DNA of 64,000 nt from Anaerolineales bacterium (GTDB taxonomy: Bacteria; Chloroflexota; Anaerolineae; Anaerolineales; UBA11579), in the NCBI GenBank assembly GCA_019637755.1, contig JAHBVC010000002.1, positions 591,027 through 655,026 of the forward strand, written 5' to 3'. The notes under the pieces are model-generated. The model had not been told where the DNA came from. It did not search any database and was given only the letters and a program-made list of their open reading frames with translations. Position 1 is the stretch's first letter; each line of letters starts with the position of its first letter. A program made the position numbers and the translations under genes. This document shows, piece after piece, positions 1 through 64,000 of the stretch.

Positions 1-613
1 CATCGGTGTGGCCGGTATCGCCGCCGTATTGCTCCAGTGGCGTGTAGAGCGCCGTGCCGCGGCCCTGCACGATCGTGACCGTATCTTCCTGGGCGGCGAG
101 GATCTTGACCAGGCCGAAATCGACCAGCTTGACGACACCATTCGGGGTCAGTTTAAGATTGCTCGGCTTGACGTCACGGTGCAGGATCGGCGGATCCTGG
201 CTGTGCAGGTAATTTAGCGCCGCGGCGATCTGCCCGGCCCAGGCCAGCACTTCCGTCTCATGCAAAAACTCATCCGTCTGGCGGGCTTCCATCATCAAGG
301 TGCGCAAATCCCCGCCGGGGACGTAATCCATCACCAGGTAATCACTTTCACCTTCGGAAAAGAAATCTGACACTTTGGGCAAGTTGGGGTGATCGAGGCG
401 CGCCAACACCGTCGCCTCGCGCAGGAATTGGGCGCGGGTTTGGTTGAGCGTTTCTTCGGAAAGCGAGGGATCGAGGCGAACTTCTTTTACGGCGCACTGG
501 CGCCCCTCAAGGCGCAAGTCTTCAGCCAGGTAGATACTGCCCATGCCGCCCCGGCTGATGAACTCTTTGATCTGGTAGCGCTCGCGTAAGATCTCGCCGG
601 CGTCCAAAGGCAT
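1..613 (-). CDS. Serine/threonine protein kinase, N-terminal part (cut by window edge)
   Basis: Reading in from an ATG at 613, 204 codons are visible and the frame stays open to the window edge, so the C-terminus is missing. It is a Hanks-type kinase domain: glycine-rich loop SRGGMGS near residues 20-26, AVK lysine at residue 43, catalytic HRDVKPSN at 145-152 and DFG at 165-167, followed by the start of the activation segment. It would phosphorylate proteins on Ser/Thr using ATP, as PknB-type kinases do. Whether it has a transmembrane segment and sensor domain lies outside the window. The divergent neighbour carries a phosphothreonine-binding FHA domain, which makes that protein a plausible substrate or partner (inference). 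Confidence 0.92.
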
Positions 614-695
614 CGTTTTGATTCTTCTCCGAACTCCGCTGCGCACCCCGGGGGCGTAACCCGTTGGCGAAGCCGGGTGAGCAGCCTGAATTTGG

Positions 696-701
696 TATTA
701 T
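696..701 (+). promoter_or_regulatory. -10 element (TATTAT) of the FHA regulator
   Basis: TATTAT lies 9 bases before a GTG (711) and 15 before the ATG (717) of the FHA gene. A GGAG at 708-711 sits five bases before the ATG, which favours the ATG. It is the only obvious promoter element in the divergent region between the kinase and the FHA gene. Confidence 0.45.
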
Positions 702-716
702 ACCTGCGGAGTGCAC

Positions 717-1412
717 ATGCCCCCGAGTGCCGAAAGTTACCCCGTGCTGATCGCGCAAAACGGCCCATTAAATGGGGAGCGTTGGACGGTGCGCAACCAA
801 CTGGTGATCGGCCGCGGGGAGGATTGCGACATCATCATCCCGGATCGCAAGATTTCGCGCCAGCACGCCCGCCTGCTGGCCGGCGCCGATGGCATCACCC
901 TCGAAGACCTGGACAGCAAAAATGGCACGCACCACAACGGCAAGCCGCTTAAGGGCTCAGTGGCACTCAACGATGGCGACCTGATCCAGATTGCCCTGGC
1001 CCAAAAGTTCACCTTCCTCAGCTCAGATGCCACCGTACCGCTGGATTTTGACATTCCCGCGGCGGTACCCGAAGGGCGCCGGCGCCTGCACATGGACAAA
1101 CGTTCACGGCGGGTGTGGGCCAATCAAATCGAGGTGGACCCGCCGCTTTCGGTGGCGCAATTCAGCATGCTGGAGATGCTCTACCTGCGCGATGGCCTGG
1201 TGGTGACGCGCGATGAGCTGGTGCGCCATGTATGGCAGGCTGATGAGGCGTTGAACATCTCTGACCAGGCGCTGGATGCGCTGATCCGCCGCCTGCGCGA
1301 GCGCCTGGCCAAGGCCGATCCGAGCCACGAGTATGTGGTGACGGTGCGCGGCCACGGGCTGCGCCTGGAAAACCCCCTGGAACCCGAAGACGAACAAAAA
1401 GACCCGCACTAG
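717..1412 (+). CDS. FHA domain - winged-helix transcriptional regulator
   Basis: 231 residues. The N-terminal half is an FHA domain with the usual phosphothreonine-reading residues: GR at 32-33, S47, H50 and the N-G-T turn at 69-71. The C-terminal half (about 125-225) matches the OmpR/PhoB-type winged-helix effector domain, with VTRDELVRHVW and DQALDALIRRLRERL. It has no receiver domain, so DNA binding is presumably gated by binding a phosphoprotein instead of Asp phosphorylation. Mycobacterial EmbR also joins FHA and winged helix, in the reverse order and with an extra domain. It is divergent from a Ser/Thr kinase gene, the likely upstream signal. A GTG at 711 is an alternative start. Confidence 0.88.
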   Translation: MPPSAESYPVLIAQNGPLNGERWTVRNQLVIGRGEDCDIIIPDRKISRQHARLLAGADGITLEDLDSKNGTHHNGKPLKGSVALNDGDLIQIALAQKFTFLSSDATVPLDFDIPAAVPEGRRRLHMDKRSRRVWANQIEVDPPLSVAQFSMLEMLYLRDGLVVTRDELVRHVWQADEALNISDQALDALIRRLRERLAKADPSHEYVVTVRGHGLRLENPLEPEDEQKDPH

Positions 1413-1426
1413 TGCGGGTCTTTTTT
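1396..1426. terminator. Bidirectional rho-independent terminator
   Basis: A perfect 20-base palindrome (arms 1401-1410 and 1411-1420) is flanked by five A on the left and six T on the right, between two convergent genes. The stop codon of the FHA gene lies inside the palindrome. Confidence 0.85.
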
Positions 1427-1446
1427 GATTGCTTGTTTTTTTTTGG

Positions 1447-3366
1447 CTACTCAAGCCCCCATAGCTGCAGGATGCCGTCTGTCGAAGCAACCAGAATGCC
1501 GCGCCCATCCAGCACCACGCGCGTGTTGGATACCTGCCCCAACCCGGTAGGCAACGTAGTTAGCAGGCTGGTGCTCAGGTAATCCCAAAGATAGAGCTGA
1601 CCGTCGGACCCCACGACGACCACGAGCGGCTCACCAAGAAACGCGATAGCAGAAGCCCAGGATGGATTCTTGATATCGCGCAACTTTTGGCCATCGGTCA
1701 GCCGCCACACTCCCATGGCGCCATTCCCCTGATTGGACATCAGGATCTGATTGTCCGGCGAGAACGCCAGCGGGCCATACACGGGTGAAGGCGCCGATAA
1801 GCTGAGGGTTTTGCTTACCTCGCCCTCCAGGCTCCAAATGAAGAGCTCTTTGTTTGCATACGAGGCAAGCAGACGGCCATCCTCAGAGAAGGCCAGCAAT
1901 TGCACATCCTCTTGATGGGCACGCAAGGTGGCCACGAGCGCACCATCGATGAGGCTGTACAGCTCGACGACCGAGCCGTTGGCGAGCGCCGCCAAGCCGC
2001 CGTTGAGGCTGGCGGCGACAGGTGACTGGGAGCTGCACGCCGCCAGAGTTTGCACCGGCACGCTATTACTGCTTAACACACTCAGCTGGCCCTGCTGGCA
2101 TTTAAGGGTGACGTATTTATCTTCTGAGAAGTGCGTTTGCCCTTCAACAAAGCCGATCTCGCTCAACGAGGCAACTTCGTTCTGGAGGGGGAGCCAGCGG
2201 GTATCAATGGCGGGCATCCACACTTCCAGCGCATCCGCCTGCACTGGCAAGATCAAGCCGCGCTCGCCAAAGTAGCCTTGCGCTTCAAGCCACTCTTTTT
2301 GGCTGGATAGATTCAGCGAGATCGCTTCGGGGCGGGTGTTCTCAGGAAAAACGATGGCCTCGGCTTCTTGCGCCGGCAGCAGGCTGCCATCGCTGGCTTT
2401 GCGCACCTGCTCGCCCGAATTGATCGAGATGTAGGCGCCATCCTCCGAGAATTGGACATCATAGGTCCAGCCCAAGCCGGTGCCGTAACGTCCGGCGGAC
2501 TGGCCCGTCTTGGAGCTCCACAAGAATACGTAGTTTTCAGAGAAAGTGGCGAACAGCTCCCCATCTGGGCTGAACGGGTGGGTGGGCAGTAGCGTGCGAT
2601 CCAGGAACCTGGCAATCATGTGCTGCTCGGCAATATCCCAAACGCCCAGCACTTGTTGGTAGCCAGCATCCTGGACGATCAGGTATTGCGAGCCCGGAGC
2701 AATGACGATGCGTTCCGGCACGGGTGAATAGTCGCCCTGATCGAGGGTGGCGACCAATTCACCACTGCTGGTAGCGTAGACCCGAATAACATGAAAGCGC
2801 GGGTGCACATTGCCATGCGGATACCTGGCAACGGCCACCAGGCTTTCATCCGGAGAGAATACAAAACGATAATTATCGGTGGGTTCGCCGCTCTCCAGAG
2901 TGAAGGACGAGTTCGTAGCACCTAGCGCCCCCAGGCTAACCACGCCAGCGGCATCCACACCCACCATGTACTGGCTGCTGGGCGAATACTCAAAATAGGT
3001 GGGCTTGGGCATCTCGAACAGCAGCTCGCGCGTCTCGGTATCGAAGAAGAGCAGCTTGGTGAGCGTTTCGGCAAAGAACACCTGCCCATCGCCCACCGCC
3101 TTGAGTGCGATGATGGCTCCTTGCCCCCAGGTATCCAGCAAGGTTACTGCGGCGGCATTCTCCAGCGTGATCGCGGTGGTGGGCCAGGCATACGGCGCCA
3201 GCGTGGGGGTGGCGCTTGGCGCCTGAGTGGGCGTGGCGGCTGGGGGTTGGGTGGGCGCCGGTGTAGCGCTGGCGCCCACGGGTTCGCTGGCCGGCGCGGC
3301 GCCGGCGCACGCGGCCAGCACCAGCCCGCAGCACAGCGCAGCGATGGCCCAAGCTTGCTTCTGCAT
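1447..3366 (-). CDS. Beta-propeller (WD40-like) lipoprotein
   Basis: 639 residues from the ATG at 3366; an in-frame start 12 bases upstream is less likely because the lipoprotein signal begins at 3366. The signal peptide ends in a lipobox LAAC with Cys20, so the mature protein should be lipid-anchored outside the membrane. A Thr/Pro/Ala-rich linker (about 25-60) is followed by repeated blades with FSPD/FSED turns, e.g. FSPDESL, FSPDGEL, FSEDGRL and FSPDNQI, typical of WD40/YVTN-type propellers. No catalytic residues are recognisable; a binding or scaffold role is the safe reading. It is convergent with the FHA gene and shares the terminator at 1396-1426. Confidence 0.8.
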   Translation of the reverse strand: MQKQAWAIAALCCGLVLAACAGAAPASEPVGASATPAPTQPPAATPTQAPSATPTLAPYAWPTTAITLENAAAVTLLDTWGQGAIIALKAVGDGQVFFAETLTKLLFFDTETRELLFEMPKPTYFEYSPSSQYMVGVDAAGVVSLGALGATNSSFTLESGEPTDNYRFVFSPDESLVAVARYPHGNVHPRFHVIRVYATSSGELVATLDQGDYSPVPERIVIAPGSQYLIVQDAGYQQVLGVWDIAEQHMIARFLDRTLLPTHPFSPDGELFATFSENYVFLWSSKTGQSAGRYGTGLGWTYDVQFSEDGAYISINSGEQVRKASDGSLLPAQEAEAIVFPENTRPEAISLNLSSQKEWLEAQGYFGERGLILPVQADALEVWMPAIDTRWLPLQNEVASLSEIGFVEGQTHFSEDKYVTLKCQQGQLSVLSSNSVPVQTLAACSSQSPVAASLNGGLAALANGSVVELYSLIDGALVATLRAHQEDVQLLAFSEDGRLLASYANKELFIWSLEGEVSKTLSLSAPSPVYGPLAFSPDNQILMSNQGNGAMGVWRLTDGQKLRDIKNPSWASAIAFLGEPLVVVVGSDGQLYLWDYLSTSLLTTLPTGLGQVSNTRVVLDGRGILVASTDGILQLWGLE

Positions 3367-3462
3367 ATATCCTCCCAAAAAATCAGGCCCGGCGCGTCTA
3401 GCGACACGCGCGGGGTCTACTCAGACTACTCGATTTGGTAGCAAGCAGGCAAGGGCACCCTT

Positions 3463-4809
3463 TTAGGTGCCCATGCTCTTTTGCATCGAAACTTTAAGGG
3501 CGGCGCGGTAGGCCTGGCGCACCTTGTCGGCCAGCTGCTTATCCGGGCTATCTTGTAGCTGGGCCATCATGGCAGAGAGGCTCTCCAGAAATTCCGGGGT
3601 GATCGATTCTTTATTGTCTTCGGCCACCTTGGTGCGCGCGGCATCATCGCTGGCTTCGACCAATTCTTCGAGCAGGCCGGGGTTGTAGCCGGGATTGACC
3701 AATTGCTGGATGAGCATGGCCAGGCGTTGCAATTTTTGCAAGCGCGTGCCATCTTTTTTCTCAGCCGCCTCTTGCAAGCTCTGATTGATCACTTGCACAA
3801 ACAATTCATCCAGGATGGCCGGGTTTTGCTGCAAGACCTGGATCGGGTCTTCGGCCTGCAGCATCGCTTCGAGGTTTTTCTGTGCGGCACTGACGCGCTG
3901 CTGTAACTGCTCATCCAACTGCTGGGTCAGGGCAAGCAAGGTTTCGCGCAGACGCTGGAGTTTGGCCTGCGCTTCGCCACTGGCTTTTTCGATGCTCTCG
4001 CTGAGCTGCTGGAAGAATACATAATCCAGGCCGGGGCGCACCATGCTGACCATGGCGCTGAGGCGGATCTCGTTATCCAGTGCCGCCAGCAGCAGCTCCT
4101 GCAGCTTCTCTCGGGTGAGCTCCTGGCCGGCGCCTTCCAGCGTAGCGCGGGCCGCTTCGATCTCATCGGCCTGCTGCTTGATCTGCTGGCCGAGCTCGGT
4201 GTGCTCCAGCAACGCCTCTTGGATCTTGCCGAGGCGGATGGCGGCGTTCTCGTCGCCGGCGCCCAGCCCGGCCTGCAACATGCGGCTGAGCAAAGTGAAG
4301 AAGTCAGCATCCACGGTGTCGAGATTCTTCTGCACCAGATCGACAATGCCCTCTTCGGGCGCGGTGAGCAGGCTTTGCAACAGCTCGACACGCTTCTGCT
4401 GGGCGGCCAGCATTTCTTTGGTGATGCCCTCCCCTTCCAATACTTTTTCGATCAGGTTTTGATAGGTGAACATCTGCTGTGGCTTGAACAGGTAGGCCTT
4501 GCGGTCCTCCTGCTTCAGATTATTGACCACGCGATTCATAAAAGGTGCGATCTGCTTTTCCTGCTCCATCACGGGCGTAATGAGCTCTGCCGGAAAGTAG
4601 GTCAGCAGCAGCTCCTTGCTGGGGTCGTGATAGACAATGGGCACAGGGATCTGGCCTTGGAAGCCGCAAGTGGGGCACTGCACTACGTTGACAGAACCGT
4701 TGAGCAGCTTCTGCTTGGCCTGCGGGTCGGCCCCCACATCAAAGAGCTGTTCAACCTCAGCAGTGACGGGGGTGCGGCATTGGGGGCAGGCAACTTGTGT
4801 ACGTGGCAT
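3463..4809 (-). CDS. CpXC domain protein (zinc-ribbon plus helical region)
   Basis: 448 residues from ATG 4809; the longer frame to 4857 lacks the family start. The N-terminus has two CPxC knuckles, C8/C11 and C45/C48, the signature of the CpXC family, which is thought to bind a metal. The rest is Gln/Glu/Leu-rich and probably mostly helical, with coiled-coil character around residues 130-330. The family has no established biochemical role. The gene lies directly downstream of the histidine kinase on the same strand (24-base gap), so the two may be co-transcribed. Confidence 0.8.
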   Translation of the reverse strand: MPRTQVACPQCRTPVTAEVEQLFDVGADPQAKQKLLNGSVNVVQCPTCGFQGQIPVPIVYHDPSKELLLTYFPAELITPVMEQEKQIAPFMNRVVNNLKQEDRKAYLFKPQQMFTYQNLIEKVLEGEGITKEMLAAQQKRVELLQSLLTAPEEGIVDLVQKNLDTVDADFFTLLSRMLQAGLGAGDENAAIRLGKIQEALLEHTELGQQIKQQADEIEAARATLEGAGQELTREKLQELLLAALDNEIRLSAMVSMVRPGLDYVFFQQLSESIEKASGEAQAKLQRLRETLLALTQQLDEQLQQRVSAAQKNLEAMLQAEDPIQVLQQNPAILDELFVQVINQSLQEAAEKKDGTRLQKLQRLAMLIQQLVNPGYNPGLLEELVEASDDAARTKVAEDNKESITPEFLESLSAMMAQLQDSPDKQLADKVRQAYRAALKVSMQKSMGT

Positions 4810-4832
4810 GATCTCTCGATACAGAATGAATT

Positions 4833-6386
4833 TTAGTGGCGCGGCAGGGAGAAGCAAATGCAGGCGCCGTGGGTGTAGCTCGGGTCGACCCAGATGCTGC
4901 CGCCGTGGGCCTCCAAAATGGCGCGGGTCAAATATAAACCAAGACCAGCGCCCTTGGTGTTGCGCTGGGCCTCATCGGCGCGGTAGAAGCGATCGAAGAT
5001 GTGCGGGATGTCACCGGGAGCGATGCCGGGGCCTTCATCACTGACGCACACGACGACATGCTCCGGGCGCACCTGGCCCCACACGCGGATCTCGCCGCCC
5101 TGCGGCGAATACTTGACGGCGTTGGAGAGCAGGTTGAGCAGCACCTGGCTGATGCGCTGCTCGTCGGCCAGGATCACGGGATACTCGGGCGGGAAATCCA
5201 GCACGAAGGTATGCGAGGGCGATTGGGTGCGAAAGCGCTCCACGATGCGCTCGGCGAGCAGCGGCAGGGCCACATCGCTGGCGTTGATGGGCAGCACGCC
5301 GGCTTCCAAGCGCGAGGCATCCAGCAAATTTTCGATCAGGCCGCTCAGACGGTCAGCCTCTTCTTCGATAACTTCCAGGCTGTCTTGCACGATCTTGCCA
5401 TCCCAGCGTACATCCGGGCGGCGCAGCGTGCCCACATAGCCCTTGATCAGCGCCACCGGCGTCTTGAGCTCGTGGCTGATGACGGAGATGAAGGTGCTTT
5501 GCAGCTCCTCGGCCTGGCGGAAGTGGCTGACATCGCGCACGGAGGCGATGATGTTCAGCAACCGGCCCTCCTGGGTCAGCAGCGGCGCGTAGGTCACACC
5601 CACGGCCAGGGCGCTGCCGTCCGGCCGCTGCAGGTCACCTTCGACGTAGAGCGTGGCCGTGGGCGTAAGCGGCCAGCCGCCCGCTTCGGCCTGCTCGAGC
5701 GTGGGGCCGTGCTCCAGTTCGCCAAACTGGATGACCTCATTGTGCTTGCGGCCGAGCACATCGCCCGCCCCGCGGCCAGACAGGCGCGCAAAGGCGGGGT
5801 TGCAACGTTCGATGGTGTGATCCGGCCCAAGGATAAGAATGCCATCCGCCACTGCATCCAAAATGGCCTCGGTGCGGCGGCGCTCCCGATTGGTGTTGGC
5901 ATACTGCTGGGCGTTCTGCACGGCAATGGCCGCCTGGTCGGCAAAGCTTTGCAGCAGCACACGATCTTCTCGCGAGAACTGGCCGCGGTAATTACGGAAG
6001 ACAAAGATCACGCCCAGCACGCGGTTCTGCGAGATGAGCGGGAGGCCCACGCCGCTGAACAAACCCAAACTGACCTCGCGCGCCAGGCGTTGTAGCAAGC
6101 GATTGACTTCAGGGAGCTCAAAGCGGGCCGGATCTTCATGATCCGGCACCGCCGCAAGGATCGGGTTGAGGTACTGAATGAGCTCGTTGGGGATGCCGTA
6201 CGAGGCGGCGGTAGCCCAGCCACCGGGTTCGGTGCGCAGGGCTACCAGGCCGGCCTGGCCAGCCAGCAGGTCAGCGGCGTGGCGCAAAATGCGCGCCAGC
6301 ACCGCATCCAGGTCTAGCTCTTGGGTAATGACCCGCGCGATCTCCAGAAGGTAATCGCGCTGGCGTACACGGAAATCAGGCAACAT
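4833..6386 (-). CDS. Sensor histidine kinase (GAF-PAS-HisKA-HATPase)
   Basis: 517 residues with no membrane segment, so a cytoplasmic sensor. In order: a GAF domain (about 20-165), a PAS domain (about 175-290, TEAILDAVADGILIL), HisKA with the phospho-acceptor His305 in ISHELKTP, and an HATPase domain with the N box (LLNLLSNAVKYSP), G1 box DEGPGIA and G2 box GAGLGLYLTR. It would autophosphorylate and pass the phosphate to a response regulator, which is not adjacent. The only response regulator in the window is about 44 kb away. A TATCAT -10-like element lies 17 bases before the start, so the leader would be very short. Confidence 0.92.
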   Translation of the reverse strand: MLPDFRVRQRDYLLEIARVITQELDLDAVLARILRHAADLLAGQAGLVALRTEPGGWATAASYGIPNELIQYLNPILAAVPDHEDPARFELPEVNRLLQRLAREVSLGLFSGVGLPLISQNRVLGVIFVFRNYRGQFSREDRVLLQSFADQAAIAVQNAQQYANTNRERRRTEAILDAVADGILILGPDHTIERCNPAFARLSGRGAGDVLGRKHNEVIQFGELEHGPTLEQAEAGGWPLTPTATLYVEGDLQRPDGSALAVGVTYAPLLTQEGRLLNIIASVRDVSHFRQAEELQSTFISVISHELKTPVALIKGYVGTLRRPDVRWDGKIVQDSLEVIEEEADRLSGLIENLLDASRLEAGVLPINASDVALPLLAERIVERFRTQSPSHTFVLDFPPEYPVILADEQRISQVLLNLLSNAVKYSPQGGEIRVWGQVRPEHVVVCVSDEGPGIAPGDIPHIFDRFYRADEAQRNTKGAGLGLYLTRAILEAHGGSIWVDPSYTHGACICFSLPRH

Positions 6387-6419
6387 AGGCGGGTAGTTGC
6401 CCTATGATACGGCCTTTGC

Positions 6420-7760
6420 TCAGGCTTTGGGCAGGCTGGCGGCCAGGATCTCCAGCGTCTTGTCAATGATCTCGGCTGGGGTGTCCAGCGTGCCACGGAA
6501 GCGCACGGAGCGGTTGCCGCAGCTGAGCGCGTAGACACCGTTGTCCTTCATGCGTGCCAGCAGGGCATCGCGCTCGGCGCTGTTGGGGACATCAAAGGCC
6601 ACCATCATGCCGCGGCCGCGCACGTTGTCCAGGAAGCCCTTGGAGCCAGCCGCCACGGTTTGCAAGCCAGCGATGAGCTTCTCACCCATCTTGGCCGTGT
6701 GCTCCACCAGCTTCTCTTCGGCCATGATCTCGATAAAACGCTGCGAACGCACCATATCGGTAAGGTCGCCACCCCAGGTGGAGTTGATGCGGCTCTCTTC
6801 TTCGAAGACGTTGTTGGGCACATCATCAATGCGCGGGCCTGCGATGAAACCGCACACCTGGGCCTTCTTGCCGAAGACGATGATGTCGGGCTCAATGCCC
6901 ATGTGCTCCACCGCCCACATCTTGCCGGTGATGCCCATACCGCTCTGCACCTCATCCATGATCAGCAGGAACTCGTGCTCATCGGCCAGGCGGCGCAATT
7001 CTTTGAAGAATTCAGGGCGGAAGTGATTGTCGCCACCTTCACCCTGGATGGGTTCGATGATCAGGCCGGCAATATCGCCGGGGTGCTGCTGCAGGGCGTA
7101 TTCGATCTGCGTGATGGCAATCTCTTCGGCGCGCTTGACGTCCGCCAGCACCTCATCGGTGATGGGGAAGCGCAGCTTGGGGTTCATGATGCGCGGCCAA
7201 TCGAACTTGGGGAAGTACATGTACTTGCGCTCATCGTTCGTATTGGTCATCGACATGGTGTAGCCCGAGCGGCCGTGGAAGGCTTCGCGGAAGTGGATGA
7301 TCTTGGAGCCCATGCCATCGATCTTGTGCATGCGACCCGTAGGCGGCTTGCTGAAGGTGGCGATGTTGCGGCGCACCTTCCAGTCAAAGGCTACTTTGAG
7401 GGCATTCTCCACCGCCAAGGCGCCGCCGGCGATGAGGAATAGGTGCTGCATGCTGGCAGGCATGATGTGCTTGGAGAAGGTCTCCACGAACTCGGCCATG
7501 TAGGTTGTGAAAAAGTCCGAGGAGGAGGGTTTGGTGATCGCCACGCTCATCATCTTCTCGATGAAGTCTGAGTCGTGCATCTTGGGGTGGTTGTGGCCGA
7601 TCGGCGCGCTGGCAAAATAGGTGAAGAAGTCAATATATTCTTTGCCCGTCAGTGCATCACGCAAATAAGGGCCGTGCGAACCCTCCACATCCAGGACAAT
7701 CGGTTCGCTGCCGGCAGGCAGGTGTTTAGCAATCGTTGCGTGTACGTCTGAAGGTTTCAT
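6420..7760 (-). CDS. lat: L-lysine 6-transaminase (class III aminotransferase)
   Basis: 446 residues from ATG 7760, chosen for the strong AAGGAAG Shine-Dalgarno site just upstream. It is a fold-type I PLP enzyme: MDEVQSGMG supplies the PLP-binding Asp, and FGKKAQVCG around Lys298/299 holds the Schiff-base lysine. FGKKxQVCG and the N-terminal GPYLRDALTGKEYIDFF are characteristic of lysine epsilon-transaminase rather than of ornithine or GABA transaminases. The reaction moves the epsilon amino group of lysine to 2-oxoglutarate, giving aminoadipate semialdehyde and so piperideine carboxylate. No aminoadipate semialdehyde dehydrogenase lies next to it, so the pathway is not complete locally. Confidence 0.85.
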   Translation of the reverse strand: MKPSDVHATIAKHLPAGSEPIVLDVEGSHGPYLRDALTGKEYIDFFTYFASAPIGHNHPKMHDSDFIEKMMSVAITKPSSSDFFTTYMAEFVETFSKHIMPASMQHLFLIAGGALAVENALKVAFDWKVRRNIATFSKPPTGRMHKIDGMGSKIIHFREAFHGRSGYTMSMTNTNDERKYMYFPKFDWPRIMNPKLRFPITDEVLADVKRAEEIAITQIEYALQQHPGDIAGLIIEPIQGEGGDNHFRPEFFKELRRLADEHEFLLIMDEVQSGMGITGKMWAVEHMGIEPDIIVFGKKAQVCGFIAGPRIDDVPNNVFEEESRINSTWGGDLTDMVRSQRFIEIMAEEKLVEHTAKMGEKLIAGLQTVAAGSKGFLDNVRGRGMMVAFDVPNSAERDALLARMKDNGVYALSCGNRSVRFRGTLDTPAEIIDKTLEILAASLPKA

Positions 7761-7834
7761 TGGCTTCCTTTTTAATGATGTGGGGAGTTTCACGCCAATT
7801 ATACCCAGCCTGGTCGCCCCCTCTCAGCCGCAGG

Positions 7835-9643
7835 CTAGCCGAGCGGCCACAGCCGCGGCAGCCACAGGGTGATCAAGAGCATGAGCAGTAAGGTGAGCGG
7901 CAGACCGACGCGAAAGAAATCCTTGAAGCGATAGCCGCTGGGGCCGAGCACCAGGATGTTCACGGGGTGGCCCAGGGGCGTAACGAAGGCAATTGAAGTA
8001 GCCATGGCCACACCGAGAGCCAGGCTGTGCGGATCCATCCCGGCGGCCTGGGCGGCAGTCAGGGCGATCGGCGTGACCACGGCCGAGACGGCGGCGCCCT
8101 TCATGGCTTGCGAGAGCACCACGGTCAGCACCATCATCGCCAGCAGGATGCCGAGGTGGCCGTAGGGCTGGGCCGTCTGCAAGATCTGGCTGGCGATCAA
8201 GTCGCTGGCCCCGGTCTTGTTAAGCGCCATGCCCAGTGGCAGCATGCCGGCGATCAAGAAGATCACCTTCCAATCGATGGCCCGGTACACCTGCTCCATC
8301 GTGACCACGTTGCTGAGCACCAGCGCCAGGGCGCCAGCCAGCATCACCGCCCCAGTGGGCAGGATGCCTAGCATGGTGATCAGCACCGTGACCAGGAAGA
8401 TGCCCACCGCGCGGCGGCTGCGCCCGTTGACATGGCGCACTGGCTCTTCTTCACTGCTCAACACGATCAGATCGGGATTGCTGCGCAGCATGGGCAAGCG
8501 GTCACGCGGGCCTTGCACCAACAGCGCATCGCCAAACTCCAGGCGGTGATCGGCCAGGCCAGTGCGCACCACGCTCTGGCCGTTCCACACGGCCAGAATG
8601 GTCATGCCCAGGTTCTCGCGGAAATGAGCTTCTTTCAACGTGTGGCCGATGTGCTGAGAGCGCGGCGAGAGCACCAGCTCCAACACGACGGTGGAGGCCG
8701 ATTCGAGATCGCGCTCATCGTATTCCTTCATCGGCAGGATCTCAAGATAAGGCTCGACGTCGATCTTGCGGAACTCTTCAAGGCGGCCAGACAGCAACAT
8801 TACATCGCCCTGCTCCAGCAGGAACTCCGGGCTGGGGTCAAGGTAACGTTCATCGCCACGTTCCACCGCTACCACGTTGAGGTTGTACACCTCGCGCAGG
8901 GTGCTGCGCGCCAAGGCTTTGCCGCTCAGGATGGAGCCAGCCGGGATGCGCGCTCGGAACAAGCGCTCATCCAGATGATAGGTATCGAGCAGATCATCTG
9001 CCTGGCGCAGCACAGTAGCGCGCTCTTCCGAGGGTTGTTTGGGCAGCAGGTGGCGCCCCAGCAGCACCATATAGGCAATGCCGGCAATCGTCAGCGGCAG
9101 CCCCATGCGCACGAAATCGAGCACGCCGAAGGGCGTGTAGCCAGCGTCTTGCAAGACGCTGTTGACCACGATGTTGGTAGTGGTGAACAGCGTAGCCATG
9201 CCGCCCAGCAGTGTGCCAAAGGCCAGCGGCATGAGCAAACGGCTGAGGCTGATATTGGTCTTTTTAGCCAGCGAGAACATGGCGGGCATCAGGATCGACG
9301 CCACGGCGATATTGTTCATGAACAGCGACATGAAGGCGGCCAGCCCCATTAACTTCAGCGTGATCCACAGCTCGCCGCCGCCCGAGCGCGCCAGGAAGAC
9401 CCCCATGCGCTCGGCCACCCCGGTGACTTCCAAGCCGTGGGCCAGCACAAAAATCGCCATGATAGTGATCACGGCGGGGTCGCTGAGGCCGGAGAAGACC
9501 TCTTCAGAGGATAGGATGCTGCTCAGGCCGAGGGCCACCAACACCAGCAGGGCCACCAGATCTACTGAGACGCGTTCACTGAGAAAAAGAACCAGCGCGA
9601 CGGCTAAAATGGCCAGGGTCAGGATGGTTTCGCTACTCAACAA
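7835..9643 (-). CDS. SLC13/DASS-type transporter with two RCK-C (TrkA-C) domains
   Basis: 602 residues. Hydrophobic halves (about 1-190 and 410-602) carry the ArsB/NhaD/DASS-like transporter, with the conserved FMNNIAVASILMP in the first half and TPLGHPVNILV in the second. Between them lie two cytosolic TrkA-C domains (about 210-285 and 310-385), typical of bacterial SLC13 relatives with an unassigned anion or dicarboxylate substrate. The start codon is TTG at 9643 (or the next codon, also TTG) behind an AGAGGAA site; no ATG is near. A TATAAT box lies at 9660-9665. It is divergent from tgt. Confidence 0.85.
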   Translation of the reverse strand: MLSSETILTLAILAVALVLFLSERVSVDLVALLVLVALGLSSILSSEEVFSGLSDPAVITIMAIFVLAHGLEVTGVAERMGVFLARSGGGELWITLKLMGLAAFMSLFMNNIAVASILMPAMFSLAKKTNISLSRLLMPLAFGTLLGGMATLFTTTNIVVNSVLQDAGYTPFGVLDFVRMGLPLTIAGIAYMVLLGRHLLPKQPSEERATVLRQADDLLDTYHLDERLFRARIPAGSILSGKALARSTLREVYNLNVVAVERGDERYLDPSPEFLLEQGDVMLLSGRLEEFRKIDVEPYLEILPMKEYDERDLESASTVVLELVLSPRSQHIGHTLKEAHFRENLGMTILAVWNGQSVVRTGLADHRLEFGDALLVQGPRDRLPMLRSNPDLIVLSSEEEPVRHVNGRSRRAVGIFLVTVLITMLGILPTGAVMLAGALALVLSNVVTMEQVYRAIDWKVIFLIAGMLPLGMALNKTGASDLIASQILQTAQPYGHLGILLAMMVLTVVLSQAMKGAAVSAVVTPIALTAAQAAGMDPHSLALGVAMATSIAFVTPLGHPVNILVLGPSGYRFKDFFRVGLPLTLLLMLLITLWLPRLWPLG

Positions 9644-9659
9644 GTTCCTCTGTGTACGG

Positions 9660-9665
9660 ATTATA
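9660..9665 (-). promoter_or_regulatory. -10 element (TATAAT) of the SLC13-type transporter
   Basis: TATAAT on the minus strand, 16 bases before the TTG start at 9643, leaving room for the AGAGGAA ribosome binding site. Confidence 0.55.
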
Positions 9666-9705
9666 GTGCTCGTCTAGGACGATTGGGCAAATACGCCTGA
9701 TTAGG

Positions 9706-9711
9706 TACACT
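9706..9711 (+). promoter_or_regulatory. -10 element (TACACT) of tgt, leaderless arrangement
   Basis: TACACT ends nine bases before the tgt ATG at 9721, and no Shine-Dalgarno sequence lies between them. Transcription would begin at or next to the start codon. Confidence 0.45.
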
Positions 9712-9720
9712 TACTGCCAC

Positions 9721-10842
9721 ATGAGCTTTGATTTCAAATTCACGCTTGAAGGCCAAAGCGGCCGCGCCCGTGCCGGCCGCTTTGCTACGCCGCACGGCGA
9801 GCTGCTGACGCCCGTGTTTGCCCCGGTGGGCACCGCCGCCACCGTCAAGGCGATCACTCCGGCGCAGCTCAGCGAGCTAGGCGCCAGCCTGGTGCTATCC
9901 AACACCTATCACCTCTATCTGCGCCCGGGCGACACCCTGGTGGCCGAAATGGGCGGCCTGCACGAATTTATGCAATGGCCGCACCCGATGCTTACCGATT
10001 CAGGCGGCTTCCAGGTTTTCTCGCTTTCGCAAACCCGCGCCGTCGATGCAGATGGTGTGGATTTTCGTAGCCACATCGATGGCTCGCGCCATCGCTTCAC
10101 CCCGGAGCGCGTGATGGCGATCCAGGAGAATTTGGGCGCCGACATCATCATGGCGTTCGACGAATGCGCCGAGCCGAGCGACCGCGGCTACAACGAGCAG
10201 GCAATGCAGCGCACGCATGCCTGGCTGCAACGCTGCATCGCCGCCAAGCAGCGTGGCGATCAGGCGCTGTTCGGCATCGTGCAGGGCGGCATCTGGCCGG
10301 ATCTGCGGGCGCGTTCCGCCGAGTTCGTCGCCAGCCTGGGCCTGCCGGGCAACGCCATCGGCGGCCTCTCAGTGGGCGAGAGCAAAGCCGATATGCACGC
10401 CATGCTAGACGTAGTGGACCCGATCCTGCCGGCGGACAAACCGCGCTACCTGATGGGTGTGGGCACACCAGAGGATTTGGTGCAATGCATCCAGCGCGGC
10501 GTGGATATCTTCGATTGTGTGCTGCCCACGCGCCTGGGGCGCAACAACGCCGTCTTCCTACGTTCGGGTGGGCGCCTGAGCCTGAAGAACGCTGAGTTCG
10601 CGCACGACCGCAATCCGATCGACGCGGCGTGTGGCTGCTACACCTGCCGCACCTTCACGCGGGCCTATCTGCGCCATCTCATTGTTGCTAAAGAGATGCT
10701 GGCAGGCACGCTGCTCTCAATTCACAATCTCTACACCCTCGTTCATTTGGCCAAGGATCTGCGCGCCGCCATTTTGGATGGCAGCTTTGCGCAGCGGGTG
10801 GCCGCGCTGGAACTCCAACACCAAGGCGCACTTGCAAAGTAA
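9721..10842 (+). CDS. tgt: Queuine/preQ1 tRNA-ribosyltransferase
   Basis: 373 residues, the normal length. It exchanges the wobble guanine of GUN-anticodon tRNAs for the 7-deazaguanine base on the way to queuosine. Visible motifs: TDSGGFQVFS with the general acid/base Asp, AFDECAEP, FGIVQGG, the nucleophile Asp in DIFDCVLPTR, and the C-terminal zinc site CGCYTC followed by a His about 26 residues later. It is first in a run with uppP, a lipoprotein and a methyltransferase; uppP starts 15 bases downstream. Confidence 0.97.
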   Translation: MSFDFKFTLEGQSGRARAGRFATPHGELLTPVFAPVGTAATVKAITPAQLSELGASLVLSNTYHLYLRPGDTLVAEMGGLHEFMQWPHPMLTDSGGFQVFSLSQTRAVDADGVDFRSHIDGSRHRFTPERVMAIQENLGADIIMAFDECAEPSDRGYNEQAMQRTHAWLQRCIAAKQRGDQALFGIVQGGIWPDLRARSAEFVASLGLPGNAIGGLSVGESKADMHAMLDVVDPILPADKPRYLMGVGTPEDLVQCIQRGVDIFDCVLPTRLGRNNAVFLRSGGRLSLKNAEFAHDRNPIDAACGCYTCRTFTRAYLRHLIVAKEMLAGTLLSIHNLYTLVHLAKDLRAAILDGSFAQRVAALELQHQGALAK

Positions 10843-10857
10843 AGGAACCTCTCGCCG

Positions 10858-11661
10858 ATGACGCTGCTTCACGCCACCCTGCTGGGTATTGTGCAGGGAC
10901 TGACCGAATTCTTGCCCATCTCCAGCTCTGGCCACCTGATCCTGGCGCGCAACCTGCTCGGCTTGCCCGCGGAGGATAGCGCCGCGTTTGTTTTTGATGT
11001 ACTGGTGCAACTGGGCACCTGGGTGGCGGTAGTGGCTTATTTTTACAAGGACTTGCTGGCCATCGCTCAGGACCTGTGGCGCAGCCTGCGCGGCGCCCCG
11101 GCTGGCCCCAACGCCCGCTTGGGCTGGGGAGTATTGCTCTCCATGCTGCCAGCGGTTGTGGTCGGCTGGCTGATCCAGGATCGCATGGATACATTCTCCA
11201 GCCTGCGTTGGACCGCGGCGTTCCTGATCGTGAACGGCCTGCTGTTGCTGGCCGCCGAATGGCTGGGGAAGAAACAACGCCAACTGAGCGAGCTCACCCC
11301 TGCCGACGCGGTGTGGATCGGCTTTGCGCAGATCTTTGCGTTGCTGCCGGCGGTATCGCGCTCGGCGTCAACCTTGTTCGGTGGCATGCTGCGCAACTTT
11401 GACCGCCGCGAGGCGGCGCGCTTCGCCTTCCTGATGTCGGTGCCGATCATGCCCGCGGCAGGCTTCGTAGCCCTGCTGCAACTGGGCAGCCTGCCCGAGG
11501 CCAGCAGCCTGCTGCTGCCGATCCTAGTGGGCTTTGTGGCGGCGGCTATAGTGGGCTATGTCGCCATCCGCTGGCTGCTACGCTACCTGGCGACGCATTC
11601 TTTTTATCCGTTTGCCCTGTACTGCAGCGCACTGGGCCTGCTGATTCTGATATGGCGATGA
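10858..11661 (+). CDS. uppP: Undecaprenyl-diphosphatase (BacA family)
   Basis: 267 residues, polytopic. It dephosphorylates undecaprenyl pyrophosphate at the membrane to recycle the carrier lipid for cell-wall synthesis. The N-terminal catalytic motif is present as GLTEFLPISSSGHL (the E-x3-E region). The second motif, usually PGxSRSG, reads LPAVSRSAS, so the glycine after the second Ser has become Ala. Preceded by GGAACC (10843-10848) rather than a strong ribosome binding site; its end overlaps the next gene by 10 bases. Confidence 0.95.
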   Translation: MTLLHATLLGIVQGLTEFLPISSSGHLILARNLLGLPAEDSAAFVFDVLVQLGTWVAVVAYFYKDLLAIAQDLWRSLRGAPAGPNARLGWGVLLSMLPAVVVGWLIQDRMDTFSSLRWTAAFLIVNGLLLLAAEWLGKKQRQLSELTPADAVWIGFAQIFALLPAVSRSASTLFGGMLRNFDRREAARFAFLMSVPIMPAAGFVALLQLGSLPEASSLLLPILVGFVAAAIVGYVAIRWLLRYLATHSFYPFALYCSALGLLILIWR

Positions 11662-12359
11662 AGCGCATCCTCTTACTGTTGTTGGCGCTCGGGCTGGTGA
11701 GCTGCGGCGCACCTCAAGCGGCGCAGCAGACCCTGCGGTTGGCGATCAGCCCAGCGGCCTACCCTGCGGCCAGCGCGCTAATGGCCTGCCTGCCGACCGG
11801 CGAGGGCGTGGCGGTGAGCATCGATTCAGTGTATCCCTCAGAGATTGACCTGGCGGCCTATGATCTGTATATCCAGCTGGGCGCGCACCCGGCGGCCGGT
11901 TTCGCCGCCGAGATCGCCAGCGAGCAACTGGTGTTGGCGCTGCCTGCCAGCCAGACCGCCGCGCTCAACAGCGCACAAGCCAGCTTGCTACTCAGCGGAG
12001 CCCTGACGGATTGGCAAGCGATCGGTGGCCAGGCCGGCGCCCCGCAGCTGTTGATCCCGCCAGCCAGCGACGAGGCCCGCCAACAGGTGGAAACGCAACG
12101 CCTGCAGGGGGTGCCTTTCGCCCCCAATGCCTTGGTCGTAGCGCCTGAAGCGGCGCTGCACCAACTTGAAAGCGATGCCGCCGCAGTGGCTCTGTTGCCA
12201 GCCGCCTGGTTGCCCGCCTCGCTGCAATCGATCGCGTTAGGAATTGAGCTGCCCGTGCTAGCGCAAGCGCCGGCCGAGCCGCAAGGTTTGGCGCGCAACG
12301 TGTTAGCCTGCCTGCAAAGCGGCACGGGCCAGGCGCGGCTGGCCGAAAGTTACCCCTGA
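11652..12359 (+). CDS. Small lipoprotein resembling a solute-binding protein
   Basis: 235 residues. The signal peptide ends in LVSC with Cys18, so it should be lipid-anchored outside the membrane. The body alternates strands and helices in the manner of type 2 periplasmic binding proteins (LRLAISPAAYPAASALMAC, DLYIQLGAHPAAG, EQLVLALPASQTAALNSAQASLLLSG), as in phosphate- or molybdate-binding relatives. That assignment is inferred from pattern only. No ABC permease or ATPase is adjacent. It overlaps uppP by 10 bases and its TGA overlaps the next ATG, so it is translationally coupled on both sides. Confidence 0.65.
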   Translation: MAMKRILLLLLALGLVSCGAPQAAQQTLRLAISPAAYPAASALMACLPTGEGVAVSIDSVYPSEIDLAAYDLYIQLGAHPAAGFAAEIASEQLVLALPASQTAALNSAQASLLLSGALTDWQAIGGQAGAPQLLIPPASDEARQQVETQRLQGVPFAPNALVVAPEAALHQLESDAAAVALLPAAWLPASLQSIALGIELPVLAQAPAEPQGLARNVLACLQSGTGQARLAESYP

Positions 12360-13369
12360 TGGCGCTGCCCAGCTTGCTTGCCACAGCGCTAGACGCACGC
12401 CGCGATCTGCTCACCCAACTGCATAGCGAAGACACGGACAGTTATCGCCTATTCCACGGCACGGCAGAGGGGCACCCCGGCCTGACGATTGACCGTTATG
12501 GTGAGTTGTTGCTGGTGCAAAGCTTTCACCAGCCGCTTGCACCGGATGAAGTAACAGCCATCGAGGCCTTTTACGCCCAGGCGCTACCCGCTCTAACCCC
12601 GATCTACAACGACCGCAGCCAGACAAATTCGCGCATCCGCAACCCGCTGCCCGCCGAGCGGCAGCAGGTGGCCAGCCAGCTGCACACCGTGCGCGAGCTG
12701 GGGGTACGCTACCAGGTGCAAGCGCGCCATGAGGGGCAAGACCCTTGGCTGTTTTTGGATATGCGCGCTGGCCGCCGCCACATCCTGCAGAACGCGGCCG
12801 GCAAATCTGTGCTGAATCTCTTCGCGTATACCTGCAGCGTGGGTACGGCGGCGGCGGTGGCGGGGGCGCGCCAGGTGGTCAATATAGACTTCGCCGCCAG
12901 CACGCTGGCGGTCGGCGAGCACAACGCTGAACTGAACGCGCTGCGTATCAAGCCGGACTTCATCAAGAGTGATGTGTTTCCGGCGCTGCGCCAGCTGGCC
13001 GGCATCGGCCAGCCGCACTTCGTGCGCGGCAAACGCATGCCCGCTTTCCCGAAACTGGCAGCGCAGTCCTTCGATATTGTCTTTCTGGATCCGCCGCGCT
13101 ATGCCAAGAGCCCCTTTGGGGTCGTGGACTTGGTCAACGATTACCCGTCGGTATTCAAGCCCGCCTTGCTGGCCACGGCTGAGGGCGGCACGCTGTATTG
13201 CTGCAACAACGTGGCGACCGTGGAGCGCGAGGGCTGGCTGGCGCAGTTGCAGCGCAGCGCCGCCAAAGCTGGCCGGCCGATACGCGATGTTGAGTGGATT
13301 CTGCCCGAAGCCGATTTCCCCAGCATGGATGGTAAGCCGCCGCTCAAAATTCTGGTGCTCTCGGTGTAG
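12359..13369 (+). CDS. Class I SAM-dependent RNA methyltransferase (RlmI/RlmK-like)
   Basis: 336 residues. The N-terminal part (YRLFHGTAEGHPGLTIDRYG) resembles the EEHEE-type domain of the RlmI family. The methyltransferase core follows: LDMRAGRR, SAM-binding VLNLFAYTCSVGTAAA, acidic loop NIDFAASTL, and FLDPPRYAKS, which corresponds to the DPP(F/Y/R) catalytic motif of m5C/m2G rRNA enzymes. The substrate is likely rRNA but the exact site cannot be read from sequence. The ATG overlaps the TGA of the upstream lipoprotein by one base. Confidence 0.85.
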   Translation: MALPSLLATALDARRDLLTQLHSEDTDSYRLFHGTAEGHPGLTIDRYGELLLVQSFHQPLAPDEVTAIEAFYAQALPALTPIYNDRSQTNSRIRNPLPAERQQVASQLHTVRELGVRYQVQARHEGQDPWLFLDMRAGRRHILQNAAGKSVLNLFAYTCSVGTAAAVAGARQVVNIDFAASTLAVGEHNAELNALRIKPDFIKSDVFPALRQLAGIGQPHFVRGKRMPAFPKLAAQSFDIVFLDPPRYAKSPFGVVDLVNDYPSVFKPALLATAEGGTLYCCNNVATVEREGWLAQLQRSAAKAGRPIRDVEWILPEADFPSMDGKPPLKILVLSV

Positions 13370-13379
13370 CGCTGTCTGG

Positions 13380-13547
13380 CATTGCGAGCGAGGCCGCATG
13401 TCAATGCGGCCGACCGAAGCAATCTGGGGGAATCCAAAGGCTAGAAACACGCGCTAGATAGAACACCCGCCTGCAAGGATCCTTCGCTGGCGCGGGTTCG
13501 GCGTGCTGGTGACGTTGTGCCCCGCTCAGGATGACACGTAGGTTGCG
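13380..13547. repeat. REP-like composite repeat, copy 1
   Basis: A 168-base element repeated at 13578-13748. It begins with an imperfect palindrome: outer ATTGC (13381-13385) and GCAAT (13419-13423), inner perfect 8-base arms GGCCGCAT/ATGCGGCC (13392-13399 and 13404-13411) around a GTCA loop. The second half runs from AAGGATCCTTCGCTGGCG to GCTCAGGATGACACGT. Such ATTGCGAGCGA...GAAGCAATCT and GGATxCTTCGCT...AGGATGAC palindromes are widespread intergenic elements. There is no convincing gene between 13370 and 13858. Confidence 0.85.
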
Positions 13548-13577
13548 GGGCGAGCTGCTTGCTTCCGCTTAGGCCGT

Positions 13578-13748
13578 CATTGCGAGCGAGGCCGCATGTC
13601 AATGCGGCCGACCGAAGCAATCTGGGGGAATCCATAAGCTAGAAACACGCGCTACATAGAAGACGCGCCTGCAAGGATCCTTCGCTGGCGCGGGTTCGGC
13701 GTGCTGGTGACGTTGTGCCCACCCGCTCAGGATGACACGTGGGTTGCG
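13578..13748. repeat. REP-like composite repeat, copy 2
   Basis: Nearly identical direct copy of 13380-13547 with a few substitutions and a three-base insertion in the TGCCCACCCGCTC stretch. The two copies are separated by 30 bases. The remainder up to 13858 holds no gene that I can recognise. Confidence 0.85.
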
Positions 13749-13858
13749 CATCCCGAGCGCTGCGAGGAATTATCGCCCGGCCGTACTTGTAGAGAGCGAG
13801 CTATAGGGGCAACAAAATCTGTGTTCATCCGCGTTCATCTGCGGCAGAAACTTCGTAG

Positions 13859-15085
13859 TTAGCGCCCGAGTTTCTTCTCCAACCGCGCGGCGCGTTGTTC
13901 CAGCTGCGGCTCCCAGTGCACGCGCTCAAAGTTTGTGGGCCGCTTGCGGCGCACCACTTTGAGCGCCGTCACGGTGTACTCCAGCGCCAGCGTGTACTCG
14001 CGCGTCTTGTGCTCGTAGTACTTGGCAATTTCCACATGAGCGTAGACCTGGCCATCATCGGCGGCCTGCTGCCATAGTTGCAGCGCCGCCTCGTAATTGC
14101 CGCGGCGGCGGAACAGCGCGGCGAGTCGCTCCAGCAGCTGGCCGCGCTTGTCATCCGGCAGTTCCATCGAGAGCGTGCCTTGGAAGACTTCGATGGCCTC
14201 TTCGGCGAAGCCGGTATCCGCCAACAGCCGCCCGATGGCGGCCATCTCGCTGCCGTGCTGCACTAGTTCCATTGGCGCTTCCAGCTTACGGGCAATGTGC
14301 TCCAACAGTGAGGCCATGCTGACCACATCCATGTGGTTGTGATAGAAGGCGCCAGCCAGCGGGCGGGCATCGCCGGTGTGCATGTAGTCCATGAACAGTT
14401 GTGGCAGCAGCCAGCCGGGCAGGTCTTCGCCCGTGCGCGTGATGCCCAGCAGTTGCGCCTCCAGGTCACCGAGGGCGCGGCTGGGCAGCAGATCCTTCCA
14501 CAGGCGGCGGGCAATGTGGAGTAAATCAATATGCGGCAGCTGGCGCAGCGGGGAGCGCTGGCCATTGGCCAGGTAGCGGTTGGCAAGTAACGGCAGGTCA
14601 AAACTCTTGCCGTTGAAAGTCACCAGCGCGTCATCGGGTGTGACGGCATGGTCGAGCACAGCTTGCATGGCGCGCTCTTCGGCCGGCTCGCGCAGGAATA
14701 GCTGCACGCAGCGGAAGCCGCCCGCCTCGAAGCGCCCCATCCCTATCAGGAACGCCATCGTACCGCTGCCCCACAGGCCAGTTGCCTCGGTGTCGAGAAA
14801 GAGGAAACGCTCAGCCGGAATCAGCGCCAGGCGCGTGTCGCCAGCCCATGCCGCCATGCGCTGCATCGCTTCGGGGAAGCGCAACAGATGCTGGCCGTGC
14901 GGCTCGCCAGCTGGGATAAAGTGCTCGACTACATACGCCTCGCCGAAATCGGTGAGCTGGCTGCGGCCGGGCACTACCTGCTCAATGCTAAAAGCCGCCT
15001 TGGACGAAGCGGCTGGCTTGGCGGCCAGGTCGCCTGCGCCCAGTTGCACACCCAGCGCCTTCAAGCGGTCAGAAAGGGAAGCCAT
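13859..15085 (-). CDS. mrfB: MrfB/YprB-like exonuclease with C-terminal TPR repeats
   Basis: 408 residues. An RNase H-like 3'-5' exonuclease domain of the YprB (RNase_H_2) type occupies about 85-260: FLDTEATGL (first Asp and Glu), FNGKSFDLPLL (Asp) and FYHNHMDVVSM (His and Asp) give a complete DEDDh set. From about 270 to 390 follow TPR-like helical pairs (RGNYEAALQLWQQA). In Bacillus subtilis YprB works with the helicase YprA in repair of mitomycin C damage. The YprA-like helicase lies just upstream on the same strand here, separated by a remnant of an unrelated gene. A GATAAT-like box precedes the start closely. Confidence 0.85.
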   Translation of the reverse strand: MASLSDRLKALGVQLGAGDLAAKPAASSKAAFSIEQVVPGRSQLTDFGEAYVVEHFIPAGEPHGQHLLRFPEAMQRMAAWAGDTRLALIPAERFLFLDTEATGLWGSGTMAFLIGMGRFEAGGFRCVQLFLREPAEERAMQAVLDHAVTPDDALVTFNGKSFDLPLLANRYLANGQRSPLRQLPHIDLLHIARRLWKDLLPSRALGDLEAQLLGITRTGEDLPGWLLPQLFMDYMHTGDARPLAGAFYHNHMDVVSMASLLEHIARKLEAPMELVQHGSEMAAIGRLLADTGFAEEAIEVFQGTLSMELPDDKRGQLLERLAALFRRRGNYEAALQLWQQAADDGQVYAHVEIAKYYEHKTREYTLALEYTVTALKVVRRKRPTNFERVHWEPQLEQRAARLEKKLGR

Positions 15086-15169
15086 GTGTGCAATTATCCG
15101 CTATTTTCGCTACGTTTGTTCTATTTTCTGCCTTAATCAATCGCTTACCCACAAACTGCCAGAGCGCAG

Positions 15170-15205
15170 TATTATATGTGCAAGAAATCACAAGGTAGTT
15201 AGGAG
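15170..15205 (+). promoter_or_regulatory. -10 element and ribosome binding site of the P450 remnant
   Basis: TATTAT at 15170-15175 and AGGAG at 15201-15205, four bases before the ATG at 15210. The expression signals of the truncated gene therefore appear intact. Confidence 0.5.
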
Positions 15206-15209
15206 CACC

Positions 15210-15401
15210 ATGGTCACTCCCGTTCAAACCAAGCAACCTGCCCGCATGGCAGGTTTTCCCGTTGTAGGCAACCTGCCCCAGTTTGCGCGCAACCCCATCG
15301 GCTTCCTCACGCGCCTGCAGAGCGAGCTGGGCGATGTAGCCGCCTTCTCGCTGCTGGGCAGCCACCTTGGCAAAGGCCAACTAAGAATTTTCACTGCTTA
15401 G
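15210..15401 (+). pseudogene. Cytochrome P450, N-terminal remnant only
   Basis: 63 codons. The first 50 or so (AGFPVVGNLPQFARNP, FLTRLQSELGDVAAFSLLGS) match the typical N-terminus of bacterial P450s: the proline-rich start, helix A and the first beta strands. The frame then runs into unrelated residues and stops at TAG 15399-15401. A full P450 needs about 400 residues including the I-helix, ExxR and the haem-binding Cys, none of which exist here. It retains a -10 box, a Shine-Dalgarno site and a terminator, so an internal deletion of a formerly complete gene is likely. It lies between two genes that are neighbours in other genomes. Confidence 0.7.
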
Positions 15402-15432
15402 AAAAACTCCGGCCAAACAGCCGGAGTTTTTT
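15402..15432 (+). terminator. Rho-independent terminator after the P450 remnant
   Basis: A 12-base perfect stem (15402-15413 with 15420-15431) around a six-base loop, ending in a run of six T. It begins one base after the stop of the remnant. Confidence 0.85.
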
Positions 15433-15460
15433 GTTTCTGCTCTCCATTTAATACCCGTGT

Positions 15461-15596
15461 CATTCTGACCGGGTTACTTCGTCTACACCAGATCGCCGAA
15501 CCCGGGCTAGGGAAGAATCCTTATTGGCTCAACTTCCACGCAAAAGCCAGTTTTACCTTTGCGCCAACGAGGATCCCTCGCTGCGCTCGGGATGCA
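15461..15596. repeat. REP-like palindromic elements overlapping the helicase 3' end
   Basis: CATTCTGA (15461-15468) to GAAGAATCC (15512-15520), followed by AGGATCCCTCGCTGCGCTCGG at 15570-15590 with ATCCC/GGGAT arms (15573-15577 and 15589-15593). These belong to the same broad repeat type as 13380-13748 and 36840-36904. The second element forms the last codons of the helicase gene on the minus strand. Confidence 0.65.
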
Positions 15597-18123
15597 CGGG
15601 CACCGTGTCCGCCAGCTCACGCAGCAGGGCCAGCGTCTCACGCTTGCTGCCCTGGCCTTGCTCGCCGCCCGGCCCCACACATGACGGACAGCCATCCTTG
15701 CAACCACAGGCCGCCACCAGCTCCAACGCGGCCGCCATCAACTCACCGTGCAGCTCGAACAAGCGCTCGCTGAAGCCCAGTGCGTTGCCGACATTGTCGT
15801 ACATCACCACTACGGGGCCACCCTCGGCCAAATCTGAGCGCGGGTCAGAATGCACACCCAAATCGCTGGGGTCGCACATCAAATACAGCGGCGCCAAGTG
15901 GCGCAGCACGAACGACAGCCCGGCCAGTCCGCTGCGCATCGCCACCACCGCTTCGGCGCGGCGGTGGCAGGTGGGGCACAGGCTGATGAGGTTCTCGAGC
16001 GTGTTGCCTTCGGCATAGGAGCGGAAGCTGCGCAGCGGCTGCTTGTGGTGCACGTCCAGCGGTTCGCCGGCGCCGCACACCTGGCAGCGGTGGCCGTCGC
16101 GCTCCAGCGCCGCCTTGCGCACCGCGGCCCACTCCGGCCCGTAGTCGTTGGCATCGTTGGTCCACAAGCCCTGTTCGCGCAGGCGCACGATGGTGTCCTC
16201 GCCAATCGCGAACCAATAGCCATACGTATTGAGCTCGATCGGCGGCAAGCTCAGTTGCCCACCGCCAGGATTCTCCGGGTCCACCAGGCCGCTGCCGCTC
16301 CATTGAATTTTGTCGTAGCCGGTGATCTCGACGGTGATGTTGAGCTCGCCATAGTGCGTGCTACCACCGGGCGCTGGCTGCTGCTTGTGCTCCTCGACCA
16401 GTGTGACGGTGCTGCGGCTCTTGGGCACCGTGTAATAGTCGGCCTCGATCGGGCGCAGGTAGGCCACCTTTTCGTCGAGGTCGAGCTTGTCCACAAAATA
16501 GGTGCGCCCGTCGTGAATATAGATGGCGTCAGGATGCACCAGCCACAGCGCCGCGTTGGGCTCCACTTCGCCCACCAGCTGCCAGGCGCCCTTATCGTCA
16601 CGCGCCTGGATGACCACCGAGTCGGTGCTGGCGCCGCGCAGGCTGACGCCGCGCGAGGGCTGCTGCTCTTGCATCCAATAATATTTGCCGCCCGAGGCGC
16701 GCAGCTCGCCGCCCTCGGCCAGCAGACGCAGAAATTCCTCCACCTCGGCGGCCTGCACCGTGCCGAAGTTTTCGCCCGGCTGGAAGGGCAGCTCGAAGGC
16801 CGCGCAGCGCAGGTGCGAGAGCAGGATGAGCAGATTGTCCGGGTTGATCAGAGCGCGCTCCGGCGTGCGGCCCAGTAGATATTCAGGATGCCGCGCCAGA
16901 TATTGGTCGAGCGGATTGGCGGAGGCGACCAGCACGCCGAGCGCAGGCTGCTCGCCGCGGCCGGAGCGGCCGGCCTGCTGCCAGGTGGCCGCCACGCTGC
17001 CCGGGTAGCCCGCCAGCACCGCCGCGCCCATGCCGCCAATATCCACGCCCAGCTCGAGGGCGTTGGTGGCCACCACGGCGCGCAGCTCACCGCTGCGCAG
17101 GCCGCTCTCGATCTCGCGGCGCTCGGCGGCCAGGTAGCCGCCGCGGTATCCGCGGATGCTGTCCTCGCCCGCCGCGGTGCGGTCGCGCAGATTCTTGAGC
17201 ATCACTTCCACCATGCGTCGCGTGCGACCAAACAGGATCGTCTGCACGTCATAGGCCAGCAGGTCGCTTACCAGGCGCACGCTCTCCTGATACAGGCTGG
17301 CGCGCAGGCCCAGCTGCTCGTCCACTACCGGCGGGTTGTAGACCAGAAAGTTGCGCGGGCCGCGCGGCGCGCCGTCTTCTTCGATGAGCGTGACCTGGCG
17401 CTCGATGAGGCGCTCGGCCAGCTCACGCGGGTTGGCGATGGTGGCCGAGGCCAGCACGAACTGCGGGCGGGCGCCATAGAAGCGCGTGACGCGTGCCAGC
17501 CGCCGCAGCACATTGGCGACATGCGAACCGAACACGCCGCGGTAATAGTGCATCTCGTCAATGACAATGTATTTCAGATTGCCGAAGAACTCGGCCCACT
17601 GGGTGTGCGCGGGCAGGATGCTGTAGTGCAGCATGTCAGGATTGCTGATGAGCAGGTGTGCCTTACGGCGGATGTTGTTGCGGTGGTGCGTGGGCGTATC
17701 GCCGTCGTAGGCCGCGGCGGGGATGCTGGCGGTCGCCGATGCGGCGGCCAGCCAAGTATCCAGCTCGTCGCGCTGGTCGTGGGCCAGCGCCTTGGTCGGG
17801 AACAGGTACAGCGCCCGGGCCGTATCATCGCGCAACAAGGTATCGAGCACCGGCAGGTTGTAGCACAGGGTCTTGCCGCTGGCCGTGCCGGTGACCACGG
17901 CCACGTCTTCGCCCGCTCGCAGGCCGCGGTAGGCGGCGGCCTGGTGGCTGTAGAGCTGGCCGTAGCCCAGGCGGGCAAAGGCAGCGGCCAGCGCCGGATG
18001 GAGGTCTGCGGGCAGCGGCTCGTAGCGGCCGGGTCGCGCCGGGTCACGATGCCAGCGGGTGACGTTGCCGCCGACGCCGGGTTCAGCGCGCCAGTGGGCC
18101 AGCAGGGCTTCAAGATTGGCCAT
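15553..18123 (-). CDS. mrfA: MrfA-like DExH helicase with embedded HNH nuclease domain
   Basis: 856 residues. Helicase core: GTASGKT at 79-85 (Walker A), DEMH at 189-192, then a RecA2 domain with TNALELGVDIGG and QQAGRSGRG. The C-terminus has the MrfA/DUF1998 cysteine cluster C806, C808, C812 and C815. Between the two lies a complete HNH endonuclease domain (about 660-722): zinc ligands C680, C683, C716 and C719, catalytic region HH at 692-693, N711 and H720. MrfA is a repair helicase partnered with MrfB; the nuclease insertion is not part of the B. subtilis protein. The last residues, HPERSEGS, come from a palindromic repeat. TACAAT at 18131-18136 suggests a leaderless start. Confidence 0.88.
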   Translation of the reverse strand: MANLEALLAHWRAEPGVGGNVTRWHRDPARPGRYEPLPADLHPALAAAFARLGYGQLYSHQAAAYRGLRAGEDVAVVTGTASGKTLCYNLPVLDTLLRDDTARALYLFPTKALAHDQRDELDTWLAAASATASIPAAAYDGDTPTHHRNNIRRKAHLLISNPDMLHYSILPAHTQWAEFFGNLKYIVIDEMHYYRGVFGSHVANVLRRLARVTRFYGARPQFVLASATIANPRELAERLIERQVTLIEEDGAPRGPRNFLVYNPPVVDEQLGLRASLYQESVRLVSDLLAYDVQTILFGRTRRMVEVMLKNLRDRTAAGEDSIRGYRGGYLAAERREIESGLRSGELRAVVATNALELGVDIGGMGAAVLAGYPGSVAATWQQAGRSGRGEQPALGVLVASANPLDQYLARHPEYLLGRTPERALINPDNLLILLSHLRCAAFELPFQPGENFGTVQAAEVEEFLRLLAEGGELRASGGKYYWMQEQQPSRGVSLRGASTDSVVIQARDDKGAWQLVGEVEPNAALWLVHPDAIYIHDGRTYFVDKLDLDEKVAYLRPIEADYYTVPKSRSTVTLVEEHKQQPAPGGSTHYGELNITVEITGYDKIQWSGSGLVDPENPGGGQLSLPPIELNTYGYWFAIGEDTIVRLREQGLWTNDANDYGPEWAAVRKAALERDGHRCQVCGAGEPLDVHHKQPLRSFRSYAEGNTLENLISLCPTCHRRAEAVVAMRSGLAGLSFVLRHLAPLYLMCDPSDLGVHSDPRSDLAEGGPVVVMYDNVGNALGFSERLFELHGELMAAALELVAACGCKDGCPSCVGPGGEQGQGSKRETLALLRELADTVPVHPERSEGSSLAQR

Positions 18124-18130
18124 AGTGGCG

Positions 18131-18136
18131 ATTGTA
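18131..18136 (-). promoter_or_regulatory. -10 element (TACAAT) of the MrfA-like helicase, leaderless
   Basis: TACAAT on the minus strand ends seven bases before the ATG at 18123, with no ribosome binding site between. Confidence 0.5.
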
Positions 18137-18216
18137 GCAGGAATGGAACGGATATTCTAATAAAAGCTGGCAGCAGTAATGAGGATTAGCTCAAAAAAGC
18201 GTATCTAAGCACAGGG

Positions 18217-19539
18217 TTAAGCTGTGGGACGAGAATTAATAGTTGTGAAGAAGTCGTCAACCTTTTCTTTGTCCAACAAGAGAGTAAGCAAGCGATACTC
18301 TGCACTCCTCTCATCGAGCTTGTCAATTACCAAGCGCGCTATGGTGCGCAACCGTTCAAGCTGAAAGACAGACCTGATTCTTTGTCGCAAAATACTTGAG
18401 CCCGCAATTGCACTCGTAAATGCTATTGCTGCCCTTTCGTCGAAATTCTCGAACAATCTGATCACTATTGGGGCAGCCGCCCAAGAATAATAATTCCGAT
18501 ATGACTGATAGCCAACATAGGTCAGCATCAGTGAACGAACGTAGCGGTCCAATAACATGTCGGGAATACTCATCCCAAGCTGCTCAATGCGAGAAACAAT
18601 TTTTGCTTCAATATCCCAGCTGTCAAGATTGTTCTCTAAAGCCTCTATCTCTTTGTTAAACACAATCTGACGAGTAGCGGTTGAGGTATATCGAAGACTT
18701 CCATCGCAAATTGATAAAAAACGTATAGCTTGAGCACTCTTTCGCGCTTGACCCTGCTGCAATTCCTTGTCAACGCGCCCGCCGACTTGATGTTTAGTTT
18801 CCTTCTGCAAGAACTCCCATAGCAATGGAGCGCAAAGCTCGATATTACTTCTCAACCTTGTTGAAGTTGCCTCATGCTGATAAATAGTCAAAAAACGATT
18901 GATTAGCTCTATCTTATATATCTCAGGCAGGTCACCGAGCGACTGTTGCACCGCTAGTTTTTCTTGCATGAAGTCGTCGCTATCCATCACTGCGATATAG
19001 GCGTTTATATCGATGATTGCAGGTGGAGGTTCAACTGAAAGAACATACTGATTGCAATCTATCATCAGATTCATTACTTTAACTACGCTTGGATCTGAAC
19101 TCTTCGGGTGACCATCAAATATATGACGCGTTTCTCTAGCCTGATGCAGGACCTTCTTCGCTTCCCAATCAAGAACACCAATTTTGTATGCCCCCTCAAT
19201 TAGGTCGTAGTCTGTAACATGCTCTTGGAAATCTTCGTATGTCCTGATTTCTCGGGAACCACCTGGACGCTCCTTGTTAAAGAGATCTAGGCTTCGATGA
19301 AGAATTTTCCGTCGGAGGTCATCTACCACAGCGTTCCAGTAGGAACCTATAGCGCTACGATAACCCCCTACTGACAGAACCCTGCTCGCCTCTTTGATAT
19401 ACGGGTTATCCCTGATTTCATCTCTAACATTATTTAGAGCAACCTGTATGTATTCGATATCCTGGCTTGGAATCTGAACAGCCTGCGGAGGTTGGCTTAA
19501 GATTTCACTCGAAGTGTGTTCTTCCATGTTAGACCCCAT
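18217..19539 (-). CDS. AT-rich protein of unknown function with a HEPN-like motif
   Basis: 440 residues; no family recognised with certainty. The gene is much richer in A/T than its neighbours (the 60 bases 18841-18900 contain only 20 G/C), which suggests recent transfer. The N-terminal third looks all-helical, with GYRSAIGSYWNAVVDDLRRK, a pattern seen at the start of HEPN-type helical domains. R138-H139...H144 fits the HEPN nuclease consensus Rx4-6H with a polar residue after Arg. The C-terminal half is also helical (LTYVGYQSYRNYYSW, FENFDERAAIAF). An RNase or abortive-infection role is only a hypothesis. An in-frame ATG at 19527 could be the start. Confidence 0.7.
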   Translation of the reverse strand: MGSNMEEHTSSEILSQPPQAVQIPSQDIEYIQVALNNVRDEIRDNPYIKEASRVLSVGGYRSAIGSYWNAVVDDLRRKILHRSLDLFNKERPGGSREIRTYEDFQEHVTDYDLIEGAYKIGVLDWEAKKVLHQARETRHIFDGHPKSSDPSVVKVMNLMIDCNQYVLSVEPPPAIIDINAYIAVMDSDDFMQEKLAVQQSLGDLPEIYKIELINRFLTIYQHEATSTRLRSNIELCAPLLWEFLQKETKHQVGGRVDKELQQGQARKSAQAIRFLSICDGSLRYTSTATRQIVFNKEIEALENNLDSWDIEAKIVSRIEQLGMSIPDMLLDRYVRSLMLTYVGYQSYRNYYSWAAAPIVIRLFENFDERAAIAFTSAIAGSSILRQRIRSVFQLERLRTIARLVIDKLDERSAEYRLLTLLLDKEKVDDFFTTINSRPTA

Positions 19540-19737
19540 GAGAAACTATGAAGTGTAAAAGATGCATTTTACCTCTCTGAAAAACAATTGTGGATCAATG
19601 CATCGACTGTCACTCATCTAATACACCGCACAAACTTGTAGGTGATTACGCTAGAGGGTGAGGGCAAAATTTACAACTAGCACTCTGCTGCAAAAAAGAA
19701 TTGCTTTCTTCTCCCCACATCTAGAAACACTACTAAC

Positions 19738-20766
19738 CTACTCCTCCAACGCCTCAACCACGGTCACCGGTGACCAGGCGGGCAGCAGCGCATACGGGCT
19801 CTCGGTGGGCAGGTGCCAGGCTTCGCCGGGGTTGGCCAGGTCCATAATGAACAGTTGGTAATTGCCTGCCCGCGTGGAGTGGAACACAAGGTAGCGCCCA
19901 TCCGGGGAGAAGGTCGGGTGGCCGTCTTCGGCCGGGTTATCGGTGAGCTGGGTCAGGTCGCTGCCGTCCGGGCGCATCATGTAGATGTCGGCGTTGCCGT
20001 TGCGCCAGGTCTCGAAGGCGATCCACTCGCCATCCGGCGACCAGCTCGGGCGCCAGTCCAGCTTGGCCTCATCGGTCAGTTGGCGCAGATCGCTGCCATC
20101 GGCGTTGACGATAAAAAGCTCAGAGTTGCCAGTGCGCCGCGAGGTGAATACGATCTGTGCCCCATCCGGCGACCAGGCCGGCTCGTAGTCGTAGCCCGGA
20201 TGGTCGGTCAGTTGTAGCAGCTCGTTGCCTTCGCTATCCATGATGAACAGATCGCGGTTGCCGCCGCGCTCTGACATGTAGACGATCTGCGAACCGTCGG
20301 GCGAATAGCTGGGATAGCAATCAAAGCCCGGCAACGTGGTCAGCGGGCGCAGTTGGCGGCTGGCCAGATCGATGTAATAGATATCGCGCGAAACATCGGC
20401 ACTGGGCACTGCATCGTAGGCTAGCCCGCGGCCGTCCGGCGCCCACACCGGCGCCTCAGCAAAGCCATTGGGAAACTCGCCGGTCAGGTTGAGCTCATCG
20501 CTACCATCCGGGCGGATCAGCCAGATATCGCGGCGGCCGCCGATGCTGGCGGTATAGGTTAGCCAGCCCAGCTCGTGCAGGGCCAGCGCGGTCTCCGGGC
20601 TGGCCGTGGCCGGTGGTGGCTGGGCAGGCAGTGCGGCGGTCTCCGCTGCGGCGGGCGTGCGCGTGGGCAGGTGCGTATCCGGCGGGGCGATGCAGCCCGC
20701 TAGCAGGCACGCCGCCAGCAGGGCGCAGCCTGCCAGCGGCAACAAAGGGCGGGTGCGCAAGCGCAC
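19738..20766 (-). CDS. TolB-like beta-propeller lipoprotein
   Basis: 342 residues from a GTG at 20766, chosen because GGAGGAG lies just before it and the lipoprotein signal starts there; the frame further upstream overlaps the previous gene. The lipobox is LAGC with Cys25. After a Thr/Pro/Ala linker come repeated 40-residue blades with the TolB/PD40 pattern (W/FSPDG...IxF/Y... followed by DLFIMD or DIYMM and LTxxP), about six copies. It would sit outside the membrane. The GTG overlaps the TAG stop of the SbcD-like gene by one base, so the two are translationally coupled, a puzzling pairing of a surface protein with a nuclease. Confidence 0.85.
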   Translation of the reverse strand: MRLRTRPLLPLAGCALLAACLLAGCIAPPDTHLPTRTPAAAETAALPAQPPPATASPETALALHELGWLTYTASIGGRRDIWLIRPDGSDELNLTGEFPNGFAEAPVWAPDGRGLAYDAVPSADVSRDIYYIDLASRQLRPLTTLPGFDCYPSYSPDGSQIVYMSERGGNRDLFIMDSEGNELLQLTDHPGYDYEPAWSPDGAQIVFTSRRTGNSELFIVNADGSDLRQLTDEAKLDWRPSWSPDGEWIAFETWRNGNADIYMMRPDGSDLTQLTDNPAEDGHPTFSPDGRYLVFHSTRAGNYQLFIMDLANPGEAWHLPTESPYALLPAWSPVTVVEALEE

Positions 20767-21998
20767 TACTCCTCCGCCTGCGGATTCTCGATGATCTCTT
20801 TTGCCAGCCCGGTTAGCGTGGCACGTTGCTCCGGGTCGAGGTGTACGGTATCCCAATAGAGATCGAGCAAGTCATAGGGCGTCATCTCGCTGACCACGCG
20901 GCCCTCGGCAATGCGGCTGCGCGCGCTGATCTCAGGGCGCTTGAGCAAGTGAAACTCAAAGGTCCCGGCGGCCGCGGCGCGGATCTGCGCTTCGTCGATA
21001 TACGCTTCCCACTCGCGCGGGTAAAACACCATCAGGCGCGCAATCGCATCCTGCAACTGCTCGGGCGGCGGCAGCTTAGCGATGATATCCGCGGTAACGC
21101 TCAGTTCATTCTCTGGCCGTGCCACCCCAGTCCAAAACTTGCGGATGTGACGCAGTTGGCGCCAATCCAATTGAGTGTTGTGCTTCTGCACATCAGCGAT
21201 GACAAAGTATTTGTCATCGCGCGCCTCGCCAAAATCCACGCGCTCAATCGAGCCCGGGTACACCACCGGGGGCTGGCCGCCCTCGTTGAGATCCTGCTTC
21301 TTGTGGATGTGGCCCAGTGCCACATAGTCAAGGCGCGTGTCGCGCACCAGGCTGCCCGAAAGCACCAGGTCATTGCCCAGCATCACGGTGTGCTCGCCGC
21401 CATACACTGCGCCCTGCACTGAGGCATGCGCTGCCATCACAATCGGCATGCTGTGATCGGCAGCATCCAGGTACTCGTTGACGCGCCGGGTCAGGTACTC
21501 TTCCATCTGCGTGTAGATGTCATCGACCTCATCGCCCACGCTTTGCAGCGCGGCTAGCATCGCCGAGCGCGTCACCCACGGCAGGGCAATCACCTGCAGC
21601 GGCAGATCCCACAGATCCGCCGGGCCGAGGAACTGCGGCTTGTCGAGTACTTTGATGAAGGGCACTTCCAGGGTGGCATATTCTTCCAGGGCGTGAGCAC
21701 GGCCCAGGCTGGGCGAAAGGTCATGGTTGCCCACCAGCAACAGGGTGGGGATCTGCGCCTTGGAAAGTTTGATCATGCGCCGGCCCCACTCGCGCATAAA
21801 GGTGGGCGCAGGGTTGCGATCCTTATACGCATCCCCGGCAAAGATCACCATATCGACCCGTTCCTGGATGGCGGTATCGATGATCTCGTCCAGTGAGCGC
21901 AAAAAGTCCATCACGCGGATCGGCAAGCCGGTTTCGGGGTCCTGGCGGCCGGTGTTGGCCATGTCAATGTGGGCGTCGGCGAAGTGCAGGATTTTCAT
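20766..21998 (-). CDS. SbcD/Mre11-type metallophosphoesterase (DNA exonuclease)
   Basis: 410 residues. The phosphoesterase motifs are all present: FADAHID, AGDAYKD, GNHD, AAHAS and GHIHKK, which ligate two metal ions. Size and order match the SbcD/Mre11/YhaO group, which trims DNA ends and hairpins, normally with an SbcC/Rad50 ATPase. No SbcC-like gene is adjacent, unlike the common sbcDC operon. The next gene downstream is a lipoprotein whose start overlaps this stop. It could also act alone in the manner of YhaO-like proteins. Confidence 0.85.
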   Translation of the reverse strand: MKILHFADAHIDMANTGRQDPETGLPIRVMDFLRSLDEIIDTAIQERVDMVIFAGDAYKDRNPAPTFMREWGRRMIKLSKAQIPTLLLVGNHDLSPSLGRAHALEEYATLEVPFIKVLDKPQFLGPADLWDLPLQVIALPWVTRSAMLAALQSVGDEVDDIYTQMEEYLTRRVNEYLDAADHSMPIVMAAHASVQGAVYGGEHTVMLGNDLVLSGSLVRDTRLDYVALGHIHKKQDLNEGGQPPVVYPGSIERVDFGEARDDKYFVIADVQKHNTQLDWRQLRHIRKFWTGVARPENELSVTADIIAKLPPPEQLQDAIARLMVFYPREWEAYIDEAQIRAAAAGTFEFHLLKRPEISARSRIAEGRVVSEMTPYDLLDLYWDTVHLDPEQRATLTGLAKEIIENPQAEE

Positions 21999-22006
21999 AC
22001 GTGTTC

Positions 22007-23338
22007 CTAGGGGCTTACTCCCAAGCGTTGCAACTGAGCAATGCCGGGGCCAAAATTAGGGTTGAGACGCACCGCCTCACGATAATCAGCGATGGCGTTA
22101 TCCGTCTCGCCAATGGCTTCGCGTGCCAGGCCACGCCAGTAGATACTCTCCTCCAGCGTGGGCTCAGCAATGGTTTCCAACAACGTGACATTAGCCAGGG
22201 CAATCACATCCGCATAGCGGCCACTGTAGTAGTAAGCCCAGTATGGCCAGCTCTGATACCACAGCATGCGATACGGGCGCGTCTCAGGGTCGAGGCCCTG
22301 GTAGAGCTGAAAGGCGTAATCGTAGGCATGCGCTGCGTCGGCATATTCCAACAGGCGCACATGATTGGTGCCGACATTGAACCAGGCATAGTAGGCATCC
22401 AGCCCGCTGAGGGTCTCGCTATCGGCGCGGGCGGTCTGCATGGCATGCGTGAAGGCCCATTGCTCATCCGCCCAGGGGCCAAGCGCCTCCAGCAGCGCGG
22501 CTTGCTGTGCCTGCGGGTACACCACAATAAACAGGAAGTTGAACTGGCGCCAAGCGGAATAGAAATCCGCATAGGGCCAGCGCATGTTCTTGCCCGTATC
22601 GCTCTCGCCCCCGCGCTCGTAGGTATCCTGCACGATGAAGACACCTTCGGCATCGTCGTAACCAGTGACAAATTGGTAGTGCCCCAGCCACGAGTATTTG
22701 CCGCTGGCATCGGTGGTGTAGTAGCCCTTCTCGACGATGGCGGGGAAGCCAGCCGCCAGCAGGCGCTTGAGCGTATCCATCTCGCCGCCCATGCGGATGA
22801 GGGCCTGCATGCCGGGCACCTGCGTGTTGGCAAAGTCCTCCATCTCATAGGGCATCACGTTCTTGTCTTCCGGTTGGTTGGGGTTGCTGCCAATGCCGGG
22901 TTTGACGTAACGTGCCACGTCATCACGGTCGCCCTCCCAGCCCCAGAAGTTGAGCGCCATGGTCATATTGGCCGGGCCGCAATAGTTCCAGCGGTTGTGC
23001 TGGTCTACATAGGTGAAGCCACCCAATTGCACCTGAGGCGGCAGTGGCACCGCCGTGGCCGGCTGCGTCGCCTGCGGCGTGCGGGTGGGCAGCTGTGTAG
23101 GTTGGCTGATGGTGGTGATTTGCGGCTGGAACACCGCCTCTTGTGGTGGATTGAAGAAATAGACGATACGGGTGCGCAGTGCCTCGAGGCGCCACGCCAG
23201 GCGCTCTTTAACCGGCGGCAGGTTATAGATCAGCAGGACCAGCAACAGGCCCGCCAGCAGGATCGCCAGCACGCGCAGCCATTTTGGTGTGGGTGGGCGG
23301 CGGCGACGGTTACTGGGGCGAAGATAGGAGTCTTGCAT
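22007..23338 (-). CDS. Membrane-anchored C39-family peptidase with TPR tail
   Basis: 443 residues from ATG 23338 (a TTG nine bases upstream is in frame). A basic N-terminus (RPSNRRRRPP) is followed by one membrane segment (about 19-42), then a Thr/Pro linker and a papain-like C39 domain (about 105-260) with the catalytic Cys in WNYCGPANM, His in LGHYQFVTGY and Asp in VQDTY. The C-terminal third holds TPR-like repeats, including IADYREAVRLNPNFGPGIAQL. The active site faces outside. Peptidase C39 relatives cleave double-glycine leaders, but this stand-alone type is not tied to an exporter here, so the substrate is unknown. Confidence 0.85.
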   Translation of the reverse strand: MQDSYLRPSNRRRRPPTPKWLRVLAILLAGLLLVLLIYNLPPVKERLAWRLEALRTRIVYFFNPPQEAVFQPQITTISQPTQLPTRTPQATQPATAVPLPPQVQLGGFTYVDQHNRWNYCGPANMTMALNFWGWEGDRDDVARYVKPGIGSNPNQPEDKNVMPYEMEDFANTQVPGMQALIRMGGEMDTLKRLLAAGFPAIVEKGYYTTDASGKYSWLGHYQFVTGYDDAEGVFIVQDTYERGGESDTGKNMRWPYADFYSAWRQFNFLFIVVYPQAQQAALLEALGPWADEQWAFTHAMQTARADSETLSGLDAYYAWFNVGTNHVRLLEYADAAHAYDYAFQLYQGLDPETRPYRMLWYQSWPYWAYYYSGRYADVIALANVTLLETIAEPTLEESIYWRGLAREAIGETDNAIADYREAVRLNPNFGPGIAQLQRLGVSP

Positions 23339-23396
23339 GCGCTGCAAACGATTCTATCATCCGCAGATTAAGGCCAGCAGAGCAGGCCGGCCGGGG

Positions 23397-24224
23397 TCAG
23401 CCCCGCGTGGCGCGCTCCGCGGCAACCGCCTGCAGGCTGGCCGCCTCAACGATGTTGGGTGCCAGGCGGCCCAGATACCACACCAGGCGCGCCCGCGCCG
23501 GCGCCACGATGGTGGCCGCATTGCGCTCCACGCCGCGCAGCGCTTCGGCGGCGAACTTATCGGCCGGATACGGCGGCCCGGCCAGTTTGGTGAGGAAGCG
23601 GCGCACATTGGGCGTCCAGGGCATATTCTTGATATCGGCCGGGGGCGGCGCATCCAGCATGGGCGTCTCCACCGAAGCGGGGCACAAAACGCTGACGCAC
23701 ACACCTTGCGCAGCGGCCTCAATGCGCAAACTATGGCTCAGGCCCACGATGGCATGCTTGGTCATTGCGTACGGGGTCAGCAATGGCGCTGGGCCGAGGC
23801 CGGCCAGCGAGGCGGTGTTAATAATGTGCCCACGCCCCTGGCGCAGCATCTGTGGGTAAGCGGCCGCCACCCCGTTTAACGTACCGTTGATATTGATATC
23901 AATAATGCGCTGCCAAGCTTCCGCCGGAATTTCGGAGACTTCCCCCGCAATGCCAATGCCAGCATTGTTGAACAAGTAGTCAAGGTGGCCGTGCTGCTGG
24001 ACAATAGCATCCACGCATTTCTGGAAAGCCTTAGCGTCACGCACATCCAGTTTCACTGCTGCGGCCTGTGCGCCGCACGCCGCGGCCACAGCCTGGGCAG
24101 CAGCCAAATCTATATCCGCCACGGTCACCCAGCCGCCCCGCGCGGCAATCGCCTGCGCCAAGGCGCGGCCAATTCCCGAACCGCCGCCGGTAATCAGTAC
24201 TGTGGAGTTTTTCCATCGTTCCAT
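23397..24224 (-). CDS. Short-chain dehydrogenase/reductase
   Basis: 275 residues. Classical SDR: NAD(P)-binding TGGGSGIG near residues 12-19, NNAG in LFNNAGIG, catalytic Ser in NTASLAG and YAMTK supplying Tyr and Lys. The Asp at the end of strand 2 (VADIDLA) favours NAD over NADP. The substrate cannot be told from sequence. The start is supported by a TGGAGGTG ribosome binding site seven bases upstream. It lies 58 bases upstream of the C39 peptidase gene on the same strand. Confidence 0.88.
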   Translation of the reverse strand: MERWKNSTVLITGGGSGIGRALAQAIAARGGWVTVADIDLAAAQAVAAACGAQAAAVKLDVRDAKAFQKCVDAIVQQHGHLDYLFNNAGIGIAGEVSEIPAEAWQRIIDININGTLNGVAAAYPQMLRQGRGHIINTASLAGLGPAPLLTPYAMTKHAIVGLSHSLRIEAAAQGVCVSVLCPASVETPMLDAPPPADIKNMPWTPNVRRFLTKLAGPPYPADKFAAEALRGVERNAATIVAPARARLVWYLGRLAPNIVEAASLQAVAAERATRG

Positions 24225-24301
24225 GTGTACACCTCCAAGGCTGGCTTCATTATTGCATAGAAACTTCAGTGAAATAGGCGTGTATCCCTAGGGTGTACCA
24301 C

Positions 24302-24307
24302 TATAAT
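24302..24307 (+). promoter_or_regulatory. -10 element (TATAAT) of the DEAD-box helicase
   Basis: Perfect TATAAT, 31 bases before the chosen ATG at 24339. An earlier ATG at 24306 overlaps the -10 box itself and so cannot be the start. Confidence 0.65.
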
Positions 24308-24338
24308 GAAGATCATTCTCGAAACAAGAAAGCAGTAC

Positions 24339-25808
24339 ATGGAAAACTCAATCACCCCTCCGAGCCTCCCCGAAACCACGTTGACCCAGTTGAGCGCCCG
24401 CATCCAGGACGCGGCGCAGCGCGCTCACTGGAGCCAACTGACCCCGGTGCAAGCCAAAGCCATCCCCTATATGCTCGCCGGCAAAGACCTGATGGTGCAA
24501 GCACGCACCGGCAGCGGCAAAACCGGCGCCTTCCTGCTGCCAATGCTCGAACGGCTGGACGCCAGCCGCAAAGAGCCACAGGCGCTGGTGCTGGTGCCCA
24601 CGCGTGAGCTGGCCAGCCAGGTGACCAAAGACGCCCAGGTGCTGTTTCCCGGCAGCGGACTGGAGGTGGTGCCCGTGTATGGTGGTGTAGGCTACGGCCC
24701 GCAACTCGAAGGCTTCCAGCGCGGCGCCCAGGTGATCGTGGGCACGCCGGGCCGCGTGCTCGATCATTTGCTCAAACGCAATCTGAACTTGAACGCGCTG
24801 CGCATGCTGGTGCTCGACGAAGCCGACCGTATGCTTTCGATGGGCTTCTATCCAGACATGCTGGAAGTACAACGTTACCTGCCCCAACAAGGCGTACAGG
24901 CCAGCATGTTCTCGGCCACCTTCCCGCAGACGGTGCAAAGCCTGGCGCAGCGCTTTTTGGATGCGCCCGATTTCCTCGCCCTCAGCCGTGACCATGTGCA
25001 CGTTACCAACGTAGAGCATGTAGTGATGACCGTGCCGCGCATGGATAAGGACCGCACGCTGGTGCGTTTGCTGGAGATCGAGAACCCCCACCAAGCCATC
25101 ATTTTCTGCAACACCAAGGTGCGCGTGAACTACGTCACCACGGTGCTGCAACGTTTTGGCTTCAACGCCGCCGAACTGAGTTCAGAGCTTTCGCAGGCGG
25201 CGCGCGAGAAAGTGCTGGCGCAACTCAAGGATGGCTCGCTGAACTTTCTGGTGGCCACGGATGTTGCCGCCCGCGGCATCGACATTCCTGAGCTTGAACT
25301 GGTGATCCTCTATGAGCCGCCCGAAGAAGCCGAGTTGTACATCCACCGCGCCGGCCGCACCGGGCGCGCCGGAGCGGGCGGCGTGGCGATCAGCCTGATC
25401 ATCACCGGCCTGGAGGAGCGCGAGCTCAAGAAGATCGCGGCGATCTACAAGATCGAGTTCACCGAGCGCCCCGCCCCCACTGAAGACGAGGTGGCCAGCA
25501 TCCTCGGGCAGCGCCTCACCGCCCAGCTGGAAGCCCAGCTACGCGGGCGCGACAAACTGCAGGTGGAGCGCAGCCAGCGCTTCCGCGCCCTGGCGCGCCA
25601 ATTGGCCGAGAACGACGAAGGCCAGGCACTGTTGGCGATGCTGCTGGATGATAGCTACCACGCCGCGGCCCACCCGCAGCAACTGATCGCCGCGGCATCG
25701 GCAGCCGCCAAGCCTGTGCCCGCTCGCCCGCAAGGCGGCGCGGAGCGGGATGGCGGCCGCCGGCGTGACAATGCCCGCCGTGGCGACCGTGGCCGCCGGC
25801 GCAGCTAA
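24339..25808 (+). CDS. DEAD-box ATP-dependent RNA helicase
   Basis: 489 residues from ATG 24339, because the upstream ATG at 24306 falls in the promoter. Motifs in order: Q motif region (TPVQAKAIPYMLAGKD), ARTGSGKT, PTRELASQV, GTPGRVLDHL, DEAD in VLDEADRML, SATFP, then ATDVAARGIDIP and HRAGRTGRAG. The tail is basic and Arg-rich (RRRDNARRGDRGRRRS), as in RNA-binding tails of CsdA/RhlE-like helicases involved in RNA decay, ribosome assembly or cold response. Its stop is one base from the convergent stop of the GT39 gene. Confidence 0.93.
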   Translation: MENSITPPSLPETTLTQLSARIQDAAQRAHWSQLTPVQAKAIPYMLAGKDLMVQARTGSGKTGAFLLPMLERLDASRKEPQALVLVPTRELASQVTKDAQVLFPGSGLEVVPVYGGVGYGPQLEGFQRGAQVIVGTPGRVLDHLLKRNLNLNALRMLVLDEADRMLSMGFYPDMLEVQRYLPQQGVQASMFSATFPQTVQSLAQRFLDAPDFLALSRDHVHVTNVEHVVMTVPRMDKDRTLVRLLEIENPHQAIIFCNTKVRVNYVTTVLQRFGFNAAELSSELSQAAREKVLAQLKDGSLNFLVATDVAARGIDIPELELVILYEPPEEAELYIHRAGRTGRAGAGGVAISLIITGLEERELKKIAAIYKIEFTERPAPTEDEVASILGQRLTAQLEAQLRGRDKLQVERSQRFRALARQLAENDEGQALLAMLLDDSYHAAAHPQQLIAAASAAAKPVPARPQGGAERDGGRRRDNARRGDRGRRRS

Positions 25809-25809
25809 C

Positions 25810-27339
25810 TTACGGCGCGGGAACGCGCAGATCGTAGATGATGTAGCCAGGCCCGGATTTCCACACCGGGTAGTTTTGCTGCAGTAATTGTTCGATCTCA
25901 GGCTGGCGCGCCAGCTCATCCATTTCGGTGATCAGGAAGTACTCTTTACCCGCCACCTCCTGGCGAAACCAGTCTTCCAGGTCCACCGTCTGGCCGGCCA
26001 ATTGGCGCAGGGCAAAATCCGCCGCAGACATCCAGTTGCTTACCGAGCGCCAGCCCCAGTATTCCAGGCGATAGCCGTAATCTGGGGTGATGGCGATCAG
26101 AGAGGCAGTGCGCGGGAATAATCCAGATATCTGCTGCCAGAAGGCGGGCTGCTGGCGATAGTCTTCACGTTTGAGCTCAGCGCGCGCAGTCCACCCTTGG
26201 ATGGCTACAAACACCAGCAAGACGGCCAGCAGCGCCGCGGCCTTGAGGCGCGGCGCGCCCTGCAGGCGCCCAGCCATCTGTTGCGCAAAGACCGCCAGGC
26301 CCAGCGCCACAATCGGCACCAGCGGCAATTGGTAATAGTCATGGCTGGCGATATGATAGGGCAGCACCAACGCGTAGACCAGGTAGCCAGCCCACAGCGC
26401 CAGCAACAGCGCCCGATCCGCTTTGCGGGTTAGCATCCCCACGCCCAGCAATGCGGCGAGGAAGAATTCAAAGCCCACCACCCTACTGATATTGGCATTG
26501 GCTTGCAGCCAAAAGCCAGGGGTCAACCACAATTGGGGGAAGAAGCGCAAACTGAATTGAGATTGCAATTCGCCCGTTACCCACAAACCATAAATATAGA
26601 AAGCCATGTAAGGCAACAAGGCCAGGAACGCCATCAGCCACACCTGGCGATTGCGCACAGCGCCGCGCCAGCCTAGTTTCACCAAGGGCACGCTGATGAA
26701 CGCCGCCGCCAACGGAAAGATTACCACTGTTTTGGCGAAGATCGCCAGGCCGGCCAGCAGCCCGGCGGCCGCCGCCCAACGCCAACTGGGTTGGCGCTCC
26801 CAGCGCAGCAAGGCATACAGCGCGGCGATCATCAGCGCCACCATCAGCGGGTCTGGCTGGAAGGCGCGGCTGGCGAATACGAGGTAGGGTGTGAACAAAT
26901 AGAACGCCAACGCAAACACAGCGCCGTTGGTGCCTGCCACTCGGCGGGTGAGCTGCAGCAGGGCCACCCCGCCCAGCAGCCAACAGAGACTGGCCAGCAG
27001 GCGCGGCACCCACAGGGCTTCCTGGCCCAACAGGCTATACAGGCTGGCCGAGATGCGTTCCATAATGGGCGGCTCGATCAGGCCTTGCGCTTTCCATTGA
27101 GTCACCGCCAGCTCGCGCTGCCAATCCGCAGCTGTGCCCAGAGTGGCATAGTACATGCCGCGCGCCTTAAGCGCCGAATACAACTGGCGCGTGGGGTGAA
27201 AATCCAATGGCGGATCACTGAGATCGTACAGGCGCAGGGCCGCGGCCGCCACGAAGAGCAGCAGCACCGTCACACGGTATAGCCAGGGGAATTGGTCAAA
27301 AGCTATTTTGGGGGTCTGGGGGGTATCGCTTGAAGTCAT
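25810..27339 (-). CDS. ArnT/GT39-like membrane glycosyltransferase
   Basis: 509 residues from ATG 27339; the long frame upstream of it is not coding-like. It is polytopic with about ten to twelve hydrophobic segments. The first extracellular loop holds DPPLDFHPTRQ with an acidic residue in the position of the GT-C catalytic Asp, and the region around AGTNGAVFALAFYLFTPYLVFASRAFQPDPLMVAL is typical of PMT/ArnT relatives. Such enzymes transfer sugars from polyprenyl-phosphate donors to lipids or proteins outside the membrane. Donor and acceptor are unknown. Confidence 0.82.
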   Translation of the reverse strand: MTSSDTPQTPKIAFDQFPWLYRVTVLLLFVAAAALRLYDLSDPPLDFHPTRQLYSALKARGMYYATLGTAADWQRELAVTQWKAQGLIEPPIMERISASLYSLLGQEALWVPRLLASLCWLLGGVALLQLTRRVAGTNGAVFALAFYLFTPYLVFASRAFQPDPLMVALMIAALYALLRWERQPSWRWAAAAGLLAGLAIFAKTVVIFPLAAAFISVPLVKLGWRGAVRNRQVWLMAFLALLPYMAFYIYGLWVTGELQSQFSLRFFPQLWLTPGFWLQANANISRVVGFEFFLAALLGVGMLTRKADRALLLALWAGYLVYALVLPYHIASHDYYQLPLVPIVALGLAVFAQQMAGRLQGAPRLKAAALLAVLLVFVAIQGWTARAELKREDYRQQPAFWQQISGLFPRTASLIAITPDYGYRLEYWGWRSVSNWMSAADFALRQLAGQTVDLEDWFRQEVAGKEYFLITEMDELARQPEIEQLLQQNYPVWKSGPGYIIYDLRVPAP

Positions 27340-27415
27340 CGTTTTCTCGCTGGCCGCGCCGCCTGCGCCACCACGCCTACGATACCATTTTTGTCTCTGC
27401 CTGCACCACAAAAGC

Positions 27416-27447
27416 AACGGGCGTTCACCCGTGGGTGAACGCCCGTT
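27416..27447. terminator. Strong hairpin downstream of the Asn/Gly-rich secreted protein
   Basis: A 15-base perfect stem (27416-27430 with 27433-27447) around a two-base loop. Read on the minus strand it follows the secreted-protein gene by 22 bases and is followed by GCTTTTG, a weak T tract, so it probably works as a terminator or 3' end stabiliser. Confidence 0.6.
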
Positions 27448-27469
27448 GTATACCTCATGGCAGCACAGC

Positions 27470-28189
27470 TTAGTTGATGTTGACAAACAAGTTGAGCAGA
27501 TTATCCAGCAGGGACGGCGTACGGCCGGAGAGATCCCCCTGCGCGTCAACGTTCACTTGCGCATCCGTCACCAGGTCTGCATCGGCGTTCACGTCAAGCA
27601 CCGTGTTGTTGAGCAGTGGGGTGTTCAACTGCAGGGCGGAGTCGCTCTGCGCCTGGATGGGGGCTAGGCTGGCATCGGTGGTGGAGTGAATGCACAGCAG
27701 GCCCAGGAAGCAGCGCTGGGTTTCGCCGGCGTTCACATCGGCATTGACGAAGAGGCCACCATCCTGCGAATTGGCATTGACGTCAAGCCACGCGCCGTCC
27801 GCCGAGGTGCTGGCGGTGTTGACGCGAGCATCCAAACACAGTAGGCCGAGGAAACAATTGGCGTCGGCGCCCGGAGTGCCACCGTTGCCGTCGTTACCCC
27901 CGTTGCCATCCTCCCCATTGCCATCGTTGCCATTCCCGTTGCCATTATCCCCGCCATTGTCATTGCCGTTCCCATCCCCAGGAACGGAGATGTTTACATC
28001 CCCGCTCCCCGTATCGGGGCGGTCAGACTCGGTGCGGGTTTCTTTGAAGGCCTGAATAGCGGCCTCCAGCGGCGGCGAGCTAAAGCGTACACCGGCGGCT
28101 GCCACGCCCCAAACACACAGGGTGGCGGCGCCCAAGAGAGCCAGTACAGTAGCAAGCAGCCATTTACGACGATTGTTTTGCGTTTCCAT
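27470..28189 (-). CDS. Secreted Asn/Gly/Asp-rich protein with twin CFLGLLC motifs
   Basis: 239 residues from ATG 28189, supported by GGAGGT eight bases upstream. One N-terminal hydrophobic segment (about 9-33, RKWLLATVLALLGAA) acts as signal or anchor. A low-complexity stretch (about 68-106) made of N, G and D follows. The second half has two units each starting with the same seven residues, CFLGLLCLDARVN and CFLGLLCIHSTTD, then DVNA/NVDA-type strands (LDVNANSQ, FVNADVNAG, LDVNADADL, VNVDAQGDL). The paired cysteines could form disulfides outside the cell. I do not recognise a characterised family. Confidence 0.75.
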   Translation of the reverse strand: METQNNRRKWLLATVLALLGAATLCVWGVAAAGVRFSSPPLEAAIQAFKETRTESDRPDTGSGDVNISVPGDGNGNDNGGDNGNGNGNDGNGEDGNGGNDGNGGTPGADANCFLGLLCLDARVNTASTSADGAWLDVNANSQDGGLFVNADVNAGETQRCFLGLLCIHSTTDASLAPIQAQSDSALQLNTPLLNNTVLDVNADADLVTDAQVNVDAQGDLSGRTPSLLDNLLNLFVNIN

Positions 28190-28332
28190 TGATACCTCCA
28201 TGAGTAAATACGCTGTGCTGCTATCGAGGGGAACGCATCGTCTTGACCCACGTTACCGCGGCGCGCATTAAGAGAATCGCTTGAGGATTAAGACTCTTTG
28301 CAGACTTGCAAAGTAGCAGCGCACTGGGCAAC

Positions 28333-28363
28333 AAAAAATGCGAGCCAATGGCTCGCATTTTTG
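28333..28363. terminator. Bidirectional terminator downstream of dnaK
   Basis: Stem of 13 base pairs (28334-28346 with 28350-28362) and a three-base loop; the run of A on the left gives a T tract for dnaK on the minus strand, and a T tract also follows on the plus strand. Confidence 0.85.
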
Positions 28364-28384
28364 TTAGTACATAACTTGTGGGGC

Positions 28385-30286
28385 TTAGGCCTCGCGAAAT
28401 TCGCCTTCCACCACACCTTCATCACTATGGCCGTGCCCATTGGCCCCGTTATGGGTAGCCTGGGGGTCAGCCGCGGCGGCTTGCTCCTGCGCGTAAAGCT
28501 GCTGGCTGATGGCGTGGAACGCGTTCTGCAAGTCCTCGCTACGCTGCTGGATGCGCTGGCGGTCTTCGCCTTCCACAGCGCTGCGTAACTCCTGCACCTT
28601 GGCTTCGATGCTGCTGCGCTCGGCAGCCGGCAGTTTATCGCCCAGCTCCTTTAAAGTCTTCTCAGTTTGATAAGCCAGGCTGTCGGCGGCGTTGCGCGCC
28701 TCCACCAGCTCACGGCGCTGGCGATCTTCGCTCTCATGCGCCTTGGCTTGCTCAACCATGCGCTCCACCTCGCTCTGGCTGAGATTGGTGGAGGCGGTGA
28801 CGGTGATGCGTTGCTCCTTGCCGCTGGCCTTGTCCTTGGCGGTCACGCTGAGGATGCCATTGGCGTCAATGTCAAAGGTCACCTCTACCTGCGGTACGCC
28901 GCGCGGCGCCGCGGGGATACCATCCAGGCGAAAGTGGCCCAGGCTCATGTTGTCGGCGGCCTGGGTGCGCTCACCCTGCAGGATGTGAATGTCCACCGCG
29001 GTTTGGTTGTCATCGGCGGTGGAGTAGACCTCGGTCTTCTTCACCGGGATGGTGGTGTTGCGCTCGATCATCTTGGTCATCACGCCACCCAGGGTTTCAA
29101 CCCCCAGCGAGAGCGGCGTAACATCCAGCAGCAGCACATCCTTGACCTCACCACCCAGCACGCCGGCCTGGATGGCGGCGCCTACGGCCACCACCTCATC
29201 CGGATTGACGCCCTTATGCGGCTCTTTGCCGCTCAGGCTGCGCACCAACTCTTGCACCATCGGCATGCGCGTGGAGCCACCCACCAGCACAACTTCGTCA
29301 ATCGCGCTGGTCGCCAGGCCCGCATCCTTCATGGCGGCCTCGAACGGGCCGCGCAGGCGGGTCAGCAGGCTCTCGGTCAGTTGTTCGAACTTGGCGCGGC
29401 TGAGCTTGTACTGCAAGTGCTTGGGGCCGGAGGCATCCGCGGTGACGTAGGGCAAGTTGATGTCGGTCTCGGTCAAGGTGGACAGCTCGATCTTGGCCTT
29501 CTCCGCAGCCTCACGCAGGCGTTGCAGTGCCTGGCGGTCGGCGCGCAGGTCAATACCGTGATCCTTCTTGTACTCGTCGGCCAGCCAGTTGACGATGGCT
29601 TCATCCCAGTCATCACCACCCAGGTGCGTATCACCGTTGGTGCTCTTGACCTCGATCACGCCGTCGCCCACTTCCAACAGGCTGACATCGAAAGTACCAC
29701 CGCCCAGGTCGAAGACCAGAATGGTTTCATTGGCCTTCTTGTCGAGCCCGTAGGCCAGGGCAGCCGCGGTAGGCTCGTTGATGATGCGCAGGACTTCGAG
29801 GCCGGCGATCTTGCCGGCATCCTTGGTGGCCTGGCGCTGGCTGTCGTTGAAGTACGCCGGCACGGTGATCACCGCCTGGCTGACCTTCTCGCCCAGGTAG
29901 GCTTCGGCATCCGCCTTGAGCTTACCCAGCACCATCGCCGAGATCTCCTGCGGGCTGTATTGCTTGCCGGTGGCGGGCAGCTTGACGCGCGCATCACCGC
30001 CGGGGCCTTCGATCACCTCATAGGGCACCATCTTGCGCTCCTCGGCCACATCCGCATAGCGGCGGCCAATGAAACGCTTGATCGAGGATACGGTGTTCTC
30101 CGGGTTGATCACCGCCTGGCGCTTGGCGGTTTGGCCCACCAGGCGCTCGCCGTTCTTGCTAAACGCCACTACGGAAGGCAGCAGGCGGCCGCCCTCAGCG
30201 GTCGAGATGACGGTAGGCTCACCGCCCTCGATGGTGGCGACCACACTGTTGGTGGTTCCCAGGTCAATTCCTATGATTTTGGACAT
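28385..30286 (-). CDS. dnaK: Molecular chaperone DnaK (Hsp70)
   Basis: 633 residues, full length. The ATPase domain has [10 protein letters not shown] at the N-terminus, [10 protein letters not shown] and the conserved LVGGSTRMP. The substrate-binding domain starts after the hydrophobic linker ([18 protein letters not shown]) and the helical lid ends in an His/Gly-rich tail with VVEGEFREA. It refolds proteins in an ATP cycle with DnaJ and GrpE, which are not adjacent. An AGGAGAAC site precedes the ATG. I see no CIRCE element upstream, so HrcA control through that element is not supported here. Confidence 0.97.
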
Positions 30287-30401
30287 GTTCGTTCTCCTAT
30301 TAGTAAGTTGTGTACGGTTTGCTCACATACATGCGCCAGAATACTGCGCCAACACAAGAGCGGCGTTAACACGGCGTTGGATTCGTATTAGTATGGGCGG
30401 T

Positions 30402-30407
30402 TACAAT
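30402..30407 (+). promoter_or_regulatory. -10 element (TACAAT) of the methyltransferase operon
   Basis: TACAAT about 42 bases before the first ATG (30450); a GGAG at 30436-30439 would be in the leader. It is the best candidate for the promoter of the four-gene operon 30450-33785. Confidence 0.4.
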
Positions 30408-30449
30408 GACCGGCACATCTGTTGACCCCTGTTTTGGAGCCTGTATTTG

Positions 30450-31268
30450 ATGAGCCCTACCCCCGCAGACCTGCGCGCGGAGATCGAAACCCGCCTGCGC
30501 CAATATTATGAAGACTACTACCGGGTGGATTTGAGCCTGCGTGATTGGCGCGAACGAATTGAGTATCGCCTGGACGAAGAAGCCAATTTTGCTGAGCCTA
30601 ACATCCGCAAGGTGGAAGAGTGGCTGGGCCTGGATTTCGCCGGCCAACGCGTGCTGGTGGTAGGCGCTGGCACGGGGGCCGAGAGCATCGTGCTGCACCA
30701 GCGCGGCGCTGAGGTCTACGGCATCGAACCGTATGACAAGGCGATGGCGATCCTCAACCTCAAAGCCGAGCTCTACGGGCTGCCGCAGGCCCGCTTTCAG
30801 CAGGCGGTAGCCGAGCACATTCCGCATCCTGACGAGACCTTCGATTTCATCTATTGCTATACCGTCATCGAACATGTGCAGGATGTAGAAGCCACGATTG
30901 ATGAAATGCTGCGCGTATGCAAAACCGGCGGCCTGGTCTTCATTCAAACACCGGATTATCGCTTCCCATATGAGGCGCACTATAAGATCGACCGGCCAGC
31001 CTTTTCGCCGCGCTGGCTGACCGCCCTACGGCTACGGCTGCAGGGGCGCTCGGCGGCTTTCCTCAACACGGTGAATTTCGTTACCGCACCTGAGCTTAAC
31101 CGCCTCTTTTTTGCACGCAACGTGCTCACCATGCGCATGGAGCCTAACTGGCTGTTTGGCTGGAAGCAGGCCGGCCAAGAGCATACGCGTGCATACCGCT
31201 TTGCGGCGCGCCAGGGGATCAGCCGCGATCAAAACATCTTCCTGCGCAAACTGGGGCCCAGCCGATGA
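30450..31268 (+). CDS. Class I SAM-dependent methyltransferase (first of three)
   Basis: 272 residues from ATG 30450. A helical N-terminus precedes a Rossmann-type methyltransferase domain with motif I VLVVGAGTGAES near residues 66-77, acidic loop VYGIEPYDKAM and post-motif FDFIYCYTVIEHVQDVEATIDEMLRV of the Methyltransf_11 type. After the core comes an extra segment (FPYEAHYKIDRPAFSPRWL) common in sugar- or glycolipid-modifying methyltransferases of surface polysaccharide loci. The stop overlaps the next ATG by four bases. Confidence 0.85.
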   Translation: MSPTPADLRAEIETRLRQYYEDYYRVDLSLRDWRERIEYRLDEEANFAEPNIRKVEEWLGLDFAGQRVLVVGAGTGAESIVLHQRGAEVYGIEPYDKAMAILNLKAELYGLPQARFQQAVAEHIPHPDETFDFIYCYTVIEHVQDVEATIDEMLRVCKTGGLVFIQTPDYRFPYEAHYKIDRPAFSPRWLTALRLRLQGRSAAFLNTVNFVTAPELNRLFFARNVLTMRMEPNWLFGWKQAGQEHTRAYRFAARQGISRDQNIFLRKLGPSR

Positions 31269-32014
31269 CACGCATCGCGCGAATGTTTGCCAAAGCCTTA
31301 GCCTGGGTCGCCAACCGGTTGCCGCAGGCTGCCCTGGAACGCATGCTGGAGCGCGTGATCGTAGCGCGCAGCCAGCAGTTGCCCGCAGCCGATGGCCTGC
31401 GCTTCCTCTTCCGGCTGGATGCGCTGCTGTATTCGCTGCAAGGGCCGCTTTCGGGGGTGTACGGCGGCGGGGTGCATTCCAAGCACCGCCACACCGGCTA
31501 TCACGACTTTTTTGTTGAGCGCATCGGTGCCGATGAGCGCGTGCTGGATATTGGCTGTGGCATGGGCGCGGTGGCCTTCGATATCGCCCAGCGCACCGGC
31601 GCTCAGGTACACGGGGTTGACCTTAACGCCGAGAGTATTGCCGAGGCACAGCACCGTTACCAGTTGCCCAATCTGCGCTTCACGGTACAAGACGCGCTGC
31701 AATTAAAGCTAGACACCCCGTACGACACGATCGTGCTCTCCAATGTGCTTGAGCACATCGTCGAGCGGCCGGAATTCTTACGCCAAGCCATGCAAGCCAC
31801 GGGCGCCAAGCGCATCTTCATCCGCGTGCCCTTGTTTGAGCGCGATTGGCGCGTGCCGCTCAAGCAGGAGCTCGGCGTCGAGTGGCGCCTGGATCTGGAC
31901 CACAAGACTGAGTTCACCCTGGCACAGTTTGCGACAGAGACCCAGGCGGCCGGCTTGCAGATCGTGCACCAGGAAGTGCACTGGGGTGAGGTGTGGGCCG
32001 AACTGAAGCCATGA
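31265..32014 (+). CDS. Class I SAM-dependent methyltransferase (second of three)
   Basis: 249 residues. The core lies at about 80-190 with motif I VLDIGCGMGAVAFDIA, VHGVDLNAES as the acidic loop and YDTIVLSNVLEHIVERPEFLRQ as post motif. The N-terminal 75 residues (LERMLERVIVARSQQLPAADG) are a helical extension. The ATGA overlaps at both ends show that it is translated together with its neighbours. The methyl acceptor is unknown; association with a GT4 glycosyltransferase suggests a glycan. Confidence 0.85.
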   Translation: MTRIARMFAKALAWVANRLPQAALERMLERVIVARSQQLPAADGLRFLFRLDALLYSLQGPLSGVYGGGVHSKHRHTGYHDFFVERIGADERVLDIGCGMGAVAFDIAQRTGAQVHGVDLNAESIAEAQHRYQLPNLRFTVQDALQLKLDTPYDTIVLSNVLEHIVERPEFLRQAMQATGAKRIFIRVPLFERDWRVPLKQELGVEWRLDLDHKTEFTLAQFATETQAAGLQIVHQEVHWGEVWAELKP

Positions 32015-32706
32015 AGGTGACGCTCGAGGAGCAGCTCTCCTATTCGCTGCGCCGCCAGCAGGTGGATGCTTTCCTGGCGCAGCAGCTTGCCCAGCTGCCC
32101 AGCGGCAGCCGCCTGCTGGACCTGGGCGGCGTGAAGCATGGCCAGCGCGGCCATAGCCGCACGGCCAGCCAGGGCCTGCAGGTCACCGTGGCCAACCTGG
32201 TGACCGACAAAGGGCTAGACCTGCTGACCGATGCCGCTCACCTGCCACTGGCAACCGCCAGCTACCCGGCCGTGCTATGTTCCGAAGTGCTTGAACACGT
32301 GAGTGATCCATTGGCCGTAGTGCAGCAGATCCAGCGCGTGCTGCAGCCGGGCGGCCTGCTGCTCGCCACCGTGCCATTCATGTTCCGCCAGCATGCAGAC
32401 CCGAGCGACTATGGGCGCTATACCGAATGGTTTTGGAGCGAGAATCTGCAGCGGCTGGGGTTCACGCAGATCGTTATCGAAAAACAGGGCCTGTTTGGCA
32501 GCGTATTGGCCGACATGCTGCGCCATTGGTGGCAACAGCGCCTCCTCGAAGGGAGCCGCCCGCGGCGGCTCAACCGCTGGCTGCTGCCGCGGCTAATGGC
32601 GGCAGCACGCCGCCGCGCCCTGCGCTTTGATCAGCAGCATGCCCAGCACCGCGTGTGGAGCAGCTACACCAGCGGCTTCGGCATCCGCGCCCACAAACCG
32701 GCATGA
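32011..32706 (+). CDS. Methyltransferase-like protein with degenerate SAM motif (third of three)
   Basis: 231 residues from ATG 32011, which overlaps the previous stop as ATGA. The fold is that of a Methyltransf_11 protein: AAHLPLATASYPAVLCSEVLEHVSDPLAVVQQIQRVLQPGG is clear. Motif I, however, reads LLDLGGVKHGQRG instead of LDxGxGxG, with one of the glycines missing, so SAM binding may differ or be lost. The C-terminus (YTEWFWSENLQRLGF) matches the WSxE-type end of glycan-locus methyltransferases. It is coupled to the glycosyltransferase gene by another ATGA overlap. Confidence 0.8.
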   Translation: MKVTLEEQLSYSLRRQQVDAFLAQQLAQLPSGSRLLDLGGVKHGQRGHSRTASQGLQVTVANLVTDKGLDLLTDAAHLPLATASYPAVLCSEVLEHVSDPLAVVQQIQRVLQPGGLLLATVPFMFRQHADPSDYGRYTEWFWSENLQRLGFTQIVIEKQGLFGSVLADMLRHWWQQRLLEGSRPRRLNRWLLPRLMAAARRRALRFDQQHAQHRVWSSYTSGFGIRAHKPA

Positions 32707-33785
32707 AAGCGCGCATTGCGTATTTGTTGCAGATGTTTGGCGTGGGCGGCATGCCCAAATGGCTCTACCGCCTGGCGGGTGAGCTGGCGGATGAATTTGA
32801 TTTTCACTTTATTGCCACCCATTCCGACTACGTGCTGCCAGAGTACCGCCAGGTAGCTCAGGTGGCTGTAGTGCCCTTTCGCAAGCTGCCCCTGGCAGGC
32901 TATTTGCTGCGCCAACGGATTGACCTGGCGCAGATCGCCAATCTGCGCCTGTACGCCGATGCGGCGCGGCTGGCCGGCGTGCCCAGCGTGATCGAGCGGG
33001 TGGACGGCATGCGCAGCGGTGCAGCCCTGGGCAGCAAGGCCGGGCTGGATGCGGTGGTAGCGTCCACCGCTGGCATGGCGCAGCACCTGGCGGGGCTGAT
33101 GCCCAGCGAGAAAATTCACACGATCTACAACGGGGTGGATTTGGCGGCAGTGGATGCTGCGCCCATAGAGCGCTTTGGCTTGGGTACCGACAAGATCATC
33201 ATCGGCCGCACCTCGCGCCTGGGCGGTGGCAAGAACCTCTCGCTGCTGATCGCCGCCGTCAAGCAGTTACGCCAACACAGCCACTACCAACATGTGCATT
33301 TGGTGATCTGCGGCGGCGATACCACTCAACCGGGGGCCGTGCCGATGCTGGCTCAGCTGCGCGCTGAGGCCGCAGCGCTGGGCGCCGCGGTGACCTTTAC
33401 CGGCGAAGTGGCTGACCCAATGCCGGTGACCAAGGGCTTTGATATCGCCACGTGTACCTCGCTGCCCAACAACGAGGGCATCCCCAACTCGCTGATCGAA
33501 GCAATGGCCGCCAGCAAGCCGGTGGTAGCCAGCGCGGTCGACGATATTCCCGAACTGGTGCAAGACGGCCAGACCGGCCTATTGTTTGAGAGCAACAATG
33601 TGGCGGCGCTGGCGGCGGCCTTGGCGCGCCTGGTAGAGGATGCCGCCTTGCGCCAGCGGATGGGCGCGGCAGGGCGGGCACGCATCGAAAGAGACTTCGA
33701 TCTGCGGCAGCAAGCCGAGCGCTATCGCCAGCTCTATCGCAGCCTGCTGCAACAAAACGGCCGCCACTGGCTCAGCCGTTTCTAA
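32703..33785 (+). CDS. Glycosyltransferase family 4
   Basis: 360 residues from ATG 32703. GT-B fold: the N-terminal acceptor domain starts ARIAYLLQMFGVGGMPKWLYRLA, and the C-terminal donor domain has IIIGRTSRLGGGKNLSLLI and the EGIPNSLIEAMAASKPVVAS segment that holds the E-x7-E nucleotide-sugar site. It likely adds a sugar to a surface glycan or glycolipid; the donor is unknown. Last gene of the coupled operon with three methyltransferases. Its TAA overlaps the stop of the convergent gene. Confidence 0.9.
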   Translation: MKARIAYLLQMFGVGGMPKWLYRLAGELADEFDFHFIATHSDYVLPEYRQVAQVAVVPFRKLPLAGYLLRQRIDLAQIANLRLYADAARLAGVPSVIERVDGMRSGAALGSKAGLDAVVASTAGMAQHLAGLMPSEKIHTIYNGVDLAAVDAAPIERFGLGTDKIIIGRTSRLGGGKNLSLLIAAVKQLRQHSHYQHVHLVICGGDTTQPGAVPMLAQLRAEAAALGAAVTFTGEVADPMPVTKGFDIATCTSLPNNEGIPNSLIEAMAASKPVVASAVDDIPELVQDGQTGLLFESNNVAALAAALARLVEDAALRQRMGAAGRARIERDFDLRQQAERYRQLYRSLLQQNGRHWLSRF

Positions 33786-34879
33786 ACCAGCAGCTCCACC
33801 TTCGCCGCTAAGCCCAGGAACTTTGCATACCGCTGGATATTTCCGTCCAGTACCTTGGCGTCAGCTCTCAGATCGCCACCAAAGGGCGATTGCAGCGTGA
33901 TGCGCACCTCTTGCTTGCCCAGCTCGCGCTTCCACATGCCCGCCGTGCGCCCGTTGATGATGTAGAAATGGGGCAGCATGTAGTTGCCGCCCGCCCAGAA
34001 CGACTTGTATGCTTGCGGCTCAATATGGCGGCGATCAGCAAAGCCAATGCCGTACTCGTCAAAATTGGGCAGCAGCCAGGCGCTGCGCACGCTCCTGGCT
34101 GGCGCACGCTCTTTTGACCACCAGTAGGTTTTGCCATCCAACTCAGTGCTATGCAGCCCAGCGGCCTGCGCAGCGGCGCGGCAATCGGCCAGGGTGAGGC
34201 CAGACCACCAGGCAAAGTCGTGTGCGCTGGCCGGGCCGCGGGCGCCGAAGTAGCGGCGGGCCAGTTCGGCCAAGGCTTCAGCCCGCGCGGGCAGGCGCCG
34301 CGCAGCTGGGGCGCGCTCATCCAGCAGCATGTATGTGAATTGCTTACCGCGCCGCGGGCCGCTGGTAATCAAGCCCGCCAACTCAGCAAACATAATGATG
34401 TGTGCCAAGCGAATACTGCCCGGCGCACCACTGCCAATGGGAATGCCACTATCTTCAAGAGCTTCGGCGAGCTCTTTGCGCATTAATTGGCGGCCGCCTT
34501 CGAGGCTGCGCTGTAATGCCTTCAACGAGCGCTTTTGGGTGGCGGTGTCTATGCCGTGCTGGCGGTACATGTAGGCGTTGAACGCATTGACGCGCGGCGC
34601 GCTCAGCAGCAGCATCCAGCCAAGATCCTCTGGGGCCACAAAGTGCCAGGTGGGGCGCAAGATGTGGGTGCGCAGAATGCGCCCATCGGCGAACCAGGCC
34701 TCGACGGCACTCTCCGTCCAGCCGGCGGGCAGGCGCTGCGCCAAAGCCCAGAGTGCCCCGTAGAAATCCTGCGCCTGCAGCGCGCCCTGGGCGGATACAA
34801 CCTCGAGTGGCGTGCTGAGCGGTTTGCCCGCCAGATGCTGGTTGGCCAGGCGGCGGCGAATAATTTCGGTTGGCTTCAT
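33782..34879 (-). CDS. AlkZ/HTH_42-family DNA glycosylase-like protein
   Basis: 365 residues from ATG 34879. Members are built of tandem winged helices. The catalytic QxQ motif of the family is present as Q35-A36-Q37 in GALQAQDFYGALWAL, close to Q37/Q39 of Streptomyces AlkZ. Other matching segments are RTHILRPTWHFVAPEDLGWML and the C-terminal PNFDEYGIGFADRR. Known members unhook DNA interstrand crosslinks or excise bulky alkylated bases, often as self-resistance enzymes, so a role in alkylation repair is likely. The last three bases overlap the convergent GT4 stop. Confidence 0.83.
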   Translation of the reverse strand: MKPTEIIRRRLANQHLAGKPLSTPLEVVSAQGALQAQDFYGALWALAQRLPAGWTESAVEAWFADGRILRTHILRPTWHFVAPEDLGWMLLLSAPRVNAFNAYMYRQHGIDTATQKRSLKALQRSLEGGRQLMRKELAEALEDSGIPIGSGAPGSIRLAHIIMFAELAGLITSGPRRGKQFTYMLLDERAPAARRLPARAEALAELARRYFGARGPASAHDFAWWSGLTLADCRAAAQAAGLHSTELDGKTYWWSKERAPARSVRSAWLLPNFDEYGIGFADRRHIEPQAYKSFWAGGNYMLPHFYIINGRTAGMWKRELGKQEVRITLQSPFGGDLRADAKVLDGNIQRYAKFLGLAAKVELLV

Positions 34880-34921
34880 AGTATGTAATCCTAAGCTTAA
34901 TAAAGCCAAAAGCGGATAAAT

Positions 34922-34977
34922 ACAAAGACACAAAGGGCACAAAGAGAATTAAAACTTTGTGCCTTTTGTGTCTTTGT
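34922..34977. repeat. 23-base near-perfect inverted repeat
   Basis: Arms 34922-34944 and 34955-34977 with one mismatch and a ten-base loop; built of ACAAAGACACAAAGG-type sequence. It lies between the AlkZ-like gene and tRNA-Ser. The rest of 34880-35223 holds only the tRNA and the SIP gene leader. Confidence 0.8.
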
Positions 34978-34996
34978 GGTTCCAGATTTTCTTCAG

Positions 34997-35084
34997 CGGA
35001 GAGGGAGGGATTCGAACCCTCGGTGGCCCCAAGGACCACAACAGTTTTCGAGACTGCCCCATTCGTCCACTCTGGCACCTCTCC
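34997..35084 (-). tRNA. tRNA-Ser (anticodon CGA)
   Basis: 88 nucleotides on the minus strand. The seven-base acceptor stem pairs GGAGAGG with CCTCTCC, the anticodon loop is CTCGAAA (CGA, reading UCG), a long variable arm typical of tRNA-Ser is present, and the T loop has GGTTCGAATCC. Discriminator base is G; CCA is not encoded. Confidence 0.95.
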
Positions 35085-35223
35085 ACTTCGAATTATAACG
35101 GAGCGTGGGCAGGCCAGCAGAAACTCACCCGGATTGAGAAAGCAGTTCACCAGTCTGCATTGACCCTGCCGCGGCACGCTTCTAAGATGGGGCAAGTTAA
35201 TAAATTAGTATTGAGGAGTGCTT

Positions 35224-35952
35224 GTGAGCAGAGGATTGACTGGCCTGGTGCTGAAAGGCTATGGGGCCAAAGATTACCAGCTTACCTTGCTGGGCAAGCA
35301 GAGCATCGCACCGCATTTTGTGCGCTTTCGCTTCAGCAGCCCGCAGCTATTGCAAGAGATCGAGTGGCACCCGGCCACCTGGCTGCGCTTTTGGTTCCCG
35401 GATACGCATGGCAAGCGCAAGGAGGTGCAGCGCGCCTACACGCTGGTGGCCGCCTACCCCGCGCAGGGTGAGTTTGAAATCGATGTACTCTTGCACCAGC
35501 CGCCGGGGCCGGCCACGCTGTGGTTTGAGAGCGCCCAACCGGGTCACCAGCTCACGGGCACGTTCCTGGGCTCACGCTTTCGCATGCCGCACCCCGAACC
35601 GGCCAGCTTCCTACTCATCGGCGATGCGTGCTCCACGCCGGCGATCAACAACCTCATCGCCGCCGCCCAGCCCAGCACCCCGCTGGAAGTCTATCTGGAA
35701 AGCAACGACGCACACGATGCAACAATTCCGCTGGCCAGCCATCCGCAGTTAACCTTGCAGCGCGTGCCGCGCCGCGGGCCGGAATCATTGCTGGCAGCCA
35801 TCCCGCACCGCCCGCGAGCAGGCTGGTTCGCCTGGGCCGCCGGCGAAGCGGGCACGTTGAAGCTGCTGCACCACGCGCTCAGAAGCGAACATGGCTTTGA
35901 CAAAGAGCGCATGCATGTGCAATCCTACTGGTCTGAAACTACGAAGCATTGA
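35224..35952 (+). CDS. Siderophore-interacting protein (FAD-dependent ferric reductase family)
   Basis: 242 residues from GTG 35224, chosen because GAGGAG ends five bases upstream; an earlier GTG at 35218 lies inside that site. The FAD-binding barrel has the family's RAYTLVAAYP (the RxYTxR-like flavin motif) and IDVLLHQPPGPATLWFESAQPGH. The NAD(P)H-binding part includes LLIGDACSTPAINNLI and WAAGEAGTLKLL, then the C-terminal YW. Members release iron from ferric siderophores in the cytoplasm by reduction. No siderophore uptake system lies next to it. The following hydrolase starts eight bases after its stop. Confidence 0.88.
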   Translation: MSRGLTGLVLKGYGAKDYQLTLLGKQSIAPHFVRFRFSSPQLLQEIEWHPATWLRFWFPDTHGKRKEVQRAYTLVAAYPAQGEFEIDVLLHQPPGPATLWFESAQPGHQLTGTFLGSRFRMPHPEPASFLLIGDACSTPAINNLIAAAQPSTPLEVYLESNDAHDATIPLASHPQLTLQRVPRRGPESLLAAIPHRPRAGWFAWAAGEAGTLKLLHHALRSEHGFDKERMHVQSYWSETTKH

Positions 35953-35960
35953 GGCCCGCC

Positions 35961-36812
35961 ATGACGCACACTTACGGAAACTCCCATTACTTCACCCTGC
36001 CCGATGGGCGCAAACTGCACTATTGGCTCAAAGGGGAAGGCGGGCCAACGGTAGTGTTTGAAGCGGGCATGGGCTTCTCCGGCGCGATGTGGGGCCAGGT
36101 GCAGCCCGCCGTGGCCGAACGTGCCACCACGCTGGTGTATGACCGCGCCGGTACCGGCCGCAGCGATGACCGCCGGGATGCACACACCCTCGCGCGGGTA
36201 GTGGCCGACCTGGCGGCGCTGTTGGCCAGCCTGCCGCAGTTAGCGCCCTTCATTCTGGTGGGCGCCAGTTGGGGCGGGCCGATCGTGCGCCAATTGGCCG
36301 CCAGCGGCCAGTTGGCGGTTCGCGGGCTGGTGCTGGTGGACCAGAGCGACGAGAACGCGCCGGATTTCTTTACGCCCGCGGCACGCAAGCAGTTCGAAGC
36401 CACACCCAAACTGCTGATCCCCCTGGCCAAGCTAGGCCTGTATAAGTTGATCGGCCAGGGGCCGGGCAAACACCAGCCGGCCGATGTGCGCCAGGATCAC
36501 TATGCGTTTGATTTCACGCTGCGCGCCGCGGAGAATTTCGCCGCCGAGATCGCCAACTTCATCCCAGATATGGAATGGTTGCGCGACCACCCTACCCGTT
36601 TAGAGGGCATGGAGGTGAGTGTGATCAGCGGCATGAAGGCTGGCTTCTTGGATGGCAAGCAGCGCAAATCGATCAATGCGGCCCACCGCAAGACGGCGCA
36701 ACAGCTCGCCCAGGCGCGCTTTGTGCCCGCCGAACGTGCCGGGCACTATGTGATGTTCCACCAGCCTGAAATTATCGTGAGCGAGGTAGCACGCTTGCTT
36801 GGCAAAGCATAG
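35961..36812 (+). CDS. Alpha/beta hydrolase
   Basis: 283 residues from ATG 35961 with GAGG just upstream. Alpha/beta fold: oxyanion region FEAGMGFSG, VYDRAGTGRSD, nucleophile elbow GASWGG (Ser), and the catalytic His in AERAGHYVMFHQPEIIV near the end. The substrate is unknown; the closest patterns are esterases and lactonases of the HGGP-less type. It probably shares a transcript with the SIP gene. Confidence 0.87.
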   Translation: MTHTYGNSHYFTLPDGRKLHYWLKGEGGPTVVFEAGMGFSGAMWGQVQPAVAERATTLVYDRAGTGRSDDRRDAHTLARVVADLAALLASLPQLAPFILVGASWGGPIVRQLAASGQLAVRGLVLVDQSDENAPDFFTPAARKQFEATPKLLIPLAKLGLYKLIGQGPGKHQPADVRQDHYAFDFTLRAAENFAAEIANFIPDMEWLRDHPTRLEGMEVSVISGMKAGFLDGKQRKSINAAHRKTAQQLAQARFVPAERAGHYVMFHQPEIIVSEVARLLGKA

Positions 36813-36839
36813 CGGGCCGTGGTCACTCTAGGTTTGGAA

Positions 36840-36943
36840 GAATCCTTTAACAGGCTTGTTTGCGCTATGCCCTAAAGGATTCCTCGCTACGCTCGGAATG
36901 ACGGCTTGGCTCTGTAGGGGCGCAGCATGCTGCCCCCCTACAG
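36840..36943. repeat. REP-like palindromes after the hydrolase gene
   Basis: Two structures. First, GAATCCTTTA (36840-36849) and TAAAGGATTC (36873-36882), running into CTCGCTACGCTCGGAATGAC of the dispersed repeat type seen at 13380 and 15570. Second, a 32-base palindrome at 36912-36943 with a single C-C mismatch (CTGTAGGGG...GCATGC...CCCCTACAG). They lie between convergent genes and may end transcription from both sides, though neither has a T tract. Confidence 0.7.
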
Positions 36944-36994
36944 TCATATGGTCACAGGCAACTTACGCTCAACGTAAAATATCTGCCAGCAAGC

Positions 36995-38392
36995 TCACCA
37001 CAGCTCGGCCACATCGCCACGGGCAGGGTAGTACACATTGGCAAAGCCATCGCCATGCAGCTTCTCGGTTAGTGCCGCCGCCGGGCCAGCTTCACCATGC
37101 ACCAGGTAAATGTTGCGCACGCGGTCCTTCACCGCCGCCGCATACTCACGCAGGCCATCTTGCCCCGCATGCGCCGAGAACCCGTTGATGCTGGCCACGC
37201 GGATCTTGCGGTCATACTCATTGCCGAAGATACGAATGCGCTCGGCGCCTTCCACCAGGCGGCGCCCCAACGTGTGCGGCGCCATCCACGAGACGATCAG
37301 CACCAGGCTCTTCTCGTCATCTACGTTGTGCTCCAGGTGGTGCAGCACGCGGCCTACTTCCATCATGCCCGAGGCGGAAATGATCACCATCGGATCCTTG
37401 CGTTCATTCAACGCTTTGGACTCGTCGACTGAGCGGATGTAGGTAAGCATATCGAAGCCCAGGGCTTCGGTGTGCTTGTCATCCTTCAAAAAGGCGCGGG
37501 TTTCGTCATCCAGGCAATCGGGGTGGCGGCGAAAAATATCGGTTACGTTGACGGCCAGCGGACTATCCACAAATACAGGCGCTTTGGGCACCGCGCCACT
37601 ATCCATCAACTGGTGCAGGTGATATACGATCTCCTGCGTGCGGCCCACTGCGAACGCGGGGATGATCACTTTGCCGCCACGCCGTAGGGTATCGCCAATG
37701 ATGCCGCTGAGCTGCTCGGCGGCGTGCTCCGGCGGCAAATGATTGCGGTCACCGTAGGTACTTTCAATCAACAGCGTATCGGCGGCGCTGGGCAGCACGG
37801 GGTCTTTGATCAGGGTGAGCCCTGGCCGGCCAATATCGCCGGAGAACCAGAAGCGGCGTTGCTTGCCATGATCATCAATATCCAACGCGATCGCCGCCGA
37901 ACCGAGAATATGCCCGGCCTCCACAAAGGTGGCCTGCACGCCCGGCAACACGTCAAAGGGGGCCATGTAATCGTGATTGGTGAACTGGCTGTGCGTTTGC
38001 TTGGCATCCGCCACGGTATACAGCGGCACCACCGGCGGCTCGCCCGGTTTAAGACGGCGGTTGATATGGGCAGCGTCGCTCTCTTGGATATTGGCCGAAT
38101 CTTCCAACATGACTTTGCACAGATCGGCGGTGGCGTTCTGGGCATGGATGGCGCCACGATAGCCACTCTTGACCAGATTGGGCAGATTGCCGCTATGGTC
38201 AATATGGGCGTGTGAGAGGATCACCGCATCCACGGCCTGCACATCAAAAGCAAAGTGAGTATTACGCTCGGCTGATTCTTTGCGCGCCCCCTGGTAGAGG
38301 CCACAATCCAGCAATAGCTTGCGGCCATTGATCTCAAGCAAGTGCTGCGAACCGGTTACTGTTTGTGCCGCACCATGAAAATGAATTTGCAT
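36995..38392 (-). CDS. MBL-fold/beta-CASP RNA-processing hydrolase
   Basis: 465 residues. The metallo-beta-lactamase core has the zinc motif HAHIDHSG (HxHxDH), later His/Asp ligands in EAGHILGSA and SGDIGRPG, and the beta-CASP region with IIPAFAVGRTQEI. The C-terminal RMMBL part has NGFSAHAGQDGLREY. This is the CPSF73-like bacterial type, expected to cut RNA. It follows the RNase D gene by six bases, so the two RNA-degrading enzymes are probably co-expressed. Confidence 0.9.
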   Translation of the reverse strand: MQIHFHGAAQTVTGSQHLLEINGRKLLLDCGLYQGARKESAERNTHFAFDVQAVDAVILSHAHIDHSGNLPNLVKSGYRGAIHAQNATADLCKVMLEDSANIQESDAAHINRRLKPGEPPVVPLYTVADAKQTHSQFTNHDYMAPFDVLPGVQATFVEAGHILGSAAIALDIDDHGKQRRFWFSGDIGRPGLTLIKDPVLPSAADTLLIESTYGDRNHLPPEHAAEQLSGIIGDTLRRGGKVIIPAFAVGRTQEIVYHLHQLMDSGAVPKAPVFVDSPLAVNVTDIFRRHPDCLDDETRAFLKDDKHTEALGFDMLTYIRSVDESKALNERKDPMVIISASGMMEVGRVLHHLEHNVDDEKSLVLIVSWMAPHTLGRRLVEGAERIRIFGNEYDRKIRVASINGFSAHAGQDGLREYAAAVKDRVRNIYLVHGEAGPAAALTEKLHGDGFANVYYPARGDVAELW

Positions 38393-38398
38393 ATCACG

Positions 38399-39532
38399 CT
38401 ATCCTTGGTTGGGGTGCAAGGCCTTGAGTACATGCTCACCCCAGGTCTTGAAACGCCAGGGCACACTGGCAAACAGGGCTTCCAGTTCGCTCAGGCGGTG
38501 CGGGTTGGCGCGGGCCGTGCTCTCCATAATATCGCGTGGCAATACCACATCCGATTCGACATCCAGTGTCTTGGCAGTGGCTTTGCGCCAGGCGCGTAGT
38601 ATTTCTAAACGTTCCACATAGGCTTCGTCATACGGGGGGCGCGGCGGCCGGCGCAGGGGCGCAGCCTGCAGGCCGCGCTGTACGGCCGCCAAGAGCGGCT
38701 TGCCGTGGCGGCGTAGCTGGCCCTCGCTCATGCCCTTGGCGGGCGCCAATTCCTCGAGGGTGTGCGGCGCCAGTTTGGCGATCTCGACCAGCGTGCTATC
38801 GCCGATCACCTTGAACAGCGGCACATCCGCCTGGGCCGCCCGCTGGGCGCGGTATTCGGCCAGCTCGCTGAGGATCGCTGCCTGGCGCGCCGTCAGATCA
38901 CGCGCCCCTTTGACGCGCCAGACCTCGGGCACATCTTCGCCTGCGTGGCTGGGGCGGGTAAGCGCCGGCAGGCGGGCGAAATCCTCCTGAGCCAGCTCCC
39001 AGCGGCCCGCCGCCTCCAGATCCGCCTTGAGCTTGTGGCGCAATTGCAGCAGGTAGTGTGTATCGTGGCGCGCATACTCCAGCAGCGCCGGTTGCAGCGG
39101 GCGGGCGCCCCAATCAGCGCGTTGGAAGCGCTTTTCCAGCGTGATGCCAAAGTCTTCTTCCAGCAAGCTGCTGAGGCCGACGCGTTTGCGCCCCAGAGTA
39201 CGCGCCGCGATCATCGTGTCAAATAAGTTGGCAAAATCCAGGTGGTATTGGCGCTGCATGACGATCAGATCATATTCACCGGCGTGGAAAATTTTCTCGT
39301 GGGCCGGGCTGAGAAACAGCGCGGCCAGCGGCTCCAGATCCGGCAAAGGAAAGGGATCGATCAAGGCGTCTTCGTCAGGGGTGGAAAACTGCAATAGGCA
39401 CAGCCGTTCACGATAGGCGTGTAAGCTATTGGCTTCCGTATCTACCGCAATCAGCGGGTGGTGGTGTAAGCGCTCTGCCAGGGCGGTTAGCGTGTCCGTG
39501 CTGGTGATCAGTGCTGGCGTGCTACTAGACAT
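38399..39532 (-). CDS. rnd: Ribonuclease D
   Basis: 377 residues. DEDDy exonuclease domain: IAVDTEANSL (first Asp/Glu), FHAGEYDLIVM (Asp) and YARHDTHYLLQL (Tyr and Asp). Two HRDC-like helical domains follow (about 205-285 and 300-375), giving the usual RNase D architecture for 3' trimming of tRNA and other structured RNAs. TATAAT at 39542-39547 ends nine bases before the ATG, so the transcript is likely leaderless. It is first in an operon with the MBL/beta-CASP gene. Confidence 0.93.
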   Translation of the reverse strand: MSSSTPALITSTDTLTALAERLHHHPLIAVDTEANSLHAYRERLCLLQFSTPDEDALIDPFPLPDLEPLAALFLSPAHEKIFHAGEYDLIVMQRQYHLDFANLFDTMIAARTLGRKRVGLSSLLEEDFGITLEKRFQRADWGARPLQPALLEYARHDTHYLLQLRHKLKADLEAAGRWELAQEDFARLPALTRPSHAGEDVPEVWRVKGARDLTARQAAILSELAEYRAQRAAQADVPLFKVIGDSTLVEIAKLAPHTLEELAPAKGMSEGQLRRHGKPLLAAVQRGLQAAPLRRPPRPPYDEAYVERLEILRAWRKATAKTLDVESDVVLPRDIMESTARANPHRLSELEALFASVPWRFKTWGEHVLKALHPNQG

Positions 39533-39541
39533 GTGGCAGCT

Positions 39542-39547
39542 ATTATA
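39542..39547 (-). promoter_or_regulatory. -10 element (TATAAT) of rnd, leaderless
   Basis: Perfect TATAAT on the minus strand nine bases before the ATG at 39532 and without any ribosome binding site. Confidence 0.6.
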
Positions 39548-39582
39548 TGTAAGAAAGCGCGCCGAGATGGATGAATGCGCAA

Positions 39583-39603
39583 CTGCATGCGCATGACATG
39601 CAG
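39583..39603. repeat. Short inverted repeat in the rnd/trmH divergent promoter region
   Basis: CTGCATG (39583-39589) and CATGCAG (39597-39603) around a seven-base centre, between the two outward-facing promoters. Possible regulator site; no other evidence. Confidence 0.35.
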
Positions 39604-39649
39604 CCGCATGCGGTACGTGGTTTTTCGCTTTGCACGGCGCGGCTGCTTG

Positions 39650-39655
39650 TATACT
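39650..39655 (+). promoter_or_regulatory. -10 element (TATACT) of the TrmH-family gene, leaderless
   Basis: TATACT ends eight bases before the ATG at 39664, with no Shine-Dalgarno sequence between. Confidence 0.5.
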
Positions 39656-39663
39656 GAGTTTCT

Positions 39664-40392
39664 ATGAATTCGCTGGTTCTCGAAGGCTGGGTTTCCGTGC
39701 TGGCGGCGCTGCAAGCAGCCTGCCGCCCGCTCGACGCGCTGTATGTGCAGCAGGGCAAAGAGGTGCGCAACCTGGGCATGATCGAACGCCTGGCGGCTGA
39801 GCAACAAGTGGCGCTGAAGTTCGTGGCCACCGAGGAGATCGACGGCCTGGTACAAGGCCGCAGCCACGGCGGCATCGTGGCTCTGGCGGGCGAGCGGCGC
39901 TTTGCGCCGCTGGCAGCGCTGGCTGAGGCGCCGGGCTGGGTGGTGATGCTGGATGGCGTGGAAGACCCCTACAACTACGGGCAAGCCATCCGCGCCCTGT
40001 ATGCCGCCGGCGCCAGCGGGCTGGTAGCGCCGCTGCGCAATTGGGATAGCGCGCTGAACGTAGTCACGCGGGCCAGCGCCGGCGCCAGCGAGCACATGCT
40101 CACGGCGCGCGCGGATGTGCTAGAGGCCCTAGCCTTCTTCAAGGCGCACGGCTACCGCTGCCTGGCGGCAGCCAAGGCGCCGGGCAGCCTGCCGTTGCAC
40201 GCCGCCGACCTGCGCGGGCCGCTATTCCTGCTGATCGGCGGTGAACGGCGGGGGCTCAACGCCGCCGCCCTGGCCCAGTGTGACGGCCTGCTCAGCATCC
40301 CCTATGGGCGCGAATTCAAGGCCGAGCTGGACGTTACCTCTTCCACTGCGGCGATCGCTTTTGAGGTTTTACGACAACGGAGTCAAAAATGA
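39664..40392 (+). CDS. TrmH/SpoU-family RNA 2'-O-methyltransferase
   Basis: 242 residues. The N-terminal 85 residues form the L30e-like substrate-binding part (VLAALQAACRPLDALYVQQ, ERLAAEQQVALKFVA). The SPOUT domain has motif 1 DPYNYGQAIRALYAAGASGLV, motif 2 LFLLIGGERRGLNAAALAQCD and motif 3 ELDVTSSTAAIAFEVLRQR, which form the trefoil-knot SAM site. Motif 1 usually begins N-x-G with an Arg that is catalytic; the Arg of AIRAL fills that place. The RNA target is not evident. The next gene overlaps its stop by four bases. Confidence 0.9.
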   Translation: MNSLVLEGWVSVLAALQAACRPLDALYVQQGKEVRNLGMIERLAAEQQVALKFVATEEIDGLVQGRSHGGIVALAGERRFAPLAALAEAPGWVVMLDGVEDPYNYGQAIRALYAAGASGLVAPLRNWDSALNVVTRASAGASEHMLTARADVLEALAFFKAHGYRCLAAAKAPGSLPLHAADLRGPLFLLIGGERRGLNAAALAQCDGLLSIPYGREFKAELDVTSSTAAIAFEVLRQRSQK

Positions 40393-40931
40393 AGCACTAT
40401 GTCGCGTTGCTGCGCGGTATCAATCTCGGCAAGCGCCGCGTGAAAATGGAAGAATTGCGCGCCATGTTCGAGCGCATGGGCCACAGCGGTGTGCGCACCC
40501 TGCAGGCCTCAGGCAACGTAGTATTCGCCAGTAAAAACGGCGACCATGCCACGCTGGCGGCAGCCATCGAGGCACAGATTGTGCAAACGTTTGGCTTCGA
40601 TTCGCCCACCCTGGTGGTCAGCGCTGCCGAGATCGCCGCACTGATAAAACGAGATCCGTTTGCCAAAGAGACTTTGTCCGCAGGCAGCCGTACGCACATC
40701 ACCTTTCTGACACAGCCACTGGGCAAAAACCGCTCACTGCCCTACATCGCACCAGATAAGAGCTTCCGTATCTTCCCTGCTGGCAGCCACCAATTGGCCT
40801 GCGTAGTAGAACCCACCACCAGCAGCTTGAGCTATATGGATTATCTCGGCAAGCAATTTGGTGAAGAGGCCACCACGCGCACCTGGAAGACCGTGCAAAA
40901 GCTCCACGATCTGCTCAGTGAAGCTGGATGA
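40389..40931 (+). CDS. DUF1697 family protein
   Basis: 180 residues, the family length. It opens with the characteristic YVALLRGINLGKRRVKMEELR, then LQASGNVVFAS and the conserved end segment VEPTTSSLSYMDYLGKQFGEEATTRTWKTVQKL. The function of DUF1697 is not established; homologues are cytosolic. It overlaps its neighbours by four bases on each side (ATGA), so it is translated with the TrmH-like and YdeI-like proteins. Confidence 0.9.
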   Translation: MKHYVALLRGINLGKRRVKMEELRAMFERMGHSGVRTLQASGNVVFASKNGDHATLAAAIEAQIVQTFGFDSPTLVVSAAEIAALIKRDPFAKETLSAGSRTHITFLTQPLGKNRSLPYIAPDKSFRIFPAGSHQLACVVEPTTSSLSYMDYLGKQFGEEATTRTWKTVQKLHDLLSEAG

Positions 40932-41488
40932 AGCCAGTATTCTTCGTCTCCAGCGCGGCGCTACGCCAATGGCTCGCCGAACATCATAAGAGCGCCACTG
41001 AACTCTGGGTGGGCATGTACAAAAAGCACACCGGCAAGCCCAGCATCACCTGGCCCGAAGTGGTGGATCAGGTGCTGTGCTTTGGCTGGATCGATGGCAT
41101 TCGCAAGCGCATCGACGACGAGAGTTTCACCAATCGCATCACACCGCGCCGCAAGGGCAGCCACTGGAGCGCGATTAACCTCAAACGCGTGCAGGAATTG
41201 CACGCGCTAGGGCTGATGACGCCAGCCGGCCTGCAGGCCTACGAACAACGCGATCCGGCGCGCAGCCAACAGTATTCGTTTGAGCAGCGCCAGATGCAAT
41301 GGCCCGCGGGGTTGGCGGCAGCCTTCAAGCACAATGCAGGCGCGTGGGCCTACTTCAACGCCCAGCCGCCGGGCTACCAAAAGACGATGACCTGGTGGGT
41401 GATCAGCGCCAAACGCGAGGAAACGCAATGGCGCCGCTTACAGCGCCTGATCGAAGCCAGCGCCCAGGGTGAACGCCTGAACGTATAG
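40928..41488 (+). CDS. YdeI/OmpD-associated family protein
   Basis: 186 residues. Typical family segments: FVSSAALRQWLAEHHKSATELWVGMYKKHTGKPSITWPEVVDQVLCFGWIDGI early on, TPRRKGSHWSAINLKRVQEL in the middle, and WVISAKREETQWRRLQRLI at the end. The family is loosely linked to bacteriocin or peptide resistance in other bacteria, but no activity is proven. It starts inside the DUF1697 stop and ends one base before the convergent stop of the FGE-like gene. Confidence 0.88.
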   Translation: MKPVFFVSSAALRQWLAEHHKSATELWVGMYKKHTGKPSITWPEVVDQVLCFGWIDGIRKRIDDESFTNRITPRRKGSHWSAINLKRVQELHALGLMTPAGLQAYEQRDPARSQQYSFEQRQMQWPAGLAAAFKHNAGAWAYFNAQPPGYQKTMTWWVISAKREETQWRRLQRLIEASAQGERLNV

Positions 41489-41489
41489 T

Positions 41490-43084
41490 TTAGGGCGCGG
41501 CGACCACGGCGCAGCGAAAGCCAACGCCATGGCCATACTTATTGATCTCAAACGAGTCGTGGAACCCCGCACTGGCCAGCGCGCCATCCCAGCTATAGCT
41601 TCCGCCGCGCACCACTTTTAGAAAGTACTCGCCTTCGTAATTCTCCGGGCCGGGCGGGTTGATCGCCGGGGAGATCTCATAGTAGCGCTCATGGAACCAG
41701 TCGTTGACCCATTCATACACATTGCCGGCCATATCCAGCGCGCCGTAGGGGCTGGCGCCCGCCGGAAACTTGCCCACATAGGTCACATCGCCAAAAGCGT
41801 AGCTCACGTTAGCATGCCGGCTGGAGGGGAGCTGGTCACCCACGGGAAGAGCCGCCCATCGGTGCCGCGGGCCGCCTTTTCCCACTCCGCTTCCGTGGGC
41901 AAGCGCCCACCTGCCCATTGGCAATAGGCATTGGCCATATGCCAATCCACATTGATCACCGGGGCGTCCTGATCCAGCGGGTTGTCATAGTAATTGCGCA
42001 TGGTCACCGAAGACAGGCGGTACGGTGGCCGGCAGGCACCATCGCTGACACATAGTTTGTACTGAGCCACCGTCACTTCGGTGCGATAGATCCAGAACTC
42101 ATCCAGCCACACCGCATGCACCGGTTTGGAGTTTGCAAACACATTGGTGGTGCACAGCACGCAGCGCGAAAACAGATCATTGATCTGCACTTCGGTAAGC
42201 CCCATGCTGAATTCCCCAGCAGGGACCCGCACCAACGCCTGGCCATCGATCGTATTCTCAGCCTCATTAGAAGATTGGATCAGGAGTGACGGCGCCGCCA
42301 CCACAGCCAGCGGCGTAGGCGTGTTGAGCACATACAGTGGCGTCGCCGTTACCACCACCGGCTCTTTGATGATCGTAGGCGTCTTCGAGCTGGCCACCGT
42401 GTAGGTGAACTGGAAGGCCTCTGCCTGCGAGAGGCCGTGGATCGGGCTACCGATGCTCCAGTTGTTTTCACGCCGCAACGACACCACTTGCACATCCACC
42501 GGCTCCATGCGCACCAGATATTCCATCACCGGTTGCGAACCCAGGCTGCTGGCCTGGCTAAACACCAGGTCCCACATATCGGGCAGCTGCAAACCCAGGC
42601 TCACCACATCCCCCAGCAGGTCATTGACGGCTTCCAACACCTGTTGGTCAACGACATTCGAGCGCACCACCAGTATAGTTACATCCAGCTTTTCATCCAG
42701 CGTATCCAGTTTCACCGAACCGGCGTAGCGATCAAACATGATCGTGTCACCGGCTTGGACGCGGTAGACATCCTCTTCAAACGGAAAGTGATAGCCCCAG
42801 GGCAGGGTTTTGCCATCCTGAAAGATGACATAGATCTGAATGCCATCCAGGCTTGCTTCGCTTTCCTGCAACACTTCAAGGCTGTTGAGATCAAAAATGA
42901 TGTATTCGTTGTCCGCTACTGTGCCGGATGCCTGCACCATGGTGGGGGCAGCGGCGAAGGCATTGGCATCCACCGTGGTGGGGGCCTCAATGCGTAGCAG
43001 GCGCAGGACAAACAGAAAGATGGCGAGACATACGGGCAAGACGTAACGAAAGAAGGCCTTCTTATCCAGTTTCCACCCATGCAT
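41490..43084 (-). pseudogene. Membrane-anchored FGE/SUMF1-like protein, split by a one-base frameshift
   Basis: From ATG 43084, 426 codons run to an early stop at 41804, and the rest continues in another frame to 41490. The join is at CCC 41839-41841: the first frame reads DGRLFPW and the second GDQLPSSRHANVSYAFGD, and one extra G would restore the family sequence FPWGDQ. Restored length is about 531 residues: a membrane segment (about 12-30), a domain of unknown type (about 60-260), a Thr/Pro linker and a C-terminal formylglycine-generating-enzyme domain (VPAGEFSMG, EVTVAQYKLC, GGRLPTEAEWEKAARG, DMAGNVYEWVNDW, RGGSYSW). The catalytic copper-site cysteines of true FGE are not evident. It is either a real mutation or a read error. 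Confidence 0.8.
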
Positions 43085-43110
43085 GCCCCAAATTGTAAAC
43101 TAGCTGGCCC

Positions 43111-43145
43111 AAAAAAAAAGCGCAGGCTTGCCGCCTGCGCTTTTT
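43111..43145. terminator. Bidirectional rho-independent terminator
   Basis: 13-base stem (43115-43127 with 43133-43145), five-base loop, nine A on one side and five T on the other. It follows the small minus-strand gene ending at 43158. Confidence 0.85.
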
Positions 43146-43157
43146 GCTTGTGAGGGG

Positions 43158-43499
43158 TTATACGATCGGTGCGCCTTCCAGCCAATCCTGCGGCAGGTCA
43201 CCGCGGCCTTCACCCAGTACCAGAAAGGTGCCCCGGTGAGTCTTCTTGAGGTTCACTCGCGCCCCGAGCTCAAATTCGGAGGCCCACTGCTCGCGCCGGT
43301 CACCGATATAGAAGCGCTTGCCCGCTTGCAGGCGCTGGATCAGCGCGTCACGGTCAAGCAGCACGGTGTCGGACCAGGTAGGGCCGCGGCGCTCATAGGC
43401 ACGCACCCAGACGAGCTGCCCATTGGCATCCAGGTGGATCGCCTCGATCACCCCGTGGGCTTTGCGGTTGTTACGAACGTAGTTTTTTGTTTTCAGCAT
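43158..43499 (-). CDS. Conserved small protein of unknown function
   Basis: 113 residues from ATG 43499. An in-frame ATG at 43511 is only four bases from the tRNA-Pro 3' end, and the frame further upstream reads through the tRNA gene, so the later start is preferred. The protein is basic at the N-terminus and then strand-rich: VIEAIHLDANGQLVWVRAYERRGPTWSDTVLLDRDALIQRL, then KRFYIGDRREQWASEFELGARV. No signal or membrane segment. I do not recognise a family. It may be read from the tRNA transcript. Confidence 0.6.
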   Translation of the reverse strand: MLKTKNYVRNNRKAHGVIEAIHLDANGQLVWVRAYERRGPTWSDTVLLDRDALIQRLQAGKRFYIGDRREQWASEFELGARVNLKKTHRGTFLVLGEGRGDLPQDWLEGAPIV

Positions 43500-43514
43500 A
43501 GTTTTCAACATAGG

Positions 43515-43588
43515 TCGGGGTGGGCGGATTCGAACCGCCGACCACCGCGTCCCAAACGCGGTGCGCTGCCAGGCTGCGCTACACCCCG
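43515..43588 (-). tRNA. tRNA-Pro (anticodon TGG)
   Basis: 74 nucleotides on the minus strand. The acceptor stem pairs CGGGGTG with CACCCCG; the anticodon stem CCGCG/CGCGG closes loop TTTGGGA with anticodon TGG; the T arm has GGTTCGAATCC. Discriminator base is A; CCA is not encoded. Confidence 0.95.
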
Positions 43589-43716
43589 CAGCCAACACAG
43601 TATACCAATACAGTGAAGGCCAGCGCCGTTAACCAAGCGCTGATAAGACGCTGATCGATTTCTTACGCAGGCGGGCTATGCTCTGGCCATCACATCCTAT
43701 CAATGGAGATGAACCG

Positions 43717-44103
43717 ATGATGACCCTATACCTTAACCCCCGCACCCGCCGCTTCAGCCAAACGCGCACCCCCGGCGTGCATGTGCCCGTGGACGTCAGC
43801 GCCAATGGCGACGAATACTTGCTGCGTGCCTATCTGCCCGGCCTAAAAGCCGAGGATTTGCAGATCGAGGTGCTGGAGAACACCATCACCCTGCAAGGCG
43901 AGTTTCCTCACCCCGTATTGGAGGAAAACGAGCAGTTGCTGCTGAGCGAGCTGCCCAGCGGGCGCTTTGAGCGCACCCTGCGCTTGCCCAGCGACCTGGA
44001 TGCCGAGCACGCCCAGGCAGAAATGCACGATGGCTTGCTGACCCTGCGCCTGGCCAAGGCCGAGCACGCCAAGAGCAAGAAGATTGCCGTGCTAGCCAAG
44101 TAA
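43717..44103 (+). CDS. Hsp20/alpha-crystallin small heat-shock protein
   Basis: 128 residues from ATG 43717 with TGGAGA upstream (a second ATG follows at once). The alpha-crystallin domain spans about 20-115: VPVDVSANGDEYLLRAYLPGLKAEDLQIEVLENTITLQGEF, GRFERTLRLPSDLDAEHAQAEMHDGLLTLRL with the conserved GxLTLxL-type strand. The C-terminal I-x-I/V oligomerisation motif appears as IAV near the end. It would hold unfolded proteins in the cytoplasm without ATP. A terminator follows 30 bases downstream. Confidence 0.92.
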   Translation: MMTLYLNPRTRRFSQTRTPGVHVPVDVSANGDEYLLRAYLPGLKAEDLQIEVLENTITLQGEFPHPVLEENEQLLLSELPSGRFERTLRLPSDLDAEHAQAEMHDGLLTLRLAKAEHAKSKKIAVLAK

Positions 44104-44133
44104 CTTGGCCCAGTCAATTTACTGGCACTAGCC

Positions 44134-44165
44134 AAAAAAAGCCGAGCGACGCTCGGCTTTTTTTT
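44134..44165 (+). terminator. Rho-independent terminator after hsp20
   Basis: Stem AAAAAAAGCCGAGC with its complement around a three-base loop (arms 44134-44147 and 44151-44164) and a tract of eight T (44158-44165). Confidence 0.88.
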
Positions 44166-44195
44166 GTGCCCTTCACCACGGCCAATCACATCCGC

Positions 44196-44201
44196 TATAC
44201 T
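44196..44201 (+). promoter_or_regulatory. -10 element (TATACT), leaderless membrane-protein gene
   Basis: TATACT ends six bases before the ATG at 44208. Confidence 0.5.
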
Positions 44202-44207
44202 AGGGGT

Positions 44208-44651
44208 ATGCGCCGTGACCCCCTGCATAGCGAAGATCTGTTTGGCGCCGCGCGCCATCCGCTGGCCCGCCGGCGCCATGTACGCCAGGTATGGCTGCAA
44301 ATTGCCCTGCCGTTAGGCCTGGGTGGGCTGTTGGGCGGTGCCGGGCTATATACCCTGCTGGCCGCCAACGTGGGCAATGCGGCCCGCGCCGCACAAGTGG
44401 CCACGCTGTTCCTGGCCATCCCGCTGATTCTGATCGGCGTGATCCTCCTGGTGGCCTTAGTCGCCGCGATCTATTTCACGGCACGTGCCATGCGCTGGAT
44501 CCCCGAACACACCATCTACCTGCATCGTCGGCTGCAGCAAGCCAACCACGCCGTTCTGCGCGGTGCCGATTACGCCGCTAAACCCATGCTGGCGGCACAA
44601 AGTTGGGGCGAGGCACTACGCCGCGTCTTTCAAAGGGAGCGTTTGCGATGA
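44208..44651 (+). CDS. Small membrane protein of unknown function
   Basis: 147 residues from ATG 44208, which lies six bases after a -10 box. A basic N-terminus (RHPLARRRHVRQ) is followed by two membrane segments (about 29-53, LQIALPLGLGGLLGGAGL; about 66-92, LFLAIPLILIGVILLVALVAA), then a helical cytoplasmic tail (LHRRLQQANHAVLRGADYA). No enzyme motif. The ATGA overlap with the next small membrane protein suggests that the two act together. Confidence 0.7.
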   Translation: MRRDPLHSEDLFGAARHPLARRRHVRQVWLQIALPLGLGGLLGGAGLYTLLAANVGNAARAAQVATLFLAIPLILIGVILLVALVAAIYFTARAMRWIPEHTIYLHRRLQQANHAVLRGADYAAKPMLAAQSWGEALRRVFQRERLR

Positions 44652-44845
44652 GAAAAAGCAACAGCCTGCTGGCAGTGAGCGCGGTCTTGGGCGCCGTGAT
44701 GGGCTTGGCCACCGGCGTTTTGCTGCTGCGCCGCGCCGAGCAACGCGGTAGCGAAGTCGCCATCACCAGCGGCGAAGGGCTGAGCATCGGCCTGCTGGTT
44801 TTTGGCCTGCTGCGCCAGATCGCTCAGTTGGGCGACGAGAGCTAA
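44648..44845 (+). CDS. Small single-span membrane protein
   Basis: 65 residues from ATG 44648, which overlaps the previous stop by four bases. One N-terminal hydrophobic segment (SLLAVSAVLGAVMGLATGVLLL), then RRAEQRGSE and a second, weaker apolar stretch (GLSIGLLVFGLLRQIAQL). Looks like the YtxH-like or gas-vesicle-adjacent type of small coupling protein but no family can be named. A terminator follows. Confidence 0.65.
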   Translation: MRKSNSLLAVSAVLGAVMGLATGVLLLRRAEQRGSEVAITSGEGLSIGLLVFGLLRQIAQLGDES

Positions 44846-44870
44846 GAACCCACGCACTTCAAGTATTCGT

Positions 44871-44900
44871 AAAAAAAGCAGACCGCAAGTCTGCTTTTTT
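44871..44900. terminator. Rho-independent terminator
   Basis: Stem AAAAAAGCAGAC / GTCTGCTTTTTT around CGCAA, closing the two-gene membrane-protein unit. Confidence 0.88.
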
Positions 44901-44969
44901 GTTGATTGCACCGCCGAGTGAAAGAAACGACAGATGCGCTGGCCTGGTTCGCGGATCCCCCTGCTCATC

Positions 44970-44975
44970 TATAAT
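44970..44975 (+). promoter_or_regulatory. -10 element (TATAAT) of the PfkB-like gene, leaderless
   Basis: Perfect TATAAT ending seven bases before the ATG at 44983. Confidence 0.6.
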
Positions 44976-44982
44976 CCGCTGC

Positions 44983-45993
44983 ATGAGCATAGCCCCCTCC
45001 TGTCTGTTATTTGGCCGCATTGAACGCGAAACGATCCTCAACGCCGAAGGCAAAGCCCTGATCGATGAACCCGGCGGCAATCTGCTGTATGCCGCGGCGG
45101 CCTACCAGGTGTGGGGCGAAGTGCCCGGCCTGGTGTGCCGGGTGGGCAATGATTTCCCGCGCGAATGGGAGCAGGCCTTGCAGGCCCAACGCCTGGATAC
45201 GCGTGGTATCCAGCGGCTGGACACGGCTTACGATCTCCGCCGTTTCATCGCCTATAGTGACGTAGTCACCGCGCACGGCGAAAATCCCATCAAGCATTTT
45301 GCGCGCCGCTCCCTGCCCTTTCCCAAGGGACTGCTGGGCTACCAGGCGCCGGTGGAACACTTGGACTCGAAGCGCAGCCGGGATGTGCTTTCGTTGCGTG
45401 CCGAAGACGTGCCCGCTGCCTTTCAGGGGGCGGCCGCCGCACATCTCTGCCCGCTGGATTTTTTTAGTCACAAATTGCTGCCTGCGGCCTTGCGAGAGCA
45501 AGGCACGCATACGATCACCCTGGACGCCGGGCGAGGCTACATGCATCCTGACTTTCTGGCCGAGATCCCCGAGCTGGTCAACGGCCTGACGGTGTTCCTC
45601 ACCAGCGAAGAACGCCTGCTGACCCTGTTCGCCAACCGCACCCAAGAGATCTGGAAGCTGATCGATACCCTGGGGAGCTTTAACTGCAAAGCCGTGGTGG
45701 TGCACAGCTTGCATCGCGGCCAATGGCTGCTGGATGTGGATGCGCACAAGCGCTACCAGATCCCGCCCTATCCGGCGCGGTTGAGCGATGTCACCCATGC
45801 CGGCAGCAGCTTTTGCGGCGGGTTCATTGCCGGCTTGCAACGCACACAAGACTTCCTGCGGGCCACTCTCTACGGAAACGCGCTGCAATCGCTGGCCATG
45901 GAGGGCAGCGGTGCGGCCTATGTCAGCGACACCCTGCCTGGCTTGGCCGAATCGCGCCTGCAATCCCTAGCCGCAGCCGTACAGAGCCTCTAG
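44983..45993 (+). CDS. PfkB-family carbohydrate kinase homologue without the catalytic Asp
   Basis: 336 residues from ATG 44983. Ribokinase-like fold: the first signature appears as GGNLLYAAAAYQVWG near residue 30 and the second as DVTHAGSSFCGGFIAGL at 269-285. The second signature in active kinases is D-T-x-G-A-G-D-x-F; here the first Gly is His272 and the catalytic-base Asp is Ser275. The oxyanion-forming AG is kept. Either the base is supplied elsewhere or the protein binds a sugar without phosphorylating it. A strong promoter and terminator argue that it is expressed. Confidence 0.82.
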   Translation: MSIAPSCLLFGRIERETILNAEGKALIDEPGGNLLYAAAAYQVWGEVPGLVCRVGNDFPREWEQALQAQRLDTRGIQRLDTAYDLRRFIAYSDVVTAHGENPIKHFARRSLPFPKGLLGYQAPVEHLDSKRSRDVLSLRAEDVPAAFQGAAAAHLCPLDFFSHKLLPAALREQGTHTITLDAGRGYMHPDFLAEIPELVNGLTVFLTSEERLLTLFANRTQEIWKLIDTLGSFNCKAVVVHSLHRGQWLLDVDAHKRYQIPPYPARLSDVTHAGSSFCGGFIAGLQRTQDFLRATLYGNALQSLAMEGSGAAYVSDTLPGLAESRLQSLAAAVQSL

Positions 45994-46026
45994 GCTCGCC
46001 CAAGCACCTCAATCATATAAATGAGC

Positions 46027-46053
46027 AAAAGAGCGGCAAATGCCGCTCTTTTT
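46027..46053 (+). terminator. Rho-independent terminator after the PfkB-like gene
   Basis: Stem AAAAGAGCGGCA / TGCCGCTCTTTT with a two-base loop and five T. Confidence 0.85.
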
Positions 46054-46122
46054 GTGTTTTAGGGGCTGATACCTTTCAGTTCTGCAAAGAGTACCCTACT
46101 ACTATAGAATAAATACTTCATA

Positions 46123-46138
46123 CTAACTAAAATCTAAC
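46123..46138 (+). promoter_or_regulatory. CTAAC-N6-CTAAC box upstream of the divergent sortase gene
   Basis: Direct repeat of CTAAC with an 11-base period (CTAACTAAAATCTAAC). It matches the box at 50583-50598 at 15 of 16 positions. The layout, two five-base units one helical turn apart with an A/T centre, is that of PhoB/OmpR-family operators. It sits 13-28 bases downstream of TATAGAAT (46103-46110) and about 43 bases before the ATG. Confidence 0.5.
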
Positions 46139-46144
46139 TACAAA

Positions 46145-46172
46145 TCGAGTTCTCCTCAAACTCGAAGGAAGG
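46145..46172 (+). promoter_or_regulatory. Leader hairpin and ribosome binding site of the divergent sortase gene
   Basis: TCGAGTT (46145-46151) and AACTCGA (46159-46165) form a seven-base stem with a CTCCTCA loop. The ribosome binding site AAGGAAGG (46165-46172) follows directly, so the hairpin may shape access to it. Confidence 0.35.
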
Positions 46173-46181
46173 TTAGATAGT

Positions 46182-46991
46182 ATGAAATCGCTCAGCATCC
46201 TCGTTTTCCTCGGTACCCTTTCCGCACTTATCTTCGGAGCCATGTTCGCCATCAAACCCGTTTCGGCCCAAGCGGCCGCCCCCAGCGATCCGCCTGCCCC
46301 TCAAAGCGAGACAGTGCTCGCCCCGGTAACCGGCGCCGAGGCCCCCCAGAAGGGCGGCCCGGCCGCCGCTGACCCCGGTGCCGTGCTGGCCCAGGCTTTC
46401 GTGATCAACCTGCAGAAGGACCGCAGCGCCCCCGCCGTAGACACGACCCCCGTGGCGGCGGCTGAAAGCGCCGCGGCGCCGGCCCCTGCACAGGCCACCA
46501 CCTTGCAAAGCTTCGCCAGCTCGGTGAGCAACGGCAACGCCGGCCAGGTTGCCGGTATCTATGTCGAAGGTGTAATGGCCTATGGCGTTGCCAGCCAGGG
46601 CGGTAACGCCGCCTTCGTCAGCGAGCAGCCCAATGTGGTGACGCAGTTCGGCCTGGCCGCGCAGTACGGCAGCCAGGGCTTTCTGGCGCACAACTACCTG
46701 GCCGGCGGCGCCTTCGCCCAGATCAGCAACGGCCAGGTAATTACCCTGGTCTACGGGGATGGCAGCTCGCGTGATTTCCAAGTGACCGGTACGCAACGCT
46801 ACCAGGCCTTGTCGCCCGACTCCACCCAATCCGCCTTCGTTGACCTGAACAGCGGCGATCAACTCTCCGCTTCAAGCCTGTTTCACAAAGTGTATAACCA
46901 GGATAACGCCCTGGTGCTGCAGACCTGCATTGAGCGGGATGGCATCAGCACCTGGGGCCGCCTGTTCATTACCGCAGTCCCGCTTAGCTGA
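46182..46991 (+). CDS. Secreted protein with a divergent sortase-like domain
   Basis: 269 residues. A signal peptide ends near VSAQA (residue 31), then a Pro/Ala-rich linker to about 115. The C-terminal domain (about 120-269) has the order of a sortase: FLAHNYLAGGAF with His170 where sortases have the GHN/GHR histidine, strand-rich VITLVYGDGSSRDFQVT, then VLQTC with Cys249 (sortase TLxTC) and WGRLFITAVP with Arg260, 11 residues later. Those three are the sortase catalytic triad. A conventional sortase gene lies on the opposite strand downstream. Overall similarity is low, so it may be a sortase, a relative with a new role, or an inactive fold. It has its own terminator. Confidence 0.6.
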   Translation: MKSLSILVFLGTLSALIFGAMFAIKPVSAQAAAPSDPPAPQSETVLAPVTGAEAPQKGGPAAADPGAVLAQAFVINLQKDRSAPAVDTTPVAAAESAAAPAPAQATTLQSFASSVSNGNAGQVAGIYVEGVMAYGVASQGGNAAFVSEQPNVVTQFGLAAQYGSQGFLAHNYLAGGAFAQISNGQVITLVYGDGSSRDFQVTGTQRYQALSPDSTQSAFVDLNSGDQLSASSLFHKVYNQDNALVLQTCIERDGISTWGRLFITAVPLS

Positions 46992-47031
46992 GCGAGCTTC
47001 TTCCTACCGAGGAACGGGACTGGTTCCCCTG

Positions 47032-47063
47032 AAAAATCCCCGCTTGAGGAGGCGGGGATTTTT
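47032..47063. terminator. Bidirectional terminator between the two sortase-like genes
   Basis: Twelve-base stem (47032-47043 with 47052-47063) bounded by five A and five T; lies between convergent genes. Confidence 0.85.
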
Positions 47064-47072
47064 CTTTGCCGG

Positions 47073-47828
47073 CTACGAGGTAGCCGGCGAGACAGGCACG
47101 GCGACGATCAGTACGCGGTGCGTGTTGCTCTCATACGGCCAGCAAGTAATCACCGTAAGGCGCTCGTCTTCGGTGGGCTGGATCCACTCGGCGTTGGCCA
47201 CGCGCACCTCCATCGGCTGGTTGCGCTCGGGTAAGACCGCGGTATACACCACGACATATTGAAAGCGCTGGCCGTTGGAGTAGACCTCGATCTCATCGCC
47301 TTTCTGCAAGCGATACAGATCGCGAAACACCTCGCCGTGTACATTATGGTGGCCATTGAGCACAGTATTGCCGGGCACGCCCAGGCCAGCTGAGGTTTGG
47401 TGCCAGCCGACGGCTCGGTAATCAGGAGCCAACCACTGCTGAAAGGTCTCGTCCTCGTACGACAGATCGATGGAACCAATCGGCACAATGCTGGCATCCA
47501 ATTCGATGGCGGGAATAATGATGCGATCCGGCACCTGGCCCACCGGGGTCTCGCCCTCAGCCAACGGCTGCGGCGTGGGGAAGCCATCTGGCATCACGCC
47601 TACTGAGACCAGGCTCGGATCGGCCTCGTGCCCCGCGGAGGAGTACACCGGCAGAAAGCCGGCTTGCTGGGCATCATCGGCCGCCAGGTCGATCGCCGGG
47701 GGCATAGTGGCGACATCAAAAACGCTCTTGCCTAGCGCGAAGACAATCACGGCCAAGCCAAGGAATACCAGCACAATGAACAGGGCATTGGATTCTTTTT
47801 TCGTGGGTTGTGGCGGGTACATATCCAT
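47073..47828 (-). CDS. Sortase (class D/E/F-like cysteine transpeptidase)
   Basis: 251 residues. One N-terminal membrane segment (about 15-34), then an extracellular sortase domain: His160 in VLNGHHNVHGEVF, Cys229 in LTVITCWPYESN and Arg238 in THRVLIVAVP. It would cleave a C-terminal sorting signal of a secreted protein and join it to a surface nucleophile. The nearest candidate substrate is the stalk protein encoded directly upstream on the same strand, which ends in IPITG plus a membrane segment. A hairpin lies between the two genes, so they may be transcribed separately. Confidence 0.88.
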   Translation of the reverse strand: MDMYPPQPTKKESNALFIVLVFLGLAVIVFALGKSVFDVATMPPAIDLAADDAQQAGFLPVYSSAGHEADPSLVSVGVMPDGFPTPQPLAEGETPVGQVPDRIIIPAIELDASIVPIGSIDLSYEDETFQQWLAPDYRAVGWHQTSAGLGVPGNTVLNGHHNVHGEVFRDLYRLQKGDEIEVYSNGQRFQYVVVYTAVLPERNQPMEVRVANAEWIQPTEDERLTVITCWPYESNTHRVLIVAVPVSPATS

Positions 47829-47882
47829 AGTTTTCTGTGGTGATTCTATCCTCTAGGCTGCACTCCAGGGTGGTAAAACAAG

Positions 47883-47912
47883 AAAAGCGGGGCCATGCTG
47901 GCCCCGCTTTTT
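47883..47912. terminator. Bidirectional hairpin between the stalk and sortase genes
   Basis: A 13-base stem (47883-47895 with 47899-47911) around TGC, with AAAA and TTTTT flanks; follows the stop of the minus-strand stalk gene. Confidence 0.8.
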
Positions 47913-47937
47913 GTTGCTTTCGGGTTACGCGGAGTGC

Positions 47938-49629
47938 CTAGTCTTCATCCTCGTCTTCGTATTCATCTTCCTGAGCAGCGCGGTGCTGGCGGTCACGGTC
48001 AAGCTTCATGCCGATACCCAGCAGGATCAGTGCAAAGCCGAAGACACCGATGCCCAGGTTCAGGAACATGTTGTCACGGAAGATGGCCGGCAGGTCAATG
48101 CCCGTGATCGGGATGAGCACGCCCGGCGTGGGGCTGGGGGCTACCGTCGGCGTGGGCAGCTCGCCATTGCATAGGGTGCCGCTGTTGTTGTTGCTGAGCG
48201 ACTTCGACTGGCCATCGGCCGGGTCCATCCACATGATCGATACGGTGTTAGGCAGGGCACCATTCACCGGCGAGCCGAAGACGATCGTGCTGTTAGCCGG
48301 CACGGCGATCGGGCCACCCGAGGCGCTGCCACCCACCACCCACCACACAAAGGTGATCGGGTTGGGGTTGGCGTTGCTCACTTCCCAGCGCAGGTCACCC
48401 GGCTGAGCTTCGTTGGTGTTGACGATCTCGCCCGCCTGGTCGACACACAGGCCAACAAAGGTGATGCCATCGCCGGTGATCGGTACAAACACGGTGGGGG
48501 TAGCCGTGAAGGTGGCGGTATTGGTGGGCGTATTGGTGGCCGGCTCCGTATTGGTCGGCGTCAGGCTGGCCAGCAGGGTGCCGGTAGCGGTGATCGTCGG
48601 GGAGGCCGTGCCGGTAAAGGTGGGCGTGAAGGTGGCCGTAAACGTAGCCGTCGAGGTAAAGGTCGCCGTATTGGTCGCGGTGAAGGTTGCCGTAAAGGTC
48701 GGCGTGTTCGACGGCGTGCTGGTGTTGGTGAAGGTGGCGCTAGGCGTCAGCGTACCCGTGGGAGTAATGCTGGGCGTCAGCGTAATCGTCGGCGTATCCG
48801 TAGGGGTGGGCGTCGGCGTATCCGTAAAGGTTGCCGTAGCCGTGGCCGTGTAGGTAGCCGTCGGGGTGGGTGTATCCGTGAAGGTCGCGGTGGCGGTGAA
48901 TGTCGCCGTGTTGGACGGCGTCAGCGTCGCCGTAAAGGTCGGCGTGTAGGATGGCGTCAGGGTTGCGGTGGCCGTCGGCGTATCCGATGGGGTCAGGGTC
49001 GCCGTGAAAGTGGGCGTATTGGACGGCGTAAAGGTCGCCGTATACGTCGGCGTGCTGGATGGCGTAAAGGTCGCCGTGTGCGTGGGCGTGTTCGACGGCG
49101 TGAAGGTGGCCGTGTACGATGGCGTCAACGACGGCGTCAACGTAGCGGTATTGGACGGAGTGAGTGACGGCGTGAAGGTCGCCGTGTTGGATGGCGTCAG
49201 CGAAGGCGTGAGCGAGGGGGTCAGCGAAGCCGTCAACGAGGGGGTCAGTGAAGGCGTCAGCGACGGAGTCAGCGAGGGGGTGGGCGTCTTGATGGTGTAC
49301 TTGCCCTCATCACGACAGTCGACAGTGCCAATTACCTTCCAGGTCCAGGTGGTGGTGGGCGGAGTGATGGTGCCAATCTGGCGCCAGGGGGAGTTGCCGT
49401 TCAGCGCGGGCACATTAAAGCGCGCCACCTCAGACCCGTTAATCTCTACACGCGCCTGCTGGGCAACTTCATAGATGCCAGACATGTTCTCAACTTCCAC
49501 GGAGCCAGTTTCGGTTACACGGAAGTTGTAACGGCCATTGCAGTCCCAGGCGCGCGCCACACTGTTGGCGGCGGCGGCGACCACGGCCACGATGACTACC
49601 GCAAAAAGAAATTTACGCACAGTACTCAT
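47938..49629 (-). CDS. Surface stalk protein with Thr/Ser/Pro repeats and IPITG sorting signal
   Basis: 563 residues from ATG 49629 (a GTG two codons earlier is possible). Signal peptide at 1-30 (FLFAVVIVAVVAAAANSVARA), then a small globular domain to about 115. From about 118 to 385 the chain is almost only T, P, S, A, F and N in TPSLTPSL and FTPSNTPTFTAT units, a probable extended, perhaps glycosylated stalk. A second folded domain follows VFVPITGDG. The C-terminus has VLIPITG, a membrane segment (about 520-542) and the tail RDRQHRAAQ plus an acidic EDEYEDEDED. This is a sortase-type sorting signal with IPITG in place of LPxTG and an unusual acidic end. It starts two bases after the response regulator stop. 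Confidence 0.85.
   Translation of the reverse strand: MSTVRKFLFAVVIVAVVAAAANSVARAWDCNGRYNFRVTETGSVEVENMSGIYEVAQQARVEINGSEVARFNVPALNGNSPWRQIGTITPPTTTWTWKVIGTVDCRDEGKYTIKTPTPSLTPSLTPSLTPSLTASLTPSLTPSLTPSNTATFTPSLTPSNTATLTPSLTPSYTATFTPSNTPTHTATFTPSSTPTYTATFTPSNTPTFTATLTPSDTPTATATLTPSYTPTFTATLTPSNTATFTATATFTDTPTPTATYTATATATFTDTPTPTPTDTPTITLTPSITPTGTLTPSATFTNTSTPSNTPTFTATFTATNTATFTSTATFTATFTPTFTGTASPTITATGTLLASLTPTNTEPATNTPTNTATFTATPTVFVPITGDGITFVGLCVDQAGEIVNTNEAQPGDLRWEVSNANPNPITFVWWVVGGSASGGPIAVPANSTIVFGSPVNGALPNTVSIMWMDPADGQSKSLSNNNSGTLCNGELPTPTVAPSPTPGVLIPITGIDLPAIFRDNMFLNLGIGVFGFALILLGIGMKLDRDRQHRAAQEDEYEDEDED
48500..49290 (-). repeat. Degenerate tandem repeat encoding the Thr/Ser/Pro stalk
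   Basis: About 790 bases of short related units (GGCGT.AAGGT.GCCGT type on the plus strand, period mostly 12, 24 or 36 bases). Such arrays are prone to length change by slippage. The simple composition keeps several frames open on the other strand. Confidence 0.85.
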
Positions 49630-49631
49630 AC

Positions 49632-50393
49632 TCACTCACTTGCCAGCTGGTAGCCAAAGCGGGTCTTGTTTAAGATCAACGCCGGGCGGCTGGGGTCCTT
49701 CTCGATTTTTTGACGCAGCAAATATACGATCCACTTAATGCGCTCGCGGATCTTGTCGTTGTCTTCGCCCCACACCTCGCGCGCCAGCGTCTCATAGGAA
49801 ACGGGCTTGGGGTGTTGGCGCGCCAGAATTTCAAGCACGGCGAACTCGCGCGGGGTCAGATCGATCAACTGATCGCGCAGGGTTACCTGGTGGCTCTGCA
49901 TATCCACGGCCAGGCCCTGATCGGGGAAGACCAGCACCGAAGCCGGCTTGGCCGGGCCGGAGCGGCGCAGCGCCGCTTCGATACGCGCCACAACTTCATC
50001 GCCCACAAAGGGCTTGGAGACATAATCATCGGCGCCCTCTTTGAGGCCGCGCACGATGTTCTCTTTTTGGCTGAGCGCCGACAGGATGATGATCGGCGCG
50101 TCGCTGATGGCGCGCAACTGGCTCAAAGTCTCCCAGCCATCCATTTCGGGCATCATCAGATCGAGCAGCACAATGCTGGGGTTGGTGTCCATCCACTTGC
50201 GCAGCGCCTGCTTGCCATCAGAGGCACCGACTACGTTCATGCCGGCGCGGCGCAGGGTGAGCTTGAGCAGATTGAGCGTATCGGGATCATCCTCAACCAC
50301 CATCACGACGCGCTGCGAGCCGAGCTCTTGCACGGCATCCAAATCCAGACCAGCAGCGGTGGTATTGAGTTCCTTTTCTTCAGCCAACAGCAC
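49632..50393 (-). CDS. OmpR/PhoB-family response regulator
   Basis: 253 residues from a GTG at 50393 (no ATG nearby). The receiver domain (about 28-142) has the acidic pair in VVEDDPDT, phospho-acceptor Asp in VLLDLMMPEMDG, Thr/Ser switch in IILSALS and Lys in VSKPF. The winged-helix domain (about 155-252) includes LTPREFAVLEILARQHPKPVSYETLAREVWGE and the wing NKTRFGYQL. No histidine kinase is adjacent. The next gene downstream, the stalk protein, begins two bases after its stop, so the regulator and the surface protein form an operon. Its promoter region carries an inverted repeat and a CTAAC box, likely for self-regulation. Confidence 0.93.
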   Translation of the reverse strand: MLLAEEKELNTTAAGLDLDAVQELGSQRVVMVVEDDPDTLNLLKLTLRRAGMNVVGASDGKQALRKWMDTNPSIVLLDLMMPEMDGWETLSQLRAISDAPIIILSALSQKENIVRGLKEGADDYVSKPFVGDEVVARIEAALRRSGPAKPASVLVFPDQGLAVDMQSHQVTLRDQLIDLTPREFAVLEILARQHPKPVSYETLAREVWGEDNDKIRERIKWIVYLLRQKIEKDPSRPALILNKTRFGYQLASE

Positions 50394-50498
50394 TATTACC
50401 CACTTTTCTTTTCGGTTTCTCGTAGCAAAACAAATCGACCTTTTAATAACGATAAATTCGGCCGCGAGTCAACCATTTTTCTACTTTTTCCAGCCTAA

Positions 50499-50526
50499 AT
50501 CATAACAGATACTAACTTAAATGCAA
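50499..50526 (-). promoter_or_regulatory. Promoter of the response regulator-stalk operon
   Basis: On the minus strand: -35 TTGCAT (50526-50521), 16-base spacer, -10 TATGAT (50504-50499). The -35 and spacer lie inside the left arm of the 17-base inverted repeat. Confidence 0.5.
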
Positions 50527-50559
50527 GCACCGCTTTTGGGAAGCTTGCATTTAAGTTAG
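50512..50559. promoter_or_regulatory. 17-base perfect inverted repeat over the regulator promoter
   Basis: Arms 50512-50528 and 50543-50559 are perfect reverse complements with a 14-base centre. Each arm contains CTAACTTAAAT, the same core as the boxes at 50583 and 46123. It could be an operator or a hairpin at the end of the upstream transcript; no T tract follows, which favours an operator. Confidence 0.6.
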
Positions 50560-50582
50560 GCGAATTCGGGGCCAGAGGTGAG

Positions 50583-50598
50583 CTAACTTAAATCTAAC
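50583..50598 (+). promoter_or_regulatory. CTAAC-N6-CTAAC box upstream of the response regulator
   Basis: CTAACTTAAATCTAAC, touching the stop codon of the Tad-type gene and about 57 bases upstream of the -35 of the response regulator. It is nearly identical to the box at 46123-46138. Confidence 0.5.
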
Positions 50599-52089
50599 CT
50601 ACTCAGAAAGCTCTACGCTAGACGAGCCACCGCCCCCAAAAACGACGTCATCATCATAGTTAATGGTAATCCGCCCACCGCCCGTAACGAGAAAGCGGCC
50701 AGCAATCATCTGCCCATTTACTGTCTTGTTACTACCCGAACCAGTCGAGGCAATCCGTGCTTTAGGGGCATAGATGGTACCGGTCATGGAAAGCACCCCG
50801 GCCCCGGTTACAGTAAGGTCATTAGTGTTAGCACGCCCCATAAAAAAGGCCAAGCCCGAATAAGGCCCGCTGGTAGGCGCTTTAGTAGTCAGCGCGGCGC
50901 CACCATCAATCGTAATCGCCCCCTTGTTAACATAGATCATTCCGTTCAACGTACGCGAAGCCGCGCTATCGCCACCAACATTAAAGCTACCATTCTCTAC
51001 ATGAAATAGTACGCCGGAGCTGCCCGCGGTGAGATTGGCCTGAGCGCTACTGGTAATGGTTACATTGCCACTGGCGACATAAATACTTACACCTGTCCCT
51101 GTGGGCATATTCGTACTTGGCCCGCTGATCGTAAAGTTACCATTGGTCACATAATACAAACCGGGTTGCATCGTCACAGGAACATCCGTGGAGATATCGA
51201 TACTACGATAACGGCCAGGATAAATGGTGACCCCAGTGGAGCACCAAGCCCGCCCCGTACCGATACTCAAGTTGCCGTTGGCATCCAATACCCCACCACA
51301 GGTGCCATGGATCGTGGGCGTGGCTGGAGCGCCAGGCTGCGCGGGAATGGGTGGAGTAGCCACATCTTCCATTGGATCGCCACGCGGGGTACGCCCCGTC
51401 TCTGGCGGCCAAGGCTTGATCCACAGAGAAGGGTTGCCATAAGGAATCACCCACGAGGGCAAGCTCACCCCACCCACCAACTGAACCCACTCCGCAACGA
51501 TGCGTGCTCCACCGGGGCAACCGCTGCCATCCCCGCCATCCAGGAATAGAGCGCTCGAGTTTGAGGATTCGACAAATACGCCACCATCCACTACACGCAG
51601 GCACCCACTGCTTGGCCCGTAGACCACGTTGTCATTATTGGGATCGAGGGCGATCAAGCCATTGCCCCAGCCCACCGCCCCGCCGCCGGGCTTGCAGCGC
51701 GCCACGGCGCGGGCCTTGACTTGGGGGGTGCCGGAGTACACCAGGCGCCCTAGCGTCAGGGGCAGGCGGCTGGTGATCGTAACAGTCACATACTCGCTAC
51801 CGGAGGGGTTTTGTACACTCACGGTAACATCTGGCGGCGCCGCGGTAAAGCCGTTTTGCGCTGCCGATGCCACCGCCGCCGAGACCACGTTGGTGCTATT
51901 GCACAAGGCAAACGCGCCGGCCAGCGCGGCATTGTCGGCGGCGTTCTGCACCGAGCGCCGCTGGCTATAGAGCCGGCCGCCGTCAATGGCCACGCCGGTG
52001 ATACCCAGCAGGGCCACAAAGACCAGCACCAGTAAAACGATTACTTGGCCGCGTTCGTGGGTGGAAGAAGGGGCGGGCTTCATGCACAT
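50599..52089 (-). CDS. TadE/TadG-type secreted protein with beta-solenoid-like C-terminus
   Basis: 496 residues. The N-terminus is the Tad/Flp pilus-assembly type: short basic start, RGQVIVLLVLVFVALLGITGVAIDGGRLYSQRRSVQNAADNAALAGA with the conserved Asp/Gly and QNAADAAALAGA-like sequence, giving one membrane segment with the bulk outside. From about 270 on, the chain is built of short repeated strands rich in G, N, S, T (FTISGPS, VTITSSAQANLTAG, FNVGGDS, ITIDGGAAL), as in pectate-lyase-like or bactofilin-like solenoids. No other tad or flp gene is in the window. A ribosome binding site AAGG lies upstream. Confidence 0.8.
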   Translation of the reverse strand: MCMKPAPSSTHERGQVIVLLVLVFVALLGITGVAIDGGRLYSQRRSVQNAADNAALAGAFALCNSTNVVSAAVASAAQNGFTAAPPDVTVSVQNPSGSEYVTVTITSRLPLTLGRLVYSGTPQVKARAVARCKPGGGAVGWGNGLIALDPNNDNVVYGPSSGCLRVVDGGVFVESSNSSALFLDGGDGSGCPGGARIVAEWVQLVGGVSLPSWVIPYGNPSLWIKPWPPETGRTPRGDPMEDVATPPIPAQPGAPATPTIHGTCGGVLDANGNLSIGTGRAWCSTGVTIYPGRYRSIDISTDVPVTMQPGLYYVTNGNFTISGPSTNMPTGTGVSIYVASGNVTITSSAQANLTAGSSGVLFHVENGSFNVGGDSAASRTLNGMIYVNKGAITIDGGAALTTKAPTSGPYSGLAFFMGRANTNDLTVTGAGVLSMTGTIYAPKARIASTGSGSNKTVNGQMIAGRFLVTGGGRITINYDDDVVFGGGGSSSVELSE

Positions 52090-52147
52090 GGCTACCTTAA
52101 AGGCTCCTAGCGCTTAAGTATAGCGAGGAGTCGCCTGTTTTTCGCCC

Positions 52148-53554
52148 TTACTTTTGACCCAGTTCGCGCGTGACGGCAAACGAAGTAAACGGCACGGCAA
52201 AGCGATCGACTTCCTCGTAGCTACCGAGCGTATCCATTAGGCCTAAACGCCCACCGTTTTGACTCTGCTCCAGGATCAGGAAGCGCGCCGCATCCACCCA
52301 TTGCACTTGCAGCGCGAAAGGTGCCAGCGTGCCCGGCAGGGCCAGCGGGCTAACTTGGCTGTCGGCGGCGTTGGCCAGCACTAAGCGGGCGGCGCCATCT
52401 ACATAGGAGTACAGGTAGCGACTGCTATCCGGCGACCAAGCCAGGAATTGGATCTGCTCGCCGCGCAACACCGGCGACTCATTGCTGCCGTTGCTCAGCG
52501 CAATCACCAGCTCGTTGGCGCCGCTATCGCCATCCAGCGGGCGCAGGTAGGCCACCCGCCCGCCATCGGGCGAGAAGCGCGCCGCGCCCATGATGAAGAA
52601 GGCCGCCTGCACGCTGCCTGCCTGGAAGGCGGGCGTGCCATCCAAGGGAATCCACCACAACGCGGTCTCCGGCCGCCCAGGGGCCAAGGCATCTGCCGGC
52701 GGCACAGCCACCAGCAGGGCGCGGCCATCCTGCGCCCAATACAGTGGCGGGCTGTAGAGATATTCACTGTAGGTGATGACCTGTGAAAAGGTGATCAGCT
52801 CACGGCGCAAATAGCTGCCATCGCTATTGATCACATGCACCTGCGTGGGGGTAGAGAAGGCGATCTGCTGACCATCTGGCGAGAAGGCAAATTCGTCACC
52901 GCCCTGCTCCACGCCCAGCAATGGGGTCAGCTCACCTGAATCGACATTGACCAGCGTAAGATCATTGCGTAAGGTACGCCCCACACCGGGGTGCAGCATC
53001 TGAGTATTGAAGGCCAGGCTGTGGCTGCGCGGCTGAAACTGGAAACGTGCAACCGAGGCGATGTTGTTGCCATCCGGCACTGGCTGGCTGGCCAAGTAGG
53101 CCGTATCCACCAAGGCGCGGTTGTTGGCGCCATCACTGCTCACCACCCACAGCTCGGCCAGCGTTTCTGGCGCTGCAAATTCGCTATCAGGGTCGTACTG
53201 CGGGTTCGGCTGGCTGCGCGTATAGGCAATGCGGCAACCATCGCCGGAGATCGCTACCTCCAGTACATCCGCGCTTTCGGTGAGCTGCGTGCGCATGCCG
53301 CCCTGGGTCCACAACCACAGGTTGCCGTCCTTTACATAGGCCACGTTCACCAAGCCAGCATTGCTGCAGGCCGGCTCGCTGGGCGCCTGCGTAGCCACTT
53401 CGCCCAGTGTAGGCTGCGCAGTGGGCACCGGCTGCCCGTTGGCCGCCAGGGTGGCGGCTACACTGGTGGCCACTTGATCCGCTGCGCTGATGTTTGCAGC
53501 GCAAGCCGCCAGCAATAGGTTGAGGCATAGCAGGGCAAGGATTTTGAAACGCAT
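52148..53554 (-). CDS. Beta-propeller lipoprotein
   Basis: 468 residues. Lipobox LAAC with Cys18, then a Thr/Pro/Ala linker (about 40-62) and propeller blades with the SPDG turn: AISGDGCRIAYTRS, FSPDGQQIAFS, FSPDGGRVAYLR, WSPDSSRYLYSY. It should be anchored on the outer face of the membrane. No enzyme motif. Its blades are less regular than those of the TolB-like protein at 19738-20766. Confidence 0.82.
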   Translation of the reverse strand: MRFKILALLCLNLLLAACAANISAADQVATSVAATLAANGQPVPTAQPTLGEVATQAPSEPACSNAGLVNVAYVKDGNLWLWTQGGMRTQLTESADVLEVAISGDGCRIAYTRSQPNPQYDPDSEFAAPETLAELWVVSSDGANNRALVDTAYLASQPVPDGNNIASVARFQFQPRSHSLAFNTQMLHPGVGRTLRNDLTLVNVDSGELTPLLGVEQGGDEFAFSPDGQQIAFSTPTQVHVINSDGSYLRRELITFSQVITYSEYLYSPPLYWAQDGRALLVAVPPADALAPGRPETALWWIPLDGTPAFQAGSVQAAFFIMGAARFSPDGGRVAYLRPLDGDSGANELVIALSNGSNESPVLRGEQIQFLAWSPDSSRYLYSYVDGAARLVLANAADSQVSPLALPGTLAPFALQVQWVDAARFLILEQSQNGGRLGLMDTLGSYEEVDRFAVPFTSFAVTRELGQK

Positions 53555-53630
53555 GGCACTCTCCGCAGGGTGGTGTTGATTCTAATATACGCCTCCGCAG
53601 CCACAGAGTTTTCCGCTATACGGTTTGATG

Positions 53631-53645
53631 TCTAACAGTTAGAAT
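53631..53645 (+). promoter_or_regulatory. MarR-type operator overlapping a leaderless promoter
   Basis: TCTAAC-A-GTTAGA (53631-53643) is a perfect six-base inverted repeat of the size bound by MarR dimers. It overlaps the -10 TAGAAT (53640-53645), which ends seven bases before the marR ATG at 53653. This fits autorepression. Confidence 0.55.
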
Positions 53646-53652
53646 ACTAACC

Positions 53653-54105
53653 ATGAACCGGCCAACTTTGGAAAGCGAAGTATGTACCGCATTGATCCGC
53701 GTGGGCACACGCATGGCGGCGGGCTTTGACCAGCGCTTTGCCGAGTTCAGCCTGACCCAAGCGCAGTTCCGCACGCTGGTGGGTGTGATCATGTTAGACC
53801 GCGGCGAGGGCATTACCCCCTCGGAGCTGGCAGACCACTTGTTTGTGGAGCGCGCCACACTCTCGGTGGTGGCGCAGGCACTGGTCAAGCGCGGGCTGCT
53901 GGTGCGCCGCCCGGGTGCGAACCGCCGCAGCCACCGGCTCTCACTTACCGAGGCGGGCATAGCCATACTGCAACAGAGCATAGCCCCGGCGCTGCAGCTG
54001 GCAGACGAGACGGTGCAGGGCCTATCGCAAGCGGCGCTGCAAAACATGCTCGCCAGCCTGAACCATCTGGAAGCGCATCTGCGCCAGGCGCAAAAGAAGG
54101 CCTAA
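53653..54105 (+). CDS. MarR-family transcriptional regulator
   Basis: 150 residues. Winged-helix DNA-binding core: LTQAQFRTLVGVI, ITPSELADHLFVERATLSVVAQALVKRGLLVRRPGANRRSHRLSLTEAG with the recognition helix and the DRR-like wing, flanked by the helices that form the dimer. MarR repressors respond to small aromatic ligands. It is followed after 68 bases by an ABC exporter operon, its probable target; an inverted repeat lies over its own promoter. Confidence 0.92.
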   Translation: MNRPTLESEVCTALIRVGTRMAAGFDQRFAEFSLTQAQFRTLVGVIMLDRGEGITPSELADHLFVERATLSVVAQALVKRGLLVRRPGANRRSHRLSLTEAGIAILQQSIAPALQLADETVQGLSQAALQNMLASLNHLEAHLRQAQKKA

Positions 54106-54173
54106 GCCGCAAACAACCCACACCCCCGCTCACTCGTATATAGGATGTTCGCCAAATCAACCAAGGAAATGAC

Positions 54174-55121
54174 ATGAGCCAACCCATCTTGCAGGCGCAA
54201 GACCTGCACAAACATTACGAAAAAACCCACGCGGTACAAGGCATCAGCTTTGAGATTCAGCAGGGGGAGATCTTCAGCCTGCTGGGGCCAAACGGCGCCG
54301 GTAAAACCACCACCATCTCGATATTGAGCTGCTTGCTCAGCCCTAGCGAGGGCGACGCCCTCATTGACGGCCACTCAGTACGAAGAGACGCCGACGCGGT
54401 GAAAAAGATCATTGGCGTGGTGCCGCAGGAAATTGCGCTGTACCCTGACCTGACGGCGCGCGAGAACCTGATGTTCTGGGGCAAGATGTACAGCCTGGGC
54501 GGCGCCCACCTCAAGCAACGCGTCGAAGAGACGCTGGAGATCGCCGGTCTGAGCGACCGCGCCAACGAAAAAGTGGAGAGCTACTCCGGCGGCATGAAGC
54601 GGCGCATCAACATTGCCGTGGGCTTGCTGCATGAGCCCAAGGTGCTGTTCATGGATGAGCCCACCGTAGGCATTGACCCGCAAAGCCGCCGCCGCATTCT
54701 GGATACGGTGCTGGAGCTTAACCAGCGCGGGCTAACCGTGCTGTACACCACCCACTATATGGAAGAAGCCGCCGAGCTGAGCAAGCGCATCGGCATTGTG
54801 GACCACGGCAAGTTGATTGCGCTGGGCACGCAGGACGAGCTGACCCAGCTGGTGGGCGAGCGCGATGCGCTGCAGATTGGCATCAGTGGTATCAGCGAGC
54901 CGCAACCGCTGCTGGCGCAGCTGAATGCGCTGAACGGCATCCACAAGGCGGCCTACGAAGACGAGCTGCTCTTGCTGCAAGCTGACCACGCCAATGAGCA
55001 ACTCAGCGGCATCATCGCCGCCATCACGGGCGCCGGGGGCCAGGTCAAGAGCATCAAGATCGAGGAACTCAACCTTGAAGCGGTGTTCCTGCACCTCACC
55101 GGCCGTGCCCTGCGAGACTGA
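54174..55121 (+). CDS. ABC exporter ATPase (DrrA-like)
   Basis: 315 residues. ATP-binding cassette: Walker [11 protein letters not shown]-loop [10 protein letters not shown], signature YSGGMKRR, Walker [13 protein letters not shown] and His switch TTHYMEEA. The C-terminal 80 residues form the extra domain of DrrA/NatA-type exporters. It powers the two permeases encoded next. AAGGAAA upstream is a good ribosome binding site. A TATATAGG stretch at 54137 may be the promoter. Confidence 0.95.
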
Positions 55122-55123
55122 GC

Positions 55124-56371
55124 ATGAAAGCCCTTGAGATTGCGTTCAAAGATACGCTGACGCGCTTCCGTGACTGGAAGGCGTTGGTAGGCATGCTGGC
55201 CGCCCCGCTGATGATCAGCGCGCTGATCGGCTTGGCGTTTGGCAACTTCTCTAGTGATGAGGCGCCTATCGAGAACATTCGCATGGCGCTGGTGAACCTG
55301 GACGACGGCGAACTCGGCCAAGCCTATGAAGACGTGCTCACCAGCCCTGATTTGGAGAACCTGATCGCCCTGGAGATCAGTGAGGATGCCGCGGCGGCCA
55401 AAGCGCGCATTGAAAGTGGCGAACTGCGCGCCGTATTGGTGATCCCTGCAGATTTTAGTGAAACCGTCATCCCTGACGGCGAAGGCGAAAGCGGCACAGC
55501 CAGCGTGGAGCTGCATACCGACCCTGCCGCATCCGTGAGCCCGATCATCGTCAAGAGCATTGTGGAGCGCATCAGCGCCAGCATCAACACCATGCTGCTG
55601 GCGGGCAGCGTATCTGGCGACCGCATTGCGCCGTATGCACCGCTGCTGGGCGCCGAGATGGCCACCCTGGGCGAAGCGATTGGCGCCGAACTGCAAAGCG
55701 AGCGCTTTGATTTCCAGGAGCCCACACTGTCTTTGGAGATGATCGCTACCGGCGAAGATGAAGAGCCGTTTGACCCCTTCGCCTTCTTCATTCCCGGTAT
55801 GGCGGTGTTCTTTTTGATGTTCAGCATGTTCGAAGGGTCCCGCTCCATCCTGCAAGAAGAGCGCAACTGGACCTTGCAACGGTTGATGAGCACGCCCACC
55901 CCCACTTGGCAAATCATCTTGGGCAAGATGGGCGGCACATTCCTCACCGGCTTGTTGCAGTTCATCGTACTGGTGCTCAGCTCGGCACTGCTGTTTGGCG
56001 TCAACTGGGGTAACTCCATTCTGGGGCTGCTGATCATGGTCGTGCTGACGGTGTTCGCCGCCAGCGGGCTGGGCGCCATGCTGACCGCCTTCTCGCGCAA
56101 CGAGAACCATGCCGGCGTGGTGGGCAGTGCCGTTTCGTTGGTGTTCGGTGCGCTGGGCGGCAGTTTCTTCCCCACGGATGGGCTGACTGGCATCGTCAAC
56201 CTGGCCAGCAAGCTCACCGTCAATCGCTGGGCGATGGACGGACTGCTGGCGCTCACCGTTGAGCGCGGCGGGCTGGCCGACATTCAAACCCCGGCGCTGG
56301 TGCTGGCCGTGATTGGCCTCGTGACCTTTGGCCTGGCCCTGATGGCCTTTCAGAAACGGTTCGTGAAATGA
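55124..56371 (+). CDS. ABC-2 type exporter permease
   Basis: 415 residues. ABC-2 layout: membrane segment at about 20-40, a large extracellular domain (about 45-210), then five segments from about 220. The coupling region FEGSRSILQEERNWTLQRLMSTP is well conserved (ERExGTL-like). It starts two bases after the ATPase stop and overlaps the next permease by four bases. With the second permease it would form a heterodimeric drug or lipid exporter. Confidence 0.92.
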   Translation: MKALEIAFKDTLTRFRDWKALVGMLAAPLMISALIGLAFGNFSSDEAPIENIRMALVNLDDGELGQAYEDVLTSPDLENLIALEISEDAAAAKARIESGELRAVLVIPADFSETVIPDGEGESGTASVELHTDPAASVSPIIVKSIVERISASINTMLLAGSVSGDRIAPYAPLLGAEMATLGEAIGAELQSERFDFQEPTLSLEMIATGEDEEPFDPFAFFIPGMAVFFLMFSMFEGSRSILQEERNWTLQRLMSTPTPTWQIILGKMGGTFLTGLLQFIVLVLSSALLFGVNWGNSILGLLIMVVLTVFAASGLGAMLTAFSRNENHAGVVGSAVSLVFGALGGSFFPTDGLTGIVNLASKLTVNRWAMDGLLALTVERGGLADIQTPALVLAVIGLVTFGLALMAFQKRFVK

Positions 56372-57597
56372 AACAGCTCAAAAACCTGCTTAACATCGCT
56401 TGGTTGTACCTATACACAACCTACAAAGACCGCAGCACCTTTATCTGGGGCCTGGCCCTGCCGCTGATCTTCACCACTGTGCTGGGCGTGGGTATGCAAG
56501 GCTTTGCCAGTGATGACGAGCCGCCCAGCTGGAACATTGCGGTGGTGAACCAGGATGCCGGCCCCTTTGGCAGCCAGCTGATCGCACGGCTGGATGCGCA
56601 CCCCAGCCTGCAGGCCGAAACCCTGAGCCAAGCTGAGGCTGACGCCCGCATGGAAGATGGCGAGAGCAGTGTGCTGCTGCAGATCCCGACGGAGATGAGC
56701 CGCAATCTGGAAGCCGGCCAACCCACGCGCCTGCCGCTGCTGACGCGGATCAACGAGCCGCTGTCTGCCCAGGTGGTGGAGCAAGCCGTACTGGCGGCGC
56801 TGTTTGATGTGAGCGCCAGCGTGCAGATCGCCAATACCAGCCTGCTGGTAGCCGAACGTATGGATTTGTTCAGCCGTGAGGGTGCGCCCAGCGAGGCTGA
56901 GTATCTGCAAGACAGCCTTGAGGCTGCTCAGGCCGCGCAGGAAACCCAGCCGATCACAGTGACCACGCGCCAACTGACCCGGCTGGATGAGCAAACCGAC
57001 ATCCCCATCGGCTTCACGCAAGCCTCGCCGGGCAACATGGTCATCTTCTCGATGTTCTTCATCGTGTACGGCGCCAGCAGCATTTTGCTGGAACGCGAGC
57101 AAGGCACGTTGCGCCGCCTGCTAACCACGCCGGCGAGCAAGCTGGCGATCTTGGGTGGCAAGCTGCTGGGCGTGTTCGTTGCTGGCCTGGCGCAGGTAAG
57201 TTTGCTGGTCGTCGTGGGCCAGGTGGCCTTTGATGTGCCCTGGGGCCAATCCCCGGTAGCGCTGGCGGCCATGGTGCTGGCCTTCGCCTTCTGCATCACC
57301 AGCATGGGCATGCTGTTGGCGGCGCTGGTGCGCACCTATGCGCAGATCGATGCGCTGAGCATGCTGCTGATCCTGCCGTTGGCGGGCCTGGGCGGCGCCA
57401 TGTGGCCGATCGAGATCGTGCCAGACTTTATGCAGAAGATTGCCTTGTGGCTGCCCACTGGTTGGGCAATGCGCGGCTTTCAGGACATCATCATCCGCGG
57501 CTTCGGCCTGGCCGAAGTGCTACCCAGTGCGGGCATGTTGGTGCTGTTTGGCCTGGCGTTTCTGGTGCTGGGTGTGTGGCGCTTCAAGTACGAATAG
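56368..57597 (+). CDS. ABC-2 type exporter permease
   Basis: 409 residues, a paralogue of the preceding permease with the same layout. Conserved ASSILLEREQGTLRRLLTTPASK precedes the last membrane segments; the Pro-rich IVPDFMQKIALWLPTGWAMRGFQDI near the end is typical. The start overlaps the previous stop (ATGA). A bidirectional terminator follows. Confidence 0.92.
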   Translation: MKQLKNLLNIAWLYLYTTYKDRSTFIWGLALPLIFTTVLGVGMQGFASDDEPPSWNIAVVNQDAGPFGSQLIARLDAHPSLQAETLSQAEADARMEDGESSVLLQIPTEMSRNLEAGQPTRLPLLTRINEPLSAQVVEQAVLAALFDVSASVQIANTSLLVAERMDLFSREGAPSEAEYLQDSLEAAQAAQETQPITVTTRQLTRLDEQTDIPIGFTQASPGNMVIFSMFFIVYGASSILLEREQGTLRRLLTTPASKLAILGGKLLGVFVAGLAQVSLLVVVGQVAFDVPWGQSPVALAAMVLAFAFCITSMGMLLAALVRTYAQIDALSMLLILPLAGLGGAMWPIEIVPDFMQKIALWLPTGWAMRGFQDIIIRGFGLAEVLPSAGMLVLFGLAFLVLGVWRFKYE

Positions 57598-57609
57598 CGC
57601 AAGACACAA

Positions 57610-57640
57610 CAAAAAGCCTGCGCATTCCGCAGGCTTTTTT
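57610..57640. terminator. Bidirectional rho-independent terminator
   Basis: Stem AAAAAGCCTGCG / CGCAGGCTTTTT around CATTC, T tract on both strands, between convergent genes. Confidence 0.9.
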
Positions 57641-57641
57641 A

Positions 57642-58163
57642 TTACTTTTCGTCCTCGTCTGGCAGTGTGGGTTTGACGCGCAAAAACCAGTACGGGGCCG
57701 CCGGAAAGGTGTCTGCCAGCTTAGCATCCCAGATAAACTCGCTTGGCTGCACCAACGGCTTAAGCGCAGCATCCAGTGCCGGCAGCTTGCCGGCCAGCTC
57801 CGGCGCGGCTTCGCCCAGCAGTTGCATCAGCACGCGCGGGCGCACCTCATTGGCATAGTAGAGCGCATGTTGTTTGGGCTTATCCGCCAGCTCGGCAAGG
57901 TAATGCGACCACTGGCGCAGGCGTGCCGCGAATTCACGTTCAGCTTTCTTACGCCAAAGTACCGGCCAGGCGCGCTTGGCTTCGGCGATGGCGCGGCGAT
58001 CCTCTGGGCGCAGCTTGCCTTCGGCCTGCAAGCTGGCTTCGGCCAACAATACATTGCCGAGGGTCAGCTGCGGGTCCGCATCCAGCAGCCAAAACACATC
58101 ATCGGTTTGCAAATAGTCGGTTAGCTGTGGCAAACCATCCGTCAGAAAGCGTTGGTAGTCCAT
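57642..58163 (-). CDS. Conserved protein of unknown function
   Basis: 173 residues, soluble, helical and charged, with no signal or membrane segment. It starts MDYQRFLTDGLPQLTDYLQTDDVFW and has KRAWPVLWRKKAEREFAARLRQWSHYLAEL in the middle. I do not recognise a family. It is divergent from the GrpB-like gene with 38 bases between the two start codons, so control may be shared. Confidence 0.6.
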   Translation of the reverse strand: MDYQRFLTDGLPQLTDYLQTDDVFWLLDADPQLTLGNVLLAEASLQAEGKLRPEDRRAIAEAKRAWPVLWRKKAEREFAARLRQWSHYLAELADKPKQHALYYANEVRPRVLMQLLGEAAPELAGKLPALDAALKPLVQPSEFIWDAKLADTFPAAPYWFLRVKPTLPDEDEK

Positions 58164-58186
58164 AAACCTATGATACCTCGCTGAGT

Positions 58187-58192
58187 TACAAT
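58187..58192 (+). promoter_or_regulatory. -10 element (TACAAT) of the GrpB-like gene, leaderless
   Basis: TACAAT ends nine bases before the ATG at 58202, with no ribosome binding site. Confidence 0.5.
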
Positions 58193-58201
58193 CCCGCCGC
58201 C

Positions 58202-58768
58202 ATGGTGACGATAAGCGACTACCAGCCAGGCTGGCCAGATGAGTTCCGCCGTGAGGCGGCGCGCATACGCGCGGCGCTCGGCGACCTGGCGCTGCGCATC
58301 GATCACATCGGCTCGACCGCAGTGGCGGGGCTGGCCGCTAAAGACATCCTCGATATCCAGGTCAGCGTGGCCGCATTGCGCCCAGCGGTGATCGCAGCCC
58401 TGCAAGCCGCCGGCTACCAATACCGGAAAGAGATCGACCGCGACCACGTGCCACCCGGCGGTGCCAGCGCCGCCGAGGCCTGGCGCAAACTGTATTTTCG
58501 TGAGGCTCCGGCTACGCGCGTGGTGCATATTCATGTGCGCGTTGCGGGGCAGCCCAACCAGTGCTATCCGTTGCTCTTTCGCGATTATTTGCGCGCCCAC
58601 CCTGCCAGCGCAGCAGCCTATGGCGAGCTCAAACGCCGCCTGGCTGCCAATCTGGCCGATAGTGACAGCTACCCCGACGTCAAAGACCCGGCGGTGGATC
58701 TGATCTACCTCGCGGCGGAAGACTGGGCCGCGGCCACAGGCTGGCAACCCGCTGCCTCAGACGCGTAA
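58202..58768 (+). CDS. GrpB-family nucleotidyltransferase-like protein
   Basis: 188 residues. The family signature IDHIGSTAVAGLAAKDILDIQV is present near residues 36-57: GSTAVxGLxAKxxxDI, a relative of the polymerase-beta nucleotidyltransferase motif. HIHVR in the middle and a C-terminal YPDVKDP also match. The function of GrpB proteins is not settled; some are fused to dephospho-CoA kinase. A terminator follows directly. Confidence 0.9.
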   Translation: MVTISDYQPGWPDEFRREAARIRAALGDLALRIDHIGSTAVAGLAAKDILDIQVSVAALRPAVIAALQAAGYQYRKEIDRDHVPPGGASAAEAWRKLYFREAPATRVVHIHVRVAGQPNQCYPLLFRDYLRAHPASAAAYGELKRRLAANLADSDSYPDVKDPAVDLIYLAAEDWAAATGWQPAASDA

Positions 58769-58769
58769 C

Positions 58770-58800
58770 AAAAACGGCGGGCCAATGGCCCGCCGTTTTG
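58770..58800. terminator. Bidirectional rho-independent terminator
   Basis: A 13-base stem (58771-58783 with 58787-58799) around AAT, between grpB and the convergent pdhC. Confidence 0.88.
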
Positions 58801-58820
58801 ATTGTCTGTATATCCCCGCG

Positions 58821-60101
58821 CTACATGAGCAGCGCGATGGGGTTCTCGATGTAGGCAGCCAGGGCCTGCAGATACTGCGCACCCTCGGCACCATCACTGA
58901 TGCGATGGTCGATCGAGATGGTGATGCGCATGCGATTGCCCACGGCGATCTGGCCGTTCTTGACCACCGGCACTTCCTGAGCAGCACCCACGGCCAGAAT
59001 GGCGGCCTCAGGCGGGTTGACGATGGCAGTGAAGCTGTGCACATCGTACATGCCCAGGTTGCTGATGGAGAAGGTGGAGCCTTCGATATCCTCCGTGCTG
59101 ACTTTGCCTCCGCGCACGCGGCCGGCCATCTCACGCACTTCCTGCGAGATTTGGCGCAGCGGCTTGCGGTCTGCATCGCGGCACACCACCACCAGCAGGC
59201 CGCCTTCCACCGCTACGGCTACGCCGATATTGACCTGGCCGAGCTGCACGATGGCGTCGCCATCCAATTTGGCGTTGAGGTTGGGGTATTGGCGCAGGGT
59301 CAGCGCGGCGGCCTTGATGATGAAGTCATTCACGCTGAGCTTCTCACCGCTGCCTTCGAGGGCGGCATTGGCCTGGGCGCGCGCTTCCAGCAGGCGGTCT
59401 ACATCGTATTCATGCGTGACGTAGAAGTGTGGGATCTCCTGGCGAGATTGCACCATGCGGCGGCCGATGGCCGAGCGCAGACGCGTGAGCGGCACGCGCT
59501 TGTCGGCTGGCGCCGGGCCGAGGTCAGCCAGCTGCAGGCCAGGCAGCGACAAACCGCTGCCGCCGGCTTTGGCGCCTTCAACATCACGCTTGGTGATGCG
59601 GCCGAGTGGGCCGGAGCCGCGCACGGACTTGAGGTTGACGCCGCGCTCCTGAGCGATCTTGCGCGCCAGGGGCGAGGCGCGGACGCCGTCGGGTAAGCGG
59701 CCATCAGCGTCAGCACCTGGGATTGGCTTGTCGTCCGTCTTAATCTGTTTATCGTTTAATCCAATAATCGCTTGCTTTTGATTAACTGATGGCTCTTGAT
59801 TAACAGATTTCTCTTCGGTTTTAGGCGCGACTGCTTGTGCTGCTGCCCCCTCATACTTCTCACCCTCCGCGCCAATGGCGGCGATGGGGTTGCTTACGGG
59901 CACAGGGGTGCCCTCGGTCACCAGGTGCTTGAGCACCACACCGCTGTATTGGGATTCGACTTCTACTGTGGCCTTATCGGTCTCGATTTCGGCCAGCAGC
60001 TCACCCTTTTCTACTTTGTCGCCTTCTTTCTTGACCCAGCGCAGCAGAGTGCCCTCGGCCATATCAAAGCCGAGCTTGGGCATGGTTACGATGTCTGCCA
60101 T
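58821..60101 (-). CDS. pdhC: Pyruvate dehydrogenase E2, dihydrolipoyl acyltransferase
   Basis: 426 residues. One lipoyl domain (1-78) with Lys43 in EIETDKATVEVES, a linker (about 90-130) that is AT-rich in DNA, the peripheral subunit-binding domain (about 135-172, VRASPLARKIAQERGVNLKSVRGSGPLGRITKRDV) and the catalytic domain with DHRISDG near the C-terminus. It moves acetyl from E1 to CoA. The subtype, pyruvate or branched 2-oxo acid, is not certain from sequence. Its ATG overlaps the TAA of pdhB by one base. No E3 gene is in the window. Confidence 0.92.
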   Translation of the reverse strand: MADIVTMPKLGFDMAEGTLLRWVKKEGDKVEKGELLAEIETDKATVEVESQYSGVVLKHLVTEGTPVPVSNPIAAIGAEGEKYEGAAAQAVAPKTEEKSVNQEPSVNQKQAIIGLNDKQIKTDDKPIPGADADGRLPDGVRASPLARKIAQERGVNLKSVRGSGPLGRITKRDVEGAKAGGSGLSLPGLQLADLGPAPADKRVPLTRLRSAIGRRMVQSRQEIPHFYVTHEYDVDRLLEARAQANAALEGSGEKLSVNDFIIKAAALTLRQYPNLNAKLDGDAIVQLGQVNIGVAVAVEGGLLVVVCRDADRKPLRQISQEVREMAGRVRGGKVSTEDIEGSTFSISNLGMYDVHSFTAIVNPPEAAILAVGAAQEVPVVKNGQIAVGNRMRITISIDHRISDGAEGAQYLQALAAYIENPIALLM

Positions 60102-61072
60102 TACAGCACCTCTTTCACCGCAGCCACCACATCCGCCACTTGCGGCAGCGCAAACTGCTCCAGAGCGGCGTTATACGGCAGCGGCACTTCCTTCTGTGCT
60201 ACACGCTTGACGGGTGCATCAGCGTAATCGAAAGCGGCCTCGTACAGGCGGGTGGCTACTTCAGCGCCTACACCGTAGCTGGGCCAGCCTTCTTCCACAA
60301 TGACGGCACGGTTGGTCTTTTTGAATGAAGCCAACGCCGGCCCCATGTCCAAGGGACGCAAGGAGCGCAGATCCACAATCTCAACTTCAATGCCTTCTTG
60401 CGAGAGTTGGTCGGCGGCGGCCATCGAAAGCTGCAAACCCTTGCAGTAGGTCACGATGGTGACGGCGTCACCTTCGCGTTGCACTTTGGAGACGCCGATG
60501 GGCGTGGTGTAATCACCTTCGGGCACTTCGCCGCGCACCTGGTACATGGCGGCGTGCTCGATGAACAGCACCGGGTCATCATCGCGGATGGCGGCTTTGA
60601 GCAGGCCCTTGGCGTCTTCCGGCGTGCCGGGCGAGACGACCTTGAGGCCGGGGAAGTGAGCAAAGATCGCATCGGGCGTTTGTGAGTGCGTGGCGCCAAG
60701 TTGGCGGCCACCGCCACCCGCGGTGCGGATCACCAGGGGCACCTTCATCTGCCCACCAAACATGGTGTGCATCTTGGGTGCCTCGTTGACAATGTAATCC
60801 ATCGCCACGAAGGCGAAGTTGATCGTCATGATCTCGGAGACGGGGCGCAGGCCCACCATCGCAGCACCAATGCCGGCGCCAACGATGGCGGATTCGGCGA
60901 TAGGGGTATCGCGCACGCGCTTCTCGCCAAAGTGATCGAGGAACCCTTTCGTGACGGCATAGGTGCCGCCCCACACACCCACTTCTTCACCCAGGATAAA
61001 TACCTTGGGGTCACGCTCCATCTCTTCCCATAGGGCATCGGAGATGGCCTGGCGCATAGTGATGATTGCCAT
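60101..61072 (-). CDS. pdhB: Pyruvate dehydrogenase E1 component, beta subunit
   Basis: 323 residues, normal length. Transketolase-like pyrimidine domain at the N-terminus (ISDALWEEMERDPKVFILGEEVGVWGG, DTPIAESAIVGAGIGAAMVGLRPV), then the C-terminal domain (VTIVTYCKGLQLSMAAADQL, VEIVDLRSLRPLDM). With the alpha subunit it decarboxylates the 2-oxo acid on thiamine diphosphate and acetylates lipoyl-E2. It lies three bases after pdhA and overlaps pdhC by one base. Confidence 0.95.
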   Translation of the reverse strand: MAIITMRQAISDALWEEMERDPKVFILGEEVGVWGGTYAVTKGFLDHFGEKRVRDTPIAESAIVGAGIGAAMVGLRPVSEIMTINFAFVAMDYIVNEAPKMHTMFGGQMKVPLVIRTAGGGGRQLGATHSQTPDAIFAHFPGLKVVSPGTPEDAKGLLKAAIRDDDPVLFIEHAAMYQVRGEVPEGDYTTPIGVSKVQREGDAVTIVTYCKGLQLSMAAADQLSQEGIEVEIVDLRSLRPLDMGPALASFKKTNRAVIVEEGWPSYGVGAEVATRLYEAAFDYADAPVKRVAQKEVPLPYNAALEQFALPQVADVVAAVKEVL

Positions 61073-61075
61073 GCT

Positions 61076-62047
61076 CTACTCCTTACTCGCGTACATGTAA
61101 TCGAAGAGGGTGTCGAAGCCCGGGTCTGGGCTGGCCTCTGCGAATTCGACCGCTTCGGTCACTTCGGTTTCGACCGCCTGATCGATCTTGTCCAGATCGG
61201 CCTGAGTGGCGATCTTTTCTTTCACCAGATAGCGGTTATAGATGCCAATGGGATCTGATTCTTCCCATTTGGTGACTTCGTCTTTTTCACGGTAGCGCTG
61301 CGGGTCACCCATCGAGTGGCCTTCGAAGCGATAGGTCATGATCTCGAGGAAATACGGGCCTTTGCCGCTGCGGATGTGATCGAGCGCGGCGCCCACCGCT
61401 TCACGCACTTTCATGATGTCCATGCCGTCTTCCAGGCGAGAGTGCGGGATGCCGTAGCCTTCGGCCTTCATGTGGATCTGCTCCACCGCCGAGGCGCGGT
61501 CTACCGCGGTGCCCATGCCGTACTGGTTGTTCTCGCACAGCCAGAGCACCGGCAGGTTCCACACCTTGGAGAGGTTGACACCTTCGTGGAAGAAGCCGAT
61601 GTTGGTAGCCCCGTCGCCGAACATGCAGATGGTGACGCCGTCGTTGCCCTCGTATTGATCCCCGAGGGCCATACCGGCGGCGATGGGCAGGTGGGCGCCG
61701 ACGATGGCGTGCCCGCCCCAGTAATTTTTCTCCACATCGGCCATGTGCATCGAGCCGCCGCGGCCTTTGGACACGCCGGTCTCCTTGCCCAGCAGCTCGG
61801 CGATCACGGCCTTGGCCGGGATGCCAACATTCAGCGCCAAGCCATGGTCACGATAAGCCGTGATGATACGGTCTTGCGGCTGGCGCACCGAGACAATGCC
61901 GGTGCTCACCGCTTCTTGCCCGATATACAGGTGCAAAAAGCCGCCGATCTTGCCAGCCTGGTACAACTCCGCCGAACGCTCTTCGACTCGGCGGATGAGT
62001 ACCATCTGGTGATACAACTCCAGGTGGTCCTTCTTTTTTAATGCCAT
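61076..62047 (-). CDS. pdhA: Pyruvate dehydrogenase E1 component, alpha subunit
   Basis: 323 residues. Thiamine diphosphate motif GDGATNIGFFHEGVNLSKVWNLPVLWLCENNQYG is intact, and YRFEGHSMGDPQRYR holds the phosphorylation-loop equivalent. The N-terminus HLELYHQMVLIRRVEERSAELY is typical. AGGAGC lies eight bases before the ATG. First gene of the pdhA-pdhB-pdhC operon, with a -10 box at 62117-62122. Confidence 0.95.
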   Translation of the reverse strand: MALKKKDHLELYHQMVLIRRVEERSAELYQAGKIGGFLHLYIGQEAVSTGIVSVRQPQDRIITAYRDHGLALNVGIPAKAVIAELLGKETGVSKGRGGSMHMADVEKNYWGGHAIVGAHLPIAAGMALGDQYEGNDGVTICMFGDGATNIGFFHEGVNLSKVWNLPVLWLCENNQYGMGTAVDRASAVEQIHMKAEGYGIPHSRLEDGMDIMKVREAVGAALDHIRSGKGPYFLEIMTYRFEGHSMGDPQRYREKDEVTKWEESDPIGIYNRYLVKEKIATQADLDKIDQAVETEVTEAVEFAEASPDPGFDTLFDYMYASKE

Positions 62048-62097
62048 CTAGGGTGCTCCTGAACACTAACAACCCCTGCCGCGGACAGGCGTTGTGA

Positions 62098-62122
62098 TGA
62101 TCGATCACGTGGAATGATTATA
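62098..62122 (-). promoter_or_regulatory. -10 element and palindrome in the pdh leader
   Basis: TATAAT on the minus strand at 62122-62117, followed by a perfect ten-base palindrome TGATCGATCA at 62098-62107 in the leader, which could bind a repressor. The leader from there to the ATG is about 60 bases. Confidence 0.45.
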
Positions 62123-62163
62123 CCTAAGCCATCCCGCCCCTCTTCGCTGTGGCCAAATCTCCT

Positions 62164-62169
62164 TATAAT
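62164..62169 (+). promoter_or_regulatory. -10 element (TATAAT) of the thioesterase gene, leaderless
   Basis: Perfect TATAAT ending six bases before the ATG at 62176. Confidence 0.6.
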
Positions 62170-62175
62170 CAGCCT

Positions 62176-62652
62176 ATGGACTTTAGCAAACTCCCCCTCA
62201 TGTTTGAAGGCACGGTGCAGCAAGAACACTTGGATTTTTTGGGCCACATGAACGTGATGTGGTACACGCACTTTTTTGACCGGGCCACCTGGAATTGGTA
62301 CAACAGCTTTGGCTTTGGGCACGAGTACCACACGCAGAGCGGCAACGGCAGCTTTGCGCTGGAGTCACATACGCGCTATTTGGCCGAGCTGCGGGCGGGC
62401 GAGGGCTTCAAGGTGTACTCGCGGGCTTTACAACGCAACCCCAAGCTATTCTTGATGATGCACTTCATGGTGCGCGACCGTGACGGGCAACTGGCGGCCA
62501 TCACTGAATTGCTGGGCATCCACATCAATATGGCCACCCGGCGCAGCTCGCCGCTGCCGAAGGAGATCGCCGCGCTGTGGGATGCGCAGATCGCCATCGG
62601 CAACAAAGCCGGCTGGGATGCACCGGTGAGCGGCGCGATCAAGATCGGGTAG
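62176..62652 (+). CDS. Hotdog-fold acyl-CoA thioesterase-like protein
   Basis: 158 residues from ATG 62176. 4HBT/YbgC-like hotdog fold: HLDFLGHMNVMWYTHFFDRATWNWYNSFG carries the conserved Asp/Asn-loop before the long helix, then SHTRYLAELRAGEGFKVYSRALQRNPKLFLMMHFMV strands and the closing ATRRSSPLPKEI. Likely hydrolyses a fatty- or aryl-acyl-CoA; the substrate is unknown. The start lies six bases after a perfect -10 box. Divergent from pdhA. Confidence 0.85.
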   Translation: MDFSKLPLMFEGTVQQEHLDFLGHMNVMWYTHFFDRATWNWYNSFGFGHEYHTQSGNGSFALESHTRYLAELRAGEGFKVYSRALQRNPKLFLMMHFMVRDRDGQLAAITELLGIHINMATRRSSPLPKEIAALWDAQIAIGNKAGWDAPVSGAIKIG

Positions 62653-62673
62653 ATAGAACAAAATTTCACGCGG

Positions 62674-62702
62674 TTGAAATTGCAAGCCGGGAATTGTAGA
62701 AT
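62674..62702 (+). promoter_or_regulatory. Promoter of the mntA-hepT toxin-antitoxin operon
   Basis: -35 TTGAAA (62674-62679), 17-base spacer, -10 TAGAAT (62697-62702). The ATG of mntA is nine bases further on, so the transcript would be leaderless. Confidence 0.6.
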
Positions 62703-62711
62703 AGCTTTAGC

Positions 62712-63008
62712 ATGAGTCGAGAGTTCGAACTACTGAAGGGCATTCTCTCCAAAGAGCACCAAATGCTTAACCAGGCATATGGGGTATCCAGACTGGCTGT
62801 GTTTGGATCCTTTGCCCGCGGGGAAGAGACCCCCACCAGCGATATCGACATCCTTGTTGAGTTTGAGCGCCCCATCGGCTTGTTCCGTTTTGTCCAACTG
62901 GAGGCTCAGCTAGCTGATTTACTTAATCGCCGCGTGGATTTGGTGACTGAGAAGGCTCTGAAACCAGCGTTAAAACCTGAGATCCTTCAAGACGCCGTAT
63001 ATGTCTAG
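62712..63008 (+). CDS. mntA: MntA-type nucleotidyltransferase antitoxin
   Basis: 98 residues. Minimal nucleotidyltransferase: GSFARGEE at 32-39 and the catalytic pair Asp44 and Asp46 in SDIDILVEF, the GSx10DxD signature. In known pairs the MNT protein adds AMP to a tyrosine of the HepT toxin and so inactivates it. The end overlaps hepT by eight bases. Both genes are less GC-rich than the neighbours, as is common for mobile toxin-antitoxin pairs. Confidence 0.93.
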   Translation: MSREFELLKGILSKEHQMLNQAYGVSRLAVFGSFARGEETPTSDIDILVEFERPIGLFRFVQLEAQLADLLNRRVDLVTEKALKPALKPEILQDAVYV

Positions 63009-63348
63009 GCGAAGCGCGCAGGTGTATCTAGACGATATTCTAGAAGCCATCACCAAGATTCAAGGTTATACCGAAGGAATGAATATGCAATCCTTCAGTG
63101 CAAGCAGCCTAGTTATTGACGCAGTCATTCGCAACATTGAAGTTATTGGTGAGGCTGCCAAGAATCTGCCTGAAGAAATTAAGGAGCACCATCCAGAAGT
63201 ACCCTGGTCACAAATCATTGGCACACGCAACAAAGTAGTGCATCAGTATTTTGGGGTCGATTTAGACATTATCTGGCACACCCTCCAGGAAGAGCTGCCG
63301 ATCTTCTATGGCCAAGTAAAACAAATTCGTTCAAAGTTCACTGGATAG
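63001..63348 (+). CDS. hepT: HepT-type HEPN ribonuclease toxin
   Basis: 115 residues, helical HEPN fold. The active site and modification motif Rx4HxY is complete: R76, H81 and Y83 in GTRNKVVHQYFGVD. The N-terminal SRRSAQVYLDDILEAITKI and central VIRNIEVIGEAAKNLPEEI are typical of the family. It cleaves RNA when not modified by MntA. The ATG lies inside the 3' end of mntA. Confidence 0.94.
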   Translation: MSRRSAQVYLDDILEAITKIQGYTEGMNMQSFSASSLVIDAVIRNIEVIGEAAKNLPEEIKEHHPEVPWSQIIGTRNKVVHQYFGVDLDIIWHTLQEELPIFYGQVKQIRSKFTG

Positions 63349-63354
63349 AGCCCC

Positions 63355-63762
63355 ATGCCAGTTACCGAATTGCGTGTTGCGCTAACCACCGAGGACTACG
63401 AGCGCGTCGTGGCCTTCTACCGTGATGGCTTGGGGCTAGACCCGGCGGCGCTGTGGACCAATGACGAAGGCGGACGCGGTCTGATGTTCCACGCCGGGCG
63501 CGCCGCGCTGGAGGTGTTTGACCCCAGTTATGCCGCTAGCGTGGACGACATCGAAGTTGGCCGCCGGGTCAGCGGGCAGATCCGTTTCTGCTTTGAAGTA
63601 AGCGATATTCACACCGCCGTGGCCCGCGCCGTGAAGTATGGCGCGGTGCTGGAGCACGAACCAATGCTGACGCCCTGGAATGACTTGAACGCTCGCCTAC
63701 GTTCACCTGATGGGCTGCAAGTTACTTTGTTTCAACCATTACAGGCTGATCAAAAAGGCTAG
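63355..63762 (+). CDS. VOC-superfamily (glyoxalase-like) protein
   Basis: 135 residues. Begins ELRVALTTEDYERVVAFYRDGLGLDP, the first beta-alpha-beta unit of a glyoxalase/bleomycin-resistance fold, and ends with LRSPDGLQVTLFQPL, where the last metal-binding Glu position is held by Gln. Cytosolic; substrate unknown. It follows hepT by six bases and its end overlaps the convergent gene by four bases. Confidence 0.85.
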   Translation: MPVTELRVALTTEDYERVVAFYRDGLGLDPAALWTNDEGGRGLMFHAGRAALEVFDPSYAASVDDIEVGRRVSGQIRFCFEVSDIHTAVARAVKYGAVLEHEPMLTPWNDLNARLRSPDGLQVTLFQPLQADQKG

Positions 63763-64000
63763 CCCTTCACCAACTCCACAACTTTGTCTGGCACCAGGCG
63801 GCCTTCGTCATTTTGGCGCTCGATGTAGCGCGCCATCCAACGCCCTTTGGGCTTGTTTTCCTTCATGGGGTCAAGCTTCTCGGCGATGCCAGCCGCCTCG
63901 AGCACTTCGGGCCAGCAGGTGACGCCAAATTTCTTGAAGTTGCCGCCGCGCACCACCCAGCGCGGGTGCTCGCCGCCGGCAGCCAACTGGATACTCTCGA
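63759..64000 (-). CDS. C-terminal part of an unknown protein (cut by window edge)
   Basis: About 80 codons; the frame is open to the edge, so the start is outside. The visible end has WVVRGGNFKKFGVTCWPEVLEAAGI, KGRWMARYIERQNDEG and finally VVELVKG. I do not recognise the family. It is soluble and basic. Its stop overlaps the VOC stop. Confidence 0.55.
   Translation of the reverse strand, partial: ESIQLAAGGEHPRWVVRGGNFKKFGVTCWPEVLEAAGIAEKLDPMKENKPKGRWMARYIERQNDEGRLVPDKVVELVKG

Follow-up and report, generated by a model that had tools for sequence, protein, structure and literature searches.

Sortases, which attach proteins to the surface of bacteria, are model transpeptidases and tools for protein engineering, and they normally recognize a sorting signal at the C-terminal end of their cargo. 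In the window (the whole stretch of 64,000 nucleotides that we analyzed, from an Anaerolineales bacterium), the gene for a conventional sortase faces the gene for a secreted protein of 269 amino acids. Is the secreted protein a sortase as well? And if so, what does it act on, and how is it controlled? The gene and its parts are:

46182–46991, + strand: sortase_YLP (NF053836) gene, 269 amino acids; NF053836 E = 2e-65, 220 bits vs. a cut-off of 125; sortase fold
46182–46268, + strand: signal peptide, residues 1–29, cleaved between VSA and QA; predicted from sequence, with a helix at residues 3–21 in the model
46269–46502, + strand: Pro/Ala-rich disordered linker, residues 30–107; AlphaFold2 pLDDT 43–61 over most of it
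46320–46334, + strand: N-terminal sorting-like motif APVTG, residues 47–51; P.TG and [ILVFA]P.TG were counted in relatives
46503–46988, + strand: sortase domain, residues 108–269; block-mean pLDDT 93–98 from residue 111; VIA Z = 13.0
46689–46691, + strand: codon for catalytic His170; kept in 111/111 relatives
46926–46928, + strand: codon for catalytic Cys249; kept in 111/111 relatives
46959–46961, + strand: codon for catalytic Arg260; kept in 108/111 relatives, and the remainder have WGLR

Family, fold, and active site

A sequence-only reading of this locus had described the protein as a highly divergent, sortase-like neighbor of a conventional sortase, with His170 (in FLAHNY), Cys249 (in VLQTC), and Arg260 (in WGRLFITAVP) in sortase order and little else that matches. 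The family models, the predicted fold, and the conservation of the triad all agree with this description, except that “little else” holds for Pfam but not for NCBIfam. The profile search that had been proposed as a check places the protein in NF053836 (“sortase_YLP, putative sortase”), with 220.3 bits over residues 83–268 and a curated cut-off of 125. So the protein is divergent, yet it belongs to a family that was already catalogued. The model gives this family a name alone, and we found no published function for NF053836 in the open literature. In Pfam, on the other hand, there were no matches up to E = 10. Among the NCBIfam sortase models, those for classes A–F did not match at E up to 10, and NF053836 alone did. 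A sequence profile search of the PDB found nothing relevant. When 41 NF053836 relatives were considered individually, 29 matched PF04203 (best E = 2e-7), and a few of them exceeded the gathering score.

The proposed structure prediction gave a sortase as well. AlphaFold2, with 75 relatives as input, predicts eight strands in the order typical of sortases. His170 follows strand 4, and strands 7 and 8 hold Cys249 and Arg260, respectively. A Foldseek search of the PDB with the model gave sortases for all of the top matches (E = 2e-6). In a comparison by VIA, the best match was SrtC1 (3re9), with Z = 13.0 over 117 residues, and Z was about 12 for SrtE and SrtA; the absence of other sortase classes from VIA's match list carries no meaning. 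SrtE1 from Streptomyces coelicolor (PDB 5cuw; PMC5148588) shares the fold with the window protein. SrtE1 is anchored by a transmembrane helix and has LAXTG substrates, while the window protein lies outside the class A–F models.

Across an alignment of 111 distinct relatives, the His and the Cys are invariant, and the Arg is kept in 108. (In L169, L170, and L177, which are from one genus, the catalytic Arg has moved by one residue, to give WGLR instead of WGRL.) The sequence-only reading could have been overturned by a different fold or by a Cys or Arg that varies among homologs; instead, a sortase barrel is predicted and both residues are conserved. That sortase_YLP is a pseudoenzyme, or a secreted protein of another kind that retains H, C, and R by chance, is very improbable: the lack of a Pfam match and the displaced Arg in three relatives might suggest it, but the His and Cys do not vary and the predicted fold is that of a sortase. 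Overall, the sequence and the model give good support to a real, exported, divergent sortase of NF053836, and it is probably enzymatically active.

The cleavable-type signal and the Pro/Ala linker that had been read from the sequence are both apparent: a hydrophobic start is followed by the VSA/QA site (an AXA-type site, judged by eye) and then by the linker, from about residue 30 to 107. Judged by eye, the N-terminus varies within the family: it looks like a signal peptide (as in the window), like the start of a lipoprotein, or like a TPR region with a transmembrane helix. The lipoprotein-like starts, with a Cys after the hydrophobic core and no site for signal peptidase I, are in L129, L151, L160, and L162. 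Another member of the family is encoded about 24 kb away in the window's genome, with a TPR-like N-terminus, a transmembrane helix, and then the same domain. Paralogs of this TPR type (L002:1114–2262, which is C2:661481–662233 in the window's own genome, and L180, L181, and L182) have a transmembrane helix, a Thr/Pro linker, LLQPVTG, and the sortase domain.

In a sample of the phylum Chloroflexota, we found NF053836 in 10 of 251 genomes, and all ten are Anaerolineales. None of 14 control genomes had it. Within the Anaerolineales, it is present in 154 of 400 genomes; named carriers include Longilinea, Pelolinea, Thermanaerothrix, and Levilinea. At two loci, a small SRP RNA gene lies directly 3' of sortase_YLP on the same strand (L007:1317–1415 and L008:1310–1408, both on the – strand).

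The facing sortase and its neighbors

On the other side of a shared terminator-like repeat are:

47032–47063, no strand: terminator-like inverted repeat common to both convergent genes, AAAAATCCCCGC-TTGAGGAG-GCGGGGATTTTT
47073–47828, – strand: SRT, a conventional sortase of 251 amino acids with an N-terminal transmembrane helix (TM); PF04203 E = 2e-23
47646–47660, – strand: GFLPV after SRT's TM; F[LVI]P[LVMIYF] in stand-alone SRTs
47938–49635, – strand: Thr/Pro-rich surface protein, 565 amino acids, with a C-terminal LIPITG, TM, and charged tail; homologs hold the same position
48099–48113, – strand: IPITG in the C-terminal sorting signal of the Thr/Pro-rich protein, from a pattern scan
49632–50393, – strand: OmpR-type response regulator (Response_reg and Trans_reg_C), the first gene of the block; position conserved

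As had been read from the sequence, the two genes are face to face across what looks like a terminator, with their stop codons about 80 bases apart. Between them is a single inverted repeat, perfect over 12 bp and flanked by A/T (we read it directly; the scanner caught part of it). SRT's match to PF04203 bears out the claim that this neighbor is a conventional sortase. Its best match among several sortase classes is to the class E model (NF033747), at 52.2 bits, which is below the cut-off of 160. Shortly after SRT's TM is a conserved GFLP[VLM], which is possibly a lid: F[LVI]P[LVMIYF] is present in 26 of 33 stand-alone SRTs, and 0.8 would be expected by shuffling.

The order of this block is the same in the window and in the genus: a response regulator, a Thr/Pro-rich protein with LIP[IV]TG, a TM, and a charged tail, then SRT, and then sortase_YLP facing it. 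(A putative Tad/TadE-G-like protein at 50599–52089 on the – strand, just upstream of the response regulator, is also kept in the genus.) The core of the block recurs in other families of the Anaerolineales, and LIP[IV]TG substrates adjoin SRT at most convergent loci. The Thr/Pro-rich protein is likely to be SRT's substrate. In the window's own genome, the pattern [ILVMF]P[ILVMF]TG is not enriched (33 matches vs. 77 for the reversed pattern), and the Thr/Pro-rich protein alone has a C-terminal signal of this form.

Whenever an SRT-type sortase is near a member of the family, the two are convergent (37/37). In 29 of these 37 cases, SRT is a stand-alone protein within 1 kb; in 4 cases it is 2–4 kb away; and in the other 4 cases it is the C-terminal domain of a giant protein. 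Giant surface proteins of this type (about 500 to 4000 amino acids), with LPxTG and then, close by, a C-terminal PF04203 domain, are widespread in the Anaerolineales (L139:6683–10618, L152, L255, L257, and L301–L313). They combine cargo, motif, and sortase in one chain. Their order of sorting motif, short linker, and sortase domain is the layout of sortase_YLP, but in the giant proteins the sortase is fused to the cargo, whereas sortase_YLP stands alone.

Do the two sortases form a two-enzyme system for surface assembly, as had been suggested? The convergent pair, together with the LIP[IV]TG protein, is kept across several genera, and such a system is plausible. It is not established, because a stand-alone SRT adjoins sortase_YLP in just 29 of 134 distinct relatives, and many of the other relatives are alone under c-di-GMP riboswitches. 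Perhaps the convergent pairing is inherited gene order and nothing else, and each sortase has its own substrates. The low count of adjacent SRTs and the many orphan genes under riboswitches would fit with this, and the pair is not an operon. However, three or more families of the Anaerolineales show the convergent order, also with neighbors whose sortase is fused to a giant protein, so we consider separate systems to be somewhat unlikely.

A sorting-like motif before the catalytic domain

The linker of sortase_YLP includes APVTG (residues 47–51), without a TM after it, so that it lacks the TM and charged tail of a C-terminal LPXTG signal. Similar motifs are common in the family. P-x-T-G lies directly after the signal peptide in 48 of 111 relatives, while shuffling the same stretches gives an expectation of 2.9. 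[ILVFA]P.TG occurs no more than 45 residues from the signal core in 33 of 121 family members, as compared to 1 of 230 other exported-looking ORFs from the same loci. (Start codons and signal cores were picked by a simple script, so individual N-termini may be off.) In the window's own family of genomes, the linker is barely alignable, yet [AT]P[VLT]TG is kept in the members that were compared. The commonest form, IPVTG, is identical to the C-terminal signal of SRT's neighbor, although a sorting signal would be expected at the other end of the protein. After the T, G predominates, but A, S, K, R, T, and I also occur. There is no recognizable N-terminal motif in 81 of 134 relatives. In AlphaFold2 models of the window protein and of a homolog from Pelolinea, the motif is not docked in the groove (pLDDT 43–57).

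At some loci, the N-terminal motif is of another type, and it matches the neighbor's tail. At six loci from three genera (g189, g214, and g226), the convergent neighbor is a large protein that ends in LPxT[GS]...YLPLxx, and at all six, the N-terminus of sortase_YLP has YLP or FLP rather than PxTG alone. Among 811 ORFs with 300 or more amino acids, 7 have tails with LPxTG...YLP, and all 7 adjoin sortase_YLP genes of the YLP type. On the tree, the switch to YLP represents 2–3 independent events, all concordant, which is too few for significance. (For the tree test, we recoded L051 and L059, which really have LPVTG/IPQTG, and L159, whose YLP is inside the signal peptide.) YLPL[VI] anywhere in the genomes is not enriched together with NF053836, so the unrestricted pattern is uninformative, and the C-terminal form alone is informative. 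We did not find a YLP tail in the window's own genome. Exported proteins that end in [IV]YLPL[VI]x[RK], with or without an upstream LPxTG, are encoded at L316, L317, L318, L320, L321, and L322–L351. This ending is possibly a C-terminal surface signal of the Anaerolineae.

The main rival explanation for the motif is that the neighboring SRT cleaves it in trans, between T and G, which would release or activate sortase_YLP and place its role downstream of SRT. The motif is the same as the LIPVTG signal of SRT's neighbor, and it is mostly missing from lineages that have giant-fused sortases alone. Also, a stand-alone SRT is present in 23 of 26 genomes with the motif, as compared to 17 of 34 genomes without it (P = 0.002, Fisher exact test). 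But independent pairs on the tree do not support this association once relatedness is allowed for, so we do not rely on it. Furthermore, the motif is kept without a stand-alone SRT in G252, G463, and G565, the P1' residue may be K, R, T, or I, and at the YLP-type loci, which have no adjacent SRT, the motif matches the tail in the same way. Cleavage by SRT therefore seems unlikely.

Alternatively, the motif could be a localization or docking tag for a third component, such as a receptor in the cell wall or S-layer, and the enzyme would be an ordinary sortase. Exported proteins without LPxTG can have YLP tails, which may mean that YLP serves this group as a general tag for surface retention. On the other hand, the same position has LPxTG in one set of proteins and YLP in another, and each matches the local substrate. 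We view a tag as quite improbable.

The motif is most simply explained as a tethered pseudo-substrate or a site of self-processing, because it is in cis, it is tolerant at P1', and it matches the cargo even without an adjacent SRT. (If the motif binds without obligatory cleavage, then a varied residue after the T is expected.) We infer the substrate of sortase_YLP, its partnership with SRT, and the role of the motif as follows. Once exported, the enzyme would form a thioester between Cys249 and a sorting motif, which would be IP[IV]TG in the window's genome and LPxTG...YLP elsewhere. It would then transfer the surface protein onto an acceptor and act alongside SRT as a second enzyme; where SRT is absent, it would be the dedicated enzyme. 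The N-terminal motif would be a tethered copy of the signal that docks in the enzyme's own groove, as a pseudo-substrate lid or as a self-processing site, and it would track the tail of the substrate as the specificity changes. We give roughly even chances to an active, exported second sortase in which a copy of the sorting motif, displayed on the N-terminal linker, docks onto the enzyme itself.

The lids of class C sortases are of the DP[F/W/Y] type. In the class C pilin sortases (3re9, 3tbe), as in sortase_YLP, a cis element precedes the catalytic domain, but the class C lid is not a copy of a sorting signal, and the linker of sortase_YLP is long and disordered. A precedent for self-docking is SrtE1, where residues of the N-terminal linker were modeled in the protein's own active site, and a role as a lid was suggested (PMC5148588). 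The SrtE1 residues are AQA, where the linker of the window protein has a copy of a sorting motif instead.

Riboswitches and what the family may do

We searched for riboswitches with Rfam and with a model that was built from the Rfam matches. Of 131 distinct family genes, 60 have a c-di-GMP-I riboswitch immediately upstream, and 44 of these have two aptamers in tandem. (Loci with riboswitches include L006–L011, L014, L018, L029, L031, L039, L054–L057, L127–L158, and L192–L263, among others.) The riboswitches are upstream of all 6 genes beside YLP-tail proteins and all 4 genes beside fused sortases, but of none of the 29 genes that are paired with a stand-alone SRT, and there is none at the window's locus. 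This contrast is strong by counts (P = 8e-10) but involves few independent lineages. A giant protein with a YLP tail can be preceded by a c-di-GMP-I aptamer of its own (L320:10701–10779, L317:12493–12572, and L172:10758–10833). Since the YLP-tail protein of g189 has its own aptamer, sortase_YLP and its presumed cargo look co-regulated. In Clostridioides difficile, the known links to riboswitches concern the substrates of the sortase (PMC6200980).

Our analysis thus adds an N-terminal motif, a partner, and a link to riboswitches to what was known of NF053836. More broadly, we suggest, tentatively and at somewhat less than even odds, that the motif co-evolves with the signal of the substrate and controls the enzyme in cis, and that many members of the family are also switched by tandem riboswitches. 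If so, a copy of the signal at the enzyme's own N-terminus, matched to the cargo, would offer a handle on how the specificity of sortases evolves and on how they control themselves.

Anaerolineales form filaments and are common in bioreactors. If our proposal is correct, then they have a surface-display system in which the sortase itself is under c-di-GMP riboswitches, and the tandem riboswitches would tie covalent display at the surface to a biofilm signal.
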